Below are positions 1 to 64,000 of a DNA stretch of 64,000 nucleotides, piece after piece; position 1 is the first letter of the stretch; every line of letters starts with the position of its first letter. This DNA is from Nitrospirota bacterium (GTDB taxonomy: Bacteria; Nitrospirota; JACRHL01): positions 1 through 64,000 of the forward strand of contig JAOUFN010000011.1 of the NCBI GenBank assembly GCA_029858285.1, given 5' to 3'. The position numbers and the translations under genes are program-made. Under the pieces are notes generated by a model that did not search any database, was not told where the DNA came from, and saw nothing but the letters and a program-made list of their open reading frames with translations.

Positions 1-1694
1 ACACCTTCATCGAGAAGGATTCCGCCATCAACGACGCCATCGACCGCATGCGTCACGCGGCCACCTCGGCCCTGTTCGAGCGCAACGACCTGGTGATTGT
101 GGCCTCGGTGAGCTGCATCTACGGCCTCGGCTCCCCGGAGGCGTATCACCAGATGATGCTGTTCCTCGAGGAGGGGGCCCATGTGGAGCGTGATGGAATT
201 TTGGCGAAACTGGTGGAAATTCAATATGAACGAGGCGATCTCGACTTCCATCGCGGCACCTTCCGGGTGCGCGGCGACGTGCTGGAGATTTTCCCCGCCG
301 CCAGCGAGGACATTGCCATCCGCGTCAGCTTTTTTGGCGATGAAATGGAACAGATTGCCGAGGTGGACCCCCTGCGCGGCCAGATCCTGCGCCGCATCCC
401 CAAGGTGGCGGTGTATCCCAACAGCCACTACGTGATCCCTCCGGAACGCATGCAGGACGCCGTGTCCGGCATTGAACAGGAGCTCGAAATCCGGCTGCGG
501 GAGTTGCATCAGGGCCATAAGCTGGTGGAGGCCCAGCGGCTGGAGCAACGCACTGCCTTCGATCTGGAAATGATCCGCGAAACCGGCTACTGCCAGGGCA
601 TCGAGAACTACTCGCGCCACCTCTCCGGGCGTCTGCCGGGGCAGCCGCCACCCACCCTCCTCGACTATTTCCCCCGCGACTTCCTGCTCATCCTCGACGA
701 ATCCCACGCCACCGTGCCCCAGGTGGGGGCCATGTTCGAGGGCGACCGTACCCGCAAGCGTACCTTGGTGGAGTACGGCTTTCGCCTGCCCTCGGCCCTG
801 GACAACCGCCCCCTCACCTTCGACGAGTTCCGCCGCTTCATGGGTCACACCGTCTATGTGTCCGCCACCCCGGGGCCGTTCGAACTGGAGCGCACCGGCG
901 GCGAGGTGGTGGAGCAGGTGATCCGCCCCACCGGCCTGATGGACCCAGAGATCGAGGTGCGCCCGGCGGGTAATCAGGTGGACGACCTTCTGGCGGAGTG
1001 CCGCCGCCGGGAAAAACTTGGCGAGCGGGTGCTGGTGACCACCCTCACCAAGCGTATGGCCGAGGATCTGACCAATTATTTTCAGGAGGTCGGGGTGCGC
1101 GTGCGCTACCTGCACTCGGACGTCAAGACCATCGAGCGCACGGTGATCCTGCGTGACCTGCGCAAGGGTGAATTTGACGTTCTGGTGGGGGTCAACCTGC
1201 TGCGCGAAGGGCTTGATTTGCCCGAAGTATCTCTGGTGGCGGTGCTGGATGCGGACAAGGAGGGATTTTTGCGCGGCTACCGGGCGCTGGTGCAGACTGC
1301 CGGACGCGCCGCACGCAACATCAATGGCCGGGTGTTTTTCTATGCCGACCGTGTCACCGAGGCCATGCGTCAGGCCATGGACGAGACCACCCGCCGCCGC
1401 ACCCTGCAGATGGACTGGAACCAGACCCACGGCATCACCCCTACGGGTATCATCAAGGGCATTGAGCCGGGGCTGCTGGAGGTGTGCGAGGCCGACTACA
1501 TGGACCTCACCGACGCCCTCCCCGGCGGACAGGCCGGGGCCGCGCCGGAGGCCGTGCCGGACAACATTCCGGCGGAGATTCAGCGCCTCACCAAAGACAT
1601 GAAGGCCGCCGCCAGGGCCCTCGATTTCGAAGTGGCGGCGCGCCTGCGCGACCGCATCCGCGCCCTCACGGAGCTGGACCTGGCCCTGCGCTAG
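1..1694 (+). CDS. uvrB: UvrABC excinuclease subunit B, 5' end outside window
   Basis: UvrB is the damage-verification helicase of nucleotide excision repair; it is loaded by UvrA and recruits UvrC. The reading frame is open from position 3, so the first ~110 residues, with the Walker A motif, lie upstream of the window. About 563 residues remain. Visible are the block around [12 protein letters not shown], the [11 protein letters not shown] Walker B region, the SATPGPFE block, the helicase motif QTAGRAARN near position 1300, and a C-terminal UVR domain (about residues 515-548 of the visible open frame) that would contact UvrC. The Ile usually found in IQTIGRAARN is Ala here (QTAGRAARN), a mild change. 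The gene ends in TAG. Identification is secure; any LexA site would lie outside the window. Confidence 0.97.
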
Positions 1695-1797
1695 CAAGGC
1701 GCCGCCGGCGAGATAGCCGCCGCCGGCGAGACCGTCCCCTTCGGCGTGGTACCCTGAGGTCAGGGGGGAGGGTTCCACGTCCGCGAGGCGTCTCATC

Positions 1798-2874
1798 ATG
1801 CCACTGGAGAACTACGGAGCGCTGAGGGGGACCATCACCGGCCACAAGCGCGCCCGCGGACACCACGGCCACTACCAGATCCATATCTCCGCCGGACCGG
1901 AACGCGCCCGGGAGCATTTCCGCGTCGCCCTCAACGTGCGCTCCCGCCGCCCGCCCTCGGAATTGCTGTTTCTGCTCGACGACAACTTCGATCACCCCCT
2001 GCTGGATCACCTGGTCGGCATGCGCTCCGGCTTCACCCCCATCCGCCCGGTCCCGGACAGCGCGGCGCTGGACTACATCCGCGGCAACCTGTTCAATCCG
2101 GCAGGCATGCGCCGCATTCCCCACGACGTTCCCGGCCCGGACAACGACCTGAACGACCGCCTCGATTACTGGCTCACCCGCACCCGGGCCGATCCCCGTG
2201 GCGAGGCGTGGGTGCTGGGGGAGCGGTGGGGACCGGAACCCCACGCCCGGGACCGGCATTTTCGCTTTCACCCCGCCAGCGGCATGCACAACGTACACAT
2301 GAATCAGGGCAACGACCCGCGCTACCAGACCGACGACGGCCCCTGGCAGGACGGCGCCCTGCTGCTGCACCTGCCGGACGAGGGGCGCTGGGTGGCGGGA
2401 TTCCTGGCCTTTCAGAGCCAGTCGTGGCACACCGACGACACCACCGGCCACCGCATTCCGGAGGCCGGTCCGCCGGTGCCCCCCGGCGGTTGGGCCACCG
2501 TATACCCCCGCGAACATCCTGCCCCGACGGGGGCTGTGTGCGTGGAGGCCCGCGCCGTTCGCATCATCGCGGCGCTGGTCAACCCGCAGGGCAGCGATCC
2601 GGGGCGTGAATCCATCACCCTGCTCAACACCCAGCCCGATGCGGTAGACCTGGGCGGCTGGACGATTATCGACTCCGCACGCCGCCGTCTGCCGCTGGAC
2701 GGCATCACCCTCGGCCCCGGCGCGACCGTGCGCGTGCCGCTGGATGGTGCCACGGTGCAGCTCTCCAATGCCGGAGGCACCCTGACCCTGCTTGGCCCGG
2801 ACGGGTTCCGCGTGGACGGCGTGGCCTACACCGCCGGTGAGGCGCAGCGGGAGGGCTACACCGTGGTGTTCTGA
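1798..2874 (+). CDS. DUF2278 family protein with C-terminal lamin-tail domain
   Basis: The 358-residue product has two parts. Residues ~1-225 match the DUF2278 (YukJ-like) family: the N-terminal MPLENYGALRG, a conserved HNVHMNQGN segment and a WVAGFLAFQSQSWHTDD segment. Residues ~245-358 look like a lamin-tail (LTD) beta-sandwich, with the typical ITLLNTQPDAVDLGGWTI core. No signal peptide is visible, so it is probably cytoplasmic. No function is established for DUF2278; LTD domains are often fused to secreted or nucleic-acid-linked proteins. The start ATG has GAGGCG upstream. It stands alone between uvrB and the hemerythrin gene. A short hairpin, GTGGCC-CCCC-GGCCAC, follows the stop at 2875-2890. 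Confidence 0.8.
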   Translation: MPLENYGALRGTITGHKRARGHHGHYQIHISAGPERAREHFRVALNVRSRRPPSELLFLLDDNFDHPLLDHLVGMRSGFTPIRPVPDSAALDYIRGNLFNPAGMRRIPHDVPGPDNDLNDRLDYWLTRTRADPRGEAWVLGERWGPEPHARDRHFRFHPASGMHNVHMNQGNDPRYQTDDGPWQDGALLLHLPDEGRWVAGFLAFQSQSWHTDDTTGHRIPEAGPPVPPGGWATVYPREHPAPTGAVCVEARAVRIIAALVNPQGSDPGRESITLLNTQPDAVDLGGWTIIDSARRRLPLDGITLGPGATVRVPLDGATVQLSNAGGTLTLLGPDGFRVDGVAYTAGEAQREGYTVVF

Positions 2875-3081
2875 GTGGCCCCCCGGCCACTGCGCTGGAG
2901 CCTGTGGCGTCCCGCCTGAGTCCCCCGGGCATGAATAGACGATTTTCTAATCAATTATCCGGTTTGTGCCGAAAAGTCCCGGAACACGGGAGATCGGCAT
3001 CACCCGTTCCGGCGCGGTGGAAATCCCCACCGGCCGGGAACAGGCAGGCCGGCGCCCAAACATTCCAAGGAGACCCGTCCC

Positions 3082-3501
3082 ATGGCCAAGACCGATCGCT
3101 TCAGGGAGCAGCACAACGAGCTGCTGAAGATCGCCGGGCAGATCGTGCCGTACCTGAAGGAATCCACTCTCTCGAAGGACGCCTCCGCAGTACGGGATCT
3201 CCTGTCCAAACTGATGGGCACCCTCAAGGTTCACCTGTCCATGGAGGACAAGTCCCTCTACCCCCGGCTGGTCAGCCACCCGGACAAGAAGGTCAGCAAG
3301 CTGGCCAAGGATTTCATCGCCGAAATGGGCGGCATCGCCAAGGCGGTGACGGCCTATGCGGGCAAATGGAACACCGAGGAGCGCATTCGCGCCGAGGCGG
3401 CGACCTTCATCGCCGAGACCAAGGGGCTGTTTGACGCCCTTGGCAAGCGCATCGAGCGGGAGAACAACCAGCTCTACCCGCTGCTCGACGCCCACGGCTG
3501 A
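3082..3501 (+). CDS. hemerythrin-like HHE domain protein
   Basis: A 139-residue all-helical protein of the hemerythrin HHE family, which binds a non-haem di-iron centre for O2, NO or redox sensing. Ligand-like residues are visible: His in EQHNE near the N-terminus, and His and Glu in VHLSMEDKSLYPRL. In the last helix the motif reads KRIERENNQLYPLL, so the His usually opening HxxxE is Arg while the Glu remains. The iron site may therefore be altered or use another ligand. An excellent Shine-Dalgarno (AAGGAG) precedes the ATG. The gene is monocistronic with a hairpin downstream. The fold assignment is firm; metal content and role are not known. Confidence 0.82.
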   Translation: MAKTDRFREQHNELLKIAGQIVPYLKESTLSKDASAVRDLLSKLMGTLKVHLSMEDKSLYPRLVSHPDKKVSKLAKDFIAEMGGIAKAVTAYAGKWNTEERIRAEAATFIAETKGLFDALGKRIERENNQLYPLLDAHG

Positions 3502-3540
3502 GCCCGATCCTGTCCCGGCGGAAGGCCTGGCGGGCAAGAG

Positions 3541-3595
3541 AAAAAAAGCCCCCGACCCGAGGTTCCCCGTGGGCCCCAGGCCGGGGGTTTGTCGT
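3541..3595 (+). terminator. hairpin after the hemerythrin gene
   Basis: CCCCCG at 3549-3554 pairs with CGGGGG at 3582-3587. A run of seven A precedes it and TTTGTCG follows. The A run would give a U tract on the minus strand, so the structure could be bidirectional, but no minus-strand gene reads into it. The T tract on the plus side is weak. Confidence 0.45.
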
Positions 3596-3660
3596 TCAGG
3601 TCAAGCCAAAGTCCCCGCGTTCCCCTCCCTCGCCCCCCCCGCTGCCGTCTTCGCATTGCC

Positions 3661-3690
3661 TTGACAGGACGGCCGCTGTCTCCGTAGCAT
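3661..3690 (+). promoter_or_regulatory. sigma-70 promoter for ispB
   Basis: A perfect -35 TTGACA (3661-3666), an 18-base spacer and TAGCAT (3685-3690, 4 of 6 matches) lie 15 bases before the ispB start codon. Position and strand fit ispB, possibly extending into pyrE. Confidence 0.6.
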
Positions 3691-3705
3691 GGAGCCGGTT
3701 TTCCA

Positions 3706-4734
3706 ATGAACAGTCCTGTGCAACAGCTAGACCTCCGGACCCGGGCCGAAGAGGTGTGGGCGCGCTACCGCGCCGACCTCGACGCCGTGGAGCGTGAGCT
3801 CACCGCCAACCTGACCTCCGAGGTTGCCTTGGTGGGAGAGGTGGCCCGCTATGTGCTGGGCGGCGGTGGCAAGCGCTTCCGGCCACTGGTGCTGGCGGCC
3901 TCCGCGCGCCTGGCCGGGGCAGCCCCGGACGGCCAGCCGTGCCCGGAAGTGGCTACCCTGGGGGCGGTGGTGGAATACATTCACACGGCTACCCTGCTGC
4001 ACGATGACGTGGTGGACGATGGTGATATCCGCCGTGGCCAGAGCGCCGCGCGAACCCTGTGGGGCAACGCCGGAAGCGTGCTGGTTGGCGATTATCTTTA
4101 CGCCCGCGCTCTGGCCATGAGCGTCTCCCTCGGGCGTCTGCCGGTGGTGGCGGCCCTCACCAGCGCCGTGGAGGAGATGAGCGAGGGCGAGGTGTTCCAA
4201 CTGTCCGTCTGCGGCGACGCCGGACTGGCGGAGGCTGCCTACCTGCGCATCGTCGAGCTCAAGACCGCGTCTCTGATCCGTACCGCTGCCCAGGTGGGGG
4301 GCATGCTCGGGCAGATCAGCGAAACCCAGCTTGCGGCGCTGGTGGAGTACGGTCGACTCATGGGCATTGCCTTCCAGGTGGCGGACGATGCCCTGGACTA
4401 TCAGGGCGACGCCGAGGTGTTTGGCAAGGCCCTTGGCGGTGACCTCAAGGATGGCAAGATCACCCTGCCCCTGCTCTACGCCCTGACCCGCTGCAGCGGG
4501 GCCGAACGGGCGCGGCTGGAGTCCATCATCGCCCACGACGACGTGGCCTGTGGTGATGATTTGGCCTTTGTGCTGCGGGTGATGCGCGACCATGGCGCCC
4601 TGGAGGATGCCGGAAACCGGGCGCGGGAGTTCAGTGCCCGGGCTGGTCAGGTGCTGTGTCAGGCGTTCCCCGACGGCCCGCACCGCGCGGCCCTGCTGGA
4701 ACTGGCCGAATATGTGGTGGAGCGGGACCGCTGA
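3706..4734 (+). CDS. ispB: polyprenyl (octaprenyl) diphosphate synthase
   Basis: A trans-prenyltransferase that extends farnesyl diphosphate with isopentenyl diphosphate to make the long side chain of quinones. The 342-residue length is typical. The first aspartate-rich motif LLHDDVVDD (Asp ~100-105) and the second, FQVADDALDYQGD (Asp ~227-231), bind the Mg-diphosphate; GGGKRFRP near residue 55 is the conserved substrate-binding block. Chain length cannot be read from sequence, so the octaprenyl label is by homology. Its own promoter is visible upstream. pyrE follows after 48 bases and may be cotranscribed. Confidence 0.92.
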   Translation: MNSPVQQLDLRTRAEEVWARYRADLDAVERELTANLTSEVALVGEVARYVLGGGGKRFRPLVLAASARLAGAAPDGQPCPEVATLGAVVEYIHTATLLHDDVVDDGDIRRGQSAARTLWGNAGSVLVGDYLYARALAMSVSLGRLPVVAALTSAVEEMSEGEVFQLSVCGDAGLAEAAYLRIVELKTASLIRTAAQVGGMLGQISETQLAALVEYGRLMGIAFQVADDALDYQGDAEVFGKALGGDLKDGKITLPLLYALTRCSGAERARLESIIAHDDVACGDDLAFVLRVMRDHGALEDAGNRAREFSARAGQVLCQAFPDGPHRAALLELAEYVVERDR

Positions 4735-4782
4735 GCGGCGGCCACCCCTCCGCTCCCTCGTCCCCAGACGCCTCCCCCTCTG

Positions 4783-5400
4783 ATGGTTCCCCCCGCCATG
4801 CCGCCTCACGCCGATCTGCCGCATGCCAATTTGCCGCACGCTGATCCGGGTCGTCTGCTGGAGCTCATTGTGCGGCTCTCCTACCGTTACTCCGACGAGG
4901 GGTTTACCCTGACCTCGGGGCGCCACAGCAACTACTACGTGGACCTGAAAAAGACCACCCTGCACCCGGAAGGGGCCTGGCTGTGTGGTCGTTTGCTCTT
5001 CGAGCGCCTGCGTGGACGCGGCGTGCTTGCCGTGGGTGGTTTGACCCTGGGGGCCGATCCCCTGGTGTCTGCGGTGGCGGTGGCCAGTCACTTGGGGGGC
5101 GAACCGATGCAGGCCATCATCGTGCGCAAGGCCGCCAAGGGGCACGGCACCGGCCGCTGGGTGGAGGGGCCGGCCACGCCACCCCTGGCGGTGGCGGTGC
5201 TGGACGATGTGGCCACCACCGGGAAATCCACCGTGGAGGCCGCCGGACGCCTGCGCGAGGCAGGCTTTGACGTGGTGGCGGCGCTGTGCGTGGTGGACCG
5301 GGGCGAGGGGGGGCGCGAGGCGCTGGCTGCCGAAGGGTTGACCCTGGAGGCCTTGTTCACCATGGATGACATTTTGGCGCACCAGCGTCAGAAACCGTGA
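4783..5400 (+). CDS. pyrE: orotate phosphoribosyltransferase
   Basis: Converts orotate and PRPP to OMP in pyrimidine biosynthesis. The 205 residues include the N-terminal TLTSGRHSNYYVDLK block that contacts orotate, the KAAKGHGTGRWVEG mobile loop, and the PRPP-binding signature VAVLDDVATTGKST with Asp141-Asp142. The first ~20 residues hold a threefold PHAxLP-type repeat (PHADLPHANLPHADP) that looks dispensable. No good Shine-Dalgarno precedes the chosen ATG, and an in-frame ATG at 4798 is an alternative. The 480 bases downstream contain no convincing gene. Confidence 0.93.
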   Translation: MVPPAMPPHADLPHANLPHADPGRLLELIVRLSYRYSDEGFTLTSGRHSNYYVDLKKTTLHPEGAWLCGRLLFERLRGRGVLAVGGLTLGADPLVSAVAVASHLGGEPMQAIIVRKAAKGHGTGRWVEGPATPPLAVAVLDDVATTGKSTVEAAGRLREAGFDVVAALCVVDRGEGGREALAAEGLTLEALFTMDDILAHQRQKP

Positions 5401-5451
5401 CGATGTTGCGCGGTGGACGGCCCGCCGGGGTGCCATCGGGACGGCGTTTGC

Positions 5452-5503
5452 AGCAAAATTAGCCGCGTAACACGTTGTTATTACGTAAATAATGCATACT
5501 ATT
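5452..5503. promoter_or_regulatory. AT-rich island with inverted repeats, possible enhancer or IHF site
   Basis: In an otherwise GC-rich sequence, this stretch is strikingly AT-rich. It holds the palindrome TTACGTAA (5481-5488), a CGTAA...TTACG inverted repeat around 5466-5485, and a weak sigma-70-like pair TTGTTA (5475-5480), 16 bases, TACTAT (5497-5502). It lies just upstream of a sigma-54 promoter match, where an activator site or bend would be expected. No protein-coding potential is seen. Confidence 0.4.
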
Positions 5504-5522
5504 GGCGGGGGTTCGCGAAGTA

Positions 5523-5538
5523 TGGCACGTAACCTGCT
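5523..5538 (+). promoter_or_regulatory. near-consensus sigma-54 (RpoN) promoter
   Basis: TGGCACGTAACCTGCT matches the established RpoN consensus TGGCACG-N4-TTGCW at every fixed position but one (CTGC for TTGC). The invariant GG and GC are ten bases apart. Transcription would start near 5549. The next annotated gene is 340 bases downstream and has its own sigma-70 promoter, so the product may be an RNA. Confidence 0.6.
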
Positions 5539-5548
5539 GTAAGTTCAG

Positions 5549-5760
5549 GGTGCAGACATGCTTCCCCGAGGAGGGAGCCCCAATGGGACGTTTTCCCTAC
5601 CGGCCTCACTGGCCTTGCGTCCCGCCGACACACCGTTGGCAAGCTTCTCTGATTCCCGCCCCGTGGCGGGGAAAGAGGGGTCGCCCTTCTCCTACCCTTC
5701 CAAAGACATTGTGCCCTGCCCGGTTGAGAACGCCGGGCAGGGCCCCCCTCCCTTCCCGTC
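5549..5760 (+). ncRNA. candidate structured RNA between pyrE and the zinc-ribbon gene
   Basis: Four potential hairpins follow each other: GCTTCC/GGGAGC (about 5560-5578), an outer GGGACG/CGTCCC stem enclosing GGCC-TCACT-GGCC (5584-5632), TTCCCGCC/GGCGGGGAA (about 5651-5672), and a perfect 11-bp GCCCTGCCCGG/CCGGGCAGGGC stem (5713-5723 with 5733-5743) followed by a pyrimidine tract. GAGGAGGGAG precedes an ATG at 5583 that opens a 97-codon frame, but its composition (rich in Pro, Arg, Trp) does not look like a protein. I favour an untranslated RNA or leader. It does not match 6S, SRP, RNase P or tmRNA motifs I know. Confidence 0.35.
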
Positions 5761-5784
5761 GCTTCCGGCGCGGTCCCTGGCCCC

Positions 5785-5813
5785 TTGCCAGCAAAAGGGA
5801 GTTGGGTTATAGT
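5785..5813 (+). promoter_or_regulatory. strong sigma-70 promoter for the zinc-ribbon gene
   Basis: TTGCCA (5785-5790, 5 of 6), a 17-base spacer and TATAGT (5808-5813, 5 of 6) give optimal geometry. Transcription would begin near 5820, about 70 bases before the ATG at 5890. Confidence 0.7.
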
Positions 5814-5889
5814 GAACCCTCCCGATACCCAGGGCCGGACTGCGTCGTGTGTGAACGCTGGTTGTTATTCCGATAATCGAGGTTTATCA

Positions 5890-6096
5890 ATGGATTACGA
5901 TTTAAATTATCAGGGGGATAAGGAGGTTGACTCCACCTCCATCGCCAACAAAATTGGTGACGCCGTGCCCGCCACCGGTGCCTACGAGTGCACCACCTGT
6001 GGCGAGGAGATTCAGGCCCAGTCGGGAACCAAATTCCCGCCTTGCGCCAACTGCGGTGATGACCACCTGACCTGGGAGATGATCCAGGCCGCCTAG
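5890..6096 (+). CDS. small zinc-ribbon protein
   Basis: A 68-residue acidic protein ending in a compact zinc ribbon: the pairs CTTCGEE and CANCGDD provide four Cys spaced for one Zn(II). The N-terminal half (MDYDLNYQGDKEVDS) is acidic and lacks a recognised fold. The ATG at 5890 has GAGG eight bases upstream and lies inside the transcript of the strong promoter at 5785-5813; a longer TTG-started frame would begin inside that promoter and is rejected. It resembles rubredoxin-like or DUF1451-type ribbons, which have no settled function. A 12-bp GC hairpin follows directly. Confidence 0.78.
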   Translation: MDYDLNYQGDKEVDSTSIANKIGDAVPATGAYECTTCGEEIQAQSGTKFPPCANCGDDHLTWEMIQAA

Positions 6097-6104
6097 TTCC
6101 GCTC

Positions 6105-6131
6105 CCCCCGCCCCGGATTCCGGGGCGGGGG
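6105..6131 (+). terminator. 12-bp GC hairpin after the zinc-ribbon gene
   Basis: CCCCCGCCCCGG (6105-6116) pairs perfectly with CCGGGGCGGGGG (6120-6131) around a 3-base loop. No U tract follows, so termination probably depends on Rho and the C-rich tract downstream. Confidence 0.6.
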
Positions 6132-6480
6132 ACTTGTCCGCCATCCCGCCCCCGGCTTTTTCCGTCGGCCCCGCTCTCGTCTCCGTTCCTCCGCGCCTTT
6201 TTCCGTCGGTTCCCGCCCATTTTTGGTCGTTTTGGCCCCCCTTTTTTGCCCCCGACCTCCGGGTGTTCGTTGCCACACCCTCGACGTCCTTTCGGTGTTT
6301 CCAATGATCCACTTTCAGGCGGGGGGTGGGGGTGATTGTCTGTCCGGGGTGAATTGTGATATCGTTGCGCTCCTTTCGAGGATTTTGTCAGGGATTTTGC
6401 GGCATCCTCCGCGCCGTTCGTGGGCGTATGGGCCGGGGTGCCGCCAGGGGTTCGATTCCAGCCAGTTCAGGGAGCACTGA
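6132..6480 (+). other. non-coding C/T-rich, G-poor region upstream of bS22
   Basis: No gene is visible. From 6132 to about 6260 the plus strand is mostly C and T with few G, the composition of a Rho loading (rut) site. CTTTTTCCGTCGG occurs twice (6156-6168, 6197-6209). From about 6316 come runs of G (GGCGGGGGGTGGGGG). A GGTTCGATTCC string near 6450 mimics a tRNA T-loop but cannot form the stem. I see no strong promoter for the bS22 gene. Confidence 0.5.
6156..6209 (+). repeat. 13-base direct repeat
   Basis: CTTTTTCCGTCGG at 6156-6168 recurs exactly at 6197-6209, inside the pyrimidine-rich tract. Confidence 0.6.
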
Positions 6481-6579
6481 ATGTCGAGGGTCATCAAGAA
6501 GCGTCGCAAGAAGATGCGCAAGCACAAGCACCGCAAGCTGCTGAAGAAGACACGCCACCTGCGTCGCAGCCGCGGCTGA
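6481..6579 (+). CDS. bS22 / AURKAIP1-COX24 domain small ribosomal protein
   Basis: A 32-residue, extremely basic peptide beginning MSRVIKKRRKKMRKHKHRK. It matches the bacterial AURKAIP1/COX24 domain family, related to mycobacterial bS22 and mitochondrial mS38, which sit on the small ribosomal subunit. The SVIKKRRKKM core and the following RKLLKKTRHLRR are the family pattern. AGGGAG precedes the ATG at good spacing. A 15-bp perfect hairpin follows, so it is probably a single-gene unit. It is too short for most automated ORF calling. Confidence 0.85.
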   Translation: MSRVIKKRRKKMRKHKHRKLLKKTRHLRRSRG

Positions 6580-6598
6580 CGCAGTCGGCCAGATCGTG

Positions 6599-6650
6599 AC
6601 CGGCGACGCCTCCACCGAGTGTGGCGGAGGCGTCGCCGGTTGTTGCTTTC
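6599..6650 (+). terminator. intrinsic terminator after the bS22 gene
   Basis: ACCGGCGACGCCTCC (6599-6613) pairs perfectly with GGAGGCGTCGCCGGT (6626-6640), then TGTTGCTTTCC. Stem 15 bp, loop 12 bases, short T-rich tail. Confidence 0.75.
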
Positions 6651-6708
6651 CTGCCCCTGCCGCACGGGTGTGGCACCCGGCGCGTGGGGGATTCGTGGAG
6701 CCGATCCC

Positions 6709-7764
6709 ATGCCATATACCGGTTCGCCATTCCCCTTGGCGGCGCATCCGCGCCCGGCCAAGCGCGGTTCCGTGCCCCGTGCCGAGGGGAACCCTGCGGC
6801 GGACGGTTCTGCGGCGAACGGATTGACCCGGCGCGTAAGCCGGTTTTTCCGCCGCGCCCGGCTCCGTCAACTCCTGGCGCTTTCCGTCTTGCTGCTGTCC
6901 TCCCCCGCCCTGGCTGCTCCCGCCGTTTCCCCCCTGCGCGTTTCCGCCTCTGTACACCCCCTTGCCCTGCTGGTGCGGGCGGTGGGGGGAGAGGACGTCA
7001 AGGTCGACGTCCTGCTGCCCCCCGGGGTTTCGCCCCACGGCTTTGAACCGACCCCCGCCCAGATGCGGCGGCTGGCGGAAGCGGAGTGGTGGATCGCCGT
7101 GGGCGGCGGACTCGACCCGTGGGCCGAACGGCTGGCGGAGGGGGTGTCCGGAGGGCGCCCGCATTTGATCCTCATCCAACCCTCCGCAGGGTCGGCTCAC
7201 AACGCCGATCACAACGCCGATCACGAGGATGGGCACCGCCACTCCGGTGTCGATCCCCACCTGTGGCTGGACCCGGTGCTGGTGCGGGACGAACTGGTGC
7301 CGCGCATTTCCGCGGCCCTGTCCCGCCAGCGTCCGGCACAGGCAAAAATGTTTGCCGGGCGTGCCGCCGCTTTCCAGCAGCGCCTCACCGCGCTGGATGC
7401 AGAGCTGACCGCCGGGCTGGCGCCGTACAAGGGGGGGGCGTTCGTGGCTTTTCACGGCGCCTGGGGACGGTTTGCGGCACGCTACGGCCTGCGCGAAGTG
7501 GCGGTGGTGGAACCATCCCCCGGTCGCGAGCCGTCCGCCCGCTGGATGGCCCAGGTGGTGGAAACGGCACGCCGGGAACACGCCGTCGCCGTCATCATTG
7601 AGCCCGGTTTCAACCCGCGGGTGGCCAACACTATTGCCGCCCAATTCGGCGGCCGCACCGTTACCGCCAACCCCGAGGGCGGCCTTGGCGGCACTTGGGG
7701 AGCGACCTACGAGGATCTGATGCGTTACAACATGGGCGCCTTCCGGGCCGCCATGACGCCATAG
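6709..7764 (+). CDS. znuA: zinc ABC transporter, periplasmic binding protein
   Basis: The cluster A-I metal-binding lipoprotein/periplasmic protein that delivers Zn(II) (possibly Mn) to ZnuBC. The 351 residues from ATG 6709 (GTGGAG Shine-Dalgarno) carry a long basic leader and then a signal peptide core, LLALSVLLLSSPALA. Metal ligands expected for the family are present: HPLALL, SPHGFEP, then a His/Asp-rich loop (HNADHNADHEDGHRHSG) and the FHGAW block, with a late Glu in EPGFNPR. The His-rich loop favours zinc. znuC starts within ~30 bases of its stop. No Zur box was recognised. Confidence 0.9.
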   Translation: MPYTGSPFPLAAHPRPAKRGSVPRAEGNPAADGSAANGLTRRVSRFFRRARLRQLLALSVLLLSSPALAAPAVSPLRVSASVHPLALLVRAVGGEDVKVDVLLPPGVSPHGFEPTPAQMRRLAEAEWWIAVGGGLDPWAERLAEGVSGGRPHLILIQPSAGSAHNADHNADHEDGHRHSGVDPHLWLDPVLVRDELVPRISAALSRQRPAQAKMFAGRAAAFQQRLTALDAELTAGLAPYKGGAFVAFHGAWGRFAARYGLREVAVVEPSPGREPSARWMAQVVETARREHAVAVIIEPGFNPRVANTIAAQFGGRTVTANPEGGLGGTWGATYEDLMRYNMGAFRAAMTP

Positions 7765-7793
7765 CCGACGCCGTGACCGACACTCTCGAACCG

Positions 7794-8579
7794 ATGGTGC
7801 GGCTGGACCGGGTGGACCTGATCCTGGACGGACGGGAAGTGCTGTCCGGGATCTCCATGGCCCTCATGCCGGGCCGCTTTCTGGGGCTGATCGGCCCCAA
7901 CGGCGCAGGCAAGACCAGTTGTCTCAAGGTGATTCTCGGTGTCCATCGTCCCACCCGGGGCACGGTGCGGGTTCTGGGGCAATCGCCTTGGGAGTTGGGC
8001 AAGCGCGCCCATCACATCGGTTATGTGCCGCAGCGCTCCCTGGCCGGACGCTGGGCGCCGTTTTCAGTTTTCGATGTGGTGATGATGGGCCGCGTCTGCT
8101 GCATTGGCGTGGGTCGCCGCCCCAAGGCCCGCGACCGGCAACTGGTGGAGGAAAGTCTGGAGCGCATGGGGCTGTCCGATCAGGCGCAGCGACCTGTGGG
8201 GGCGCTCTCCGGCGGCCAGGTGCAGCGCGTGATGATCGCCCGCGCCATGTGCCGAAAAACCAGTCTGCTGATTCTGGATGAACCCACCGAAGGGGTGGAC
8301 CTGCCGCATCAGGAGCGCCTCTACCGCCTGCTCAAGGATTTGCAGGCGGAGCGCGGCCTGACCGTCATCACCGTATCCCACGACGTCTCCATGCTGTCCG
8401 GCTACGCGGACGAACTGGCGTGCATCAACCGCACCCTGCACGTCCACGGCGACCCGCGGGAGGTGATGGAAAGCCATGACCTGGGGCGTGCCTACTCCTG
8501 CGAGTTTGATTTCTTCTCCCACCACCCCCACGGCGGCGGCCATCACCACCACGGCCACACCCACATCAAGGGCGGCTAG
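7794..8579 (+). CDS. znuC: zinc ABC transporter ATPase with His-rich tail
   Basis: The ATP-hydrolysing subunit of the Znu importer. Walker A GPNGAGKT, the Q-loop in GYVPQRS, the signature LSGGQVQRV, Walker B LLILDEP and the switch His in SHD are all present. The last ~20 residues are a His cluster (HHPHGGGHHHHGHTH), uncommon for the ATPase itself, which might buffer or sense cytosolic zinc. ATG 7794 is chosen because the fold begins MVRLDRVDL; GTG at 7773, 8 bases after znuA, would add seven residues. Cotranscribed with znuA and znuB. Confidence 0.9.
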   Translation: MVRLDRVDLILDGREVLSGISMALMPGRFLGLIGPNGAGKTSCLKVILGVHRPTRGTVRVLGQSPWELGKRAHHIGYVPQRSLAGRWAPFSVFDVVMMGRVCCIGVGRRPKARDRQLVEESLERMGLSDQAQRPVGALSGGQVQRVMIARAMCRKTSLLILDEPTEGVDLPHQERLYRLLKDLQAERGLTVITVSHDVSMLSGYADELACINRTLHVHGDPREVMESHDLGRAYSCEFDFFSHHPHGGGHHHHGHTHIKGG

Positions 8580-8585
8580 GCGGGC

Positions 8586-9392
8586 ATGTTTGCCTATGAA
8601 TTCATGTGGCGCGCCCTGGCGGCGGGGTTGCTGGTCAGCCTGCTGTGTTCGGTGCTGTCCCTGTTTGTGTTGTTGCGGCGCATGGCCTTTGCCGGCATGG
8701 GCATCTCCCACGCGGCCCTGGGCGGGGTCGCCATCGGCCTGCTCACCGGCATGAATCCGCTGGTGGGGGCGCTGGGGGTGTGCGTTGCCACCGCCCTGGG
8801 TATTGGCGCGGTGACCCGCAGCGGGCGCGTCAGCCCCGATGTGGCCATCGGCATCCTCACCAGCGGCCTGATGGCCCTGGGTGTGGTGCTGATGGGCCTC
8901 TCCTCCGGCTATCAGGGGGACCTGTACAGCTACCTGTTCGGCAACATCCTGGCGGTCGACTCCGGTCAGTTCCTGTGGCTGGTGGCGGTGGCAGTGCCGG
9001 TGCTGGGCTTTATCGCCGTGTTTCTCAAGGAGCTGCTGTTCGTTGCCTTTGACGAGGAAGTGGCGCAGGTCACCGGCGTGCCTGCCCGTTTGCTCAACTA
9101 CGGCTTGCTGGTGTCCATTGCCTGTACTGTGGTGGCGGCCATCAACATGGTGGGGGTAGTACTGGCCAGCGCCCTGCTGGTGGCCCCCGCCGCCATCGGT
9201 TTTCAGATAGCCGACAACTGGCGCCCGATTCTGCTCGTTTCGGTCCTCTCCGGATGGGTGGCGGTGGCCGCCGGACTGGCCTGTTCTTTCCTGTGGGACG
9301 TGGCTTCCGGAGGGGCGATTGTGCTGGTCCTGGTGCTCCAGTTCTTTGCCGCCGTACTACTGCGTCGCCTGCGCCGACCTGCCCACATCTGA
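8586..9392 (+). CDS. znuB: zinc ABC transporter permease
   Basis: An ABC-3 family membrane subunit of 268 residues with about eight hydrophobic helices. MAFAGMGISHAALGGVAIG near residue 35 is the conserved family segment, and FDEEVAQVTGVP near 155 is the cytoplasmic coupling region that meets ZnuC. It starts 6 bases after znuC, so the three genes form one operon. Substrate is inferred from the partners. Confidence 0.92.
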   Translation: MFAYEFMWRALAAGLLVSLLCSVLSLFVLLRRMAFAGMGISHAALGGVAIGLLTGMNPLVGALGVCVATALGIGAVTRSGRVSPDVAIGILTSGLMALGVVLMGLSSGYQGDLYSYLFGNILAVDSGQFLWLVAVAVPVLGFIAVFLKELLFVAFDEEVAQVTGVPARLLNYGLLVSIACTVVAAINMVGVVLASALLVAPAAIGFQIADNWRPILLVSVLSGWVAVAAGLACSFLWDVASGGAIVLVLVLQFFAAVLLRRLRRPAHI

Positions 9393-9593
9393 CATTTTCT
9401 ACAGCTAGAACGGTACGTTACAGCTCTTTCTCGAAAGTGGCTCGGCGAGTTAGTGTGTATGTTTCACGCAATTATCCGCGCCCTACCGTCAAGATATGGC
9501 GGAAATATGCCGAAAAATAAGGCGATGTGACCAGCGTCTGGCGATGCCCGTTTCGCCTTGTTCTCCCCGTCCCCCTTGCCTGGATGGCCGTGC

Positions 9594-11276
9594 ATGGATC
9601 GTAAGGGCCTGATTCTCAACTTCCGCTGGCTGACACTGCTGCTGTCGGCGGGGCTGCTGGAATTATCCGGCGGCGGACTGCTGACCGACGGGGTGGTGGT
9701 GGCCGCCCTGACGCTGATGCTGTTTTCCAACCTCGGCCTGCACCTGATGCCGACCCCCCTGTTCCGTTATCGCCCCCACTGGTTTGGCCTGACACTGGCC
9801 GATGTGCTGCTGGTGTCCGCAGTGGTGCAGCGGCTTGGGGTGCTGCAAGGCGAGGCGTTTTTCCTCTACCTGCCGGTGATTGGCCTGTCGGCGTGCATCC
9901 ACGGCCAGCGGGGTCTGGCCGGAACCGTGGCCGCCGTGGCGGCGGTTTACGGGGGCATGGCCTGGGGCAGCGGCGTCGTCATGGCGTCGGAGGCCTCCCG
10001 GGGGCTGCTGTTCCGTACCGCCATGCTGGCGGTGATGGGTGCGGCGTTCGGATTGATGGCCTTGCGCGTGCGCCTGCAGGTGGTGGGGCAACAACTGGCC
10101 GAGGCGCGCCGCCGCGATCTGGAAGCCGTGGTTCGGGCGGCACACCGTCTGGCGACGGCAGGCACCCAGTCCGAACTGCTCAGCCTGCTGGTGCGCTCCA
10201 CGGCGGAACTGGTGACCGCCTACCGTTGCAGCGTGGTGGTATTGCAGGAGGCGGGCGAGGCCAGCATTCTGGTATCGCGGGAGATGCTGGCGCTGGAAGA
10301 ACACGCAGCCACCCACACCCTGCGCATCCACACTTCCGATTACCCCGAACTGACCACTGCGGTAGCGGCGCGCAGCCTGTTGCGCATCCCCGACGTGCAG
10401 CGTCACCGGGTGACGCGCGGCGTGCGGGGCAAGCTGGCGGACCTGGGCATCCGCTCCCTTTTGGTGGCGCCGCTGGCGGTGGATGATCCGGTTCTCGGCA
10501 CCCTGGTCCTGTCTCTGGCCAAGCGCCGCGGACCGTTCACCGAGCGCGACGGCAACGTGGTGGACCTGATCGCCAACGTGGCCGGCACCGCCCTCAAAAA
10601 CACCTACATCCGCGAGACACTGGAGGCGGAACGCCACTCCCTGCACCGCATGGCCATTACCGATTCCCTCACCGGGCTGTACAACCGGCGCTTCTTCGAC
10701 ATGCGCCTGGAGGAGGAGTCGCGTCTGGCGGTCCGCCACGGGCTGCCCCTGTCCCTGGTGCTGCTGGACGTGGACCATTTCAAGCGCGTCAACGACACCC
10801 ACGGCCACGGGGTGGGCGACCGGGTGCTGGCGGAACTGGCGCGGGTGATCGGCGCCAACCTGCGCCAGACCGACTGCTTTGCCCGCTACGGCGGCGAGGA
10901 ATTTGTGATTTTGATGCCCCTTACCGATCCGGAGGGGGCGGTTGCCAAGGCGGAAGAGATTCGTCTGGCGGTAAAGGAGGCCACCCACCGGGTGGATGAC
11001 GGCATGATGCGGGTCACCGTCAGTTTCGGGGTGTCCGGTTTCGAGCCCGGGCAGACCGCCTCCCCCGTGGACCTGCTGTCCCTGGCCGATCGGGCGGTGT
11101 ATGCCGCCAAGCGGGGCGGGCGTGACCGGGTGTGCCGTGCCGACCCTCCATCCGCACCGGCCCTGTCCTCCCAAGCCCAAACCAGCCAGAGCCAGTTGGA
11201 TCAATCCCGACCGGATCCACCGCAAACGGGCCAGTCCCGGTCCGCCGATCCGCCGTCCAGCCGCGTCAGCGGATGA
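9594..11276 (+). CDS. membrane GAF-GGDEF diguanylate cyclase
   Basis: Makes c-di-GMP from two GTP. Residues 1-165 form five or six membrane helices; about 185-330 resemble a GAF sensor; about 345-510 are a GGDEF domain starting DSLTGLYNRRFFD. The active site is GGEEF (433-437) and an inhibitory I-site RQTD (424-427) sits five residues before it, so it should be active and product-inhibited. The last ~45 residues are a Ser/Gln/Pro-rich tail. ATG 9594 is chosen over an upstream TTG-type extension. Its stop lies inside the end of the convergent queA (11-base overlap). The 200 bases upstream hold no other gene. Confidence 0.9.
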   Translation: MDRKGLILNFRWLTLLLSAGLLELSGGGLLTDGVVVAALTLMLFSNLGLHLMPTPLFRYRPHWFGLTLADVLLVSAVVQRLGVLQGEAFFLYLPVIGLSACIHGQRGLAGTVAAVAAVYGGMAWGSGVVMASEASRGLLFRTAMLAVMGAAFGLMALRVRLQVVGQQLAEARRRDLEAVVRAAHRLATAGTQSELLSLLVRSTAELVTAYRCSVVVLQEAGEASILVSREMLALEEHAATHTLRIHTSDYPELTTAVAARSLLRIPDVQRHRVTRGVRGKLADLGIRSLLVAPLAVDDPVLGTLVLSLAKRRGPFTERDGNVVDLIANVAGTALKNTYIRETLEAERHSLHRMAITDSLTGLYNRRFFDMRLEEESRLAVRHGLPLSLVLLDVDHFKRVNDTHGHGVGDRVLAELARVIGANLRQTDCFARYGGEEFVILMPLTDPEGAVAKAEEIRLAVKEATHRVDDGMMRVTVSFGVSGFEPGQTASPVDLLSLADRAVYAAKRGGRDRVCRADPPSAPALSSQAQTSQSQLDQSRPDPPQTGQSRSADPPSSRVSG

Positions 11277-12468
11277 GCATGGCATCGCCGTAACTGTAAA
11301 AGCGATACCCCTTGCCGATCGCCTCGGCATAGGCGTCCAGAACACGCTGCCGCCCAGCCATGGCCGCCACCAGCATCAGCAGGGTGGAGCACGGCAGGTG
11401 AAAATTGGTGATCAGGCTGTCCACCACCCGGAAGGTATAGCCGGGGTGAATGAACAGACGGCTTTCCCCCGCGCCAGCGGCAACCCGGCCAACCTCGCTG
11501 GCAGCGCTTTCCAGAGCGCGTGTCACCGTGGTGCCGCAGGCAACGATTTTTCCCCCTCGCGCCCGCGCCTGTTCGATGGCCCGGGCGGCGTCTTCTCCCA
11601 CCCGATAAAACTCCCCGTGCATGGTGTGTTCCGATAGCCGTTCGGCGCGCACCGGCAGGAAGGTACCCGGCCCCACATGCAGGGTCACCCGGGCGATCTC
11701 CACCCCCCTCGCCCGCAGGTTTTCCAGCAATTCCGGGGTGAAATGCAGGCCGGAGGTGGGGGCCGCAACCGAGCCGCTCTCGGCGGCGAACACGGTCTGG
11801 TAGCGCTCCCGGTCGGCAGCGTCTGCCCCGCGCCGGATGTAGGGGGGGAGGGGGATCTCCCCGTGCGCCTCCAGATGCGCCGCCAGGTCCTCGGCGGAAA
11901 GCCGGGGAAAGCGGATCAGATAGATGCCGCTCCCCTGGGCGGCGACGACTTCGGCTGCCAGATTGCCGTTCAGCAGCAGTATGTCGCCCGGTCGAATCCC
12001 CCTGTGCCCGCCCCCTTTTCCCATCGCCCGCCAGATCGGTGAGGGGGGGGGGGAAGCCGCATCAGGCGGCGTTATGGCACCAGTGCCATAACGCAAAGTG
12101 GCAGGCCCGTTAGCCGCCCGGTCGGCGGTTATCTCCGCCAGCAGCAACAGTTCAACCTTGGCCATACCTCCGGCGCGGGAACCGCGGATGCGCGCCGGGA
12201 ACACCCGTGTGTCGTTGAGAACCAGCAGATCCCCCGGCGCCAGCAGATCGGGCAGGTCGCCAAATGTCTGATGCCGGGGGGGAGTGGTTTCCGCGTTGGC
12301 CAGCCCCAGCACCATCAGGCGCGAGGCGTCGCGCCGTGCCACCGGGCGGTCGGCGATGCACTCTGGCGGCAGGAAAAAATCAAAATCCGCCGTGCGCAAC
12401 TCCGTGTCCGCTTCGGCACGATCCGTTCGACGAGGGTCCGGGGATGGAAACTCCGGAGCGCGACTCAC
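11266..12468 (-). CDS. queA: S-adenosylmethionine:tRNA ribosyltransferase-isomerase, with insertion
   Basis: QueA transfers and isomerises the ribose of SAM onto preQ1 in tRNA to make epoxyqueuosine. Family motifs are clear: DFDFFLPPECIADRP, GDLLVLNDTRVFPAR, TSGLHFTPELL, HVGPGTFLPVR and NFHLPCSTLLMLV. The GTG at 12468 overlaps the dcd stop as GTGA, giving 400 residues; a TTG ~26 codons downstream is an alternative. It is longer than the usual ~350 partly because of a ~30-residue insertion before IWRAMGKG, which contains a 24-base palindrome (12-base arms by one more pair) and an 11-C coding-strand tract. Last gene of a coupled set. Confidence 0.9.
   Translation of the reverse strand: MSRAPEFPSPDPRRTDRAEADTELRTADFDFFLPPECIADRPVARRDASRLMVLGLANAETTPPRHQTFGDLPDLLAPGDLLVLNDTRVFPARIRGSRAGGMAKVELLLLAEITADRAANGPATLRYGTGAITPPDAASPPPSPIWRAMGKGGGHRGIRPGDILLLNGNLAAEVVAAQGSGIYLIRFPRLSAEDLAAHLEAHGEIPLPPYIRRGADAADRERYQTVFAAESGSVAAPTSGLHFTPELLENLRARGVEIARVTLHVGPGTFLPVRAERLSEHTMHGEFYRVGEDAARAIEQARARGGKIVACGTTVTRALESAASEVGRVAAGAGESRLFIHPGYTFRVVDSLITNFHLPCSTLLMLVAAMAGRQRVLDAYAEAIGKGYRFYSYGDAMLIR
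12043..12053 (-). repeat. 11-base homopolymer (C11 on the coding strand) in queA
   Basis: Eleven G on the plus strand read as CCC codons in the queA insertion (residues SPPPSP). Such tracts slip readily, so this could vary in length or reflect a base-calling uncertainty. Confidence 0.7.
12069..12094. repeat. perfect palindrome inside queA
   Basis: GCGTTATGGCAC (12069-12080) and GTGCCATAACGC (12083-12094) are exact inverted complements around CA. The element is in frame and encodes part of the extra segment of QueA. Confidence 0.85.
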
Positions 12469-13571
12469 GGAACGCGGTAAAAATGCTTGGAGAGGGCCAG
12501 ACCCTGCTGGTGGTAGTGGGAGCCGCGTCCATAGGTGTATTCGGGCGCCTCGGTGAGACGTTCGTAGACCAGTTTGAAACACGGCTGGCCGTGTTCGATG
12601 CGGAACGGCACGTCGTGGGGCCGCACCTCGAGCACGGCGCGGGTGCCATGGACTTCTCCCTTGGCCCCGTAGCCGAAGCCGGAATCGAAAAAGCCCGCGT
12701 AATGGGTTCGCAGTTCCCCGGAACCGGCGTCATACTCCACCATCTCGGCGGCCACGTGGCCGGGCACCCGCACCCGCTCCCGGGAGGCGAAGATATAGAA
12801 TTCCTCCGGCTCCAGGATCACTGTGCCACCCCGTCCGGCACGGATCGGGTCCCAGTAATCGGCCTGGGGGTGGGCGCCGGTGCGCATCAGGTCCACCACC
12901 GCCGAGTTGCGCCGCGCCACATAGCCCACCACGCCGTCCGACTGCTCCCCCTTCAGGTCCACACTCATGTACAGCCCGTCGCGGATGATGGTGGCGTCGG
13001 CGGCAATCGGCTGGCCGTGCTCGTCGTACAAAAGCTGCTCGGCGCGGTACAGTTGGCCCAGTTCCGCGTCATCCATGCGGGCCTGGCCGGTGAACAGTCG
13101 TAACTGGTTGAGGCACAATCCGGCCTCCACCCGCACCGTAAAGGAACGCGGTACGACTTCCAGGTACAGGCGTCCCCGGTAACCAGCGGGGATCTCCTCA
13201 AAGCGCCGGGAGCGATCTGCGATCACCCGGGTAAAGATATCCAGCCGCCCGGTGCTGCTCTTGGGATTGGTGCGTCCGTAGATGTGGGACGGCAGGTTCA
13301 GGCACTCCAGGAGGGGGATCAGATAGACGTTGCCACGCTCCAGAATGCCCCCCTTGGCCAGGTCCACCTGATACATGAGGAGTTCCGGCAGCACCGCCTC
13401 CACGGAGCGTTCCTGGGGCAGAAAACTGCACTGGACGCGGTAGGCCACCGTCCCCAGCCGCAAATCCAGGCTGGCAGGCTGCAACTGGCCGTCAGCCAGG
13501 GGCGGGCCGCTGATCCAGCCGTTGTCGGCGGCGTGGCGCAGGGCCTGAATGGGCAGTATGCCGTCGCTCAT
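12465..13571 (-). CDS. dcd: 2'-deoxycytidine 5'-triphosphate deaminase, long form
   Basis: Deaminates dCTP to dUTP to feed dTMP synthesis. At 368 residues it is the long, duplicated-fold form (DCD N- and C-terminal domains) rather than the ~190-residue E. coli type. Visible are LQPASLDLRLG, the GRTNPKSSTGRLDIF nucleotide-binding segment, and a second-half repeat of the fold ending HYHQQGLALSKHFY. The ATG at 13571 overlaps the bluB stop as ATGA, which fixes the start, and its own stop overlaps the queA GTG. Translational coupling to both neighbours is likely. Confidence 0.9.
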   Translation of the reverse strand: MSDGILPIQALRHAADNGWISGPPLADGQLQPASLDLRLGTVAYRVQCSFLPQERSVEAVLPELLMYQVDLAKGGILERGNVYLIPLLECLNLPSHIYGRTNPKSSTGRLDIFTRVIADRSRRFEEIPAGYRGRLYLEVVPRSFTVRVEAGLCLNQLRLFTGQARMDDAELGQLYRAEQLLYDEHGQPIAADATIIRDGLYMSVDLKGEQSDGVVGYVARRNSAVVDLMRTGAHPQADYWDPIRAGRGGTVILEPEEFYIFASRERVRVPGHVAAEMVEYDAGSGELRTHYAGFFDSGFGYGAKGEVHGTRAVLEVRPHDVPFRIEHGQPCFKLVYERLTEAPEYTYGRGSHYHQQGLALSKHFYRVP

Positions 13572-14329
13572 GCCGGCTCCGCCGCTTCCAAAGCCTCGGG
13601 AAACCCGCCCCACGGTCCGTTCGGATCATGGGTGCGGCCATCCCAGTGTTCAAAGTGCACCAGATCGGTGAGGGGAATGCGCTCCCCCCACCCCACCTGT
13701 TGCAGGCGCGGCTGCTCCGGGAATGCCGCGACCGGGCCCAGGCACAGCAGCCCGATGGGGTTGATGTGGGGTGGCAGCCCCAGTACCAGGCGCACGTCCG
13801 GTTTTTTGTAGAACGACACCCAGCCCATACCAAGCCCCTCGGCGCGGGCCGCCAGCCACAGGTTCTGGATGGCTGCGGCGGCACTGTACAGATCGGTGGC
13901 CTCGTCGCTGTTGCGCCCCAGCACATGGGGGCCGCGCCGTGCCGGATCGACGGTGACGCAGATCACCACCGAGGCCTCCCGCAGGGCCTCGATTTTGATG
14001 GAGGGGAACTGCTCCGCCTGCTGCCCCTCGAACACCACCGCTGCCGAACGACGCTCCTTGTCCACCACCCGCCACAGGGCTTCGCGGGTGTCGTGGTCGC
14101 TGATCAACACAAAATCCCACGGCTGCATGAAGCCCACGCTGGGGGCGTGGTGGGCAGCCAGAAGCAGGCGCGCCAGCGTGGAATGGTCCACCGCCTCCCC
14201 GGTAAATCCCTCACGCATGTCGCGGCGATGAAAAATGGCCCGGTACACGGCGTCGCGCTCGGGCGCAGAAAAGCGGTGGGCAGTCGGGCGACCAGTCCCT
14301 TCGACGGCCCGGGACGGGGAGTCGTTCAT
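13568..14329 (-). CDS. bluB: 5,6-dimethylbenzimidazole synthase-like nitroreductase
   Basis: A 253-residue flavoprotein of the BluB branch of nitroreductases. BluB cannibalises FMNH2 with O2 to make the lower ligand of vitamin B12. The family block RRDMREGFTGEAVDHSTLAR and APSVGFMQPWDFVLI, and LWLAARAEGLGMGWVSFY, are diagnostic of BluB rather than general nitroreductases. The ATG at 14329 overlaps the desulfurase stop as ATGA. No other cobalamin gene or B12 riboswitch is seen in the window, so the local context does not by itself prove a B12 role. Confidence 0.85.
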   Translation of the reverse strand: MNDSPSRAVEGTGRPTAHRFSAPERDAVYRAIFHRRDMREGFTGEAVDHSTLARLLLAAHHAPSVGFMQPWDFVLISDHDTREALWRVVDKERRSAAVVFEGQQAEQFPSIKIEALREASVVICVTVDPARRGPHVLGRNSDEATDLYSAAAAIQNLWLAARAEGLGMGWVSFYKKPDVRLVLGLPPHINPIGLLCLGPVAAFPEQPRLQQVGWGERIPLTDLVHFEHWDGRTHDPNGPWGGFPEALEAAEPA

Positions 14330-15504
14330 GGATACTCCCCCGGCCGGTAATCGGGGGAGCTGGCGCGCAGACTCTGCACGATTCGGGCATAGGCGTCGGC
14401 GGCGGCGTCCACCTGCTCCGGGGTAGTGGCGCGCCCCAGGGTCAGGCGCAGGTTGCCGGACAGCCACGGCTCCCGCACCCCCGCCGCCACCAGTACATGG
14501 GACGGGCCGGGGGAACCGGTGGTGCAGGCCGATCCGGTGGACGAGGCGATGCCGTGCATGCCCATGCGCAGATTCACCGCCTCCCCCTCCACCCCGGCGG
14601 CGCTGACGTTCACATTGTTGGGCAGGCGCTCCTCCGGGTGACCGTTCAGGCGCACGTCCGGCAGCGCCAGCAGGGATTTCAAAAGCCGCTCCCGCAGCGC
14701 CGTCTGGCGGCGCATCTCGCTGTCCATCTCCGTTGCCGCCAGCCGCGCCGCCACCCCCATGCCGACGATTCCCGGCACGTTTTCGGTGGACGGCCTCAGG
14801 CCGCGCTCCTGCTTGCCGCCGTGGCAAAGCGGCGCCAGCGTCACCCCCTTGCGTACGTACAACGCGCCCACCCCCTTGGGGCCGTGGAACTTGTGAGCCG
14901 ACAGGGACAGCAGGTCGCACTGCAGGGCCGCCACGTCAATGGGAATATGCCCGAAGGTCTGCACCGCGTCGGTGTGGAACAACACTCCCCTGCGGCGGCA
15001 CAGGGCGCCGATCTCCGCCACCGGCTGCAGGGTGCCGACCTCGTTGTTGGCGTGCATCACGCTTACCAGCACGGTGTCGGGGCCGATGGCCTCTTCCACG
15101 TCGGCCACTGCCACCCGGCCGTGGGCGTCCACCGGCAGCACGGTGATGCGCCACCCTTCCTGGGACAGGGCGCGCACCGTGTGCAGCACCGCGTGGTGTT
15201 CGATGCCGGTGGTGATCAGGTGCCGCCCCCGGTCGCGGCAGGCGTGGGCGGCGCCGAGGATGGCCAGGTTGTCGCTTTCGGTGCCGCCGCCGGTGAACAG
15301 CACCTCCCGCGGGCGGCAGCCCAGCACATCGGCCACTTCCTTGCGCGCCGTGTCCAGCGCATCGCGGGAGGCCTGGGCCAGTTCATAGGTGCCGGAGGCG
15401 TTGCCGAACCAGGTGGTGAAAAACGGCAGCATGGACGCCACCACCTCCTCGCGCACCGCCGTGGTGGCCGCGTGGTCGAGGTAGATGGTGGTGGGCGTAT
15501 TCAT
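14326..15504 (-). CDS. class I cysteine desulfurase (NifS/IscS family)
   Basis: A 392-residue PLP enzyme that removes sulfur from cysteine as a persulfide. The PLP lysine lies in LSAHKFHGPKG, the catalytic Cys in STGSACTTGSPGPSHV on the class I mobile loop, and YLDHAATT opens the protein. There is no IscU or other Fe-S scaffold gene alongside, so whether it serves Fe-S assembly or tRNA thiolation (mnmA lies 8 kb away) cannot be told. First of the four genes joined by start-stop overlaps; asd is 41 bases upstream. Confidence 0.92.
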   Translation of the reverse strand: MNTPTTIYLDHAATTAVREEVVASMLPFFTTWFGNASGTYELAQASRDALDTARKEVADVLGCRPREVLFTGGGTESDNLAILGAAHACRDRGRHLITTGIEHHAVLHTVRALSQEGWRITVLPVDAHGRVAVADVEEAIGPDTVLVSVMHANNEVGTLQPVAEIGALCRRRGVLFHTDAVQTFGHIPIDVAALQCDLLSLSAHKFHGPKGVGALYVRKGVTLAPLCHGGKQERGLRPSTENVPGIVGMGVAARLAATEMDSEMRRQTALRERLLKSLLALPDVRLNGHPEERLPNNVNVSAAGVEGEAVNLRMGMHGIASSTGSACTTGSPGPSHVLVAAGVREPWLSGNLRLTLGRATTPEQVDAAADAYARIVQSLRASSPDYRPGEYP

Positions 15505-15545
15505 GATGATTCCAGATCAGCTCCGGCGGTCCGCCGGGTGGCCGT

Positions 15546-16571
15546 TCAGGCATGGGCGTCCAGAATCAGCCGCTCGGCGATCTGGATGGCATTGAGGGCG
15601 GCCCCCTTGCGCAGGTTGTCGGACACAATCCACATATTCAGGCCGTGTTCCACGCTGCGGTCCACCCGCACCCGGCCAACATACACCGCGTCGGTCCCGG
15701 CAGCGTCCGTGGCCAGCGGGTACAGGGAACGGCCCGGATCATCGAACACCACCACACCGGGGGCGTCGCTCATCAGGGCGCGTGCCTCGTTGGGGGTGAT
15801 GGCGCGCTCGAACTCTACGTTGACACTCTCCGAATGGCTGCGGAACACCGGCACCCGCACCGTGGTGGCGGACACGCGGATGGACAGGTCACCCATGATT
15901 TTCTGGGTTTCCCGCACCATCTTCCACTCTTCCTTGGTGTAGTCGTCCTCGTCAAATACGTCGATCTGCGGCAGGCAGTTGAAGGCGATCTGGTGCGGAT
16001 AGACCTTGGGCGCCACCTGCTGCAGGTTGAGCACCTGGCCGGACTGCTGGTACAGCTCCTCGATGGCCTTCTGGCCGGTGCCGGACACCGACTGATAGGT
16101 GGATACCACAATTCGCCGGATGCGCGCCGCGTCGTGCAGCGGCTTGAGGGCCACCACCATCTGGATGGTGGAGCAATTGGGGTTGGCGATGATGCCGTTG
16201 TGCCCCTTGAGGGCGTGGGCGTTCACCTCCGGCACCACCAGCGGCACCCCGGCGTCCATGCGGTAGGCGCTGGAATTGTCGATCACCACCGCTCCGGCGG
16301 TCACCGCGTGGGGGGCAAACTCCTTGCTGCGGGAGGCACCGGCGGAGAACAGGGCGATGTCGATGTCCCGGAACGATCCCGGAGTCAGTTTTTCCACTTT
16401 CAGCGTCTTGCCGCCGAACTCCACTTCGGTGCCTGCGGAGCGTTCCGAGGCCAGCATGCGCACCTGATCCACGGGAAAATCGCGCTGTTCCAGGATGTCG
16501 CGCATCTCCTGGCCGACCGCCCCGGTGGCTCCCACCACGGCGACGTTGTAATGTTGTTTGCGCTTCAGCAT
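15546..16571 (-). CDS. asd: aspartate-semialdehyde dehydrogenase
   Basis: Reduces aspartyl phosphate to aspartate semialdehyde, the branch point to lysine/diaminopimelate, threonine and methionine. The 341 residues contain the N-terminal NADP-binding VVGATGAVGQEM, the active-site Cys in IIANPNCSTIQMV, and the conserved EFERAITPNEAR region. Closely follows leuB (57 bases), a common arrangement. The product links to dapD and dapC found 24 kb away in this window. Confidence 0.95.
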   Translation of the reverse strand: MLKRKQHYNVAVVGATGAVGQEMRDILEQRDFPVDQVRMLASERSAGTEVEFGGKTLKVEKLTPGSFRDIDIALFSAGASRSKEFAPHAVTAGAVVIDNSSAYRMDAGVPLVVPEVNAHALKGHNGIIANPNCSTIQMVVALKPLHDAARIRRIVVSTYQSVSGTGQKAIEELYQQSGQVLNLQQVAPKVYPHQIAFNCLPQIDVFDEDDYTKEEWKMVRETQKIMGDLSIRVSATTVRVPVFRSHSESVNVEFERAITPNEARALMSDAPGVVVFDDPGRSLYPLATDAAGTDAVYVGRVRVDRSVEHGLNMWIVSDNLRKGAALNAIQIAERLILDAHA

Positions 16572-16628
16572 GGGTTTTTGTCCTTTGCGGCAACCGCGGG
16601 GGTTGCCACCGTGTATCCGTTGCGGTCT

Positions 16629-17711
16629 TTAGCGGGATAGGGCCGCGACGATGCGGTCGCCCATGGCCTTGCAGCCGATGGTCGGCTCCCCTTTGGCGGC
16701 GATGTCGGCGGTGCGCGCCCCCTGATCCAGCACTGTGGAGACCGCTGCTTCCACCTCTGCCTCCGCCTGGGCGATGCCGAAGGTGTAGCGGAACATCATA
16801 CCCACACTGAGGATGGTGGCGATGGGATTTGCCAGGTCCTTGCCCGCGATGTCCGGGGCGCTGCCGTGGATCGGCTCGTACATGGCGTACCTCTCCCCCA
16901 GACTGGCGGAGGGCAGCATGCCGATGCTGCCGGTGAGCATGGAGGCCTCGTCCGACAGAATGTCGCCAAAGATGTTGCCGGTGACCATCACGTCGAACTG
17001 TTTGGGCCAGCGCACCAACTGCATGGCGGCGTTGTCCACGTACATGTGCGAAAGCTGCACGTCCGGGTAGTCGCGATGCACCTCGGTAACCACGTTGCGC
17101 CACAGTTCGGTGGTCTCCAGCACGTTGGCCTTGTCCACCGAGCAGAGTTTTTTGCCGCGCACCCGCGCCACCTCAAAGGCCTTGCGGGCGATGCGTTCGA
17201 TCTCAGGGGCGGTATAAACCATGGTGTTGACGCCGCGCCGCTGGTCTCCGGCGCCGGTCACACCGCGCGGAGTGCCAAAGTAGATGTCGCCGGTGAGTTC
17301 GCGCACCACCATCACGTCAATCCCTTCCACCACCTCGGGCTTGAGGGACGAGGCGCCCACCAGTTGCGGGAACAGGCGCGCCGGGCGCAGGTTGGCGAAC
17401 AGCTCCAGCTCCTTGCGCAGGCCCAGCAGGCCGCGCTCCGGGCGCACCGAATAGTCGAGCTTTTCCCACTTGGGACCGCCCACGGCGCCCAGCAGCACGG
17501 CGTCCGCCGTCTTGCAGGCCTCGAGTGTCCCGGTGGGCAGGGGGGTGCCGGATTTGTCGTAGGCGGTGCCGCCCACCAGATGCTCTTCCGTGGTGATGGT
17601 GATGCCGTGGCGCTTGGCCATGATCGCCATCACCCGCACCGCCTGGGGCACGATTTCCTGGCCGATCCCGTCACCGGGAAGCACCACCACCTTGCGCGTC
17701 GCCTGTCCCAT
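16629..17711 (-). CDS. leuB: 3-isopropylmalate dehydrogenase
   Basis: Oxidative decarboxylation step of leucine synthesis. About 360 residues with the N-terminal [14 protein letters not shown], the [13 protein letters not shown] segment, and the Mg/NAD-binding [24 protein letters not shown]. The ATG at 17711 is preferred because AAGGGA lies nine bases upstream; an in-frame ATG at 17729 has a Shine-Dalgarno too close to it. Third gene of the leu run. Confidence 0.95.
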
Positions 17712-17776
17712 ACCCAAACGTCCCTTCATTCCTGAAAAAAATCAGATGGTTACGCTGCTGTCCGTTCCTCGTCGCG

Positions 17777-18427
17777 TCAGCGGGTCTGGCCGGCGAACAG
17801 CCACGGCGCCTCGGCGCGGCGGCGCTCCTCGTAGGCCTGAATGTCCGCCGCGTGGCGCAGGGTGAGGCCGATATCGTCCAGCCCGTCCACCAGACACCCC
17901 TTGCGGAAGGCATCCACCTCGAAACGAATGGTTTCACCCCCCGGCGTGGTAATGGTCTGGGCCGGCAGGTCCACCATCAAGCGGTATCCGGCATGCTTCT
18001 TCACCTGCCCCATCAGGTCGTCCACCACCTTGGTGGGCAACACCACCGGGAGGATGCCGTTCTTGAAGCAATTGTTATAAAAAATGTCCGCAAAGCCCTT
18101 GGCCACGATGCAGCGGAAGCCGTAATCCAGCAGCGCCCACGGGGCGTGCTCGCGGGAGGAGCCGCAGCCGAAATTGTCCTGGGTGAGCAGGATGGTGGCC
18201 CCGGCGTAACGATCCTGATTGAGCACGAAATCCGGGTTCCTCGGACGGTGGGTGACGTCCATGTCCGGCTGCCCCTGATCCATGTAGCGCCACTCGTCGA
18301 ACAGGTATTTGCCGAACCCGGTACGGCGGATGGATTTCAAAAACTGCTTGGGGATGATGGCGTCGGTGTCCACGTTGGCCCGGTCGAGGGGGGCCACCAG
18401 ACCATCAAGTTTTACAAACGCTTCCAT
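17777..18427 (-). CDS. leuD: 3-isopropylmalate dehydratase, small subunit
   Basis: The swivelling small subunit that completes isopropylmalate isomerase with LeuC. 216 residues, typical length; [13 protein letters not shown] and [16 protein letters not shown] are the family signatures. It lies 69 bases after leuC and 65 bases before leuB. Confidence 0.95.
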
Positions 18428-18496
18428 AACATTACACCGTGATTTGTAACGGTTGACTCAAAAGAGTGCCAAAACGCTCGTCGCCCTCGTGCCCGG

Positions 18497-19912
18497 CTAT
18501 TTGGCCAGTTCGCGCACGTCGGTGAAGCGGCCCGTGACGGCGGCGGCAGCGGCCATGGCGGGGCTCACCAGATGGGTACGCCCCCCCTTTCCCTGCCGCC
18601 CCTCGAAGTTGCGGTTGCTGGTGGCGGCGCAGCGTTCGCCGGGGGCGAGCTGGTCGGCGTTCATGGCCAGACACATGGAGCAGCCCGGATCGCGCCACTC
18701 GAACCCGGCGTCGATGAAGATGCGGTGCAACCCTTCGGCCTCCGCCTGCTCCTTCACCAGTCCGGAGCCGGGCACCACCATGGCATTCACCCCCTTGGCC
18801 ACCTTGCGCCCCTGCGCCACGGCGGCGGCGGCGCGCAGGTCCTCGATGCGGCCGTTGGTGCAAGAGCCGATGAACACGCGGTCCACGGTGATTTCGCGCA
18901 TCGGCGTGTTGGCCACCAGACCCATGTACTTGAGCGCGTGCTCGATAGAGGTGCGGCGCACCGGGTCGGATTCCCGTGCCGGATCGGGCACCTTTCCGTC
19001 GATGCCGGTGACCATCTCCGGGCTGGTGCCCCAGGTCACCTGGGGGGGAATGGCGGCGGCGTCCAGATGCACCTCGGCGTCGAATTCGGCCCCGGCGTCG
19101 GTGTGCAGGGTGCGCCACCAGGCCGATGCCTTGTCCCAGTCGGCCCCCTGGGGGGAATAGGGACGGCCCTCCACATAGTCGATAGTGCGCTCGTCCACGG
19201 CAATCATGCCGGCGCGGGCGCCCGCCTCGATGGCCATGTTGCACACGGTCATGCGCCCCTCCATGGACAGGTCCATGATGGCGCTGCCAGCAAATTCGAT
19301 CACATAGCCCGTGCCGCCTGCGGTGCCGATCTGGCCGATGATGGCCAGCACGATGTCCTTGGCGGTGACGCCGGGAGACAGGGCGCCGCCCACGGTCACG
19401 CGCATGTTTTTGGGCTTGGTCTGCATCAGGCACTGGGTGGCGAGCACGTGTTCCACCTCCGAAGTGCCGATGCCGAAGGCCAATGCCCCCATGGCGCCGT
19501 GGGTGGCGGTGTGGGAATCGCCGCAGACGATGGTCATGCCGGGCAGGACGATGCCCTGCTCCGGGGCGATCACATGCACGATGCCCTGACGCGGGTCGTC
19601 CATGCGGAACTCGGTGATGCCGAATTCGGCGCAATTGCCGTCCAGGGTTTCCACTTGCAGGCGGCTGACCGGATCGGCGATGCCGATACCGAGGGCGCGG
19701 CCGGTGGTGGGCACGTTGTGGTCCGGCACCGCGAAGGTGAACTCGGCCCGGCGCGGGGCGCGGTGGGCGATTCTCAAGCCCTCGAAGGCCTGGGGGCTGG
19801 TGACCTCGTGGACCAGATGGCGGTCAATGTAGAGCAACGCCATGTCGCCATCGGCGCGCACCACGTGGGCGTCCCAGATTTTGTCAAAAAGAGTCTTGTT
19901 GGTTGCGCTCAT
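18497..19912 (-). CDS. leuC: 3-isopropylmalate dehydratase, large subunit
   Basis: Aconitase-family 4Fe-4S enzyme of leucine synthesis, 471 residues. The cluster cysteines are in FIGSCTNGR and [24 protein letters not shown] and the C-terminal [10 protein letters not shown] bind substrate. The start ATG at 19912 ([18 protein letters not shown]) is fixed by homology, since the upstream extension of the frame is not protein-like. First gene of the minus-strand run leuC-leuD-leuB-asd-desulfurase-bluB-dcd-queA, with a promoter ~115 bases upstream. Confidence 0.95.
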
Positions 19913-19924
19913 GCTGGCCTCGGG

Positions 19925-20026
19925 GGCGGACGGCGGGACACAGTTTTTCCTGAACAAACGCCCGGCGCGGCGGCATCCGCGCCGCCATTTTTCCGAGTAT
20001 CCCGTCACGAACCGGTTAAATGGAGC
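19925..20026 (-). promoter_or_regulatory. leu leader with alternative hairpins
   Basis: On the minus strand the leader contains GGCGGCGCGGATGCCGCCGCGCC (19964-19986 region). It can fold as GGCGGC/GCCGCC or as GGCGCGG/CCGCGCC, which exclude each other, followed by GGGCGTTTGTT. This could be an attenuator. No leucine-rich leader peptide was found. Confidence 0.25.
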
Positions 20027-20056
20027 ATTGTACGCCGGATGGCCCCTCAGGCTCAA
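20027..20056 (-). promoter_or_regulatory. sigma-70 promoter for the leu operon
   Basis: On the minus strand TTGAGC (20056-20051) and TACAAT (20032-20027, 5 of 6) are 18 bases apart. It sits ~115 bases before leuC. Confidence 0.5.
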
Positions 20057-20178
20057 GGTGCGGGCGGGGACGGGGGGGCGGCACAATTTCACGGCACTTG
20101 TGGTAGTTTGTGACCGGTTTACCGCACGGCACGGGACAATTACGCCCGTGGAGGGCTTTCGAAAGCATGGGGGGCGCA

Positions 20179-21034
20179 ATGGAACAGCAAAGGTTCGGCG
20201 GGGACTGGACCCTGATCAAACTGGGCATTTTGGGGGAGTACCTGAGGGCGTTCACGACAGCCCTGAAGAACCAGCCGTTCAGGCTTGTCTACATTGACGC
20301 CTTCGCGGGAACCGGGCGGTGCAAGGTAAATACATCGAGTGGGGAGCGGGAGGTGGATGGCTCCGCCCGCATTGCGCTACGGGTTAATCCCCCGTTCGAT
20401 CAATTTGTTTTTATTGAGGAATAAAGGGGAAATGTCGCAGAGCTCGAAGCGCTGAAGGAAGAGCATCCGGGGCGAGACATACGAATCTTCCGTGCCGACG
20501 CAAATCAGTCACTTCGGGATATTTGCAGCAGGGTGGAAGACTGGCGCAACCAGCGTGCAGTCCTGTTTCTGGATCCGTTCGGAATGGAAGTGGCGTGGCC
20601 GACCGTCGAGGTGATTGCAACTACACAGGGCCATTGACGTTTGGTACCTGTTCCCCTACACCGGGTTGTACCGGCAGGCGCCCAAAGATGCCGGGAAGCT
20701 GGACACCGACAAGGAGGCGGCCATCACCCGCTGCCTTGGGACCGATGAATGGCGAAGCTCGTTTTACGCGCAGGAGCGGCAAGGCCATCTGTTTCAGCAG
20801 GAGCCGACCGAGGTGCGGGAAGCAAGCCACAAAGAAATGCTTGAATTCGTTGACAAGCGCCTGAGACAGGCATTTGCCGTTGTTTCCAAACCCAGAATTC
20901 TTTACCAGTCGGAAGCCGATGGAAGGTCGAGCGGCGCACCCCTGTTTGCGCTGTTCTTTGCGGTATCCAGCAGACAGCCGGGCGCGCGGAAGCTGGCCAT
21001 GAAAATTGCTGACCACATTCTGAAATCGAATTAG
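20179..21034 (+). pseudogene. tcmP: three-Cys-motif partner protein, broken
   Basis: The translation begins [19 protein letters not shown] and continues with YIDAFAGTGRC, matching TcmP-type proteins. After FVFIEE an in-frame TAA (20422-20424) interrupts the frame; the same frame then resumes with RGNVAELEALKEEHPG and AVLFLDPFGMEVAWP. Near 20628 one extra base shifts the frame, and RAIDVWYLFPYTGLYRQ onward continues to a TAG at 21032-21034. One nonsense codon and one single-base insertion separate it from an intact ~285-codon gene. It converges with its expected partner, the DUF5131 gene. Sequencing error is possible but two independent lesions favour decay. Confidence 0.8.
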
Positions 21035-21774
21035 GCCACCTTCGGCTCCGGCAGATCGTCCCACGTCCTGCCGCTGAACAACCGTCCGTTGGCCTTCTTG
21101 TCGCGGCGAGCACCGTCCGCCCCCCAGCCACCCCACTGCTTGAAAAAGAACGGCACGCCACACGCATCGGTCTGCCGCTTGATGTTGGCCACCCATTCCG
21201 GACGCATTGGCCGGGCGCTGGGGCCGGACTCCCCGCCCACGATCACCCAGTGGATTCCAGTCAAGTTCAGTTCGCCCACATCTTCGAGCAACGGCTCAAT
21301 GGACAGAAAACGCACGGCCGCCCGGACCCTGCGCAACTCGTCGATGCGCGGAACACCCTGTGCCCGATTTTCCACCGTGACCCCGAACCAGGCGTTTTCA
21401 GGGCAGTCTCGGCTGGCGAAATACTCCGGAAGGCGGTGGGCACGCTTGGTCAGGATTTGATACCGATGCCGGGGTGTTTCCCGGATGACGTCAAAAATCC
21501 GGTCCAGAAAATCGATGGGGATATCCTCGTGAAACAAGTCGCTCATCGAGTTGACGAAGTAGACCGTAGGCTTTTTACGCTCCAGGGGCTGGGTCAGGCG
21601 GTATTCGTGGGTAGCCAGCGAGAAGCCGTTTTCGTAGCCGGGCGCACCCATCGCCTGGAGCCGCCGCGCCATGACTTCGGCGTAACAGTTTGTACATCCG
21701 GGTGACACCTTGGTACAGCCCGTGGTTGGATTCCACGTTTGCTCGGTCCATTCAATCCGTGAATCGCCCGCCAC
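21031..21774 (-). CDS. DUF5131 / phage Gp37-Gp68 three-Cys-motif protein
   Basis: A 247-residue protein of the family once called phage Gp37/Gp68. Its cysteine cluster GCTKVSPGCTNCYAE resembles a radical-SAM-type 4Fe-4S motif. SRIEWTEQTWNP opens it, and VNSMSDLFHEDIP, HRYQILTKRAHR and GGESGPSARPM are family blocks. Members commonly lie beside a TcmP gene, as here, although that partner is broken. GTG at 21774 has a purine-rich GGCGGAGAGGGG just upstream. Stops of the two genes overlap (TTAG, 21031-21034). Biochemical function is unknown. Phage or mobile origin is likely. Confidence 0.85.
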   Translation of the reverse strand: MAGDSRIEWTEQTWNPTTGCTKVSPGCTNCYAEVMARRLQAMGAPGYENGFSLATHEYRLTQPLERKKPTVYFVNSMSDLFHEDIPIDFLDRIFDVIRETPRHRYQILTKRAHRLPEYFASRDCPENAWFGVTVENRAQGVPRIDELRRVRAAVRFLSIEPLLEDVGELNLTGIHWVIVGGESGPSARPMRPEWVANIKRQTDACGVPFFFKQWGGWGADGARRDKKANGRLFSGRTWDDLPEPKVA

Positions 21775-21878
21775 GCCCCTCTCCGCCTCCCTCCTTGATG
21801 AGCGACCAGTTTCGCTCCCTCACTGTCCCAGAGATTAACCCAGTCCACGGGGGCGAGTAAAATTAACTGATTCACGGA
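21756..21878. repeat. 10-base inverted repeat at the start of the DUF5131 gene
   Basis: TCCGTGAATC (21756-21765), inside codons 4-7, is the exact inverted complement of GATTCACGGA (21869-21878) upstream. The spacer is AT-richer than its surroundings and ~133 bases of it are non-coding. It might be an operator pair or chance. Confidence 0.4.
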
Positions 21879-21907
21879 GTTAGACCGGAAAATCACTCCC
21901 GTCCCCC

Positions 21908-22543
21908 CTACCCCCGCTGCACCAAAAACGGATTGTTCTCCGCCTCGTGGCCGATTGCCGTGCCGCCGCCGTGGCCGGGCAGGACCTGGGTGGCCTCCGG
22001 CAGGGTCAGCAGGCGCTCGCGGATGCTGGTCAGCAGTTGTGGGTGGCTGCCGCCCCACAGGTCGGTGCGCCCCACGCCGCCTGCGAACAGTGTGTCGCCG
22101 GAGAAGAGGATTTTCTCGCCCGGCAGGTAAAAGCAGAGGCTGCCCGGCGTGTGGCCGGGGGTGTGGATCACCTGCAATTCCTGCTGGCCCCAGGCCACCA
22201 CGTCGCCGTCCGCCACGTAGCGGGTGACCGGCCCCGAGGGGGGCGTGGGCAGTCCGAAGGCCGCCGCCTGCACTGCCAGGTTGTCGTATAAAAACTGGTC
22301 GGCCCGGTGCAGGGAGGTGGGGGCGCCGGTGGCGGTGTGCACGCCGACCATCCCCCCCACATGGTCCAGATGGGCGTGGGTGGCGACGATGGCGGTCACC
22401 GTCAGCCCCTGATCGGCGACCCGGCGCAGGATGGCGTCCGGGTTGTCGCCCGGGTCAATGACGATGGCCTGCCGGGTTTTGGCGCAGCCGAGGATGAAGC
22501 AGTTGCACTGGAACGCCCCCACCGTGAGGTGCTCAAAAATCAC
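21908..22543 (-). CDS. MBL-fold hydrolase (glyoxalase II-like)
   Basis: A 211-residue metallo-beta-lactamase-fold protein of the small YcbL/glyoxalase II-like group. The metal motif is ATHAHLDHVGGM; further ligands are HTPGHTPGS, SGDTLF and VLPGHGGGT. Substrate cannot be told; thioester hydrolysis is typical of the group. The GTG at 22543 overlaps the mnmA stop as GTGA, so the two are translationally coupled. Confidence 0.88.
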   Translation of the reverse strand: MIFEHLTVGAFQCNCFILGCAKTRQAIVIDPGDNPDAILRRVADQGLTVTAIVATHAHLDHVGGMVGVHTATGAPTSLHRADQFLYDNLAVQAAAFGLPTPPSGPVTRYVADGDVVAWGQQELQVIHTPGHTPGSLCFYLPGEKILFSGDTLFAGGVGRTDLWGGSHPQLLTSIRERLLTLPEATQVLPGHGGGTAIGHEAENNPFLVQRG

Positions 22544-23682
22544 GCCGCCCCCCGGCGGGCGTCCGCCACCACCTCCACCGGAAGCGCGCGGCGGATGATG
22601 CCGCCCCCCAACACGGTGTCGCCGTCGTAAAGCACGGCACTCTGGCCCGGAGCCACCGCCCGCTGGGGGGTGTCGAAATGCAGGGTCAGCATCCCGCCGC
22701 CGTCCCGTGCGTCCGCCGAGTCCGCCGTTTCCGGCCCGTGCAGGGTGACGCCGGCGGGCAACAAGGCTCCCCGGTGGCGCAGGCGCACCCGCACATGCCC
22801 GGAAGCCGGGAACGGCGCCAAAAGGTTGAGTTCCCCGGCGATCAGCCCGCCGCAGTCCAGTGCCTCCGGCGGCCCCACCACCACCCGGCCGCTGGCGGCG
22901 TCCGTGCTGACCACATAGGCGCGCTGGCCGGTACTCACCTGCAAGCCCCGGCGCTGCCCGATGGTGTGCAGCGCCACCCCGGCGTGCCGTCCCAGCACCC
23001 GTCCCGTGGTGTCCACAATGTCCCCCGGTCTGGCCACGGCGGGGCGCTCGGCGCGCAGAAAATCGCGGTAGTCGCCGCCCCCCACAAAGCAAATTTCCTG
23101 GCTTTCGGCGATTTCATCCGCCGGCAGTCCCATGTCCCGCGCCATTTGCATTACCTGGGGCTTGCGCAGGCCGCCGAGGGGGAAGCGGATGCGCCCCAGA
23201 CTGACGCGGGGGATGCGGTACAGAAAATAGCTCTGGTCCTTGGCCGGATCCACGCCGCCGAGCATCCGCCACGCTCCCCAGCCGGTACGTTCGATGCGCG
23301 CGTAATGGCCGGTGGCGATGGTGTCAAAACCGTTTTCCTCCGCGTAGCGCAACAGCCCGGTGATTTTGACCGACTCGTTGCAGCGCACGCAGGGATTGGG
23401 GGTTTCGCCGCGCTCGTAGGCATTCAAAAAATCCTCGACGACGTGGGCCCGGAAGCCCTCGCGCAGGTCCACCACCCGGTGCGGAATGCCCACCTTGTCG
23501 CACACGTGGCGGGCAATGCCCACCTTGCAGCAGGAACGCTCCTGCCACGGGGCGTCGCTGTCCTCGGCGCCGTCCCACAGCTTGAGGGTGACGCCGGTGA
23601 CCTGGTGCCCCTCGCGGGCGAGCAGGGCCGCGGCCACGGAGCTGTCCACCCCGCCGCTCATACCAATCAGAATGCGTGCCAT
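22540..23682 (-). CDS. mnmA: tRNA-specific 2-thiouridylase
   Basis: Thiolates U34 of tRNA for Lys, Glu and Gln. 380 residues. ATP is bound by the PP-loop ILIGMSGGVDSSVAA; the catalytic cysteines are in TPNPCVRCNESVK (first) and SQEICFVGGGDYRDFL (second). ATGHYARI is the conserved middle block. Overlaps the MBL gene by GTGA. A cysteine desulfurase that could feed it lies at 14326-15504. Confidence 0.95.
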   Translation of the reverse strand: MARILIGMSGGVDSSVAAALLAREGHQVTGVTLKLWDGAEDSDAPWQERSCCKVGIARHVCDKVGIPHRVVDLREGFRAHVVEDFLNAYERGETPNPCVRCNESVKITGLLRYAEENGFDTIATGHYARIERTGWGAWRMLGGVDPAKDQSYFLYRIPRVSLGRIRFPLGGLRKPQVMQMARDMGLPADEIAESQEICFVGGGDYRDFLRAERPAVARPGDIVDTTGRVLGRHAGVALHTIGQRRGLQVSTGQRAYVVSTDAASGRVVVGPPEALDCGGLIAGELNLLAPFPASGHVRVRLRHRGALLPAGVTLHGPETADSADARDGGGMLTLHFDTPQRAVAPGQSAVLYDGDTVLGGGIIRRALPVEVVADARRGAA

Positions 23683-23784
23683 GTGCAGAATTTACACCCG
23701 AATGGGGGCCGTCCGCCAGTGACGCGGGCAAAGTCGGTTACACGGTAACTTTTCCCCGGCCAGCCAGCTTTCCCCGCTGCCTCG

Positions 23785-25860
23785 TCAGTCCACCACGATC
23801 AGGGAGAAATCGGCGAAGGCCCCGAAGGCCTCGCCGATGGAGGCCAGCATGGACAGGCGGTTGTCGCGCACGTTTTCGTCGGGGTCCATCACCAGCACGG
23901 CGTCAAAGAAGGCATCCACATGGGGGCGCAGGGCGGCCATGACCGCCAGCCGGTCGGTTGCGGAGGTGGTTTTGTCGCCAATGCGCTCCCGGTGGGTGGC
24001 AAAGGCCCCCCAGAGCGCCTGTTCCGGGCCGTTCGCCAGGCGGTCCGCCGCCACCGGTGCCGGGGTGAAACCCACCGGAATGATCTTGATCACACGGCGA
24101 AAGCTGGTCATCAGGTTGTCGAATTCCGCCGGTTCCGAGCGGCGCAGGCCGTCCAGGGCATGGGCGCGCTGGCGGGCGTCGTGCACATCGGCGATGCCGG
24201 GGGCGAGGCAGGCGGCCACCACGTCGTAGCGCAGCCCCTCCTCACCGAGTTGGTGGGCCAGACGGTCGCGCAGGAAAATCTCCACCCGGTCCGCCAGGGA
24301 CTCGCCGCCGGGGATGCGGATGGTGAGCAGCGCCACGGTGGCGGACACGGTTTCCGTCAGGTTCACGGCGGTGGGTTGTTCCGCCAGAATCTGCATGATA
24401 CCAAGCCCGGCGCGGCGCAGGGCATAGGGGTCCTGGGAGCCGGACGGAACCTTGCCGATGGCGAAAATGGCGCAGATGGTGTCCAGCTTGTCCGCCAGCG
24501 CCACGGCACGCCCTTCTGGCGTGGTCGGCGGGGTGTCGCCGGAAAAACGCGGGCGGTAATGGTCGCCGATGGCGGCGGCCACCGCCTGCGGCTCACCCGA
24601 ATTCAGGGCGTAGACGCGGCCCATGGTGCCTTGCAGTTCCGGAAACTCGTAGACCATGCCGGTAACCAGATCGCATTTGGCCAACTCCGCCGCCCGCGCC
24701 GCGTGCTGCGGGTTGGCCCCCAGGGCGGGGGCCAGCCGGGTGGCCAGGGCGCGGATGCGCTGCACCTTGTCGGCGACGCTGCCCAACTCCTTCTGGAACA
24801 TCAGCCGCTCCAGCCGTGGGGCGTATTCGGCCAATGGGCGCTTTTTGTCCTCGGTGAAGAAAAAACGGGCGTCTTCCAGCCGGGCGCGCAGTACTCGCTG
24901 GTTGCCGTGGGCCACCACCGACAGGTCGACGGCCTGGTTGTCGGCAAAGGCGACGAAGGCAGGCAGCAGGTTGCCGGCGGCGTCCTCGATGGCAAAATCG
25001 TCCTGATGTTCGCGCATGGAGGTGATGAGCACCTCGCGGGGTACCTCCAGGTATTTGCTCTCAAAGCGGCCTGGCACCGCCACCGGCCATTCACTCTTGG
25101 CGGCGGTGACCGTCACCAGGGTTTCATCGGCGATCACCTTGCCCCCCAGCGTCGCGGCGGCCTGCCCGAGCTGCTCGCGGATGCGCTGCCGACGTTCCTC
25201 CGGATCGACCAGCACACAGGCAGCGCGGATTTTTGCCAGGTAATCGTCCGGACCGTTGACGCCGAACGGCTTTTTGGGACCCATGAAGCGGTGCCCCCGG
25301 GTCTGGTTGGAGGCCCGTGTCCCGGCGAATTCGAAGCGTACCGCCTTGCCCCCCAGAACGGCGCAGATCCAGCGCACCGGGCGTACGAACGGGCCGCGGC
25401 CATCGGCCCAGCGCATGGTCTTGGCCCAGTGCAGGGCTGTCAACACGCCGGGCAGTAGTTCCGGCAGCACGGCGCGGGCCGGACGCCCCGGCAGGCGGCG
25501 GGTGGCGGCAATGTAGGGGCCGCGCTCGGTGTGGGTGGTGAACAGGCTGGCCGTGGGCACCCCCAGCTTGGCCGCAAAGCCTTCGGCGGCGCGGGTGAAG
25601 GTGCCGGAGGCGTCACGGGCGGCGGATTCGGGGGGGCCGGTGACGGTCTCTTCCACAGTCGGCTGCCGTGCGGGCAGGCCGCGCACCACAACCACCAGAC
25701 GGCGCGGGGTGCCGAACGCCTCCACCGAGGTCGGGGTCAGGCGGTTCTGTACCAGCGCCTGGCGCAGGCCGTCGCGCAGCCCTGCGATGCCGTCCGTCAG
25801 CAGGTCGTGGGGGATCTCCTCGCAGCCGATCTCCAGCAGCAGGTCAAGGGGCTGGCTCAC
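23785..25860 (-). CDS. glyS: glycyl-tRNA synthetase, beta subunit
   Basis: The tRNA-binding subunit of the bacterial alpha2beta2 GlyRS, 691 residues, matching the usual ~690. It opens [16 protein letters not shown] and contains [13 protein letters not shown] and the HD-like middle region; the C-terminal domain binds the anticodon. The GTG at 25860 overlaps the glyQ stop as GTGA, which fixes the start. Confidence 0.96.
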
Positions 25861-26780
25861 TGCGACGCGCCTCCGCCGGTACCCCGACGACCTGCCCTGA
25901 GCAGGGGGAAGCCCTTCTGCTCCCGGTTCTGCAAATACCCCTGGGCGCAGGCCCGCGCCAGCGCCCGCACCCGACCGATGTAGCCGGTGCGCTCGGTCAC
26001 CGAGATAGCGTTGCGGGCATCCAGCAGGTTGAACAGGTGGCTGGCCTTGACGCACTGGTCATAGGCGGGCAGGGGCAGTTCCGCTCCGATCAGGCGTTTG
26101 GATTCGGCCTCCGCCATGTTGAACTGCTCAAACAGGGACGGCACGTGGGCGACTTCGAAGTTGTAGCGCGAGAACTGCACCTCGTTTTCGTGGTAGATGT
26201 CGCCGTAGGTGAGGTCGCCGTTATAGTCCAGGTTGTAGACGTTTTCCACCCCCTGGATATACATGGCGATGCGCTCGATGCCGTAGGTGATTTCCACCGG
26301 GGTGGGGTTCAGGGCGATACCGCCGACCTCCTGGAAATAGGTGAACTGGGTGATCTCCATGCCGTCCAGGCGCACCTCCCACCCCAGCCCCCATGCACCC
26401 AGGGTGGGGGATTCCCAGTCGTCGCGGATGAAGCGAATGTCGTGGGCGGCGGGGTCGATGCCGAAGGCCCGCAGGGAGTTCAGGTAGCGCTCCTGAATGT
26501 CGTCCGGGGACGGCTTCATGATGACCTGAAACTGGAAATAGTGCTGCAGGCGGTTGGGATTTTCACCATAGCGACCATCGGTGGGGCGGCGCGACGGCTC
26601 CACATAGGCCACGTTCCACGGTTCCGGGCCGAGGGCGCGCAGGAAGGTGGCGGGATTGAAGGTGCCGGCGCCGGTCTCCAGATCGTAGGGCTGGGCCAGC
26701 ACGCACCCCTGGCGGGTCCAGTAGGTGGAAAGGGCCAGCACCAGTTCCTGAAAGTTGTGCGGCTTGGCGGTCACGGCCAC
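25857..26780 (-). CDS. glyQ: glycyl-tRNA synthetase, alpha subunit
   Basis: The catalytic subunit of alpha2beta2 GlyRS, 307 residues. [38 protein letters not shown] and [19 protein letters not shown] are class II synthetase segments characteristic of GlyQ. Starts with GTG at 26780 ([10 protein letters not shown]). A perfect TTGACA promoter lies ~55-80 bases upstream, driving glyQ-glyS. Confidence 0.96.
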
Positions 26781-27131
26781 TCCATGGCGGGGTCCGCGCG
26801 GGGGCGGCTCCGGGGGGGGACAAAAGCAGCGAAAAATACCGGTGGCGTGGCCTGTTTGTCAAGGAAACCGGGGGCGGTTTGCATCCCGGCACAGTTTGGG
26901 GTGATGCTGGCCGGAGTGGTGTGTCGGCACCGGATCGGGGCGACCGGCACCGGGGGGCTGGAGGATCGCCAGGGGAGCACCGAAGGGAGGGGGGCTGGCA
27001 GGCGCCCGCCAAATGCCCGGACAACACACGGGTTCGCGCCTCCATGCCCGGTTGGTCCCGTGGGAATAATTCCAAGTTACAAAACTGACATTATCCAGGG
27101 GAGGCCTTTGGTGCAAGTGCGTGTGAAATAA
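26781..27131. other. intergenic region between glyQ and the lipase-like gene
   Basis: Divergent spacer with no convincing gene. It holds the glyQ promoter near its left end and a short direct repeat CGGCACCGG (near 26929 and 26948). From about 27065 the sequence turns AT-rich up to the start of the lipase-like gene, but I see no clean promoter for that gene. Confidence 0.5.
26833..26862 (-). promoter_or_regulatory. sigma-70 promoter for glyQS
   Basis: Minus-strand TTGACA (26862-26857, perfect), 18-base spacer, TATTTT (26838-26833, 4 of 6), placed ~50 bases before the glyQ GTG. Confidence 0.6.
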
Positions 27132-27983
27132 ATGATATCGATCTTTATTATATTGTTTTTATTGCTTTTACTCTTCAAGGTTGTGGCCCATGTGCCGCGC
27201 TGGATCGAGATCAGTAATCGCCCGGAGTACATCCACCCCGAAGGCATTGTGCCGTGGCTGGCCCAACTGGCGCCGGGGGCGCTGCCGGTGCTGGCGGATG
27301 CCCTGTCCACCGTCGTGATTTTTTTCATCTGGATGGGGGAAACCCCATACCGATGGTTGCAGCGTCAACTCGGTTCCCTCCTCGTGGTCCGGCCCGGTGA
27401 CGGTACCCCGGTGGTGCTGGTCCACGGCTTTTTTCTTACCCCCTTCAGCATGGTCTACCTGTGGCTGCGGCTGCGGGCGCACCCGGCTTTTTGGGGGCGG
27501 CCCCTGTACCTGCTGGATTACCACCCGTCCCTGGCGGGCATCGACCACTTTGTGACGCAACTGGACGCCCTGTTAACGGGCGTCAGTCCTTCCCGGCAAG
27601 TGGACATCGTGGCCCACAGCATGGGTGGGCTGATCGCGGCGCGTTATATTGGGTTTCATCCGGGCCGGGTGCGGCGTCTGGTCACGGTGGGCACGCCGTT
27701 CGCGGGCACCCGTACCTGGGCCCTGTCCACCGGCCAGTCCCTGGCGCAGATGCGTCCCGGCAGCGAATTTTTGCGCGAGACCACCGGGCACCCCGAGTTT
27801 CCCGGCGCCACGGCGGTAACCTCCATCTACTCCCGCTTCGATCATGTGGTGTTGCCCTTTGACTCCTCGCGCTTGTCCCATGCGGGGGTGACCAACATCG
27901 AGTTGCAGGGCATCGACCACGGCGCGCTGCTGTTCCACCCCCGGGTGGCGGAACGGGTGGTTCAGGCGCTGGAGCCGGCCTGA
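27132..27983 (+). CDS. membrane-anchored alpha/beta hydrolase (lipase-like)
   Basis: 283 residues. Residues ~3-16 are a strongly hydrophobic AT-rich-coded helix (IFIILFLLLLLF), probably an uncleaved membrane anchor, with a second hydrophobic stretch near 55-68. The alpha/beta hydrolase core follows: oxyanion block VVLVHGFFLTP, nucleophile Ser in VAHSMGGL, likely Asp in YSRFDHVVLP and His in GIDHGALL. It resembles triacylglycerol lipase or acylhydrolase families; the substrate is unknown. It stands alone, in the opposite direction to glyQS. Confidence 0.85.
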   Translation: MISIFIILFLLLLLFKVVAHVPRWIEISNRPEYIHPEGIVPWLAQLAPGALPVLADALSTVVIFFIWMGETPYRWLQRQLGSLLVVRPGDGTPVVLVHGFFLTPFSMVYLWLRLRAHPAFWGRPLYLLDYHPSLAGIDHFVTQLDALLTGVSPSRQVDIVAHSMGGLIAARYIGFHPGRVRRLVTVGTPFAGTRTWALSTGQSLAQMRPGSEFLRETTGHPEFPGATAVTSIYSRFDHVVLPFDSSRLSHAGVTNIELQGIDHGALLFHPRVAERVVQALEPA

Positions 27984-28031
27984 GCGGGCAAAGCCCGGTT
28001 CGGGATACCCGGTCTCAGAGAGGGGTGGGGG

Positions 28032-28475
28032 TCAGAGTCGGCCTTCGTCCAGATCAATCAGGGCGGCCCAGGTGGTCACGTCGTCCCGGCCGGGACGAAG
28101 GGCCTCGCGCTGGGCCATAAAGTGCTCCCGTGCCTCCGGGGTGTCCGGAGCGTGGGCCAGCAAGCACTGGTTGAAGGCGTCTTTTTCTGCCGCGCTGTAT
28201 TTGGCGCCGTGCATGGCCACCCACTCCGCCACCTGGGCGTCGGTGCGGGTGGCTGCCGCCTGACGCAGCAGGACCGCATCCAGCTTCAGAAACTCCAGCA
28301 GCATGCGGTCCATGGGGCAGGGGTAGATGTACTCCCCCAGGGTTTCCGCCTCGAAGGCGCGGGCCTTGTCCAGCATGCGCGCCAGATGCACCACACCGCA
28401 AAGCTCCTCCCGCGGGCTGCGGGGCGGTTGGCGGGTCAGGTCGGGGGCTGATTTGTGCACGGTGTTTCCCTTCAT
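28032..28475 (-). CDS. DUF5069 domain protein
   Basis: A 147-residue protein of the DUF5069 family, recognised by APDLTRQPPRSPREEL, ARMLDKARAFEAETLGEY and YPCPMDRMLLEFL. Function is unknown. It follows gpmI by only ten bases on the same strand, so the two are probably cotranscribed. Confidence 0.82.
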   Translation of the reverse strand: MKGNTVHKSAPDLTRQPPRSPREELCGVVHLARMLDKARAFEAETLGEYIYPCPMDRMLLEFLKLDAVLLRQAAATRTDAQVAEWVAMHGAKYSAAEKDAFNQCLLAHAPDTPEAREHFMAQREALRPGRDDVTTWAALIDLDEGRL

Positions 28476-28485
28476 GACGACCCGG

Positions 28486-30186
28486 TCACTGCGTCCCGGC
28501 TGCCCCGGCGGGCAGGATCAGGGGCGGTTGCAACTCTTCAGGCACCGCCTGACCCAGCATCAGAAAGTTGGTGGCCGCCACATGCGACAGGCCGGGGGTG
28601 GTGGAAAAGTTATCCCCCCCCAGCGGGCGGCGCAGGGCGATGCCGGGCAGGGGGGTGGGATCGAACAGGATGGCGGGCACCAGATTCAGGGAATGCTTGG
28701 TGGAAATCTCCGCCTCGCCTTTCTTGTTGGTGACCAGCATTTCGTCGGCGTTGCCGTGATCGGCGGTAATCAGAGCGGTGCCCCCCACCTCCGTAAGGGC
28801 CGCCATGATGCGCCCCAGGGCCGCGTCCACCGCCTCGGTGGCGGCCACGGCGGCGCGGAAATTGCCGGTGTGCCCCACCATGTCGGTGTTGGCGAAGTTG
28901 ATCAGGCCAAAGCGGTGACGCCCGGCGCGGATCAGTTCGCAGGCGCGTGCGGCGATCTCCGGGGCCTTCATCTGCGGCGCCTGATCGAAGGGGATGCCCT
29001 TGTCGGAGGGGATCAACTGGTAATCTTCCCGGCTCGCATCCAGAGGCAGCCGGTAGCCACCGTTGAAGAAGAACGTCACGTGGGCGAATTTTTGCGTCTC
29101 CGCCAGCCGGAACTGGCGCATGCCCGCCTCCAGAATGCGCCTTCCGAAGGGATTGGCCACCTTGGTGGGGCCCATGAGCTGGCGTGCGGGCAGGTTCGTA
29201 TCCTCGTCGTAGACCATCATCCCGGCGTACAGTATCTCCGGCGCGCCGTCGCGGTCGAAGCCGGTGAAATTCGCCTCGGTGAAGGCTTGGGAAATCTGGA
29301 TGGCGCGGTCGCCCCGGAAATTGACGTTGATCACCGCGTCGCCATCGCGGATGGTGGCCACCGGCTTGCCGTCCCGCACGATCACGAACGGGGCCAGGTC
29401 CTGATCCACGATGCCCTTGTGTTCGGCCCTTAGCGTCTCCACGGCAGCGCTGATGGACGGGAAGGTGCGGGTGGCGCGGCCATGTACGTGGGCGTCCCAT
29501 CCCAGCTTCATGCGCTCTTGATTGTGATCCCGGTCCATGGTGATGGCCTCACGGCCGCCGCCGGAGGCAATGCAGTAGTCCCGCTGGGAGTGACGGTTGA
29601 CCCACGTCAGCAGTTCCTCAAGCTGCTCGGTATAGTCCAGGGCGCTTTGCACCCCCACGTCGCGTCCGTCCAGCAGGGCATGGACGTACAGGCGCTGCAC
29701 GCCGCTTTCGTGGGCGTGGCGGATGAGGGCCTCGAAGTGGCTGATGTGGCTGTGGATGTTGCCGTCCGACAGCAGCCCCAGAAGGTGCAGGGCGTGGGCG
29801 TCACCGGTGCAGTGGCGGATCAGTTCCACCAGGGCGTCGGAGCGGAAAAACGAGCCGTCGGCAATGGCGGCATTGATGCGCGTGGGGCCCTGATCCAGTA
29901 TCTGCCCTGCCCCCATGGTCAGGTGCCCCACCTCGGAACCCCCCAGGTCCTTGGGGGCGGGCAACCCCACGTAGGGGCCGTGGGTGGCCAGTCGGGTCCA
30001 CGGGCTGGTGGCGAACAGCCGATCCAGATGCGGGGCACGGGCGGAGCGGATGGCATCCCACTCCGGCTTGGTGCCGAGGCCAAAGCCGTCCAGCACGATC
30101 AGCAGATGGGTGGGGCGCGGGGCGAAGTGATCCCGCACCGACTGATGGAATGTCTGCAACGCGTCGACGGTCATCGTCACCTTCAT
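28486..30186 (-). CDS. gpmI: 2,3-bisphosphoglycerate-independent phosphoglycerate mutase, long form
   Basis: Interconverts 3- and 2-phosphoglycerate with two Mn ions. 566 residues, ~55 longer than E. coli GpmI, with a ~25-residue N-terminal extension and internal additions. LLIVLDGFG opens the phosphatase domain; the catalytic Ser is in LGGSEVGHL, where the usual Asn of GNSEVGH is Gly; LLSDGNIHSHISH, HALLDGRDVG and the late ITADHGNADEM and KHSLNLVPAIL carry metal ligands. The overall pattern recalls the long enzymes of spirochaetes, from memory. Diverges from def. Confidence 0.9.
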   Translation of the reverse strand: MKVTMTVDALQTFHQSVRDHFAPRPTHLLIVLDGFGLGTKPEWDAIRSARAPHLDRLFATSPWTRLATHGPYVGLPAPKDLGGSEVGHLTMGAGQILDQGPTRINAAIADGSFFRSDALVELIRHCTGDAHALHLLGLLSDGNIHSHISHFEALIRHAHESGVQRLYVHALLDGRDVGVQSALDYTEQLEELLTWVNRHSQRDYCIASGGGREAITMDRDHNQERMKLGWDAHVHGRATRTFPSISAAVETLRAEHKGIVDQDLAPFVIVRDGKPVATIRDGDAVINVNFRGDRAIQISQAFTEANFTGFDRDGAPEILYAGMMVYDEDTNLPARQLMGPTKVANPFGRRILEAGMRQFRLAETQKFAHVTFFFNGGYRLPLDASREDYQLIPSDKGIPFDQAPQMKAPEIAARACELIRAGRHRFGLINFANTDMVGHTGNFRAAVAATEAVDAALGRIMAALTEVGGTALITADHGNADEMLVTNKKGEAEISTKHSLNLVPAILFDPTPLPGIALRRPLGGDNFSTTPGLSHVAATNFLMLGQAVPEELQPPLILPAGAAGTQ

Positions 30187-30373
30187 GGGCCTGCTCGCGG
30201 GACTGCCCGCAGCGGCGGATTTTCCGGCGATTTCACCAGGAACAGGGGGCAGTCAGCCTGATGCGCATACAATATCACAGGTGTGGCCCCCGGTCCGGCC
30301 CCGCCAGGCCGCCCGACCGACCACCCGGCGGAGCAGTGGCGCGGGCGGGCCGCCTCGGGTAAAATCGGTACCC

Positions 30374-30889
30374 ATGGCCATCCACACCATCCTTACCTAC
30401 CCGGACCCGTTCCTCAAGCGTACCGCCCAGCCGGTAACCGGATTTGGCGCCGCCCTGGACACCCTCATCGCCGACATGGCCGAGACCATGTGGGACGAGC
30501 CGGGCATCGGTCTGGCCGCGACCCAGATTGGTGTGGACCTGCAACTGTTCATCTACGATCTGGAAGTGAGCCGCGACCACTCCAAAGTGCAGGTGGTGTG
30601 CAACCCCCGCTTCGTATTGATGGAGGGGGAAGAGATCGAGGAGGAAGGGTGCCTGTCGGTTCCGGATTTCACTGCCGATGTCAAACGTGCCGCCCGCCTT
30701 GTGGTGGAGGCTCAGGACCGGCATGGCAAGCCGTTCACTGCTGACATCAGCGGACTGGTGGCGCGGGTGTTCCAGCACGAAACCGATCACTTGCACGGCA
30801 TCCTGTTCATCGAGCGCCTGAGCGCCCTGAAGCGGGGCATGTTCAAACGCCGTTTCCGCAAGGCTCAGATGCGCGCCGAGGTGGGCTGA
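30374..30889 (+). CDS. def: peptide deformylase
   Basis: Removes the formyl group from nascent N-termini. 171 residues from ATG 30374 (MAIHTILTYPDP). The metal site is complete: GIGLAATQIG (motif 1), EEGCLSVPDF (Cys) and HETDHLHGILF (HExxH). Upstream extension of the frame is not protein-like. fmt follows after 42 bases, the standard def-fmt pair. Confidence 0.95.
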   Translation: MAIHTILTYPDPFLKRTAQPVTGFGAALDTLIADMAETMWDEPGIGLAATQIGVDLQLFIYDLEVSRDHSKVQVVCNPRFVLMEGEEIEEEGCLSVPDFTADVKRAARLVVEAQDRHGKPFTADISGLVARVFQHETDHLHGILFIERLSALKRGMFKRRFRKAQMRAEVG

Positions 30890-30931
30890 GGGGCGGTCCC
30901 CCCCCCCTTTTCCAGCGGAGTTCCGAAACCG

Positions 30932-31870
30932 ATGCGTGTCGTCTTCATGGGCACCCCCCCGATTGCCGTGCCATCCCTGCTGGGGCTGATCGGCGCCGGA
31001 TACCGGGTGGTGGCCGTGGTCACCCAGCCGGACCGCCCCAAGGGACGAGGCGGAAAACTGGCCGCCCCTCCGGTCAAGGAGAGCGCGGCGGCCCTGCACG
31101 TTCCGGTGTTGCAGCCGCCCCGGGTGCGCGACGAGGGGTTCCAGCAGCACATCCGCGAACTGGCGCCAGATGTGGCCGTGGTCATCGCTTTCGGACAGAT
31201 TCTGCCCCAGTCGCTGCTTGACATCCCCCGATTCGGATGCATAAACGTCCATGCCAGCCTGCTGCCACGATATCGGGGGGCGGCACCCATCAACTGGGCC
31301 ATCGCCAACGGTGAGACCGAAACCGGGCTCACCACCATGCGCATGGACGCGGGCATGGATACCGGCCCGACCTACCTCACGGCGTCCACCCCCATCGGCG
31401 CCGGCGAGGACGCCGTGTCCCTGGCGGGACGGCTGGGAGAATTGGCGGTGCCCCTGTTGCTGGACACATTGCGACAGGTGGGCCAGGGGTTGCAGCCGAC
31501 GCCCCAGGACGTCGCCCGGGCCACCCTGGCGCCGATCCTGCGCAAGGAGGATGGGGGGTTGCACTGGGAGTGGCCTGCGGCGCGCCTGGTCAACCATGTG
31601 CGGGCATTCGTGCCGTGGCCCGGCAGCCACACCCGTTATGCGGACACACCGTGGCGGGTCACCGCCGCCCGGGCAGGCGAGCCGGACGCCAGCGCCGCCG
31701 CCCCCGGAACCCTGTTGCGGGTGGACGGCGACAGCCTGCTGGTGCGGGCGGGAGAAGGCAGCACGGTGCGCATTCTGGCCTTGCAGGTGCCGGGCAAGCG
31801 TCCCATGCCGGTGCGGGATTTTTTGAACGGCACCCGGATCGAGCCCGGCGTGGTGCTGGGGGCCGGATAA
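30932..31870 (+). CDS. fmt: methionyl-tRNA formyltransferase
   Basis: Formylates initiator Met-tRNA. 312 residues; VVFMGTPPIAVPSL opens the fold, the catalytic block is INVHASLLPRYRGAAPINWAI and the C-terminal tRNA-binding domain runs from about residue 205. A run of ten C then TTTT (30898-30911) sits between def and fmt. Confidence 0.95.
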   Translation: MRVVFMGTPPIAVPSLLGLIGAGYRVVAVVTQPDRPKGRGGKLAAPPVKESAAALHVPVLQPPRVRDEGFQQHIRELAPDVAVVIAFGQILPQSLLDIPRFGCINVHASLLPRYRGAAPINWAIANGETETGLTTMRMDAGMDTGPTYLTASTPIGAGEDAVSLAGRLGELAVPLLLDTLRQVGQGLQPTPQDVARATLAPILRKEDGGLHWEWPAARLVNHVRAFVPWPGSHTRYADTPWRVTAARAGEPDASAAAPGTLLRVDGDSLLVRAGEGSTVRILALQVPGKRPMPVRDFLNGTRIEPGVVLGAG

Positions 31871-32031
31871 CCTTCACGGCACTGCCGGGATGCCCTTAGG
31901 GTGCTCTTCGGGGTATTCTGTCGGGCACAGGATGAGTCTGTGGTGGGGGAACGAGTCGCCGGTGGCGGATCACCGGATCGTAGTATCGGATCGTATGCCG
32001 GGCTGTAAAGTTAAGGACGGAAAAGACCAAC

Positions 32032-32895
32032 ATGAACGCTCTGAAGACCGCCTTTCTGTTGACCCTGTTGACCCTGCTACTGATGTTTGCCGGCCAGGTG
32101 CTGGGCGGACAGACGGGCATGGTGATCGCGCTGGCGTTTGCCGTGGCCATGAATTTTTTCGCCTACTGGTACTCCGACCGCATGGTGCTGCGCATGTCCC
32201 GCGCCCGTGAGGTGTCCGAGGCCGAGGCGCCGCAACTGCATTCCGTGGTGCGCGAACTGGCCACCCGCGCCAGCCTGCCCATGCCCAAGGTCTATCTCAT
32301 CGACGACCCCTCCCCCAACGCCTTTGCCACCGGGCGCAACCCGGAGCATGCGGCGGTGGCCGCCACCACCGGTATCATGCGCATCCTCGACCGCAATGAG
32401 CTGTCCGGGGTGATGGCCCACGAACTGGCTCACGTCGGCAACCGCGACATCCTCATCGGCGCGGTGGCGGCCACCATCGCCGGGGCCATTTCCATGCTCG
32501 CCAACATTGCTCAGTTCGCCATGATTTTTGGCGGCCACCGCCACGACGACGGCGAGAACCACAACCCGCTGATGGCGATTGTGATGATGATCGTTGCGCC
32601 AATTGCCGCCATGCTGGTGCAGATGGCGATTTCCCGCTCCCGGGAGTACGGTGCCGACCGGCGTGGCGCGGAGATCTGCGGCAACCCCCTGTGGCTGGCC
32701 AGCGCCCTGCGCAAGCTGGAGCGCGGCATCGACCTGCAGCCCATGGCGGTCAATCCCAGCACCGCCCACATGTACATTGCCAACCCCCTGCGGGGCGGTG
32801 GTTTGATGGCCCTGTTCTCCACCCACCCACCCATGGCGGAGCGGGTGAGCCGCCTGGAGGCCATGGCGGCGGCCCCCGGCAGCGGACGCATCTGA
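32032..32895 (+). CDS. htpX: membrane zinc protease HtpX
   Basis: An M48 heat-shock protease that degrades misfolded membrane proteins. 287 residues; two N-terminal helices (~5-45), zinc motif HELAH (130-134), a further pair of helices near 145-200, and the third ligand Glu in [16 protein letters not shown]-rich Shine-Dalgarno upstream. I find no sigma-32 promoter in the 160-base gap. Confidence 0.95.
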
Positions 32896-32932
32896 CCCGG
32901 ATGTCGCGGCAACGCCGGGGCATTCCAGACCA

Positions 32933-34381
32933 ATGACGGCATCTCGTCCCCGGCGGCCCGCCCGTCCACCCGACGGTCGCCGGGGTGCGGGCTCTGCGGC
33001 GGCGGGTTCCCCCCCGGACACTCCTGATCCCCGGCGCACCGCTCTGGCCCTGCTGACGCGGCTGGACCGGGAGCCGTTCGATCTCTCGGCGGCCCTCGAC
33101 ATGGCCTTCCGCGAGGGGGCGTGGGACTCCCGCGACCGGGGGCTGGCGGCGGAACTCACCCGGGGCACCGCCCGCTGGCGCCACCGGCTGGATTACGCTA
33201 TCCGCCAGCGCACCGGCCGCCCCCTCAAGGATCTGGACCGCTCCGTGCGCACCTTGCTGCGCCTGGGGGCCTATCAACTGCTGTTTTTGTCTCGCATTCC
33301 TGCTTCTGCCGCAGTCAACGAGACGGTGCATCTGGCGGGGGACCGCCGCCGCCGGGACTTCGTCAACGGTGTGCTGCGCGCCCTGGCCCGGGAAGGCGAA
33401 CCGCCCCTGCCGCCGGGCGGGGTAGAGCGGCTGGCGGTGGAGTGGTCCCTGCCGCGCTGGCTGGCGGAACGCTGGTGGCAACAACACGGCCCGGAAGGAG
33501 CTGCCCTGCGCGCCGAAAACGCCGCCCGCACCCCGGCCCTGACCCTGCGACTCACCGCTTCCGATTCCTCTCCCGGCCAGCGTGAGGATTACATTGCCCG
33601 TTGCGCCGCCATGGGGGTGGCCGCCGAGGCGGTGGAATTTCTGCCCGATGCCGTGCGTCTGCCCGACGCTGCCCCGGTGGCCGACCTGCCCGGCTATGCT
33701 GCGGGGGAATTCGTGGTACAGGATGCCGCCAGTCAGCTGGCCGGGCTGCTCGGCGGCGCCCGGCCCGGAGAACAGGTGCTGGACGCCTGCGCCGCCCCCG
33801 GTGGCAAGTGCGCAGGGCTGGCGGCGGCGGTGGGCCCTGGCGGCTCGGTGCTGGCGGTGGAGCGGGATGCCGGACGCATCCGCCGCCTGTCCATCAACCT
33901 CGAACGCCTGCGCCTGAAGCAGGTGACGGTGCTGGAGGCGGATGCCGCCTCCCTCCCCCCCGAGGTGGCGCGACAGACCTTCGACCGCGTGTTTCTCGAC
34001 GCCCCCTGCTCCGGGCTGGGCACCCTGGCGCGTCATCCGGAGGGCAAGTGGTGGAAATCCGTGGACGGCATCCGCGCCTGCGCCGACTCCCAAGCGGCCT
34101 TGCTGGCGCATCTGGCACCCAGGGTGCGGCCGGGGGGCAGTCTGGTGTACGCCGTGTGTACCGGGGAGCCGGAAGAAACCATCCAGCCGGTGGCGGTATT
34201 TTTGGCCACCCATCCGGAATTTCACACGGTCCCCGCCGGTGAGGTGTTCGCAGCCCTCGGCGAGCGAGGGCCGGGGGACGTGGCGGCGCCGTGGGTCACC
34301 CCCAACGGTGAACTGGACACCCACGGCAACCGCGTGGGCATGGACGGCTTCTTTGCCGTCCACCTCCGGCGCAAGTCGTGA
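32933..34381 (+). CDS. rsmB: 16S rRNA m5C967 methyltransferase
   Basis: 482 residues: a basic Pro/Arg-rich leader (~1-35), a NusB-like RNA-binding domain (~35-170) and a Rossmann methyltransferase. SAM is bound by LDACAAPGGKC; the two catalytic cysteines are C359 in DAPCSGLG (motif IV) and C409 in YAVCTGEPEE (motif VI). The gene continues the def-fmt-htpX strand and precedes rpe. Confidence 0.93.
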   Translation: MTASRPRRPARPPDGRRGAGSAAAGSPPDTPDPRRTALALLTRLDREPFDLSAALDMAFREGAWDSRDRGLAAELTRGTARWRHRLDYAIRQRTGRPLKDLDRSVRTLLRLGAYQLLFLSRIPASAAVNETVHLAGDRRRRDFVNGVLRALAREGEPPLPPGGVERLAVEWSLPRWLAERWWQQHGPEGAALRAENAARTPALTLRLTASDSSPGQREDYIARCAAMGVAAEAVEFLPDAVRLPDAAPVADLPGYAAGEFVVQDAASQLAGLLGGARPGEQVLDACAAPGGKCAGLAAAVGPGGSVLAVERDAGRIRRLSINLERLRLKQVTVLEADAASLPPEVARQTFDRVFLDAPCSGLGTLARHPEGKWWKSVDGIRACADSQAALLAHLAPRVRPGGSLVYAVCTGEPEETIQPVAVFLATHPEFHTVPAGEVFAALGERGPGDVAAPWVTPNGELDTHGNRVGMDGFFAVHLRRKS

Positions 34382-34416
34382 TAGAATGCGCCCCCTAACC
34401 CTGAAGAGCGAGCCCG

Positions 34417-35100
34417 GTGTTTACCAAGGATCATAAGCTGATCGCGCCCTCCATCCTGTCCGCCGACTTCGCGCGTCTGGCCGAGGAAGTGGCCGCCGTC
34501 GAGGCGGCGGGCGCCGACGTGATTCACGTGGACGTGATGGACGGCCATTTTGTGCCCAACCTTACCATCGGGCCGGTGGTGGTGGAGTGGCTGCGCAAGG
34601 TCACCCGGCTGCCCCTCGACTGCCACCTGATGATTACCGATCCGGACCGCTATATCGGCGAGTTTGTCGCCGCCGGGGCCGACTGCATCACCGTGCATCA
34701 GGAGGCCTGTCCGCACCTGCACCGCACCGTGCAGTTGATCCGTGAGGAGGGAGCAAAGGCGGGCCGCAAGGTGATGACCGGCGTGTCCATCAATCCCGCC
34801 ACCCCGGTGGAAACCCTGTCGGAAATCCTGCCGGACTGCGATCTGGTGCTGATCATGTCGGTTAATCCCGGCTTTGGCGGCCAGAAATTCATCCCCGGCG
34901 CCCTGGACAAGGTGCGCCGACTGCGGCGCATGGTGGACGAGCGCCGCCTGTCCACCTACATCGAGATTGACGGCGGCATCAAGGCCGACAACATTGCCCA
35001 GGTGGCCAAGGCCGGGGTGGATGTGTTCGTGGCCGGTTCCGCCGTGTTCAACGCGGACGACTACGGCGCCTCCATCGGCGCCCTGAAGGCCGCCGTCTGA
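34417..35100 (+). CDS. rpe: ribulose-phosphate 3-epimerase
   Basis: Interconverts ribulose 5-phosphate and xylulose 5-phosphate. TIM barrel of 227 residues: IAPSILSADFARL, VDVMDGHFVPNLT (metal-binding His and Asp), LDCHLMI, VNPGFGGQKF and EIDGGIK. Starts with GTG at 34417, 36 bases after rsmB. Confidence 0.96.
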   Translation: MFTKDHKLIAPSILSADFARLAEEVAAVEAAGADVIHVDVMDGHFVPNLTIGPVVVEWLRKVTRLPLDCHLMITDPDRYIGEFVAAGADCITVHQEACPHLHRTVQLIREEGAKAGRKVMTGVSINPATPVETLSEILPDCDLVLIMSVNPGFGGQKFIPGALDKVRRLRRMVDERRLSTYIEIDGGIKADNIAQVAKAGVDVFVAGSAVFNADDYGASIGALKAAV

Positions 35101-35203
35101 CGGGCCTCATTACCGTGTTGCCACCCCTCCCATCGCCACCCCACCCGTCACCCCATCCCGCGCCGTCGGCGGTTTCTTCGGCCGCTTCTTCGGGGAATCG
35201 CCC

Positions 35204-36781
35204 ATGAATCGTCCCGGCGCCGAAACCCTGGTGGCCAGCCTGCACCCGCTGGAAGTGGCGGTGATCCAGGCCCTGTCCCGCATTCGCGAGGCCAGCGACA
35301 CGGAACTGGCTGAGGCTGCCGGGCTGGACGCCGCGCGCCGCGACATGGCCTGCGGCTGGCTGGTGGAAAAGGGCGTGGTCGAGATCATCGGCGAAAGCGT
35401 GGCGCACCGCGTCAGCCTCACCGAAATCGGCACACGCTATGCCCGCATGGGTACGCCGGAGACCCGTATCGTGCAGGCCCTGCGCGCCGGACGCGCCATC
35501 ACCATGGCCTCCCTTGAGCAGGACCTGGAGATGGAACAGTCCGAGGCCGGCACCGCAGTGGGTGCCCTCAAGAAGGCGGCGGTGGTGACCGCCGGCAGCG
35601 GCGGCGTGCTGGAGATTGTGCCCGGCGCCGACCTGTCCGCGTTCGAGACCGTCGCCGCGCTGATTTCCCATGTGGCCACCGCAGGTGAGGTTGGTCTGGA
35701 GGGGCTGCCCGACACCCAGCGGCAGGCCCTGGATGGCCTGCACCGCAAACGCGGCAAGGCCAAGGGGGTGTTCCGGGTAGACGAGCAGCGCACCCGTACC
35801 TATGCCCTCACCCCCCTTGGGCAGGAGGTGGGAACCCTGACCCGTGACCGTTCCGGCGCCGCCGAAATCGGTCAGCTCACCTCCCAGATGCTGGCGGACG
35901 GCAGTTGGAAGGACAAGGATTTCCGGCGCTACAACATCGCCCTCAAGCCGCCCCGCGTAACCATGGGGCGCAAGCACCCTTACCGGGCCTATCTGGATAA
36001 CGTCAAGGCCAAGATGGTGGGTATGGGTTTTCGGCAGATGACCTCGTCGCTGGTGCAGAACGAGTTCTGGAACAACGACGCCCTGTTTATGCCCCAGTTC
36101 CACCCGGCACGGGACATCCACGACGCCTATTTCGTGTCGGAACCCAAGCACAGCAAGCCAATCTCCGAGCCGTTCTTCTCCGCCGTCGCCAAGGTGCATG
36201 CGGACGGTGGCGACACCGGCTCCACCGGCTGGAACTACCGTTTTCGCGAGATGCAGTCCCGGCGCCTGGTGTTGCGCAGCCAGGGGACGGCGGACTCCGC
36301 CCACAAGCTGGCCGAGGGGCCGGACGTGCCCGGCAAGTATTTTTCGATCGCCCGCTGCTTCCGCTACGATCAGGTGGACGCCACCCACGCCCCGGATTTT
36401 TTTCAGGTGGAGGGCATCGTGCTGGGGGAGGGTATCCACTTCCGCACCCTGCTCGGGCTGCTCAAACTGTTCGCCCGCGAACTGGCCCGCGCCGAACAGG
36501 TCAAATTCGTGCCCGCCTACTTCCCGTTTACCGAGCCGTCCGTAGAAATCCACGCCCGCCACCCCAAACTGGGCTGGATCGAACTGGGCGGTGCCGGTCT
36601 GTTCCGCCCCGAGGTCACCCGTCCGCTGGGGGTCACCACCCCGGTCATCGCCTGGGGTCTGGGGCTTGACCGCATGGCCATGGTGGCCCTCAACATCCAC
36701 GACATCCGCGACCTGTTTTCCAGCGACCTGGACCTGATCCGCACCACCCGTGGCGTGGCCGGAACCAGCGGCGGAGCCTAG
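35204..36781 (+). CDS. pheS: phenylalanyl-tRNA synthetase alpha subunit, archaeal/eukaryotic type
   Basis: 525 residues, against ~330 for the usual bacterial PheS. Residues ~1-215 form a winged-helix-rich N-terminal region (HPLEVAVIQALSRIREASD) like that of archaeal and cytosolic alpha subunits. The class II core follows: NEFWNNDALFMPQFHPARD, the RCFRYDQVDATHAPDFFQVEG motif 2 region, and motif 3 in WGLGLDRMAM. pheT starts nine bases downstream. The gene pair is thus foreign in type for a proteobacterium, though base use looks like its neighbours. Confidence 0.93.
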   Translation: MNRPGAETLVASLHPLEVAVIQALSRIREASDTELAEAAGLDAARRDMACGWLVEKGVVEIIGESVAHRVSLTEIGTRYARMGTPETRIVQALRAGRAITMASLEQDLEMEQSEAGTAVGALKKAAVVTAGSGGVLEIVPGADLSAFETVAALISHVATAGEVGLEGLPDTQRQALDGLHRKRGKAKGVFRVDEQRTRTYALTPLGQEVGTLTRDRSGAAEIGQLTSQMLADGSWKDKDFRRYNIALKPPRVTMGRKHPYRAYLDNVKAKMVGMGFRQMTSSLVQNEFWNNDALFMPQFHPARDIHDAYFVSEPKHSKPISEPFFSAVAKVHADGGDTGSTGWNYRFREMQSRRLVLRSQGTADSAHKLAEGPDVPGKYFSIARCFRYDQVDATHAPDFFQVEGIVLGEGIHFRTLLGLLKLFARELARAEQVKFVPAYFPFTEPSVEIHARHPKLGWIELGGAGLFRPEVTRPLGVTTPVIAWGLGLDRMAMVALNIHDIRDLFSSDLDLIRTTRGVAGTSGGA

Positions 36782-36790
36782 GGGGGAAGC

Positions 36791-38482
36791 ATGCCGACCG
36801 TCACCGTACACCGCGACGACGTCGAAAAGCTGCTCGGCCAGCCGTTCGACGCTGACGTGTTCGAGAGCCTGCTGGAACTGGTCAAGGGCGAACTCGACGA
36901 CGTGGATGCCGCCACCGGCGAGATCCGCGTCGAACTCAACGACACCAACCGCCCCGACCTGTGGTGCGTGGAGGGCATCTGTCGTCAGTTGCGCATCCAC
37001 CGCGAACAGCGCCCCCGGGACTATGCGTTCTTCGACGCCACCGCGCCGGAAGCGCTGGACATGCGCGAGATCCGTATCGACCCCACGGTGAACGAGGTGC
37101 GTCCCTACATCGGCGCCTGCATCGCCCGTGGCGTGGTGGTGGACGACAAGCTGCTGGCGCAGTTGATCCAGACCCAGGAAAAAATCTGCGACGTGTTTGG
37201 CCGCAAGCGCAAGAGCATCGCCATTGGCATCTATGCGGCGGACAAACTGCAATTCCCCCTGCACTACCGTGGCGTGCCCCCCTCCGAGGGCGCCTTTGTG
37301 CCGCTGGGGATGAATGAGCCCCTGACCCTGGAGCAGATCGCCACCATGCACCCCAAGGGGCAGCAATATGCCCCCATCGTGGCGCGCCACGGCCTGTGGC
37401 CGCTGTTGCTGGACGATGCGGGCACGGTGCTGTCGTTCCCGCCGGTCATCAACAGCACCACCGTGGGCGAGGTGCGCGAGGGTGACAGCGAACTGTTCCT
37501 CGAAGTCACCGGCACCGACCTGCGCATGGTCACCCTGGTGGTCAACATTCTGGCGGCCAACATGGCCGACCGGGGCGCCAGCATCGAGCCGGTGCGCAGC
37601 GTCTATCCGGAGGCCACCCCCTTTGGCCGTCAGGTGGTGACGCCGCGCCATTTGAAACGCACCATGTCCGTGCCCTGCCACGCCTTTTTCCGCGCCCTGG
37701 GTGAGACGGTCTCCGGCGCCGACCTGCAGCGCGAACTGAGCGCCTACGGCTATCGGGTGGAGAACACCGCCGACTCGGTGCGGGTGGTGGTGCCGCCCTA
37801 CCGCGACGACATCCTGCACCCGGTGGACGTGATCGAGGATTTCGCCATCTCCCGCGGTTACGAGCAGTTCTCCCCGGAGATGCCATCGGAGTTCACCGTG
37901 GGCGGCCTGTTGCCGCTGGAAAATCTCTCCGACCGGGTGCGCGACCTGATGGTCGGCATGGGTTATCAGGAGGTGCTGTCCAACATTCTGGTGGGGCGCG
38001 AGGAATTGACCGACCACATGGAACTGCACGGCGCTGCCCTGGTTTCCGTGTCCAACGTGATGACCGCGTCCTACAGCGTGCTGCGCAACGCCGTGTTGCC
38101 CTCCCTGCTCAAAGTGGAGCAGCAAAGTGGCCGCGCCTTTTACCCCCACTCCCTGTTCGAGGTGGGGGAAGTGGCGCGCATGCAGGCCGATTCCCCCATG
38201 GGCAGCGAAACCCGCACCCAGATGGCGGTGCTGCTGGCCCACGCCGAGGCGAACTTCTCGGAATTGGCATCGCGTCTGGAGATGCTCTGCTTCTACCTGG
38301 GCATCTCGTACCAGTTGGAGCCGGTGGACCACGCCTCCTACATCCCCGGCCGCGCCGGGCGCATCGTGGTGAACCGCGATGCCATCGGCATCATCGGCGA
38401 ACTGTCGCCGGAGGTGCTGGAAAACTGGAAGATCACCGTCCCCTGCGCCGCCTTCGAACTCGATCTCAGCGCCTTGATCTAG
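36791..38482 (+). CDS. pheT: phenylalanyl-tRNA synthetase beta subunit, archaeal/eukaryotic type
   Basis: 563 residues, against ~800 in ordinary bacteria. It begins MPTVTVHRDDVEKLLGQ and IRVELNDTNRPDLWCVEG as in archaeal beta subunits. It lacks the N-terminal EMAPII-like tRNA-binding domain and the C-terminal anticodon-binding (FDX-ACB) domain of the bacterial form; the B3/B4 editing region and B5 domain (PPYRDDILHPVDVIEDFAI) are present. GGGGGAAGC precedes the ATG. A GC hairpin CCCCCCG/CGGGGGG follows the stop (38483-38500). Confidence 0.93.
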   Translation: MPTVTVHRDDVEKLLGQPFDADVFESLLELVKGELDDVDAATGEIRVELNDTNRPDLWCVEGICRQLRIHREQRPRDYAFFDATAPEALDMREIRIDPTVNEVRPYIGACIARGVVVDDKLLAQLIQTQEKICDVFGRKRKSIAIGIYAADKLQFPLHYRGVPPSEGAFVPLGMNEPLTLEQIATMHPKGQQYAPIVARHGLWPLLLDDAGTVLSFPPVINSTTVGEVREGDSELFLEVTGTDLRMVTLVVNILAANMADRGASIEPVRSVYPEATPFGRQVVTPRHLKRTMSVPCHAFFRALGETVSGADLQRELSAYGYRVENTADSVRVVVPPYRDDILHPVDVIEDFAISRGYEQFSPEMPSEFTVGGLLPLENLSDRVRDLMVGMGYQEVLSNILVGREELTDHMELHGAALVSVSNVMTASYSVLRNAVLPSLLKVEQQSGRAFYPHSLFEVGEVARMQADSPMGSETRTQMAVLLAHAEANFSELASRLEMLCFYLGISYQLEPVDHASYIPGRAGRIVVNRDAIGIIGELSPEVLENWKITVPCAAFELDLSALI

Positions 38483-38500
38483 CCCCCCGCCGCCGGGGGG
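38483..38500 (+). terminator. GC hairpin after pheT
   Basis: CCCCCCG (38483-38489) pairs with CGGGGGG (38494-38500), loop CCGC. No T tract follows, so it may slow rather than stop transcription. Confidence 0.35.
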
Positions 38501-38603
38501 AGGCGGGGGAGGGCTACGGGAAGGACCGGAAAAAGCCGGGCAGACCGGTGTGGCAAGTGCAGTTTTCCGACCTTAACCATTGCAATCCGGCGGAGAATCT
38601 CCC

Positions 38604-39686
38604 ATGAGCGATGTATCCCTGTTTGAACCGGACAGCGTGGGGGACATCTCCCTGTGCAACCGCGTGGTCATGGCCCCCATGACGCGCAACCGGGCGGACG
38701 CCCAGGGCGTTCCCCTGCCGTGCGTGGCCACCTACTACACCCAGCGGGCCACCGCCGGGCTGATCATCTCCGAGGCCGTCGCCGTCTGCCGTCAGGGATC
38801 GGGGTATTCCCTCATTCCCGGCATCTGGACCGATGCCCAGGAGGCGGCCTGGAAAAAGGTCATCGCGGCGGTGCACCAGGCCGGGGGCAAGTTTGTCCTG
38901 CAACTGATGCACACCGGGCGCATTGCCCACTCCTCCCTGACCGGCGAAACCCCCGTTTCCGCCTCCGCCATCGTGCCGGAGGGGACGGTAATGGCCGCCG
39001 ATTTTTCCTGGCAACCCTTCGAAACCCCGGTGGCGCTGGACGAGGCGGGCATTGGCGCGGTGGTCGAGGCGTTTGCGCGGGCGTCGGCCCGCGCCATCCG
39101 TGCCGGGGCCGACGGGGTAGAGATTCACGGCGCCAACGGCTACCTTCCCGACCAGTTTTTGCGCACCGGCAGCAACATCCGCAGCGACGGCTGGGGCGGT
39201 TCCCCGGCGGGGCGCAGCCGCCTTTTGCTGGAGATTACCCGTGCGGTGAGCGAGGCGGCGGGGGCGGCGCGCACCGGGGTACGCCTGTCGCCATGGAACC
39301 CGTTCAACGGCATGAGCGACCGCAATCCGGGCATCACCTTCCGCGACACGGCGGAGCGGCTGGCGCGCTTCCGGCTGGCCTACCTGCACATAAACGAGGC
39401 GGGGGCGCCGAATCCGGCCCCCGGCCCTCAACAGCTTACCCGCGACATGGCGCGGGTGTTTGGCGGGCGGGTGCTGATCAATGCGGGTTACGACGCGGAG
39501 CGCGCCCGGCTCGCGCTGGAGGACCGGGTGGCCAACGTGGCCGGGGTGGTGTTCGGGGTGCCGTTCATTGCCAACCCCGATCTGGTGCGGCGCCTGAAGG
39601 AGGATATCCCCCTGGCTGCCGCCGACCCTGCCACCTTCTACGGCGGGGGGGAAAAGGGGTATACGGACTATCCGGCTGCGCCGTAA
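38604..39686 (+). CDS. nemA: old yellow enzyme-type alkene reductase
   Basis: FMN/NADPH ene-reductase of the NemA/OYE family, 360 residues. NRVVMAPMTRNRA opens the barrel; the substrate-binding pair His175 and Asn178 is in EIHGANGYLPDQFL; GVRLSPWNPFNGM and YTDYPA close the active site. It may detoxify quinones, nitro-esters or N-ethylmaleimide-like electrophiles. ATG 38604 has GGCGGAGAA upstream; it stands as a single gene. NemR or another regulator is not seen nearby. Confidence 0.9.
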   Translation: MSDVSLFEPDSVGDISLCNRVVMAPMTRNRADAQGVPLPCVATYYTQRATAGLIISEAVAVCRQGSGYSLIPGIWTDAQEAAWKKVIAAVHQAGGKFVLQLMHTGRIAHSSLTGETPVSASAIVPEGTVMAADFSWQPFETPVALDEAGIGAVVEAFARASARAIRAGADGVEIHGANGYLPDQFLRTGSNIRSDGWGGSPAGRSRLLLEITRAVSEAAGAARTGVRLSPWNPFNGMSDRNPGITFRDTAERLARFRLAYLHINEAGAPNPAPGPQQLTRDMARVFGGRVLINAGYDAERARLALEDRVANVAGVVFGVPFIANPDLVRRLKEDIPLAAADPATFYGGGEKGYTDYPAAP

Positions 39687-39948
39687 GGGGGATGCCCCCC
39701 TGGCGGTATTCGCATACATTCCACGCCAAATCCGGAGTCCCCGATAAGGGATCGCAGCCCTCCTGAAGAAGCCGGTGTTGGTGCCGTGCATTGGCAAAAA
39801 TTCGGCATATCTATGCACGCCTGCGACCGGTCGTCGCTGCTGCCTTGAGGTGCCGTAACACCGGTAACAAGTTCGAATTCCTTACGAATTTACGGTATGA
39901 CCAGAGCCGGGCGCTGCGAGGAATGATTTCGTCGGTACACCATGCCCC
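39687..39948. other. spacer between converging nemA and dapD
   Basis: About 260 bases between two convergent genes with no gene. A short AGGGGG/CCCCCT hairpin follows nemA at 39686-39701. A palindrome-like TTCGAATTCCTTACGAATT lies near 39870-39890. Confidence 0.4.
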
Positions 39949-40779
39949 TCAAAATTCCCGCAACAACTCATTAATCCCTGTCTTCGACCGCGTCTTGGCA
40001 TCCACCTGCTTGACGATTACCGCGCAGTAGAGGCCGGGGCCGCCGTCCTTGCCCGGCAGGGTGCCGGGCACCACTACCGAGTAGGCGGGCACGCGCCCGA
40101 GGGTGATCTCGCCGGTCTCGCGGTTGACGATCTTGGTGGAGGCCCCCAGGTAGACGCCCATGCTGATTACGGACCCCTCCTCCACGATCACCCCTTCGGC
40201 GACCTCGGCGCGGGCGCCGATGAAACAGTTGTCCTCGATGATCACCGGATTCGCCTGGAGCGGTTCCAGCACCCCGCCGATGCCGGTGCCGCCGGACAGG
40301 TGCACGCGCTTGCCGATCTGGGCGCAACTGCCCACCGTGGCCCAGGTATCTACGAGGGTGCCCTGGTCCACATAGGCGCCGATGTTGGTGTAACTGGGCA
40401 TCAGAATGCACGACGGGGCGATGAACGCTCCCTTGCGCACCGTGGCCGGGGGCACCACGCGCACGCCGTCGCGCTTGAAATCCTCTGCGCTGTAACCGGC
40501 GTATTTAAGGGGTACCTTGTCGAAATATCGGCCCGCCTCATCCCCCATGGGCACGTTGTCGTGCAGCTTGAAATACAGCAGCACGGCCTTTTTCAGCCAC
40601 TGGTGCACCACCCACTGGCCGGATTCCTTCGACGCCACCCGCGCCTCGCCCCGGTCCAGCAGGTCAATGGTGGCCAGCACCGCGTGTTTGATCTCCGCGT
40701 CCACCTTTCCGGGGCCGTACTGGTCCCGGTTGTCCCACGCCTGCTCCACGACCTTTTCAATATCCTGTACCGACAACAC
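39949..40779 (-). CDS. dapD: 2,3,4,5-tetrahydrodipicolinate N-succinyltransferase
   Basis: Succinylates tetrahydrodipicolinate in the succinylase branch of diaminopimelate/lysine synthesis. 276 residues; an N-terminal helical cap, then hexapeptide repeats of a left-handed beta-helix, with [19 protein letters not shown] and [18 protein letters not shown]. It lies 72 bases after dapC on the same strand. Confidence 0.95.
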
Positions 40780-40851
40780 ACACCTCTGATTACTGACTGT
40801 GAATGAAGACCCCGCCGCTTTCCCGCGCCCCCGCCGCTGTAAACCGGACGG

Positions 40852-42036
40852 TTATACAACAGAGCGGATGCGACGCGCGGCCTCGGCGCACTGCTCCACG
40901 CTGTCAACCAGCGCCATGCGCACATACTCCGCGCCGGGATGGACGCCATCCACGAGGCGGGAAAGATAACTGCCTGGCAGCACCGTAATGTTACAGCGTT
41001 CGAACACCCTTTGGGCAAACGCCTCGCCACCGCCTGGCACCCGGGTCCACAGGTAAAAACCCGCGTCCGGGGCGGTAACCGGCAGCACCGGCGCCAGCTC
41101 TTCCAGCACGCGGGCGAATTTTTTGCGATATTCGTCGCGGTTCGCGCGCACATGGGCCTCGTCGCCCCAGGCGGCGGCGGCGGCGCGCTGGATGGGGGGC
41201 GGCGTGGTACAGCCAAAATAGGTGCGCAGCCGCAGATAGGCGGCCAGAATCGTCGCGTCCCCGGCCACAAAGCCGCTGCGCGCGCCCGGCAGGTTGGAGC
41301 GCTTGGACAGGGAGTGCATGGCCAGACAGCCCCGGTAATCGCCGTGCCCCATGGCGGCGGCGGCCTCCAGCAGGCCGCAGGGGGGACTGTTTTCGTCCGG
41401 GTAGATCTCGGAGTAGCACTCGTCCGAGACCAGCACGAAGCCGTGGCGGTGGGCCAGACGGATCATCTGTTGCAGGTATTCCCGGTCCATCACCCGGCCG
41501 GTGGGGTTGCCGGGGGTACACAGGTAGACCAGTGCGGCACGGTCGAGAATGGCCTCCGGAAGCCCGGCGAAATCCGGCAAAAGGCCGCTGGCCTCGGTAG
41601 CGGGCACATAGTGGGGGGTGGCCCCGGCCCACAGGGCGGCGCCCTCGTAAATCTGGTAAAACGGGTTTGGCAGCAGCACCAGGTCCTTGCCGGGCACGCC
41701 GGTAAGCGCCTGGGCCACGGAGAACAACGCCTCGCGGGTACCGGAACACGGTACCACCTGGGTCTCAGGGTCCACCGTCGGCAGGTGGAAACGGCGCGTC
41801 AGCCACGCCGCGATGGCGCCGCGCAGTTCCACGCCGCCCTGGGTGGTGGGGTAGTTGGAAAACTCTTCCTCAGCGGCGCGCAGGGCGTCCAGAAACACCT
41901 TCGGGGACGGGTGGCGGGGCTCCCCCACCGACATGGAAATGGGCGAAAGTCCGGCAAGGGGGGTGATGCCCTTGAGCAGTGCGCGCAACCGTTCGAACGG
42001 GTAGGCGGGCAGTTGGGACAGGCGTGGATTCAGCAT
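40852..42036 (-). CDS. dapC: succinyldiaminopimelate aminotransferase
   Basis: Fold-type I PLP aminotransferase, 394 residues, of the DapC group of proteobacteria. SMSVGEPRHPSPKVFLDAL is the characteristic opening, CTPGNPTGRVM and the PLP lysine in LSKRSNLPGARSGF follow. Its place immediately before dapD supports the diaminopimelate role over other aminotransferase functions. zapA ends 36 bases upstream. Confidence 0.92.
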   Translation of the reverse strand: MLNPRLSQLPAYPFERLRALLKGITPLAGLSPISMSVGEPRHPSPKVFLDALRAAEEEFSNYPTTQGGVELRGAIAAWLTRRFHLPTVDPETQVVPCSGTREALFSVAQALTGVPGKDLVLLPNPFYQIYEGAALWAGATPHYVPATEASGLLPDFAGLPEAILDRAALVYLCTPGNPTGRVMDREYLQQMIRLAHRHGFVLVSDECYSEIYPDENSPPCGLLEAAAAMGHGDYRGCLAMHSLSKRSNLPGARSGFVAGDATILAAYLRLRTYFGCTTPPPIQRAAAAAWGDEAHVRANRDEYRKKFARVLEELAPVLPVTAPDAGFYLWTRVPGGGEAFAQRVFERCNITVLPGSYLSRLVDGVHPGAEYVRMALVDSVEQCAEAARRIRSVV

Positions 42037-42071
42037 GGCGGAGGCGGGGCCGGCAATATCAGCCGGGGACG

Positions 42072-42392
42072 TCAGCGGTGCGGCCCGGCGGCGTGAAACT
42101 CCGCATCGATGCTGTCCAGCAGGTCGCGGGTGCGCCGGTCCACCTCGGCCTCGCGGGCCTCCACGCGGCGGCGCAGTTCGAACAATTCATGACTGATGTT
42201 GAGGGCCGCCAGCATGGCCACCTGAGGCACCGGCGTCAGCGGGGAGTCGCGGGACAGGCGTTCCATGTGGGCGGTGACGAAGCCCGCCAGGTTTTGCAGG
42301 TAGGCGGGGTCGGCGGAGCCCTTGATGGTCAGGGTCTGGCCAAAAATGTGGACCCGGGAGTTGTTCCCCCCCGGTGGCGATTCGGGATCCAT
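42072..42392 (-). CDS. zapA: cell division protein ZapA
   Basis: A 106-residue FtsZ-ring cross-linker. The globular head reads VHIFGQTLTIKGSADPAYLQ, then HMERLSR and a coiled coil from about residue 55 (LNISHELFELRRRVEAREAEV) typical of ZapA dimers. It follows the ZapB-like gene by 11 bases. Confidence 0.88.
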   Translation of the reverse strand: MDPESPPGGNNSRVHIFGQTLTIKGSADPAYLQNLAGFVTAHMERLSRDSPLTPVPQVAMLAALNISHELFELRRRVEAREAEVDRRTRDLLDSIDAEFHAAGPHR

Positions 42393-42403
42393 TCGATACC
42401 CCC

Positions 42404-43087
42404 TTACATGAAGCCCGGCAGCACCGGGTGGGCCGGGTCACTGCCGGGGCGTCCGGGGCTATCCGGGTTGGTGCTGGCCGAACTGGTGCCGGCCGGGCCG
42501 GTACCGACGATGGCAGGGGCGGGGGTGGATTCCTCGCGGGCGGCTGCCCGGGCCTCCGCACGTTTGCCCCGGGTGGCCGTCGGTCCGGCGCCGGCCCGGT
42601 CGTCCGCCGCAGGGGACGAGTCCCGTATGGTCTGTTCTGCTTCGCTCTGGCCCGCTCCGGCCTGCCCTGCCTGTCCCGCCGACCGGGTGTCCTCATCCGG
42701 CCCCAGCTCAATGGCGGAAGGCGACGTCGTGCGCCGGGTTCCCAAGGGGGTGAATTCCATCGTCGGCTGGGTGGGGGCGTCCAGGCTCACATCCTCCGGG
42801 CGGCCCCGTTCCGCCGCTGGGGTGGCCAGGTCCGGCAAGGCTGCTGTCTCGCCGGGAGCCGACCCCGCCGCGCCGTCCAGCGACTCCATGTCGCGCAACA
42901 TGCGCTCAATGCGGTCGCGCAGCAGGTCGCGCTCCTCGTCGATGACTTGCTGCTCCGCAGTCAGGCCAGACAGGCGGGATTGCTGGGCTTCCAGTTCGGC
43001 ACGCAGGTGCTGGTTTTCATCGCGCAGGTTCTGAACCAGCGCGATCATGTCGCGCACCCGATTTTCCAGCAGATCAATTCGGTCCAT
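42404..43087 (-). CDS. ZapB-like coiled-coil protein with long disordered tail
   Basis: From ATG 43087 the 227-residue product starts MDRIDLLENRVRDMIALV and forms a continuous coiled coil to about residue 80, like the short ZapB-type proteins usually next to zapA. The remaining ~145 residues are low-complexity, rich in Ala, Gly, Pro, Ser, Thr and Glu, probably disordered. The ATG overlaps the previous stop by 14 bases; a farther ATG at 43132 would overlap more. Division role is inferred from the coil and from zapA next door. Confidence 0.7.
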   Translation of the reverse strand: MDRIDLLENRVRDMIALVQNLRDENQHLRAELEAQQSRLSGLTAEQQVIDEERDLLRDRIERMLRDMESLDGAAGSAPGETAALPDLATPAAERGRPEDVSLDAPTQPTMEFTPLGTRRTTSPSAIELGPDEDTRSAGQAGQAGAGQSEAEQTIRDSSPAADDRAGAGPTATRGKRAEARAAAREESTPAPAIVGTGPAGTSSASTNPDSPGRPGSDPAHPVLPGFM

Positions 43088-43931
43088 CAGAGGTGCCTCG
43101 TGCGCCTTGGTGTTTGCGGGATTGGGGAGCATTCAGGCGCGCCTTGGCCTGCTCCAGAAGCGCCGGAGCGCTCTTTGCGTCCTGGGGAAACCAAGCCCAC
43201 CCGACCGCGTGGGCCAGTGCGGAAGCAGTCGCCCCTGGGTGGATTCTAAAATCGGCCAAATCCGAAGTCAAACGGCGCACCACCTGACGGGTGGTGTCGC
43301 CGGTCTCCGGCAGTACCACCACCACGGTGCCGTCGCCGTCCCGGGTGACAGTGTCTTCCAGCCGCAGCGATTGTTCAATGCGGCGGCACGCGCCGTCCAT
43401 GATGTCGCCGTCCGGGGTTCCGCCGTCCGCGTCCCGCAGTTGCACCAGCAGCACGCCGAGGGTGCGGCCATGGCGGTAGGCGCGGCCCACCTCCTGGGTC
43501 AGCTTCCGCACCACGTCCACCCGCGCCAGATGGGTGGGGGCGGCCCCGGGAGGCCGCTCCAGCAGCAGGCGCAGTCCGCCGCTGTTGACCCGCGGCACAT
43601 CCCCCAGTCCGGCTTCCGCCAGTTGGCGGGGCACCAGTGGGCTGAGTGTGGTGTCCACCAGCAGGTCGGGGAGCGGTTCCCGGGCCAGTTCGGCCACTTC
43701 GCGCAGCACCCGCAACGGAGAGGGGTCGGCCAGTTCGTAGCCGTGATCGTCGAGGTTGAGCAACAGATCCGCCGGGTGGGTGGCCACCACCGCCACCAGA
43801 TCGACATGGGATTCGCGGAACAGGAGCGGAACCCACTCCAGGGCCTCCACACCGCCGCCGATCAGGGCAATGCGCAGCGGCTGGGAGCGGGTGATCCGGC
43901 CCGTAAAGGGAGACGGCTGGCCGGAGGTCAT
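43074..43931 (-). CDS. Rossmann-like protein with degenerate GGDEF domain
   Basis: 285 residues. About 18-125 look like a Rossmann-type unit (LRIALIGGGVEALEWVPLL, VDLVAVVATHPADLL). About 135-270 have the length and pattern of a GGDEF domain, but the signature is RDGDGTVVVVLP in place of RYGGDEF, and DxD-type metal residues are not evident. It should not make c-di-GMP; it may bind a nucleotide or act as a scaffold. Its ATG overlaps the receiver gene's stop (ATGA). I know no characterised member with this pairing. Confidence 0.6.
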   Translation of the reverse strand: MTSGQPSPFTGRITRSQPLRIALIGGGVEALEWVPLLFRESHVDLVAVVATHPADLLLNLDDHGYELADPSPLRVLREVAELAREPLPDLLVDTTLSPLVPRQLAEAGLGDVPRVNSGGLRLLLERPPGAAPTHLARVDVVRKLTQEVGRAYRHGRTLGVLLVQLRDADGGTPDGDIMDGACRRIEQSLRLEDTVTRDGDGTVVVVLPETGDTTRQVVRRLTSDLADFRIHPGATASALAHAVGWAWFPQDAKSAPALLEQAKARLNAPQSRKHQGARGTSDGPN

Positions 43932-44671
43932 GGCGACACCTTCCGCAATACCCCTACCGATTCGAGTTCGGCCAGCAGGTGCAGGACTGCGGCTTGATCT
44001 GCTGGAGTCGGATCAGCGAGCTCTGCGGGCGGTGGTTCAGCCAGGGTGTGGGGCGCCTCGGCACGCGGTGGTTGCCCCGGTTCCACCCGCGCATCGCTCC
44101 AGCCGCGCATCGCCTCCAGAGCCTCCGGACCCCACAAGCCGTCCACGGTCACGGCATGAAACGGACGTCCGTCCCGCACCAGCACCTCCCCCACCGCGCC
44201 GTCCGGACCCACCACCGTGATGGTGGTGGCGGTTGGTTCCGCCCCGAGGCGCATCAGCAATTCTTCCAGCGGCGTATTCGGCGCGGCCACTTGCCGCGGA
44301 CCGGCCGGGGCGTGGGCCTGGGGCTGTGGGGCATAATCGGGCGTGCGCCCGGCAACGCATTCCAGGATGTGTTCCAATACGCGCTCGGTGGGGGTGCCCG
44401 CAGCCAGGTCTCCACCCTCGCCAATGCTCAGGAAGGGGGTGTGGCGAAAGTGGGCGGCCTGTGTCAGGGAGTGCCTCAGTTCGGCGCCACAGCCGCCTGG
44501 CGTGTCAAGGTCGGCGACAATCAGGTCTGGATTGCGCATGGCCGCCTGCACCATGGCGCTGTGCAGCCCGCGTGACACGGTGCAGCCGACCCCGCGGGCG
44601 CGCAGGCGGGCTGCCAGGTCGCCCCGATCGGGTGCCGGATCGGCCAGCAGGATGTGCGGCATACCCGTCAT
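43928..44671 (-). CDS. receiver-like domain plus DUF4388/PATAN-type domain
   Basis: 247 residues. About 5-85 resemble a CheY-type receiver (HILLADPAP with acidic pair; IVADLDTPGG with the likely phospho-Asp), but the downstream Thr and Lys are not clear. About 130-195 resemble a DUF4388/PATAN domain (ITVVGPDGAVGEVLVRDGRPF, then a helix). A Pro/Ala-rich linker joins them. DUF4388 proteins are signalling adaptors in many bacteria. First gene of a run ending in zapA-dapC-dapD; a minus-strand promoter lies ~125 bases upstream. Confidence 0.6.
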   Translation of the reverse strand: MTGMPHILLADPAPDRGDLAARLRARGVGCTVSRGLHSAMVQAAMRNPDLIVADLDTPGGCGAELRHSLTQAAHFRHTPFLSIGEGGDLAAGTPTERVLEHILECVAGRTPDYAPQPQAHAPAGPRQVAAPNTPLEELLMRLGAEPTATTITVVGPDGAVGEVLVRDGRPFHAVTVDGLWGPEALEAMRGWSDARVEPGQPPRAEAPHTLAEPPPAELADPTPADQAAVLHLLAELESVGVLRKVSP

Positions 44672-44796
44672 GACACGGAGGTTCCCCTACTGCGCTGCAA
44701 AATTCCCCAAGATATCAGGCGTTCCCGGTTTCCCCGGATCCAACCGCCGCCCACGGGACATGCCTCGCCTAAAAAATGTGCACGGTGACACGGGTT

Positions 44797-44826
44797 ATTA
44801 TTCCGTATTTTGGCATTTTTGCGCAA
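44797..44826 (-). promoter_or_regulatory. sigma-70-like promoter for the zapA-dap run
   Basis: Minus-strand TTGCGC (44826-44821), 18 bases, AATAAT (44802-44797, 5 of 6). Located ~125 bases before the receiver gene. Confidence 0.4.
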
Positions 44827-44908
44827 ATCGTACGCCGTTCAGGGGCAACCCGAGGTCAGCGCCACAGGAAGCTTTACCCGCGATTTGGTGCATGGTACGC
44901 TGCGAAAA

Positions 44909-45964
44909 ATGCAGATGGTCAATTTGATGAACCTGTCCCGCGAGGAGCTTGCGACGTGGTTTGCCGGGCGTGGCCACAAGCCGTTTCGCGGCGGCCAGGT
45001 ATACCGATGGCTCTACCACCGCGGCGCAGAGAATTTTGCCGCCATGACAGATCTGTCGGCGGCCCTGCGTCAGGAACTGGAAGAGACGGCAGTGTGGCCG
45101 CGCATGCAACTGGCACACGAAAGCCGCTCCGCCGACGGCACCCGCAAATACCTGTTCCGTCTGCCGGACGGCGAGACGGTAGAGACGGTGTGGATCCCCG
45201 AGGACGACCGCGTCACCCTGTGCATCTCCACCCAGGTGGGGTGCGCCATGGGGTGTGGCTTCTGCCTCACCGCCCAGGGGGGCCTCACGCGCAATCTGGA
45301 AACCTGGGAAATTGTTGGCCAGTTGCTGGAGGCGCGGCGGCGCACGCCGCCGGAGCAGCCCATCACCAACGTGGTGATGATGGGCATGGGAGAGCCCCTG
45401 CACAACCTGGGGGCGGTGATTCCCGCCTTGCGTCACCTGCTGGACGATCAGGGCATTCACCTGGCGCCCCGGCGGGTAACCGTGTCCACCGTCGGACTGG
45501 TGCCACAGATGGTGGAACTGGGGCGGGCGATGCCCCAGGTGAATCTGGCGGTATCGCTGGGGGCGGCCACCGACGAGGTGCGCGGCACGCTGATTCCGGC
45601 CGCCCGCCGCTGGCCACTGGACGACCTGATGGCCGCCTGCCGCGCCTACCCCCTGCCACCCCGGCGACGCATTTTTTTCGAATACATCCTGATCCGGGGT
45701 GTGAACGATTCACCCAAGCAGGCGCGGGAGTTGGTGCGGCGGGTACACGGGGTGCGCTGCAAGGTGAACCTGATGGCCATGAACCCGATACCCGGCGCCC
45801 CCTGGGAGCGTCCTGACGATGCCGACGTGCTGCAATTTCAAAAAATTCTTGGCGACTCCGGGGTGCGCGCCTTCGTGCGCAAGAGCCGGGGGCAGGACAT
45901 TCTGGCGGCCTGCGGTCAGTTGCGCAGCGCCCAGGCGGAATCCGCGCCCCTGCTGCCCCGCTGA
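44909..45964 (+). CDS. rlmN: 23S rRNA/tRNA C2-methyladenosine methyltransferase
   Basis: Radical-SAM dual-specificity methyltransferase (A2503 of 23S rRNA and A37 of some tRNAs). 351 residues from ATG 44909; ATGs at 44915 and 44927 are also possible and none has a strong Shine-Dalgarno. The 4Fe-4S cysteines are C112, C116, C119 in VGCAMGCGFCLTAQGG; MGMGEPLHN binds SAM; the methyl-carrying Cys is C335 in AACGQLR. The K/R-rich N-terminal accessory domain begins NLSREELATWF. Confidence 0.93.
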   Translation: MQMVNLMNLSREELATWFAGRGHKPFRGGQVYRWLYHRGAENFAAMTDLSAALRQELEETAVWPRMQLAHESRSADGTRKYLFRLPDGETVETVWIPEDDRVTLCISTQVGCAMGCGFCLTAQGGLTRNLETWEIVGQLLEARRRTPPEQPITNVVMMGMGEPLHNLGAVIPALRHLLDDQGIHLAPRRVTVSTVGLVPQMVELGRAMPQVNLAVSLGAATDEVRGTLIPAARRWPLDDLMAACRAYPLPPRRRIFFEYILIRGVNDSPKQARELVRRVHGVRCKVNLMAMNPIPGAPWERPDDADVLQFQKILGDSGVRAFVRKSRGQDILAACGQLRSAQAESAPLLPR

Positions 45965-45984
45965 GACGGGGTCGCCTTCCGCTT

Positions 45985-46254
45985 CTACACCTGCTTGTAC
46001 ACCAGCAGGCCCAGAAAGGCGCCCAGCAGCACGAACAGATTGACGGTAAAGGTCAGGCCGAAGGTAAAGGTGAACAGGTGCAGGTCCAGGGAAAAAGGTG
46101 GGTTGATGCCGATGCCGAACCCTTTGAGGAACACATCCCGCAACAGCCCCTCAGTGGAAAAACGCCGCAGCGCCTCGGCCAGCACGCTGCCGAACAGGGC
46201 ACCACCAAATACGAAGCCAGCCAGAACCGTGTTGGTTTTCTTCAGGAATGCCAT
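45985..46254 (-). CDS. DUF4321 membrane protein
   Basis: 89 residues with a helix near 8-27 and another near 63-87. It matches DUF4321, with GFGIGINPPFSLDLHLFTFTFGLTFTVNLF. Function unknown. Monocistronic, convergent with rlmN and divergent from the ArsM-like gene. Confidence 0.75.
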   Translation of the reverse strand: MAFLKKTNTVLAGFVFGGALFGSVLAEALRRFSTEGLLRDVFLKGFGIGINPPFSLDLHLFTFTFGLTFTVNLFVLLGAFLGLLVYKQV

Positions 46255-46441
46255 GGATATGCGATCAGTTAGGGGCTGCCGAATGGGGTCGTTGACTCAC
46301 GGGGAGTCACCGGAAAATTGCCGATGAACGGCAAAAAACCCTCAGATTTTGAATGGTTTGGGCGTTCCTGTCAAGCCGAAAGCCAGGGCCGGAGGTCGGC
46401 CATGAAAACCTTCAACCGCCGAGTCGATATAGAGGTGAAAT

Positions 46442-47470
46442 ATGAGTGATACCGCCCACAACGCCGAGGGCCTGCCCCCCACCGGCACGGCGCGCCGCGA
46501 CCAAGTGCGTGATTACTACGCGGCGGCCGCCGAGGCCCCCCGCGAAGAGTTGTGCTGCCCCACCGCTTACCGGCCGGAACAGCTCGGGCACATTCCACCG
46601 GAGGTGCTGTCCATCTCCTATGGCTGCGGCAGCCCCATGCTGCGCGCCCGGCCCGGCGCCGGGGAGACGGTGGTGGATCTGGGGTCCGGCGGTGGTATCG
46701 ACTGCTTTGTCGCTGCCCGCATGGTGGGGGAGCAGGGGCGGGTGATCGGCGTGGACATGACCGACGTCATGCTCGCAAGGGCCCGTGGCGCGGCGCAAAC
46801 CGTGGCGGAAAACCTGGGTTACTCGGTGGTGGAGTTCCGCGAGGGATTTCTGGAACGGATCCCGGTGGACGACGCCCGGGCGCATCTGGTGACCAGCAAC
46901 TGCGTGCTCAACCTGTCGGCAGACAAACCGGCGGTGTTCCGCGAAATTCACCGCGTGCTGCGGGACGGCGGTCGCTTTGTCATCAGCGATATCGTGTCCG
47001 AGTCACCGGTTCCCGAGTCCATGCAGGCCGATCCGAGGCTGTGGGGGGAGTGCATCTCCGGCGCCGTTACCGAACGCGCCTTTGTAGAGATGGCCGAGGC
47101 GGCGGGCCTGTATGGCATCACCCTGGCACGGGAGCGCCAGTGGCGGGAAGTGGGCGGCGTGCGCTTCTGGTCCACCACTTTCCAGGGCTATCGGCTGAAT
47201 CCCGGCGCGGAATGCGTCTGGCGGGGGCAGACGGCGGTCTATCTGGGACCGGCAGCGGCGCTCTCTGATGACGACGGCCACACCTTCCGCCGCGGCGAGG
47301 TAGTGGAAGTGTGCAGCGACACGGCTGCGCGGCTCTCCCGGCCCCCCTACGCGGGCATGTTTGCGCTGGGGGGCGTGGATACGGGCGATGATGTCGGCAA
47401 GGTGCCGGGTGATGAGTCCCGCGAGGCTTCCGGCGACGGCTGTTGTCCGACGACGCCGGGCTGCTGCTAA
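46442..47470 (+). CDS. arsenite S-adenosylmethyltransferase-like (ArsM family)
   Basis: 342 residues. The Rossmann core has VVDLGSGGGIDCF for SAM. Cysteines typical of ArsM are present: C38-C39 in LCCPTAY, C62 in YGCGSP, C154 in SNCVLNL and C204 in GECISGAV, the latter three in the family's usual contexts. A tail ends GCCPTTPGCC, which could bind thiophilic metals. No arsR or ars operon lies nearby, so the substrate is inferred. GAGGTG precedes the ATG. Confidence 0.78.
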   Translation: MSDTAHNAEGLPPTGTARRDQVRDYYAAAAEAPREELCCPTAYRPEQLGHIPPEVLSISYGCGSPMLRARPGAGETVVDLGSGGGIDCFVAARMVGEQGRVIGVDMTDVMLARARGAAQTVAENLGYSVVEFREGFLERIPVDDARAHLVTSNCVLNLSADKPAVFREIHRVLRDGGRFVISDIVSESPVPESMQADPRLWGECISGAVTERAFVEMAEAAGLYGITLARERQWREVGGVRFWSTTFQGYRLNPGAECVWRGQTAVYLGPAAALSDDDGHTFRRGEVVEVCSDTAARLSRPPYAGMFALGGVDTGDDVGKVPGDESREASGDGCCPTTPGCC

Positions 47471-47474
47471 GGGA

Positions 47475-48431
47475 TTATCCCTTGCCGCCCCCGCCCCCGC
47501 CCCCGGCGTCCGCCGCAGAGGCGAACAGGGCGGCCACATAGGCTTCGGCATCAAACGGCCGCAAGTCGTCGGCCCCCTCCCCCACGCCGATGAAACGCAC
47601 CGGCTTCCGGTAGGTCTCCACCAGGTTCACCAGCACCCCGCCCCGGGCGCTGCTGTCCATCTTGGTCAGCACCAGTCCGGTAACTCCGGCCCCGGCGCAG
47701 AAACTGGCAGCCTGGGACAGGGCGTTCTGACCGGTGTTGGCGTCCAGCACCAGCAGTACCTCGTGGGGAGCGCCGGGAATGGCCTTGCCGATGACCCGCT
47801 GCACCTTTTCCAGTTCTGCCATCAGGTTGACGTTGGTGTGCAGTCGTCCGGCGGTGTCCACCAGCAGCAGATCCGCCCCCCGGGCCACGGCGGCCTGACA
47901 GGCGTCGAACGCCACGGCGGCGGCGTCGGCGCCATCCGGCTGGCGGATCACGTCCACCCCCAGCTTTTGTCCCCACAGGGAAAGCTGTTCGCCGGCGGCG
48001 GCGCGGAAGGTGTCGCCCGCAGCCAGCACCACCTTCTTGCCGGAGCGGGTGAAGTGGGCGGCCAGCTTGCCGATGGTGGTGGTCTTTCCAACGCCGTTGA
48101 CGCCCACCACCATCACCACCGTGGGGGATGCGCTCAGGGTGAGTCCGCCGGAGCCGGGCCGGGTTACGGTGCGCAGCACGTCGTCGCGCAGGATCTGCCA
48201 CATGCGGGTCGGGTCGGTCAGACGGTTGTGACGCACCTCGTTGTCCACCGTTTGCAGGAAGCGCCGGGTGACGGCGGGCCCCATGTCGGCGGTGATGAGG
48301 ATCTCCTCCACCTCTTCCAGTAACTGGCTGTCAATGCGGGCGTGCCCCTGCGCCGCCCCGGCCAGGCGGCGACCCAGGTCGCTGCTCCCACCACCTGAAA
48401 GGCCGCCCAGCAGGCGTGTGAAAAATCCCAA
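47475..48431 (-). CDS. ftsY: signal recognition particle receptor FtsY
   Basis: SRP-docking GTPase at the inner membrane. 318 residues from a TTG at 48431, preferred because GGAGGAAG stands six bases upstream; a TTG at 48464 would extend it by 11. The acidic A domain is very short. G motifs: [45 protein letters not shown]. The C-terminus is a run of Gly. ybeY is 79 bases upstream on the same strand. Confidence 0.95.
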
Positions 48432-48509
48432 CCGTCTTCCTCCGTCGCTCGAATTGTCTCTCAACCGGTCATCCGAAGCGGCTCCCAGCCTGTCACCCGG
48501 CCGACCCCA

Positions 48510-49031
48510 TCACTCGGTCCGCCGCACCAAGCCGTGGGTGGAAAGGCCAAGGGCCGTCATGGCCCGCTGCTCCGCCTCCCCCATGGCGGCGGCCCCGGCG
48601 AGGCCGGTCTCGTGATCGTAACCCGCCAGATGCAGCGTTCCATGTACCAGCAATACCGCCAGTTCCGTTTCCGGCTCCAGCCCCAGTTGCTTCGCCTGAC
48701 GCAGTGCCGTGGGCATGGCGATCACCACGTCTCCCAGGGGCACCCCTTCCGATGCCCCTCCGGCCCCCCTGTTGGCCCCCATGGTTTCCCGTAGTTCCCC
48801 GAGTACCGCCTCCGGGGCCCCTTCGTGAAGGGGGAAGGAGAGCACGTCAGTAGCCTCGTCCAGCCCCCGGTGTTCCCGGTTCAGGGTGCGGATGGCCCGG
48901 TCGGAAACCAGGGTCAGGGAAAGCTCCGCCCCGCCAATGCCCAGGTGTTCCAGCAGGCGCTGCGCCAGCCCCGCCAGCCGGGCGCGGTTAACGGCCAGCG
49001 ACCGTTGGCGATTGCTGAGGTGAACCGGCAT
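48510..49031 (-). CDS. ybeY: endoribonuclease YbeY
   Basis: Zinc metalloprotein for 16S rRNA 3' maturation and ribosome quality control. 173 residues; the three-His motif HGTLHLAGYDHETG is complete and TDVLSFPLHEG is the conserved entry. The ATG lies 44 bases inside the end of the HD gene, so translation is probably coupled. The long Leu/Ala-rich stretch and the Gly-rich NRGAGGASEGVP insertion are lineage-specific. Confidence 0.93.
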   Translation of the reverse strand: MPVHLSNRQRSLAVNRARLAGLAQRLLEHLGIGGAELSLTLVSDRAIRTLNREHRGLDEATDVLSFPLHEGAPEAVLGELRETMGANRGAGGASEGVPLGDVVIAMPTALRQAKQLGLEPETELAVLLVHGTLHLAGYDHETGLAGAAAMGEAEQRAMTALGLSTHGLVRRTE

Positions 49032-51291
49032 CGGTACGGATGGGCGGCAAGGCCATGCCCGGATATTGTATGCGTTGGTGAAAGTTTCCGGTGAGAGACC
49101 GCACGAAGGCGTCGGCGATCTTGCGCAGGTCGCGCAGGGTCAGGTCACAGTCGTCCAGCTGCTGGTCCAGGTAGATGGTGTTGACCACCCGGTCCACCAG
49201 CGCCGCGATGCGTGCCGGGGACGGATCGTCCAGCACCCGTGACGAAGCCTCCACGGTATCGGCCAACATAATGATGCCAGCGACCTTGGTTTGCGGCTTG
49301 GGGCCGGGGTAGCGGAAGTTGTCCTCCTCCGGTGCGGCCTCCCCCGGCCCGCGTCCCTCGCGGGCCTTGGCGTAAAAATAACTGATCAGGCGCGTGCCGT
49401 GATGCTGGGGAATCATGTCCACCAGTTCCTCAGGCAGTTTGTAGCTGTGCGCCAGTTCGATGCCGTCCTTGACGTGCGCCACCAGCACCAGCCGGCTCAT
49501 GGTGGGGGTTAGACGGTCGTGCATGTTGCCCTGCCCGCCCCACTGGTTTTCGATGTAATACCCCGGTTTGAGCATCTTGCCGATGTCGTGGTAATAGCAC
49601 CCTACGCGCGCCAGCAGGGCATTTTCGCCAATGGCCTTGGCGCCCTGCTCGGCCATGTTGCTCATGATCATGCTGTGGTGGTAGGTGCCAGGGGCCTGTT
49701 CCAGCAGGCGGCGCAGCAGCGGGTGGTTGAGGTCGCTGAGCTCCAGCAGGCGGATGTTGGTGGGCAGGTTGAACGCCGACTCCAGCACCGGCATGGCCGC
49801 CGACACCAGCATTGCCGACAGGATGCCGCTGCTGAAGGCGAACAGCAGGTCGTACAGGCGGTGCGGTTCACCCAGGGCGGCCTGTTGCAGGTTGATGCCC
49901 GCTGCCACCAGGGCGCTGACCACCCCCACCCACAGCCCGGCGCGGATGATGTTGCTGCGGCGCTGGCAGTTTTCCACCGCGAACACCCCCACCAGCGAGG
50001 TGACGAAGCCGTACAGGGTGAACAGGGGAATGTCGGTGACCATCAACCCCACCAGGATGCTGGCCATCATGGCGAACACCAGGGCGGTACGCACGCTCAG
50101 CAGCAGGGTCATCAACATCGCCCCGGAGGCCACCGGAATGGCAAACGGAATGGCACTGCTATCCACCGCCGGAAACGCGACGGTGAAGGCTCCCACCAGG
50201 AACAGGGTCAGGCGGCAGGCGATCAGGGTGCCCACCAGGGTCAGCGCGGTGAGCAGCAGACGCGGCAGTTCCTCCAGTACCCGGGAACGGATGCCCTTGA
50301 GGTCGAGAAAGAACACATAGAAGATCAGCGCCACCAGCAGGGTGATGCCGATGGCCTTCTCGGTGGAGGCAAAGGCGCCGCCAGCGGTCTGCATGGCCTC
50401 CATGGCGGCAGCCTGCCGCTGGCTTACCGGGGTGCCTGCCCGCACCAGCACGTCGCCGTGCGCCACTGCCTGATACAGGGGCTGCACCCGGGCGGCGGCG
50501 GCTTCCCGGCGCAGCAGGGTTTCGGGGGGGTTCTCCGCCAGGTTGGCGAACACCAGGGACTGGGCCAGGAAGGTGAACAACTCCCGCGAGCGTGGATCGG
50601 CGGGGTAGATCTGGCTGGCGCCCCGCACCACGGCTTCGCGGGCGGCAGCCAGGTCCGGCACGTCACGCAGTTTTACATAGCTTTCGCGCCCCTCGCCGGG
50701 TGTGCGAATGAGCAACTCCGTGTCCGGGCCGCCCACCACTTCTTCGCGCTCCAGCAATATCCCCCGCTCCAGCGACCGGCGCAGGGCCAGTACCAGTTCC
50801 GTTTCCAGTCGCCGGGTAAAGCGTTCCGGACCCACCGTTCCAAGGGAGGCCGGAGGCAGAATGCCCAGCCGTGAGCGCAGCAGTTCGCTGGTCTCGGCCG
50901 TGGGGTCGGCCCCCGCCTCGGCGGTCAGGCGCAGGGCGCGGATGGAAGCAAAGCAGTCGCGGATGCGGTTTTCCAGGCGCGCGCCTTCGGCGGCCAGCAG
51001 GTCGTATACCACCGGCACCCGCTCCCGTGCCCGGTCGCGGGCAGCGCGGGTGGCCTCGAGGTCCGGCACCATCATGTCGCGCGGGGCGATGATGTCACGG
51101 GGAGCGACGTCCCCCGCCACCAGCCTGGGGGCGCTGCGGATTTCCGGCACCAGCACCAGCAAGCATGCCCCCAGAGCCACCCCGGAGATGAGCAGGGTGA
51201 GCCACCCGGACGGCCGCTTGCGGCGGGAAGAGACGGGATCTTCCGCCACATGGCGGGTCAAAATCTGGAGTGCGGGCCGTTCGCGCGCCAT
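48988..51291 (-). CDS. 7TM-HD cyclic-dinucleotide phosphodiesterase (PgpH-like)
   Basis: 767 residues: one N-terminal helix (~28-48), a large extracellular 7TMR-HDED region (~60-320), seven helices (~325-545), then an HD domain with [33 protein letters not shown] and [13 protein letters not shown]. Listeria PgpH of this family hydrolyses c-di-AMP; no c-di-AMP cyclase is in this window. The order phoH, 7TM-HD, ybeY is standard. Overlaps ybeY by 44 bases. Confidence 0.92.
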
Positions 51292-51307
51292 GGATGGGTG
51301 TGGCGGT

Positions 51308-52255
51308 TCAGCGCCGGGGGGCGCCGCGCTCCTGATAGGCCTTGACGATGCGCGCCACCAGGGGATGGCGAATCACGTCGCGGTCGCTGAAATGCACGGT
51401 AGCCACTCCCGGCATGCCGTCCAGCAGGGCTTCGGCGTCCACCAGTCCGGACATGTCGCCGCTCGGCAGGTCGATCTGGGTGATGTCCCCGGTTACCACC
51501 ACCTTGGAGTTTTCGCCAAAGCGGGTGAGGAACATCTTCATCTGCTCGGGGGTGGTGTTCTGGGCCTCGTCAAGGATGATGAACGCCTCGTTGAGGGTGC
51601 GTCCACGCATGAAGGCCAGGGGGGCGATCTCGATTTCCCCCCGGTCCAGCAGCTTTTGTCCGGCCTCCACCGGCATCATGTCGTAAAGTGCGTCATACAG
51701 GGGGCGCAGGTAGGGGTTGATCTTCTCCACCAGATCGCCGGGCAGGAACCCCAGCCGCTCTCCCGCCTCCACCGCCGGTCGGGTCAGGACGATGCGCCGC
51801 ACCTCCTTGTTGTTATAGGCAGACACGGCGGCGGCCATGGCCAGATAAGTTTTGCCGGTGCCGGCGGGGCCGATGGCAATCACCAGGTCGTGGCGGGCGA
51901 TGGCGTCCAGATAACGGGCCTGGGAGTTGTTGCGGGGCACCAGGGGGCGGGGCCGGGCAGAGAGCTTGAGGGGTGGCGGCTGAGTGATTTCGTCCCCCTC
52001 CTGGGCCTGGGAGATGAACAGGGCCACGTCATCCGGACCCACCTGCCCACGGTTACGTAACTGCCGGGAAAGTCGCTGGATCACCTGGCTGGCTATCTGC
52101 ACCGCCCCCTCGTCCCCCTCAATCGTGACCCGCTGACCGCGCGCACCTATGGACACCCCCACGGCGGTTTCAATGGCCTTCAGGTGGGCGTCAAACATCC
52201 CGAACAGGCGCGAGGTGTCCAACTCCTCCTCCAGGACCAGGGTGCGGGTATCCAT
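51308..52255 (-). CDS. phoH: PhoH-family ATPase
   Basis: 315 residues. Helicase-like P-loop ATPase often coupled to YbeY. Walker [13 protein letters not shown], Walker [15 protein letters not shown], and [11 protein letters not shown] are the family signatures; an N-terminal KH-like unit precedes them. The ATG at 52255 has no Shine-Dalgarno, and a good sigma-70 promoter ends only 6 bases before it, so the mRNA may be leaderless. Confidence 0.94.
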
Positions 52256-52261
52256 GCCCCG

Positions 52262-52290
52262 AGTATATGGGCGGCGGAATGGGCTGACAA
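52262..52290 (-). promoter_or_regulatory. sigma-70 promoter at the phoH start
   Basis: Minus-strand TTGTCA (52290-52285, 5 of 6), 17-base spacer, TATACT (52267-52262, 5 of 6). Transcription should begin at or near the A of the phoH ATG. Confidence 0.6.
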
Positions 52291-52311
52291 GCGGACGGCA
52301 ACAGTGTCCGG

Positions 52312-52339
52312 TCAAGTTTGTACGAAAAGTGGCCGACAC
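52312..52339 (+). promoter_or_regulatory. sigma-28 (FliA)-like promoter for the chemosensory operon
   Basis: TCAAGTTT (52312-52319) and GCCGACAC (52332-52339) match TAAAGTTT (7 of 8) and GCCGATAA (6 of 8), the established FliA consensus. The 12-base gap is one longer than in E. coli. It lies ~45 bases before the first cheW and points the right way. Confidence 0.5.
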
Positions 52340-52383
52340 GGTAACCGGTGGTGTCTGCCCGAAGGGCTTGTGGCGGAGGGCTT

Positions 52384-52842
52384 GTGGCAGCGGAGCGTCA
52401 AATTCTGGTTTTTTACGTTTCTGGCCACCAGTACGCCCTGGACATTCTTGACCTGCAGGAGGTGGGCCGCCTGCCTCCGGTGGTTCCGGAGCCGGGCCTG
52501 CCGGACGGGGTGGTGGGAGTGGTTCAGGTGCATGACAAGCCGGTGCGGGTGCGCGACCTCGGGTACCTCCTGCGGGGCGTGGTGCCCGATGCCACGGAGA
52601 ACACGGAGCCAGCCGGGCCAGTGTCCGAAGCCGAACGGCCCTGGGTGATCGTCAGCCGCAGCGGGGCCGACGGCCAGGCCCGGGAACACTACTGGCGGGT
52701 GGATGCGGTGTCCGATATTGTGCCCTACGATCCCGCCCGCGTGGTTTATCCGGACGGTGACGCGGAACGGCCTGGCATTCTTGACCTGGGCGGCACCCTC
52801 ACCTACATGCTGCGCCCCGGTTTGCTCGCGGAGCGGACATGA
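52384..52842 (+). CDS. cheW: CheW-like adaptor 1
   Basis: 152 residues from GTG 52384 (GGAGGG just upstream). CheW couples receptors to CheA. MAAERQILVFYVSGHQYAL and LDILDLQEVGRLPPV are the CheW start; VVGVVQVHDKPVRVRDLGYLL is the conserved groove region. An upstream in-frame GTG at 52348 is possible. First gene of the operon; the next cheW starts at ATGA overlap. Confidence 0.85.
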   Translation: MAAERQILVFYVSGHQYALDILDLQEVGRLPPVVPEPGLPDGVVGVVQVHDKPVRVRDLGYLLRGVVPDATENTEPAGPVSEAERPWVIVSRSGADGQAREHYWRVDAVSDIVPYDPARVVYPDGDAERPGILDLGGTLTYMLRPGLLAERT

Positions 52843-53450
52843 CCGCGTTTTCTCACGATACGCCCTCCAGCCGACCCTCTGGTCTGGACGCTTCCGCCGG
52901 GGGGCAGGCACGGGCGGCAGACCCGACAGCCACCGACGCTGTGCTGCTGGAGCAGTTGCAGCGCCTGCGCGCCGATTTTGACGCCAATTTCACCCGGCGG
53001 CTGGAGACGGCGCTTACCGGATTGACCCGCTGCCTGCGAGTCATGGTGGATACGGAAACACTGGCGATCCCCATCCACCGGGTACGCCGCCTGGTACGGG
53101 GACTGGATGTGGTACCCGTGCCGGGTGGCCCGGCTCATCTGTTGGGCCTGTGCAACCTGCGCGGAGAATTATTGACGGTGTACGACCTGCCCGCCTTGCT
53201 CGGCTACCCCCCCTCGGCCCCCCCGGTGCGCGAGATGGTGGTGCTGGCGGGAACGACTTTCGATGCCGGAGTGGTGGTTTCCGGTACCGGCGGTCTGGTG
53301 GATCTGGACGAGCGGGAACTGAGGTCCCCGCCGTCCACCCTGTCGCCCGCCGTACGCACGCTGGTGCGCGGTACCCTGATTCAGGGGGGATCGCTGTTTC
53401 TGTTTCCGGACCTTGAGGCCCTGTTCCTGCAACTGGATGTGCGGGCATGA
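52839..53450 (+). CDS. cheW: CheW-like adaptor 2
   Basis: 203 residues; a low-complexity N-terminal ~45, then a CheW domain (LGLCNLRGELLTVYDLPALLGYP). It overlaps the first cheW by ATGA. A second CheW is expected in Wsp-type systems, where two adaptors serve the receptor array. Probably WspB/WspD-like, but the order cannot be told. Confidence 0.85.
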   Translation: MTAFSHDTPSSRPSGLDASAGGQARAADPTATDAVLLEQLQRLRADFDANFTRRLETALTGLTRCLRVMVDTETLAIPIHRVRRLVRGLDVVPVPGGPAHLLGLCNLRGELLTVYDLPALLGYPPSAPPVREMVVLAGTTFDAGVVVSGTGGLVDLDERELRSPPSTLSPAVRTLVRGTLIQGGSLFLFPDLEALFLQLDVRA

Positions 53451-53487
53451 ACGGGAACAACGCGGGGGACAAAGGGAGTAGGGGAGA

Positions 53488-55029
53488 ATGGGACGGATGA
53501 AAACCAACCCGGAGACAAAAATGGGGATGGATTTAGGCTCCGGCACGGGACCGCGGCAGTCCGCCCCGCGACAGCAACCGGTGATGCCGGTACGCCGTTT
53601 GATGGTGCTGGGCACCGGCATGATGCTGGCCACGGTGCTGACGGGGGTAGTGATGGGGACCCTGGCGATCAGGGAACTGAGCCAGGGTTTTGCCGGGCTG
53701 GAGCGGACCTGGCGCCATGCCGACGCCGCCGTGGAGCTCAACACCGCCGCGTTCAAGGCTGGCTGGGCTGCCTCGTTGGCGGAGCACGGACGGGTGGAGG
53801 AGGCCCGGGCGGCCTACCGGCAGGCGAGCGCCGGGTTCGAAGAGAACTACCTTGCCGCCCAGGCGAAAAATGCCGATCCGGTGGGTTTGAACGCCGCTCG
53901 CCAGTTGTTCATGGACCTGGGCGTTCTGGTAGAGGAGCGGATTCAGCGGGGTGGGCAGGGGGACGCAGCGTTCCATGCCCGTCTCGACAACCTCCAGACC
54001 AGTCTCGACCAGTTGTTGACACGAATTGAGGAAACCGGGGACGCCCGCATGGAAGAGGCCACCACCGACACCGGCGAAAAAATGCGTGGCATCACGGTTC
54101 GCCTTGTGGCGCTGGGGGCGCTGGCGATCCTGGCCTGCGTGGCGGCAGGAATCCTGGTCACCCTGCACATCCTGCGCGGGCTGGACAAGCCGGTGGTACA
54201 GATTGCCGCTTCCAGCGACCGGTTGTCGAGGGTGGCCCAATACCATGTGCGCAGCGCCGCCGAGCAATCTTCCGCCATGGTGCAGATTTCCTCCACCATG
54301 CAGCAGCTTCTGGCCTCGTTCCGCGACATGACCGCACGCAGCCACGAGATGGTGCGCACCTCCAGGGACGCTGCCGAGGAATGTCACAAGGGCCACACCC
54401 TGTTGCTCGATTCCCAGCAGGGCATGGAGCGGATCAAGCGCGAGGTGGGCCGCATCACCGACCACATGCACACCCTGGAGGAAAAATCCCAGCAGATCAA
54501 CAGCGTGCTGGAGATGATCAACGAACTGGCCTCCCAGACCAACCTGCTGTCCATCAACGCCACCATCGAGGCGGCGGGCGCCGGGGACGCGGGCCGCCGT
54601 TTCGCGGTGGTGGCGGAGGAAATCCGCCTGTTGGCGGAGCGTGCGGTAGAGTTCACCGAGGAGATCCGGGTCCTCATCGAGGACATTCAGGAGACTGCCC
54701 ACGTTACCAGCGCGGCCACTGCGGAAGGTGCCCGGTCGGTGGACAGCGGTTTGGGCAAAAGTTCGAAAATAAAGGACAATTTTGACACCCTGATCACCCT
54801 GGTGACACGTACTGCTGACGCAGTGCAGGCGATTGAAACCACCACCCGGGAACAGGTTTACTCGGTGGAACAGGTGACGGATGCGGTGGAATCTCTGTCC
54901 CACATCGCTTCGGAGTCGGAGATGCACGCCGGCTCCACCCTGGAGGCTGTGGAACATTTGCAGCAGGTGGCTGGCGAGTTGCAGGTCATCGCCGGGCGCA
55001 CTCCGTACAACCGGGACGGCAGCGCATGA
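53488..55029 (+). CDS. methyl-accepting chemotaxis protein 1, no clear HAMP
   Basis: 513 residues: TM1 ~38-62, a periplasmic segment to ~205, TM2 ~208-232, then straight into the signalling coil. No recognisable HAMP. The hairpin tip is near residues 344-390: INELASQTNLLSINATIEAAGAG, with the usual EAARAG read as EAAGAG. Strong AGGGGAGA Shine-Dalgarno. The ligand is unknown. Overlaps MCP 2 by ATGA. Confidence 0.92.
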   Translation: MGRMKTNPETKMGMDLGSGTGPRQSAPRQQPVMPVRRLMVLGTGMMLATVLTGVVMGTLAIRELSQGFAGLERTWRHADAAVELNTAAFKAGWAASLAEHGRVEEARAAYRQASAGFEENYLAAQAKNADPVGLNAARQLFMDLGVLVEERIQRGGQGDAAFHARLDNLQTSLDQLLTRIEETGDARMEEATTDTGEKMRGITVRLVALGALAILACVAAGILVTLHILRGLDKPVVQIAASSDRLSRVAQYHVRSAAEQSSAMVQISSTMQQLLASFRDMTARSHEMVRTSRDAAEECHKGHTLLLDSQQGMERIKREVGRITDHMHTLEEKSQQINSVLEMINELASQTNLLSINATIEAAGAGDAGRRFAVVAEEIRLLAERAVEFTEEIRVLIEDIQETAHVTSAATAEGARSVDSGLGKSSKIKDNFDTLITLVTRTADAVQAIETTTREQVYSVEQVTDAVESLSHIASESEMHAGSTLEAVEHLQQVAGELQVIAGRTPYNRDGSA

Positions 55030-56984
55030 AGGTTGGTTTTTTTCCAGCCGGCTGGCGCCTTCACCTGGGACCTGGCGCCCGCATCTTGTTGGCGGTGCTG
55101 CTGATGGGGGTGGCCCTGTTGCTGACCGTGTTGCCGTTGATTCGGGGTCTGGAACAGAACGCCCGCATGGAAATCGGCGTGACCGAGACACTGGTGCCCA
55201 ACTCAATGCGGGTCATTACCCTCGCCACCAGCGTGCTGGAGGCACAGAGCGCCCTGGAGCGCTTCCTGATGACTCAGGAGGAAGACCAGGGTCGGCGTTT
55301 TGCCTCGGCCCTGCGCACCACCCGCACCAACCTTACCGAACTGAAATCCTTCGGGGCGTCCGGGGAGGGCGTCGAGGCCGCTGACCGCTCCGCCACGGTG
55401 GCAGGCATCATGGCGCTGGTGGACAAGCTGGAGCAGCAGGGCCAGATGCTGTTCGAGATGAGCCACAGGGACGACAACATCCCGGCGGCGCACCTCATCA
55501 ATACCACCGGCGAAGCGCTGATGACGCGCAACGGGGAAGCGGTGGACCAGATTGCCAGATACTGGTCGGAGCGCGGTTCAGCCGAAGACCAACTGGCACT
55601 CTCCGCCCTCATGGGATACCAGGATTCCCTCAGCCGCATGATGAGTGCAGTGCGGGGTTACCTGTACATGAAGGACGGCCACTTCAAGGGGCTGTACCGG
55701 GAGATGCGGCAACGCAATGACCGCATCTTTTCCGGGCTGGAACAGCAATCCCGCCAGGCGGGGGCGCCCCTGCAGGCTCGCTTTACCACCCTGGCCGCCA
55801 CCCGTACCCGCCTTCTGGGGGTGTTTGACCAGGCCATGGCAGCGCGGGACGCGGCCGGATGGCGGCGTGACATCGATTTTTACACTACCCAGGTGGTGCC
55901 AACCCTGCATTCCCTGCAACTCTCTGTGCAGACGGTTTCCAGCACTTCCAGCCAGGGCATTTCGCGGGTTATCGACAACACCAGCCAGCACGGTCTTGAT
56001 CTCAAATCCCGCGCCGTGTTTTCGGTGGCGTTGCTGACGGCGGTGGGCGCCCTGCTGGCCTTCTGGATTCACCGCTGGGTGGGGGTGTTCAACCACGAGA
56101 TATTCGATGCCGCGGTGGCGTTGGGAAAGCTGGCTGAGCAGGTGCGGGTGGAGACCGGGGACCAGGCCCTGGAGGCGCGTCACCAGGTGCAGGAAATGGA
56201 TGGTGTGTTCCTCAGTCTGGGGGAACTGGAACAGGCCCTGGGCCGCATTGGGGAACAGACCGAACACATGGCCCAGCAGACTGATACGGCCAGCCTCGAA
56301 TGTGTCCAGGGTATGGAGGTGCTTGCCTACTCCCAGGACCGCATGGCGGCCATTCTGCAACAAGTGCGCGAAATCACCACTGCCATGGACCAGACCAAGA
56401 GCCAGACCAACCGCATGGACGGCATCCTGGCGATCCTCAACGAACTGGTGGACCAGACCAAGCTGCTGTCTTTCAACGCCACCATCGAGGCGGCGGGGGC
56501 GGGGGAGTCCGGCGCGCGTTTCGCCGTGGTGGCCCAGCAGGTGCGGCGTCTGGCGACCCGCGCCCGCGAATCGACCCAGGAAATTCACGAAATGATCCGC
56601 CGCGTGCAACGGACCTCCGAAGAGGCCCGTCTGGCCACGGAGCGTGGCGCCGTGGTGGTGAACGAGGGAGAAAATCTGATGCGCGTGGTGACCGAGCGCC
56701 TGGACCAGATCGTGGGCGCGGTAGGTCAGGTGTCGGACATTGCCGGTGGCGTGTTCCTGGCCACCCAGGCGCAGACCAAAACCCTGGGTCGGGTCAACCA
56801 GTTCGTGGGTGAGGCCAAGGAGACCGCCACCCGCGTGGACCAACGCTCCCAGCAGAGTCTGGAAACCGCCGCCCGGCTGGATGCCACTTCGCGCAACCTG
56901 TCCGCCCTTTTGGGCGGCCGGATGACGGGTACACAGGCCGCAGGGGGAGATGCCACGGGGGGGACACAGAACACCGATGCGTGA
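55026..56984 (+). CDS. methyl-accepting chemotaxis protein 2
   Basis: 652 residues: TM1 ~18-40, a large sensor of ~280 residues (helical, with LINTTGEALMTRNGEAV), TM2 ~330-350, a linker without an obvious HAMP, and a signalling tip near 472-520, NELVDQTKLLSFNATIEAAGAG. Again EAAGAG rather than EAARAG. cheA starts 8 bases before its stop. Confidence 0.92.
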   Translation: MKVGFFPAGWRLHLGPGARILLAVLLMGVALLLTVLPLIRGLEQNARMEIGVTETLVPNSMRVITLATSVLEAQSALERFLMTQEEDQGRRFASALRTTRTNLTELKSFGASGEGVEAADRSATVAGIMALVDKLEQQGQMLFEMSHRDDNIPAAHLINTTGEALMTRNGEAVDQIARYWSERGSAEDQLALSALMGYQDSLSRMMSAVRGYLYMKDGHFKGLYREMRQRNDRIFSGLEQQSRQAGAPLQARFTTLAATRTRLLGVFDQAMAARDAAGWRRDIDFYTTQVVPTLHSLQLSVQTVSSTSSQGISRVIDNTSQHGLDLKSRAVFSVALLTAVGALLAFWIHRWVGVFNHEIFDAAVALGKLAEQVRVETGDQALEARHQVQEMDGVFLSLGELEQALGRIGEQTEHMAQQTDTASLECVQGMEVLAYSQDRMAAILQQVREITTAMDQTKSQTNRMDGILAILNELVDQTKLLSFNATIEAAGAGESGARFAVVAQQVRRLATRARESTQEIHEMIRRVQRTSEEARLATERGAVVVNEGENLMRVVTERLDQIVGAVGQVSDIAGGVFLATQAQTKTLGRVNQFVGEAKETATRVDQRSQQSLETAARLDATSRNLSALLGGRMTGTQAAGGDATGGTQNTDA

Positions 56985-59274
56985 CGCCCTGGATTATTTC
57001 CGCATCGAGGCGCGGGAGCACCTGGAGGGGCTGAACAGCGGCCTGCTGGAGATGGAGCGCGCCACCGCCGATGCCGCCACGGTGAACCGCCTGTTCCGCC
57101 TGGCGCACACCCTCAAGGGGGCGGCGCGCATGGTGGGGCAGGACGGCATCGGTACCCTGGCTCACAAGGTCGAGGACGTTCTGGTGGCGCTGCGCGACGG
57201 TTCCGTGCAGGCCAAAGAAGAACTGATCAGCACACTACTGGAGGTGCTGGAGACCATCGCCGACATGGTGGCGACACTGGGAGAAGTTGAGGCTCAGCCC
57301 GCCCCGGGCCCCCTGCTTGAGAGCCTGGAAGCGGTACTGGCGGCCGCTGCGGTACCCCCTCCGAAAGCCAAAAAAACCGCCCCCAGGCGGCCCAGAAAAT
57401 CTCCCCGCCCCAGAGGCGTGCCATCTCCGCCAGTCTCCACGGAACCGGTTGCCATGGAAAATCCCCCCTCCCCACTGCCCCCGGCAGCAGGGGTGCCGGT
57501 GTCGGAAACAGGTCACCTGCGGGTGGCGGTGGACAAGGTGGATGTGCTGGCCAACCTTACGGGGGAGTTGCTCATGCACCGCATGCGACTAGCGGAGGAA
57601 AACCTGCGCCTGCGGGCTTTGACCGCCGATGCCCTGCGCGTGGTGCGATGCATGCAGGACGTGCGCTCCTGGGCCGAGACCGACGAAGCGCGCACCCTGC
57701 TGGTGGGGACGGCGGCGGGCGATACCCTGAAACCGATCCTGGCGCGGGCACGCACCACCTCCCTGAAAGAGGGGCTCAAAGGGGTGGTGACGGCGTTTCG
57801 CCACCAGATTTCCCAAGTGGATTATGCGGTGTCCGGCTTGCATGAGCGCATCATGGATCTGCGCATGTTGCCCGCTTCCACCCTCTCCACCATGCTGCGG
57901 CTGGTGGTTCGGGAGACCTGCAGGGAACTGGGCCGCAAGGCCAATCTGCTCATCACCGGCGAAAATATCGAGATGGACAAGGCCTTGCTCGACGGCCTGC
58001 GCGAACCTCTCGCGCACTTGCTGCGCAATGCCATCGGCCACGGTATTGACCCTCCTGAACAGAGGTTGGCCACCGGCAAGCCTCCCCTGGGGGAATTGCA
58101 GTTGAATTTCCGGCGCGAGGGCGCCCGCCTGACCGTGACCCTGGCTGACGACGGCGTTGGCATTAACCTGGCGAAGGTGCGCGAACTGGCCCTGGAACAG
58201 GGGCTGGTGGGGGCCTCCGCCACGCCTGCGGACCTGCTGCGTTGTCTGACCCTGCCGGGCTTTTCCACGGCGGCTGCCGTCACCCAGGTGTCGGGCCGTG
58301 GCGTGGGGCTGGATGTGGTCGCAGGCAGCGTGCGCGCCATGGACGGCACACTGGAGATCATCACGGAGCACGGTCAGGGCACCTGCGTCACCATGCACCT
58401 GCCCCTGAACCTGGCCAGCATGGATGGCTTTCTCTTCACCCTCGCGGGACGAACCATGGCGGTGCCCATGGGCCACGTGGTCACTGTGCGCCAAGCCCGG
58501 CCGGATGACGTGGGTCGATGCGCCGGAGAGGTGGTGCTCAGGGTGGACGGGCGTGCGGTGCCGCTGGTGACGGTGGGTAACGTACACGGCGCCCCTGCCG
58601 CCCCCGACACGGTGGAGTTGGCGATGATCCTGCGCCAGGGGGACGAACAGGTGGCGGTGGCCGTGGAACGGGTGGTGGGTGTCCGCACTCTGGTGGTCAA
58701 GCCGGTGCCCGCCCATGTGGGAGAACTGCCGTGGGTGTCCGGGGTAACAATACTCGCGGACGGACTTCCGACCGTGATTTTGAACGTGGGCCAACTGTTC
58801 CGCGCCACCGGAGCCCGGCGCGGCGCACTTCAACCGGCGTGGCAGGAGTCGCAGGGCCCCGCCGATGTCCCCTCCGGTGAGGGTGCGGTGGCAGGTACTG
58901 TGCTGGTGGTGGACGACTCCCTGAGTGCGCGCATGATGGAAAAACGCGTGCTGGAGACAGCCGGTTACCGCGTGGTACTGGCCGAGGATGGCCGCGAGGC
59001 CCTGCAGCGACTGGCCACTTCCCCGGTGGACCTGGTTGTCACCGATGTGGAGATGCCCCACCTGGACGGCTTTGGCCTGGTACGGCGGTTGCGCGAGCAG
59101 GACAGCACTCGCCACCTGCCGGTGATCATTCTGTCGTCGCTGCAATCCGGACGGGAACACAAGGAAGGCCTGAGTGTCGGCGCCAACGCTTTTGTGGTAA
59201 AGGCAGGTTTCAAGGGAGAACGACTGGTGGAAACTGTACGGAGGTTGCTGAGTGATGCCCGGCACCGCGCCTGA
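56977..59274 (+). CDS. cheA: hybrid chemotaxis histidine kinase CheA-REC
   Basis: 765 residues. P1 phospho-site His44 in LAHTLKGAARM; a Pro/Lys-rich linker; P3-like dimer segment; P4 kinase with HLLRNAIGHGIDPPE (N box), DDGVGIN and GRGVGLDVV; P5 CheW-like ~490-630; C-terminal REC with Asp690 in VTDVEMPHLDG and VVKAG Lys. There is no P2 domain. This is the WspE/FrzE layout. ATG 56977 overlaps MCP 2; an ATG at 56950 lacks Shine-Dalgarno spacing. Confidence 0.95.
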   Translation: MRDALDYFRIEAREHLEGLNSGLLEMERATADAATVNRLFRLAHTLKGAARMVGQDGIGTLAHKVEDVLVALRDGSVQAKEELISTLLEVLETIADMVATLGEVEAQPAPGPLLESLEAVLAAAAVPPPKAKKTAPRRPRKSPRPRGVPSPPVSTEPVAMENPPSPLPPAAGVPVSETGHLRVAVDKVDVLANLTGELLMHRMRLAEENLRLRALTADALRVVRCMQDVRSWAETDEARTLLVGTAAGDTLKPILARARTTSLKEGLKGVVTAFRHQISQVDYAVSGLHERIMDLRMLPASTLSTMLRLVVRETCRELGRKANLLITGENIEMDKALLDGLREPLAHLLRNAIGHGIDPPEQRLATGKPPLGELQLNFRREGARLTVTLADDGVGINLAKVRELALEQGLVGASATPADLLRCLTLPGFSTAAAVTQVSGRGVGLDVVAGSVRAMDGTLEIITEHGQGTCVTMHLPLNLASMDGFLFTLAGRTMAVPMGHVVTVRQARPDDVGRCAGEVVLRVDGRAVPLVTVGNVHGAPAAPDTVELAMILRQGDEQVAVAVERVVGVRTLVVKPVPAHVGELPWVSGVTILADGLPTVILNVGQLFRATGARRGALQPAWQESQGPADVPSGEGAVAGTVLVVDDSLSARMMEKRVLETAGYRVVLAEDGREALQRLATSPVDLVVTDVEMPHLDGFGLVRRLREQDSTRHLPVIILSSLQSGREHKEGLSVGANAFVVKAGFKGERLVETVRRLLSDARHRA

Positions 59275-60274
59275 ACCCGGTCATATTCTGGTGGTGGACG
59301 ACAGCCTCACCGTACGCATGGTGCTGCAGGATGCGCTGGTTGCCGAGGGATATCGCGTCACCGTCATGGAGGACGGCGAGTCCGCCCGGAGCTTTCTCGA
59401 AGAGTCTGCCGAGTGGCCGGATCTGGTTCTTCTGGACCTAGTGTTGCCGGGGATGGACGGCATCGGGGTATTGGCGTGGATTCGGCAACACTCCCCCAGT
59501 GCGCATGTGCCGGTGATCTTGTTGACCTCCAAGGGGGAGGTGGAGAGCCGGGTGCACGGCCTGGATCAGGGGGCGGACGACTACATCGCCAAGCCGTTCG
59601 CCAACCCGGAACTGTTCGCTCGCCTGCGCGCCCAGTTGCGTATCAAACGCCTGCAGGAAGAGCTTGCGGACCAGAACCAGGCGCTGGAGACGGCAAACCG
59701 GGAAAAGGCCCACCTGCTGTCGGAACTGGAGGCCAAGAACGAGCAGTTGCAGGCAATGGCCACCACCGATTTCCTCACGGGGGTTCCCAACCGGGCGTCT
59801 ATCGAGGTGTTTCTGGTGGAGGAGCTGGCCAGAGCCCGGCGATTCCGCCACCCCCTGTCGGTGACCATGGTGGACGTGGACCATTTCAAGCACCTTAACG
59901 ACACCCACGGCCACCCCTTTGGCGACCGCACGCTACGCGAATTGGCGCGCCATATGGTGGACACCGTGCGCCAGGTAGACCGGGTGGGGCGTTACGGCGG
60001 CGAGGAATTTTTGCTGGTATTGCCGGAGACCCCGGATTCCGGAGCCAGGGTACTGATGGAAAAGCTGCGCAAGGGGGTGAGCCGCCTGGCCTTCCCTCCC
60101 GAGGACATCACCCTCACCATCAGCATCGGCATTGCCAGTTGGTCGGGTGACGGTGACTCCTGGGAAGACATGGTGGCCCGTGCCGACCAGGCGCTTTATG
60201 CTGCCAAGCACGGTGGCCGCAACCGGGTGTGTTGCTGGCAGGTGGACATGGAGGCGGAGCCGCAGCGTGGCTGA
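59255..60274 (+). CDS. response regulator diguanylate cyclase (REC-GGDEF, WspR/PleD-like)
   Basis: 339 residues. REC with phospho-Asp61 (VLLDLVLPGMDG) and the ILLTSKG and ADDYIAKPF switch residues; a coiled-coil linker; GGDEF with TTDFLTGVPNRASIE, GGEEF at ~248-252 and I-site RQVD five residues before. It should make c-di-GMP when phosphorylated, likely by the hybrid CheA. GTG at 59252 has better Shine-Dalgarno spacing and would add one residue. Overlaps cheA by 20 bases. Confidence 0.94.
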   Translation: MPGTAPEPGHILVVDDSLTVRMVLQDALVAEGYRVTVMEDGESARSFLEESAEWPDLVLLDLVLPGMDGIGVLAWIRQHSPSAHVPVILLTSKGEVESRVHGLDQGADDYIAKPFANPELFARLRAQLRIKRLQEELADQNQALETANREKAHLLSELEAKNEQLQAMATTDFLTGVPNRASIEVFLVEELARARRFRHPLSVTMVDVDHFKHLNDTHGHPFGDRTLRELARHMVDTVRQVDRVGRYGGEEFLLVLPETPDSGARVLMEKLRKGVSRLAFPPEDITLTISIGIASWSGDGDSWEDMVARADQALYAAKHGGRNRVCCWQVDMEAEPQRG

Positions 60275-61367
60275 AGCGCATGGCACCGGAAGCCCGGCTT
60301 TGGCCCCCGGCAGGACGGACCCGATCCGCGTCCTGCTGGTGGACGACAGCTTTGCCTACCGCATGTTTTTGCGCGAACTGGTATCGCTGCAAACCGACAT
60401 GCAGGTAGTGGGGGAGGCGGCGAACGGTTTGTCCGCCCTGCGCAGTGCGCGGGAACTGGCGCCCGACGTAGTACTGATGGACGTCTCCATGCCCGGCATG
60501 GACGGCATCGAGGCGGTGCGCCGCATGCGTCAGGACGGCATTACGTCTCACGTCATCATGGTCTCGGCCTTTTCCGATCCGGCGGCCCTCAAGGACACCC
60601 TCAAGGCGGGGGTGGCCACACTTCACCGCAAGGATCCGGGCAACGGGGAGGAGTGGTGCGGCTCCCTTCTGGCCAGCATTCGCAGCGGCACTCCGGGCAC
60701 CGGCGGCCCTGCCGGAGACCTGGCCGACGACATGGTGGTGGTCCCGGCCCACGGCCAGTTGACCGGGCGTCGCCACCCCCTGCCGTCCCGCATCCGGGCG
60801 GTGCTGATCGGTGCTTCCACCGGCGGCCCGAAGGCGGTGGGGCAGGTGTTGGCGGGCCTTCCGGCAGATCTGCCGGTTCCGGTGGTGATGGTGATTCATA
60901 CCGACAGTGTTTTTGACCGCACCATGGCGGAAACCCTGGCCCGTAGCGGCGGCAAGCCGGTTCGGCTGATCACCCGGCCCGAGCCGCTGGCGGGTTCTCC
61001 GGGACGCTTCCTGCTGGCGCCGGGGGGGCGGCATGTGGTGATCCATGGCAATCTGATTTCACTGAATGACGGCCCGCTACGTCATTCGGTGCGGCCGTCT
61101 GTGGACGTGCTGTTCGACAGCGCGGCGGCAGCCCTCGGCGGCGAGGTGATGGCGGCATTGATGACCGGCATGGGCCGGGATGGCGCCACCGGGTTGCGCG
61201 CCCTGCACGACCTGGGGGCTGTCACCCTGGTGCAGGATCAGGAGACTTCAGCGGTATTCGGCATGCCTGCCGAGGCCATTCACCTGGGTGCGGCCCGTCA
61301 AATTGTGCCGCTGGACCAGATGGCGCGCTGGATCCGCACCACCCTGCTGCGTATCCCCTCCGGCTGA
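60267..61367 (+). CDS. cheB: CheB-type protein-glutamate methylesterase
   Basis: 366 residues from GTG 60267 (GGAGGCGGAG upstream), overlapping the REC-GGDEF gene by 8 bases. N-terminal REC with phospho-Asp72 (VVLMDVSMPGMDG); C-terminal methylesterase with catalytic Ser184 (IGASTGGPK), His211 (MVIHTDS) and Asp305 (GMGRDGATG). Removes methyl groups from receptors. No cheR is encoded beside it. Last gene of the operon. Confidence 0.94.
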   Translation: MAEAHGTGSPALAPGRTDPIRVLLVDDSFAYRMFLRELVSLQTDMQVVGEAANGLSALRSARELAPDVVLMDVSMPGMDGIEAVRRMRQDGITSHVIMVSAFSDPAALKDTLKAGVATLHRKDPGNGEEWCGSLLASIRSGTPGTGGPAGDLADDMVVVPAHGQLTGRRHPLPSRIRAVLIGASTGGPKAVGQVLAGLPADLPVPVVMVIHTDSVFDRTMAETLARSGGKPVRLITRPEPLAGSPGRFLLAPGGRHVVIHGNLISLNDGPLRHSVRPSVDVLFDSAAAALGGEVMAALMTGMGRDGATGLRALHDLGAVTLVQDQETSAVFGMPAEAIHLGAARQIVPLDQMARWIRTTLLRIPSG

Positions 61368-61683
61368 CGCGATTTCCGCCCCTTTCGCGCCGCCCTCCCC
61401 GGATCCGGATCCGAAAAAAACCGGTTTTTCCCCTGTCCGGCAGGATTTTCTGTCGGGCTTCGGCGGCTGCCCGCACTCGCCGGGACAGATCCGTAAATGC
61501 CTGCTATCCTTGCGATATGTGCTTGGTGCTGCGTGGATCCGTGGCTGAAAGGTTCCCCGTCATGCCGCCGGAGGGAGGTTGACAGGGCGTCATGCACCAG
61601 CTATGTTTATGAGTTTTCAGGCAGATGTGCCTCCGCGCAGTGTGCGCGGGCCCCATGCAACAAGCGTGCTTGGCAGACATTCT
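61368..61683. other. intergenic region before yqeY
   Basis: No gene is seen. GGATCC repeats and the self-complementary AAAAACCGGTTTTT (61416-61429) lie after cheB and may help end its transcript. A promoter for yqeY lies near the right end. rpsU, which often precedes yqeY, is absent. Confidence 0.45.
61579..61607 (+). promoter_or_regulatory. sigma-70 promoter for yqeY-dnaG
   Basis: Perfect TTGACA (61579-61584), 17-base spacer, TATGTT (61602-61607, 4 of 6), 77 bases before the yqeY ATG. Confidence 0.6.
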
Positions 61684-62127
61684 ATGACGCTGCGAGAAAC
61701 AATTCAAGAGGACACGAAGGCGGCCATGAAGTCCGGCGACAAGGCTGCCCTGGGTACCCTGCGCATGGTGAGTGCCGCCCTCAAGAACCGCAAGATCGAA
61801 CTGCTGCGCGAACTCACCGACGAAGACGCCCTGGCGGTGATCCGCACCGGCATCAAGCAGCGCCGCGACGCCATTACCCAGTTTCGCGATGGTGGCCGCG
61901 CCGAGTTGGCCGCCCAGGAGGAAGCCGAGGTAGCGGTGCTGGAGCGTTACCTGCCGGCGCAGATGCCGGACGCGGAGTTGGACGCAATCGTCGCCCGTGT
62001 CATCGCCGACAGTGGTGCCACCGGCATGAAGGACATGGGGGGGGTCATGAAGCAGGTGCTGACCGAGGTCGCCGGGCGCGCCGATGGCAGCGCCGTGAGC
62101 GCCAGGGTCAAGCAGCGCCTGGCCTGA
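61684..62127 (+). CDS. yqeY: GatB/YqeY domain protein
   Basis: 147 residues. MTLRETIQEDTKAAMKSGDK opens the fold; MVSAALKNRKIEL and KQRRDAITQF then ATGMKDMGGVMKQVL are the GatB/YqeY pattern, a helical unit related to the tail of GatB. Exact role unknown. No Shine-Dalgarno is seen at ATG 61684; the frame could start earlier. It precedes dnaG, a standard order. Confidence 0.88.
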   Translation: MTLRETIQEDTKAAMKSGDKAALGTLRMVSAALKNRKIELLRELTDEDALAVIRTGIKQRRDAITQFRDGGRAELAAQEEAEVAVLERYLPAQMPDAELDAIVARVIADSGATGMKDMGGVMKQVLTEVAGRADGSAVSARVKQRLA

Positions 62128-62254
62128 GACCGCCCCCTGGGCAGGCGGTAACTGGCGGGGTCGAGAGCAGGCATTGGGGGCCGCATGGGGTGATGGCGGG
62201 GCGGACAATCCGTCCCGTACGGCAACGGCGGATTCGATGGAGAGGTGATTCCGG

Positions 62255-64000
62255 GTGCGTTTTCCGGAGCAGCAGATCGAACAGGTTCGTGCCGCCGCCG
62301 ACATCGTGGATGTTGTGTCGGCGCATGTCCCCCTCAAGCGGCAGGGGCAGAACCACGTCGGTCTGTGTCCGTTCCATCAGGAAAAAAGCCCGTCCTTCTC
62401 GGTGAACGTCCAGAAGCAGATCTTTCACTGCTTCGGGTGTGGCGTGGGCGGCAATGTGTTCACCTTCCTGATGAAGGTGGAAGGTTTGGAGTTTCCCGAG
62501 GCGGTGCGGCGTCTGGCCGATCGCCTGGGCATTCCGGTGAACCCCGTGGGTGGCAGCGACGACGCGGCCCCCCGGCGCGACGAACGCGAGCGGGTGCGCC
62601 GCATCAATGGCCGGGCCCTTGAGGGGTGGCGCGCCGCGCTGGCAGAAGCCCCCGGCACCGCGCCGGTGCGCAGCTATTTGGAGCGCCGCGGTCTGGACGC
62701 GGTGGCGGTGGAACAGTTTGAACTGGGCTGGGCCGCGGACGAGTGGGACGCGGCCACCAGCCGCCTGATGCGGGCCGGTGAGGTGGAGCAGGATCTTCTT
62801 TTGGCCGGCGTCTCGGCACCCCGCCAGAGCGGTAAGGGTGCCTACGACCGCTTCCGCGGGCGACTGATGTTTCCGATTCGTGCCGTCGACGGCACGCTGG
62901 TGGGTTTTGGCGGGCGGGTGATCGGAGAGGGGGCTCCGAAATACCTGAATTCCCCGGAAACCCCGCTGTACCGCAAGAGCGACGTGCTCTACGGCCTGTA
63001 TCAGGCGCGGCAGGCGGTGGGAGTGGGGATGCTGCCGCAGGTGGCGGTGGTGGAGGGTTACCTCGACGTGATCGCCTGCCACCGGCATGGTTTTCCGTGG
63101 GCGGTAGCACCTCTGGGTACCGCCCTCACCGAGCGCCACGCACGCCTGTTAGGGCGGTATGCGGAGCGCCTGGATCTGGTGTTCGACGGAGATGCTGCGG
63201 GCCGGGCGGCGGCGCGCAAGGCGGCCGCACTGCTGGCCCCCCTCTCTCTGGAGGTGCGGGTGGTGGTGCTGCCGGCCGGGGAAGACCCGGACTCGCTGCT
63301 GGGCAAGCGCGGCGCCAGAGCCTTTCAGGAGCGCCTGGATGCCGGGCTGCCGCTGATGGAATTTCTCTTCGGCGAATGCCTGGATGGCAGTGCCGGGGAA
63401 AGCGTGGAACGTCTGCTGGTCCGTGTGCGCCCGGTTTTGGAGGTTTTGGCACGGATTCCCGATGCGGTGCGCTCCAGCCACTACATCGGGCGGCTGGCGG
63501 GGCGGCTGGGGGTGGATGAAGCCAGTCTTCGCCAGCATATGGCGGTGGAGCGGCGGCGTCCGGCGACGGAGTCGGCCGCAAGGCATCCGGAATCCGGGCA
63601 TTCGGCCCCGGTTCCCGCAACGCGCCCACTGGGTGCGGACATGCCCCACGGCGAATCCCTGTTGTTGCACCTGGTGGTGCAGGGGGCGGTGGCGGCGGAA
63701 TGGTTTGTGGAGCGGGTGTCGCCGGAGATGTTTTCGAGTTTGGCCGCCCGTCGGGTGGCCGGGGAAATTGCCACCTGTGTGCGCGACGGCGTGTCGGCAA
63801 CGCGAGTGGTGGACAGGTTGCATGGGGAGCCGCTGCTGCAGGGGGCGGTGACGGCATGGTTGAGCCACGACGCCCCGGTCGTGGAAGGGGATCCGCTGGA
63901 CTGTGCGCGCAGTTGTGTGGCAGCACTGGTGCGGCGGGAGACGCGGGAAGTCGGGCGGCTGCTGCTGGAGGATATCCGCCGCGCGGAGTCCGCAGGTGAC
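62255..64000 (+). CDS. dnaG: DNA primase, 3' end outside window
   Basis: Translating from GTG 62255 (GGAGAGG upstream) gives 582 residues without a stop to the window end. The zinc finger is C38, H41, C59, C62 (CPFHQEKSPSF, FHCFGCGVGG). The RNA polymerase core and Toprim follow: YLNSPETPLYRKS, VVEGYLDVIA (acidic Glu) and VFDGDAAG (DxD). The C-terminal helicase-binding domain has just begun (residues ~445 on). It makes the RNA primers for replication. Confidence 0.95.
   Translation, partial: MRFPEQQIEQVRAAADIVDVVSAHVPLKRQGQNHVGLCPFHQEKSPSFSVNVQKQIFHCFGCGVGGNVFTFLMKVEGLEFPEAVRRLADRLGIPVNPVGGSDDAAPRRDERERVRRINGRALEGWRAALAEAPGTAPVRSYLERRGLDAVAVEQFELGWAADEWDAATSRLMRAGEVEQDLLLAGVSAPRQSGKGAYDRFRGRLMFPIRAVDGTLVGFGGRVIGEGAPKYLNSPETPLYRKSDVLYGLYQARQAVGVGMLPQVAVVEGYLDVIACHRHGFPWAVAPLGTALTERHARLLGRYAERLDLVFDGDAAGRAAARKAAALLAPLSLEVRVVVLPAGEDPDSLLGKRGARAFQERLDAGLPLMEFLFGECLDGSAGESVERLLVRVRPVLEVLARIPDAVRSSHYIGRLAGRLGVDEASLRQHMAVERRRPATESAARHPESGHSAPVPATRPLGADMPHGESLLLHLVVQGAVAAEWFVERVSPEMFSSLAARRVAGEIATCVRDGVSATRVVDRLHGEPLLQGAVTAWLSHDAPVVEGDPLDCARSCVAALVRRETREVGRLLLEDIRRAESAGD

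Follow-up and report, generated by a model that had tools for sequence, protein, structure and literature searches.

Does a member of the Nitrospirota charge its phenylalanine tRNA with an enzyme of archaeal type and, if so, where did this enzyme come from and what became of the bacterial one? The question arises from two neighbouring genes located on the + strand of the window, as we call the whole 64,000-nucleotide stretch of DNA analysed here. The pheS gene (35204-36781) encodes a protein of 525 amino acids (aa), and pheT (36791-38482), which begins after a spacing of nine bases, encodes one of 563 aa. A sequence-only reading had described two open reading frames of these lengths at 35204-38482, and the frames match that description. 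It had taken them for the two subunits of an archaeal/eukaryotic-type phenylalanyl-tRNA synthetase (PheRS) and had proposed an old transfer with replacement of the bacterial enzyme.

Curated models agree on the type of both subunits. PheS exceeds the archaeal-type curated cut-off of the NCBIfam model PRK04172/NF003210 (4.8e-165, 550 bits, cut-off 350), and its class II core is recognized by the Pfam model PF01409 (4.7e-81). PheT is above the cut-off of TIGR00471, pheT_arch (4e-146, 488 bits, cut-off 283), and far under that of TIGR00472, pheT_bact (1.3e-35, 123 bits, cut-off 403); it also matches PF18262, PF03484 and PF17759. The closest solved structures are those of eukaryotic cytosolic PheRS and of Pyrococcus horikoshii PheT, the match to the latter starting at residue 1. 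Scores against curated models, domain content and the structures of relatives all identify PheS and PheT as subunits of the archaeal/eukaryotic type. An ordinary bacterial-type PheRS, with a beta subunit of about 800 aa bearing B2 and FDX-ACB and an alpha subunit of about 330 aa, was ruled out by the model scores, the domains and the trees described below.

The winged-helix-type N-terminus previously ascribed to PheS finds support in a sub-threshold match to PF10771 (residues 20-55) and in the predicted fold, in which residues 1-220 form three helix-turn-helix/winged modules. The confidence of this model is a mean pLDDT of 75, with residues 11-180 mostly at 78-93, and its top PDB match is the human PheS chain C (519 alignment columns). 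As the core was modelled less well, global TM-scores are low and more weight was given to the sequence evidence: the class II catalytic core comprises residues 243-514, and the synthetase residues R387, H395, Q401 and E403, together with the G485-R490 region, are invariant in a 29-row alignment. On the predicted fold, PheS is an alpha subunit built in the archaeal/eukaryotic way, about 500 aa long and with N-terminal winged/helix-turn-helix modules replacing the coiled coil.

In PheT, Pfam recognizes only B1, B5 and the catalytic-like module. Neither B2 (EMAPII-like, PF01588) nor B8 (FDX-ACB, PF03147) was detected by Pfam, both of which appear in the control locus L292; the EMAPII-like and anticodon-binding domains said earlier to be missing from this protein are therefore absent also when domain searches are run for them. 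Pfam gives no match to its B3_4 model either, and it was plausible to suspect that editing had been lost. This was ruled out, as PheT can be aligned over the full length of 2cxi, the structure of the P. horikoshii editing domain (residues 1-348), and keeps L202, S211 and T236, while D234 is replaced by Glu. These four are residues that we take to form the editing active site of the P. horikoshii protein. Going by this alignment, PheT has a B3/4 editing domain with its active-site residues.

Together the two proteins would assemble into an (alpha-beta)2 enzyme, a view that draws here on the adjacency and joint inheritance of the genes, with catalysis in the alpha core and with Tyr-tRNA-Phe presumably edited in B3/4 of beta. 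The N-terminal winged modules of alpha may take over the tRNA recognition served by B2 and B8 in bacterial enzymes, as extrapolated from the family (PMC3275996). In this architecture the pair is like archaeal and eukaryotic cytosolic PheRS (human 3l4g, Candida 8s8b, P. horikoshii 2cxi), which share the N-terminal winged modules of alpha and a beta subunit that has B1, B3/4, B5 and the catalytic-like module but neither B2 nor B8. It is unlike them in having Phe for Tyr in the substrate pocket (YFPF) and Glu for Asp at the site of P. horikoshii D234.

The host genome (2.56 Mb, 57 contigs, 99.5% complete) holds one copy of PheS. A bacterial-type PheT over the cut-off was found nowhere in this 99.5% complete genome, nor was any FDX-ACB domain (PF03147). 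The earlier remark that no bacterial-type copy lies beside pheST thus extends to the genome as a whole, and the archaeal-type pair is its only PheRS.

To place the pair, a degenerate pattern was run over genomes of named species and returned 117 loci, mostly from archaea; the bacterial ones came from Nitrospirota, Planctomycetota, Fermentibacterota, WOR-3 and Myxococcota, with none from spirochaetes. More sequences from Bathyarchaeia, other Thermoproteota and Planctomycetota were included in the trees, and the joint PheS and PheT tree, rooted on bacterial-type PheRS, was calculated both as a careful tree and as a larger quick one. The PheS, PheT and joint trees are concordant, so that the two genes have been inherited together, and both subunits group with archaea, not within bacterial PheRS, as the sequence-only reading had anticipated. 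In the joint tree, a single bacterial clade (clade A, support 100/100) unites Nitrospirota with Fermentibacterota and a part of Planctomycetota; it is sister to a subset of Bathyarchaeia (BathyB, 100/99), and the two sit inside a Thermoproteota group (99/98). With about 1.8 changes per site on the long branch to the outgroup, the root within archaea is less certain than these support values imply, and some composition-biased rows were included. The phyla of clade A are not regarded as sisters, and because of this the pair may have been passed from bacterium to bacterium or imported several times from one unsampled archaeal lineage. Close relatives were not found in plasmid and viral collections.

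A second bacterial set, consisting of other Planctomycetota, Myxococcota, WOR-3 and one Fermentibacteria bin (among them L215, L217, L219, L074, L255 and L256), branches elsewhere among archaea; these, too, are archaeal-type PheRS in bacteria, but of separate origin. A tree constrained to unite the two sets is worse by 130 log-likelihood units and is rejected by the AU test (p 1.5e-9; 39 rows under LG+G4). Short motifs follow the same division. The substrate-pocket motif reads YFPF-TEP in most of clade A and in all sampled BathyB, and YFPY or FFPY in the second bacterial clade, BathyA and most other archaea; the first position of the [E]VTG editing motif is Glu in clade A and BathyB, and Asp in the second clade and most readable archaea. 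Among the sampled Planctomycetota (L215-L234), 23 of 149 genomes exceed the archaeal PheT cut-off, and they fall into two separate sub-types.

Archaeal PheRS in spirochaetes (Borrelia, Treponema, Spirochaeta) has been recognized for a long time, and its origin was assigned to a Thermococcales-like donor (Andam and Gogarten 2011, PMC3191353); its subunits there measure 513-528 aa (alpha) and 514-573 aa (beta) (PMC3191353). The pair described here is like the spirochaete one in its bacterial host, in the archaeal type and size of both subunits, in the replacement of the bacterial enzyme and in being clade-wide. It is unlike it in that the host belongs to Nitrospirota and the nearest sampled archaea are a subset of Bathyarchaeia rather than Thermococcales, the spirochaete side of this comparison coming from published trees only; both points refine the sequence-only reading, which had named spirochaetes as the well-known bacterial carriers. 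One might still assume a single event, in which a single archaeal PheRS was taken up by bacteria and spread to Nitrospirota as well as Spirochaetia, since clade A already crosses phyla and passing between bacteria is thus plausible. We consider this unlikely, however, as published trees group spirochaete PheRS with Thermococcales (PMC3191353) and, in our data, Pyrococcus PheT residues 1-348 fall, if weakly (78), outside clade A and BathyB. The kind of event is the one known from spirochaetes, and the Nitrospirota branch seems to derive from an archaeal source of its own. In the literature that we searched, with most subscription journals outside that search, no description of archaeal PheRS in Nitrospirota or Nitrospira was found.

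The direction of transfer may also be questioned, for the PheRS of Bathyarchaeia (L164-L193) falls into two or more unrelated lineages, of which one is close to clade A and another groups with Nitrososphaeria and Asgard archaea. If some Bathyarchaeia had received the pair from bacteria, the restriction of this type to a part of the class would be explained. Such a reversal is, in our opinion, very unlikely: BathyB is sister to the bacterial clade and not inside it (100/100 each), and both sit with other Thermoproteota.

Across 296 genomes of the phylum, PheT is of archaeal type in 164 and of bacterial type in 120, over curated cut-offs, and a comparison of the two model tables shows that the type sorts by family. 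In the PheS and PheT trees, Nitrospira moscoviensis (L097) falls among the Nitrospirota sequences, and both subunits of the phylum member G005 are identical to those of a Nitrospirota bacterium (L064). A patchy distribution across phyla is also what one would expect if both PheRS types had been present in a bacterial ancestor and were then differentially lost, with no recent archaeal donor. To this scenario we give very little credence, because no genome holding both PheT types was seen among the 296, and the place of clade A is within Thermoproteota, next to one subset of Bathyarchaeia, not at the base of Archaea. One Nitrospirota genome rated 100% complete (G121) gave no PheT match of either type.

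The bacterial-type PheRS of other Nitrospirota (for example L292 and L294) serves the same function in the same phylum, but it is only 23-29% identical to the present pair in the aligned parts, lies in a different gene context and carries Pfam B3_4 and FDX-ACB, unlike the PheT of the window. Most bacterial-type PheT proteins of the phylum are about 690-700 aa long and match TIGR00472 only from position ~157. That of L294 (genome G046) is without the EMAPII-like PF01588, which L292 has, and this difference points to three PheRS-beta forms within Nitrospirota.

The surroundings of pheST are bacterial. Upstream, on the same strand, lie fmt, encoding methionyl-tRNA formyltransferase (30932-31870; PF00551, PF02911), rsmB, encoding a 16S rRNA methyltransferase (32933-34381; PF01189, PF01029), and rpe, encoding ribulose-phosphate 3-epimerase (34417-35100; PF00834); dapD is a further bacterial gene of this neighbourhood. 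Downstream, also on the + strand, follows an old-yellow-enzyme family oxidoreductase (38580-39686; PF00724), which is present in L289 and was not found at the L290 or L291 loci. Two further genera of the family (L289, L290) and N. moscoviensis (L291) have these genes in the same order, fmt-rsmB-rpe-pheS-pheT, which indicates that pheST is old in this lineage and vertically inherited. Many bacteria keep pheST at the rplT locus, and in the bacterial-type L294 rplT is indeed directly upstream of it; no pheST remnant was detected at the infC-rpmI-rplT locus of the window's own genome, which lies on another contig. Together with the 164/120 split and the kept synteny, this makes the archaeal pair an old vertical trait of a part of the phylum, from which the bacterial genes are gone. 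That it is merely a mis-binned archaeal contig of a metagenome assembly is hardly conceivable, for although there are 57 contigs, pheST has bacterial genes around it (fmt, rsmB, rpe, dapD), the same order recurs in relatives and on the closed N. moscoviensis chromosome, and the genome has no other PheRS; contamination was ruled out by these bacterial neighbours and the synteny. In N. moscoviensis (L291, 8783-13296), the archaeal pheST stands tail-to-tail with infC-rpmI-rplT.

What, then, does the enzyme charge? The only tRNA-Phe(GAA) detected in the genome, among the 30 of 43 tRNA matches that were read as loci, has G34, A35, A36, A73, U20 and U59. U20 and U59 are bacterial identity bases, and in this, as in its bacterial host, the pair is unlike archaeal and eukaryotic cytosolic PheRS. 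According to a published review, archaeal/eukaryotic and bacterial PheRS/tRNA pairs do not cross-react (PMC3275996). As the tRNA keeps U20 and U59, either the imported enzyme has adapted to the resident bacterial tRNA-Phe, which is what probably happened after the import, or position 20 counts for less in this enzyme; this reading rests on one tRNA of one genome.

Taken as a whole, it is highly probable that this is a complete archaeal-type PheRS, the sole one of its genome, which charges tRNA-Phe(GAA) and was taken up once from near a Bathyarchaeia lineage, the bacterial pheST having been lost. Both genes would have arrived together, the donor being an archaeon that belonged to that Thermoproteota lineage or stood close to it. 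The recipient may have been the ancestor of one half of Nitrospirota, or else another bacterium, from which Nitrospirota, Planctomycetota and Fermentibacterota then acquired the pair; loss of the bacterial pheST would have followed the import. The trees, the either/or distribution in the phylum and the conserved synteny all back the old transfer and full replacement that had been suggested at the outset. We also think it likely that bacteria acquired archaeal-type PheRS two or more times from archaeal sources other than the published Thermococcales-like donor: from Bathyarchaeia-like Thermoproteota into half of Nitrospirota and parts of Planctomycetota and Fermentibacterota, and separately into other Planctomycetota, Myxococcota and WOR-3. 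In this Nitrospirota genome the enzyme would serve a tRNA-Phe whose identity bases are bacterial.

An essential two-gene translation enzyme would thus have been swapped between domains and fixed across about half of a phylum, for which it provides a clean shared derived character. What deserves attention is that the phylum is divided between two enzyme types, that a second bacterial set arose independently, that the donor appears to differ from the published one and that the tRNA is bacterial. The two bacterial sets would be further independent cases alongside the spirochaete one, and they offer natural test pairs for asking how archaeal PheRS came to accept bacterial tRNA-Phe despite the stated lack of cross-reaction (PMC3275996).

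Two minor observations concern other genomes of the survey. The WOR-3 bin behind L034 (G296) has two strong PheS-like matches, on contig C12 and at the end of C90, and may contain two copies or be a mixed bin. A Bathyarchaeota bin (G303) encodes, at L296 558-2162, a second PF01409 protein of 534 aa, which by sequence resembles O-phosphoseryl-tRNA synthetase.
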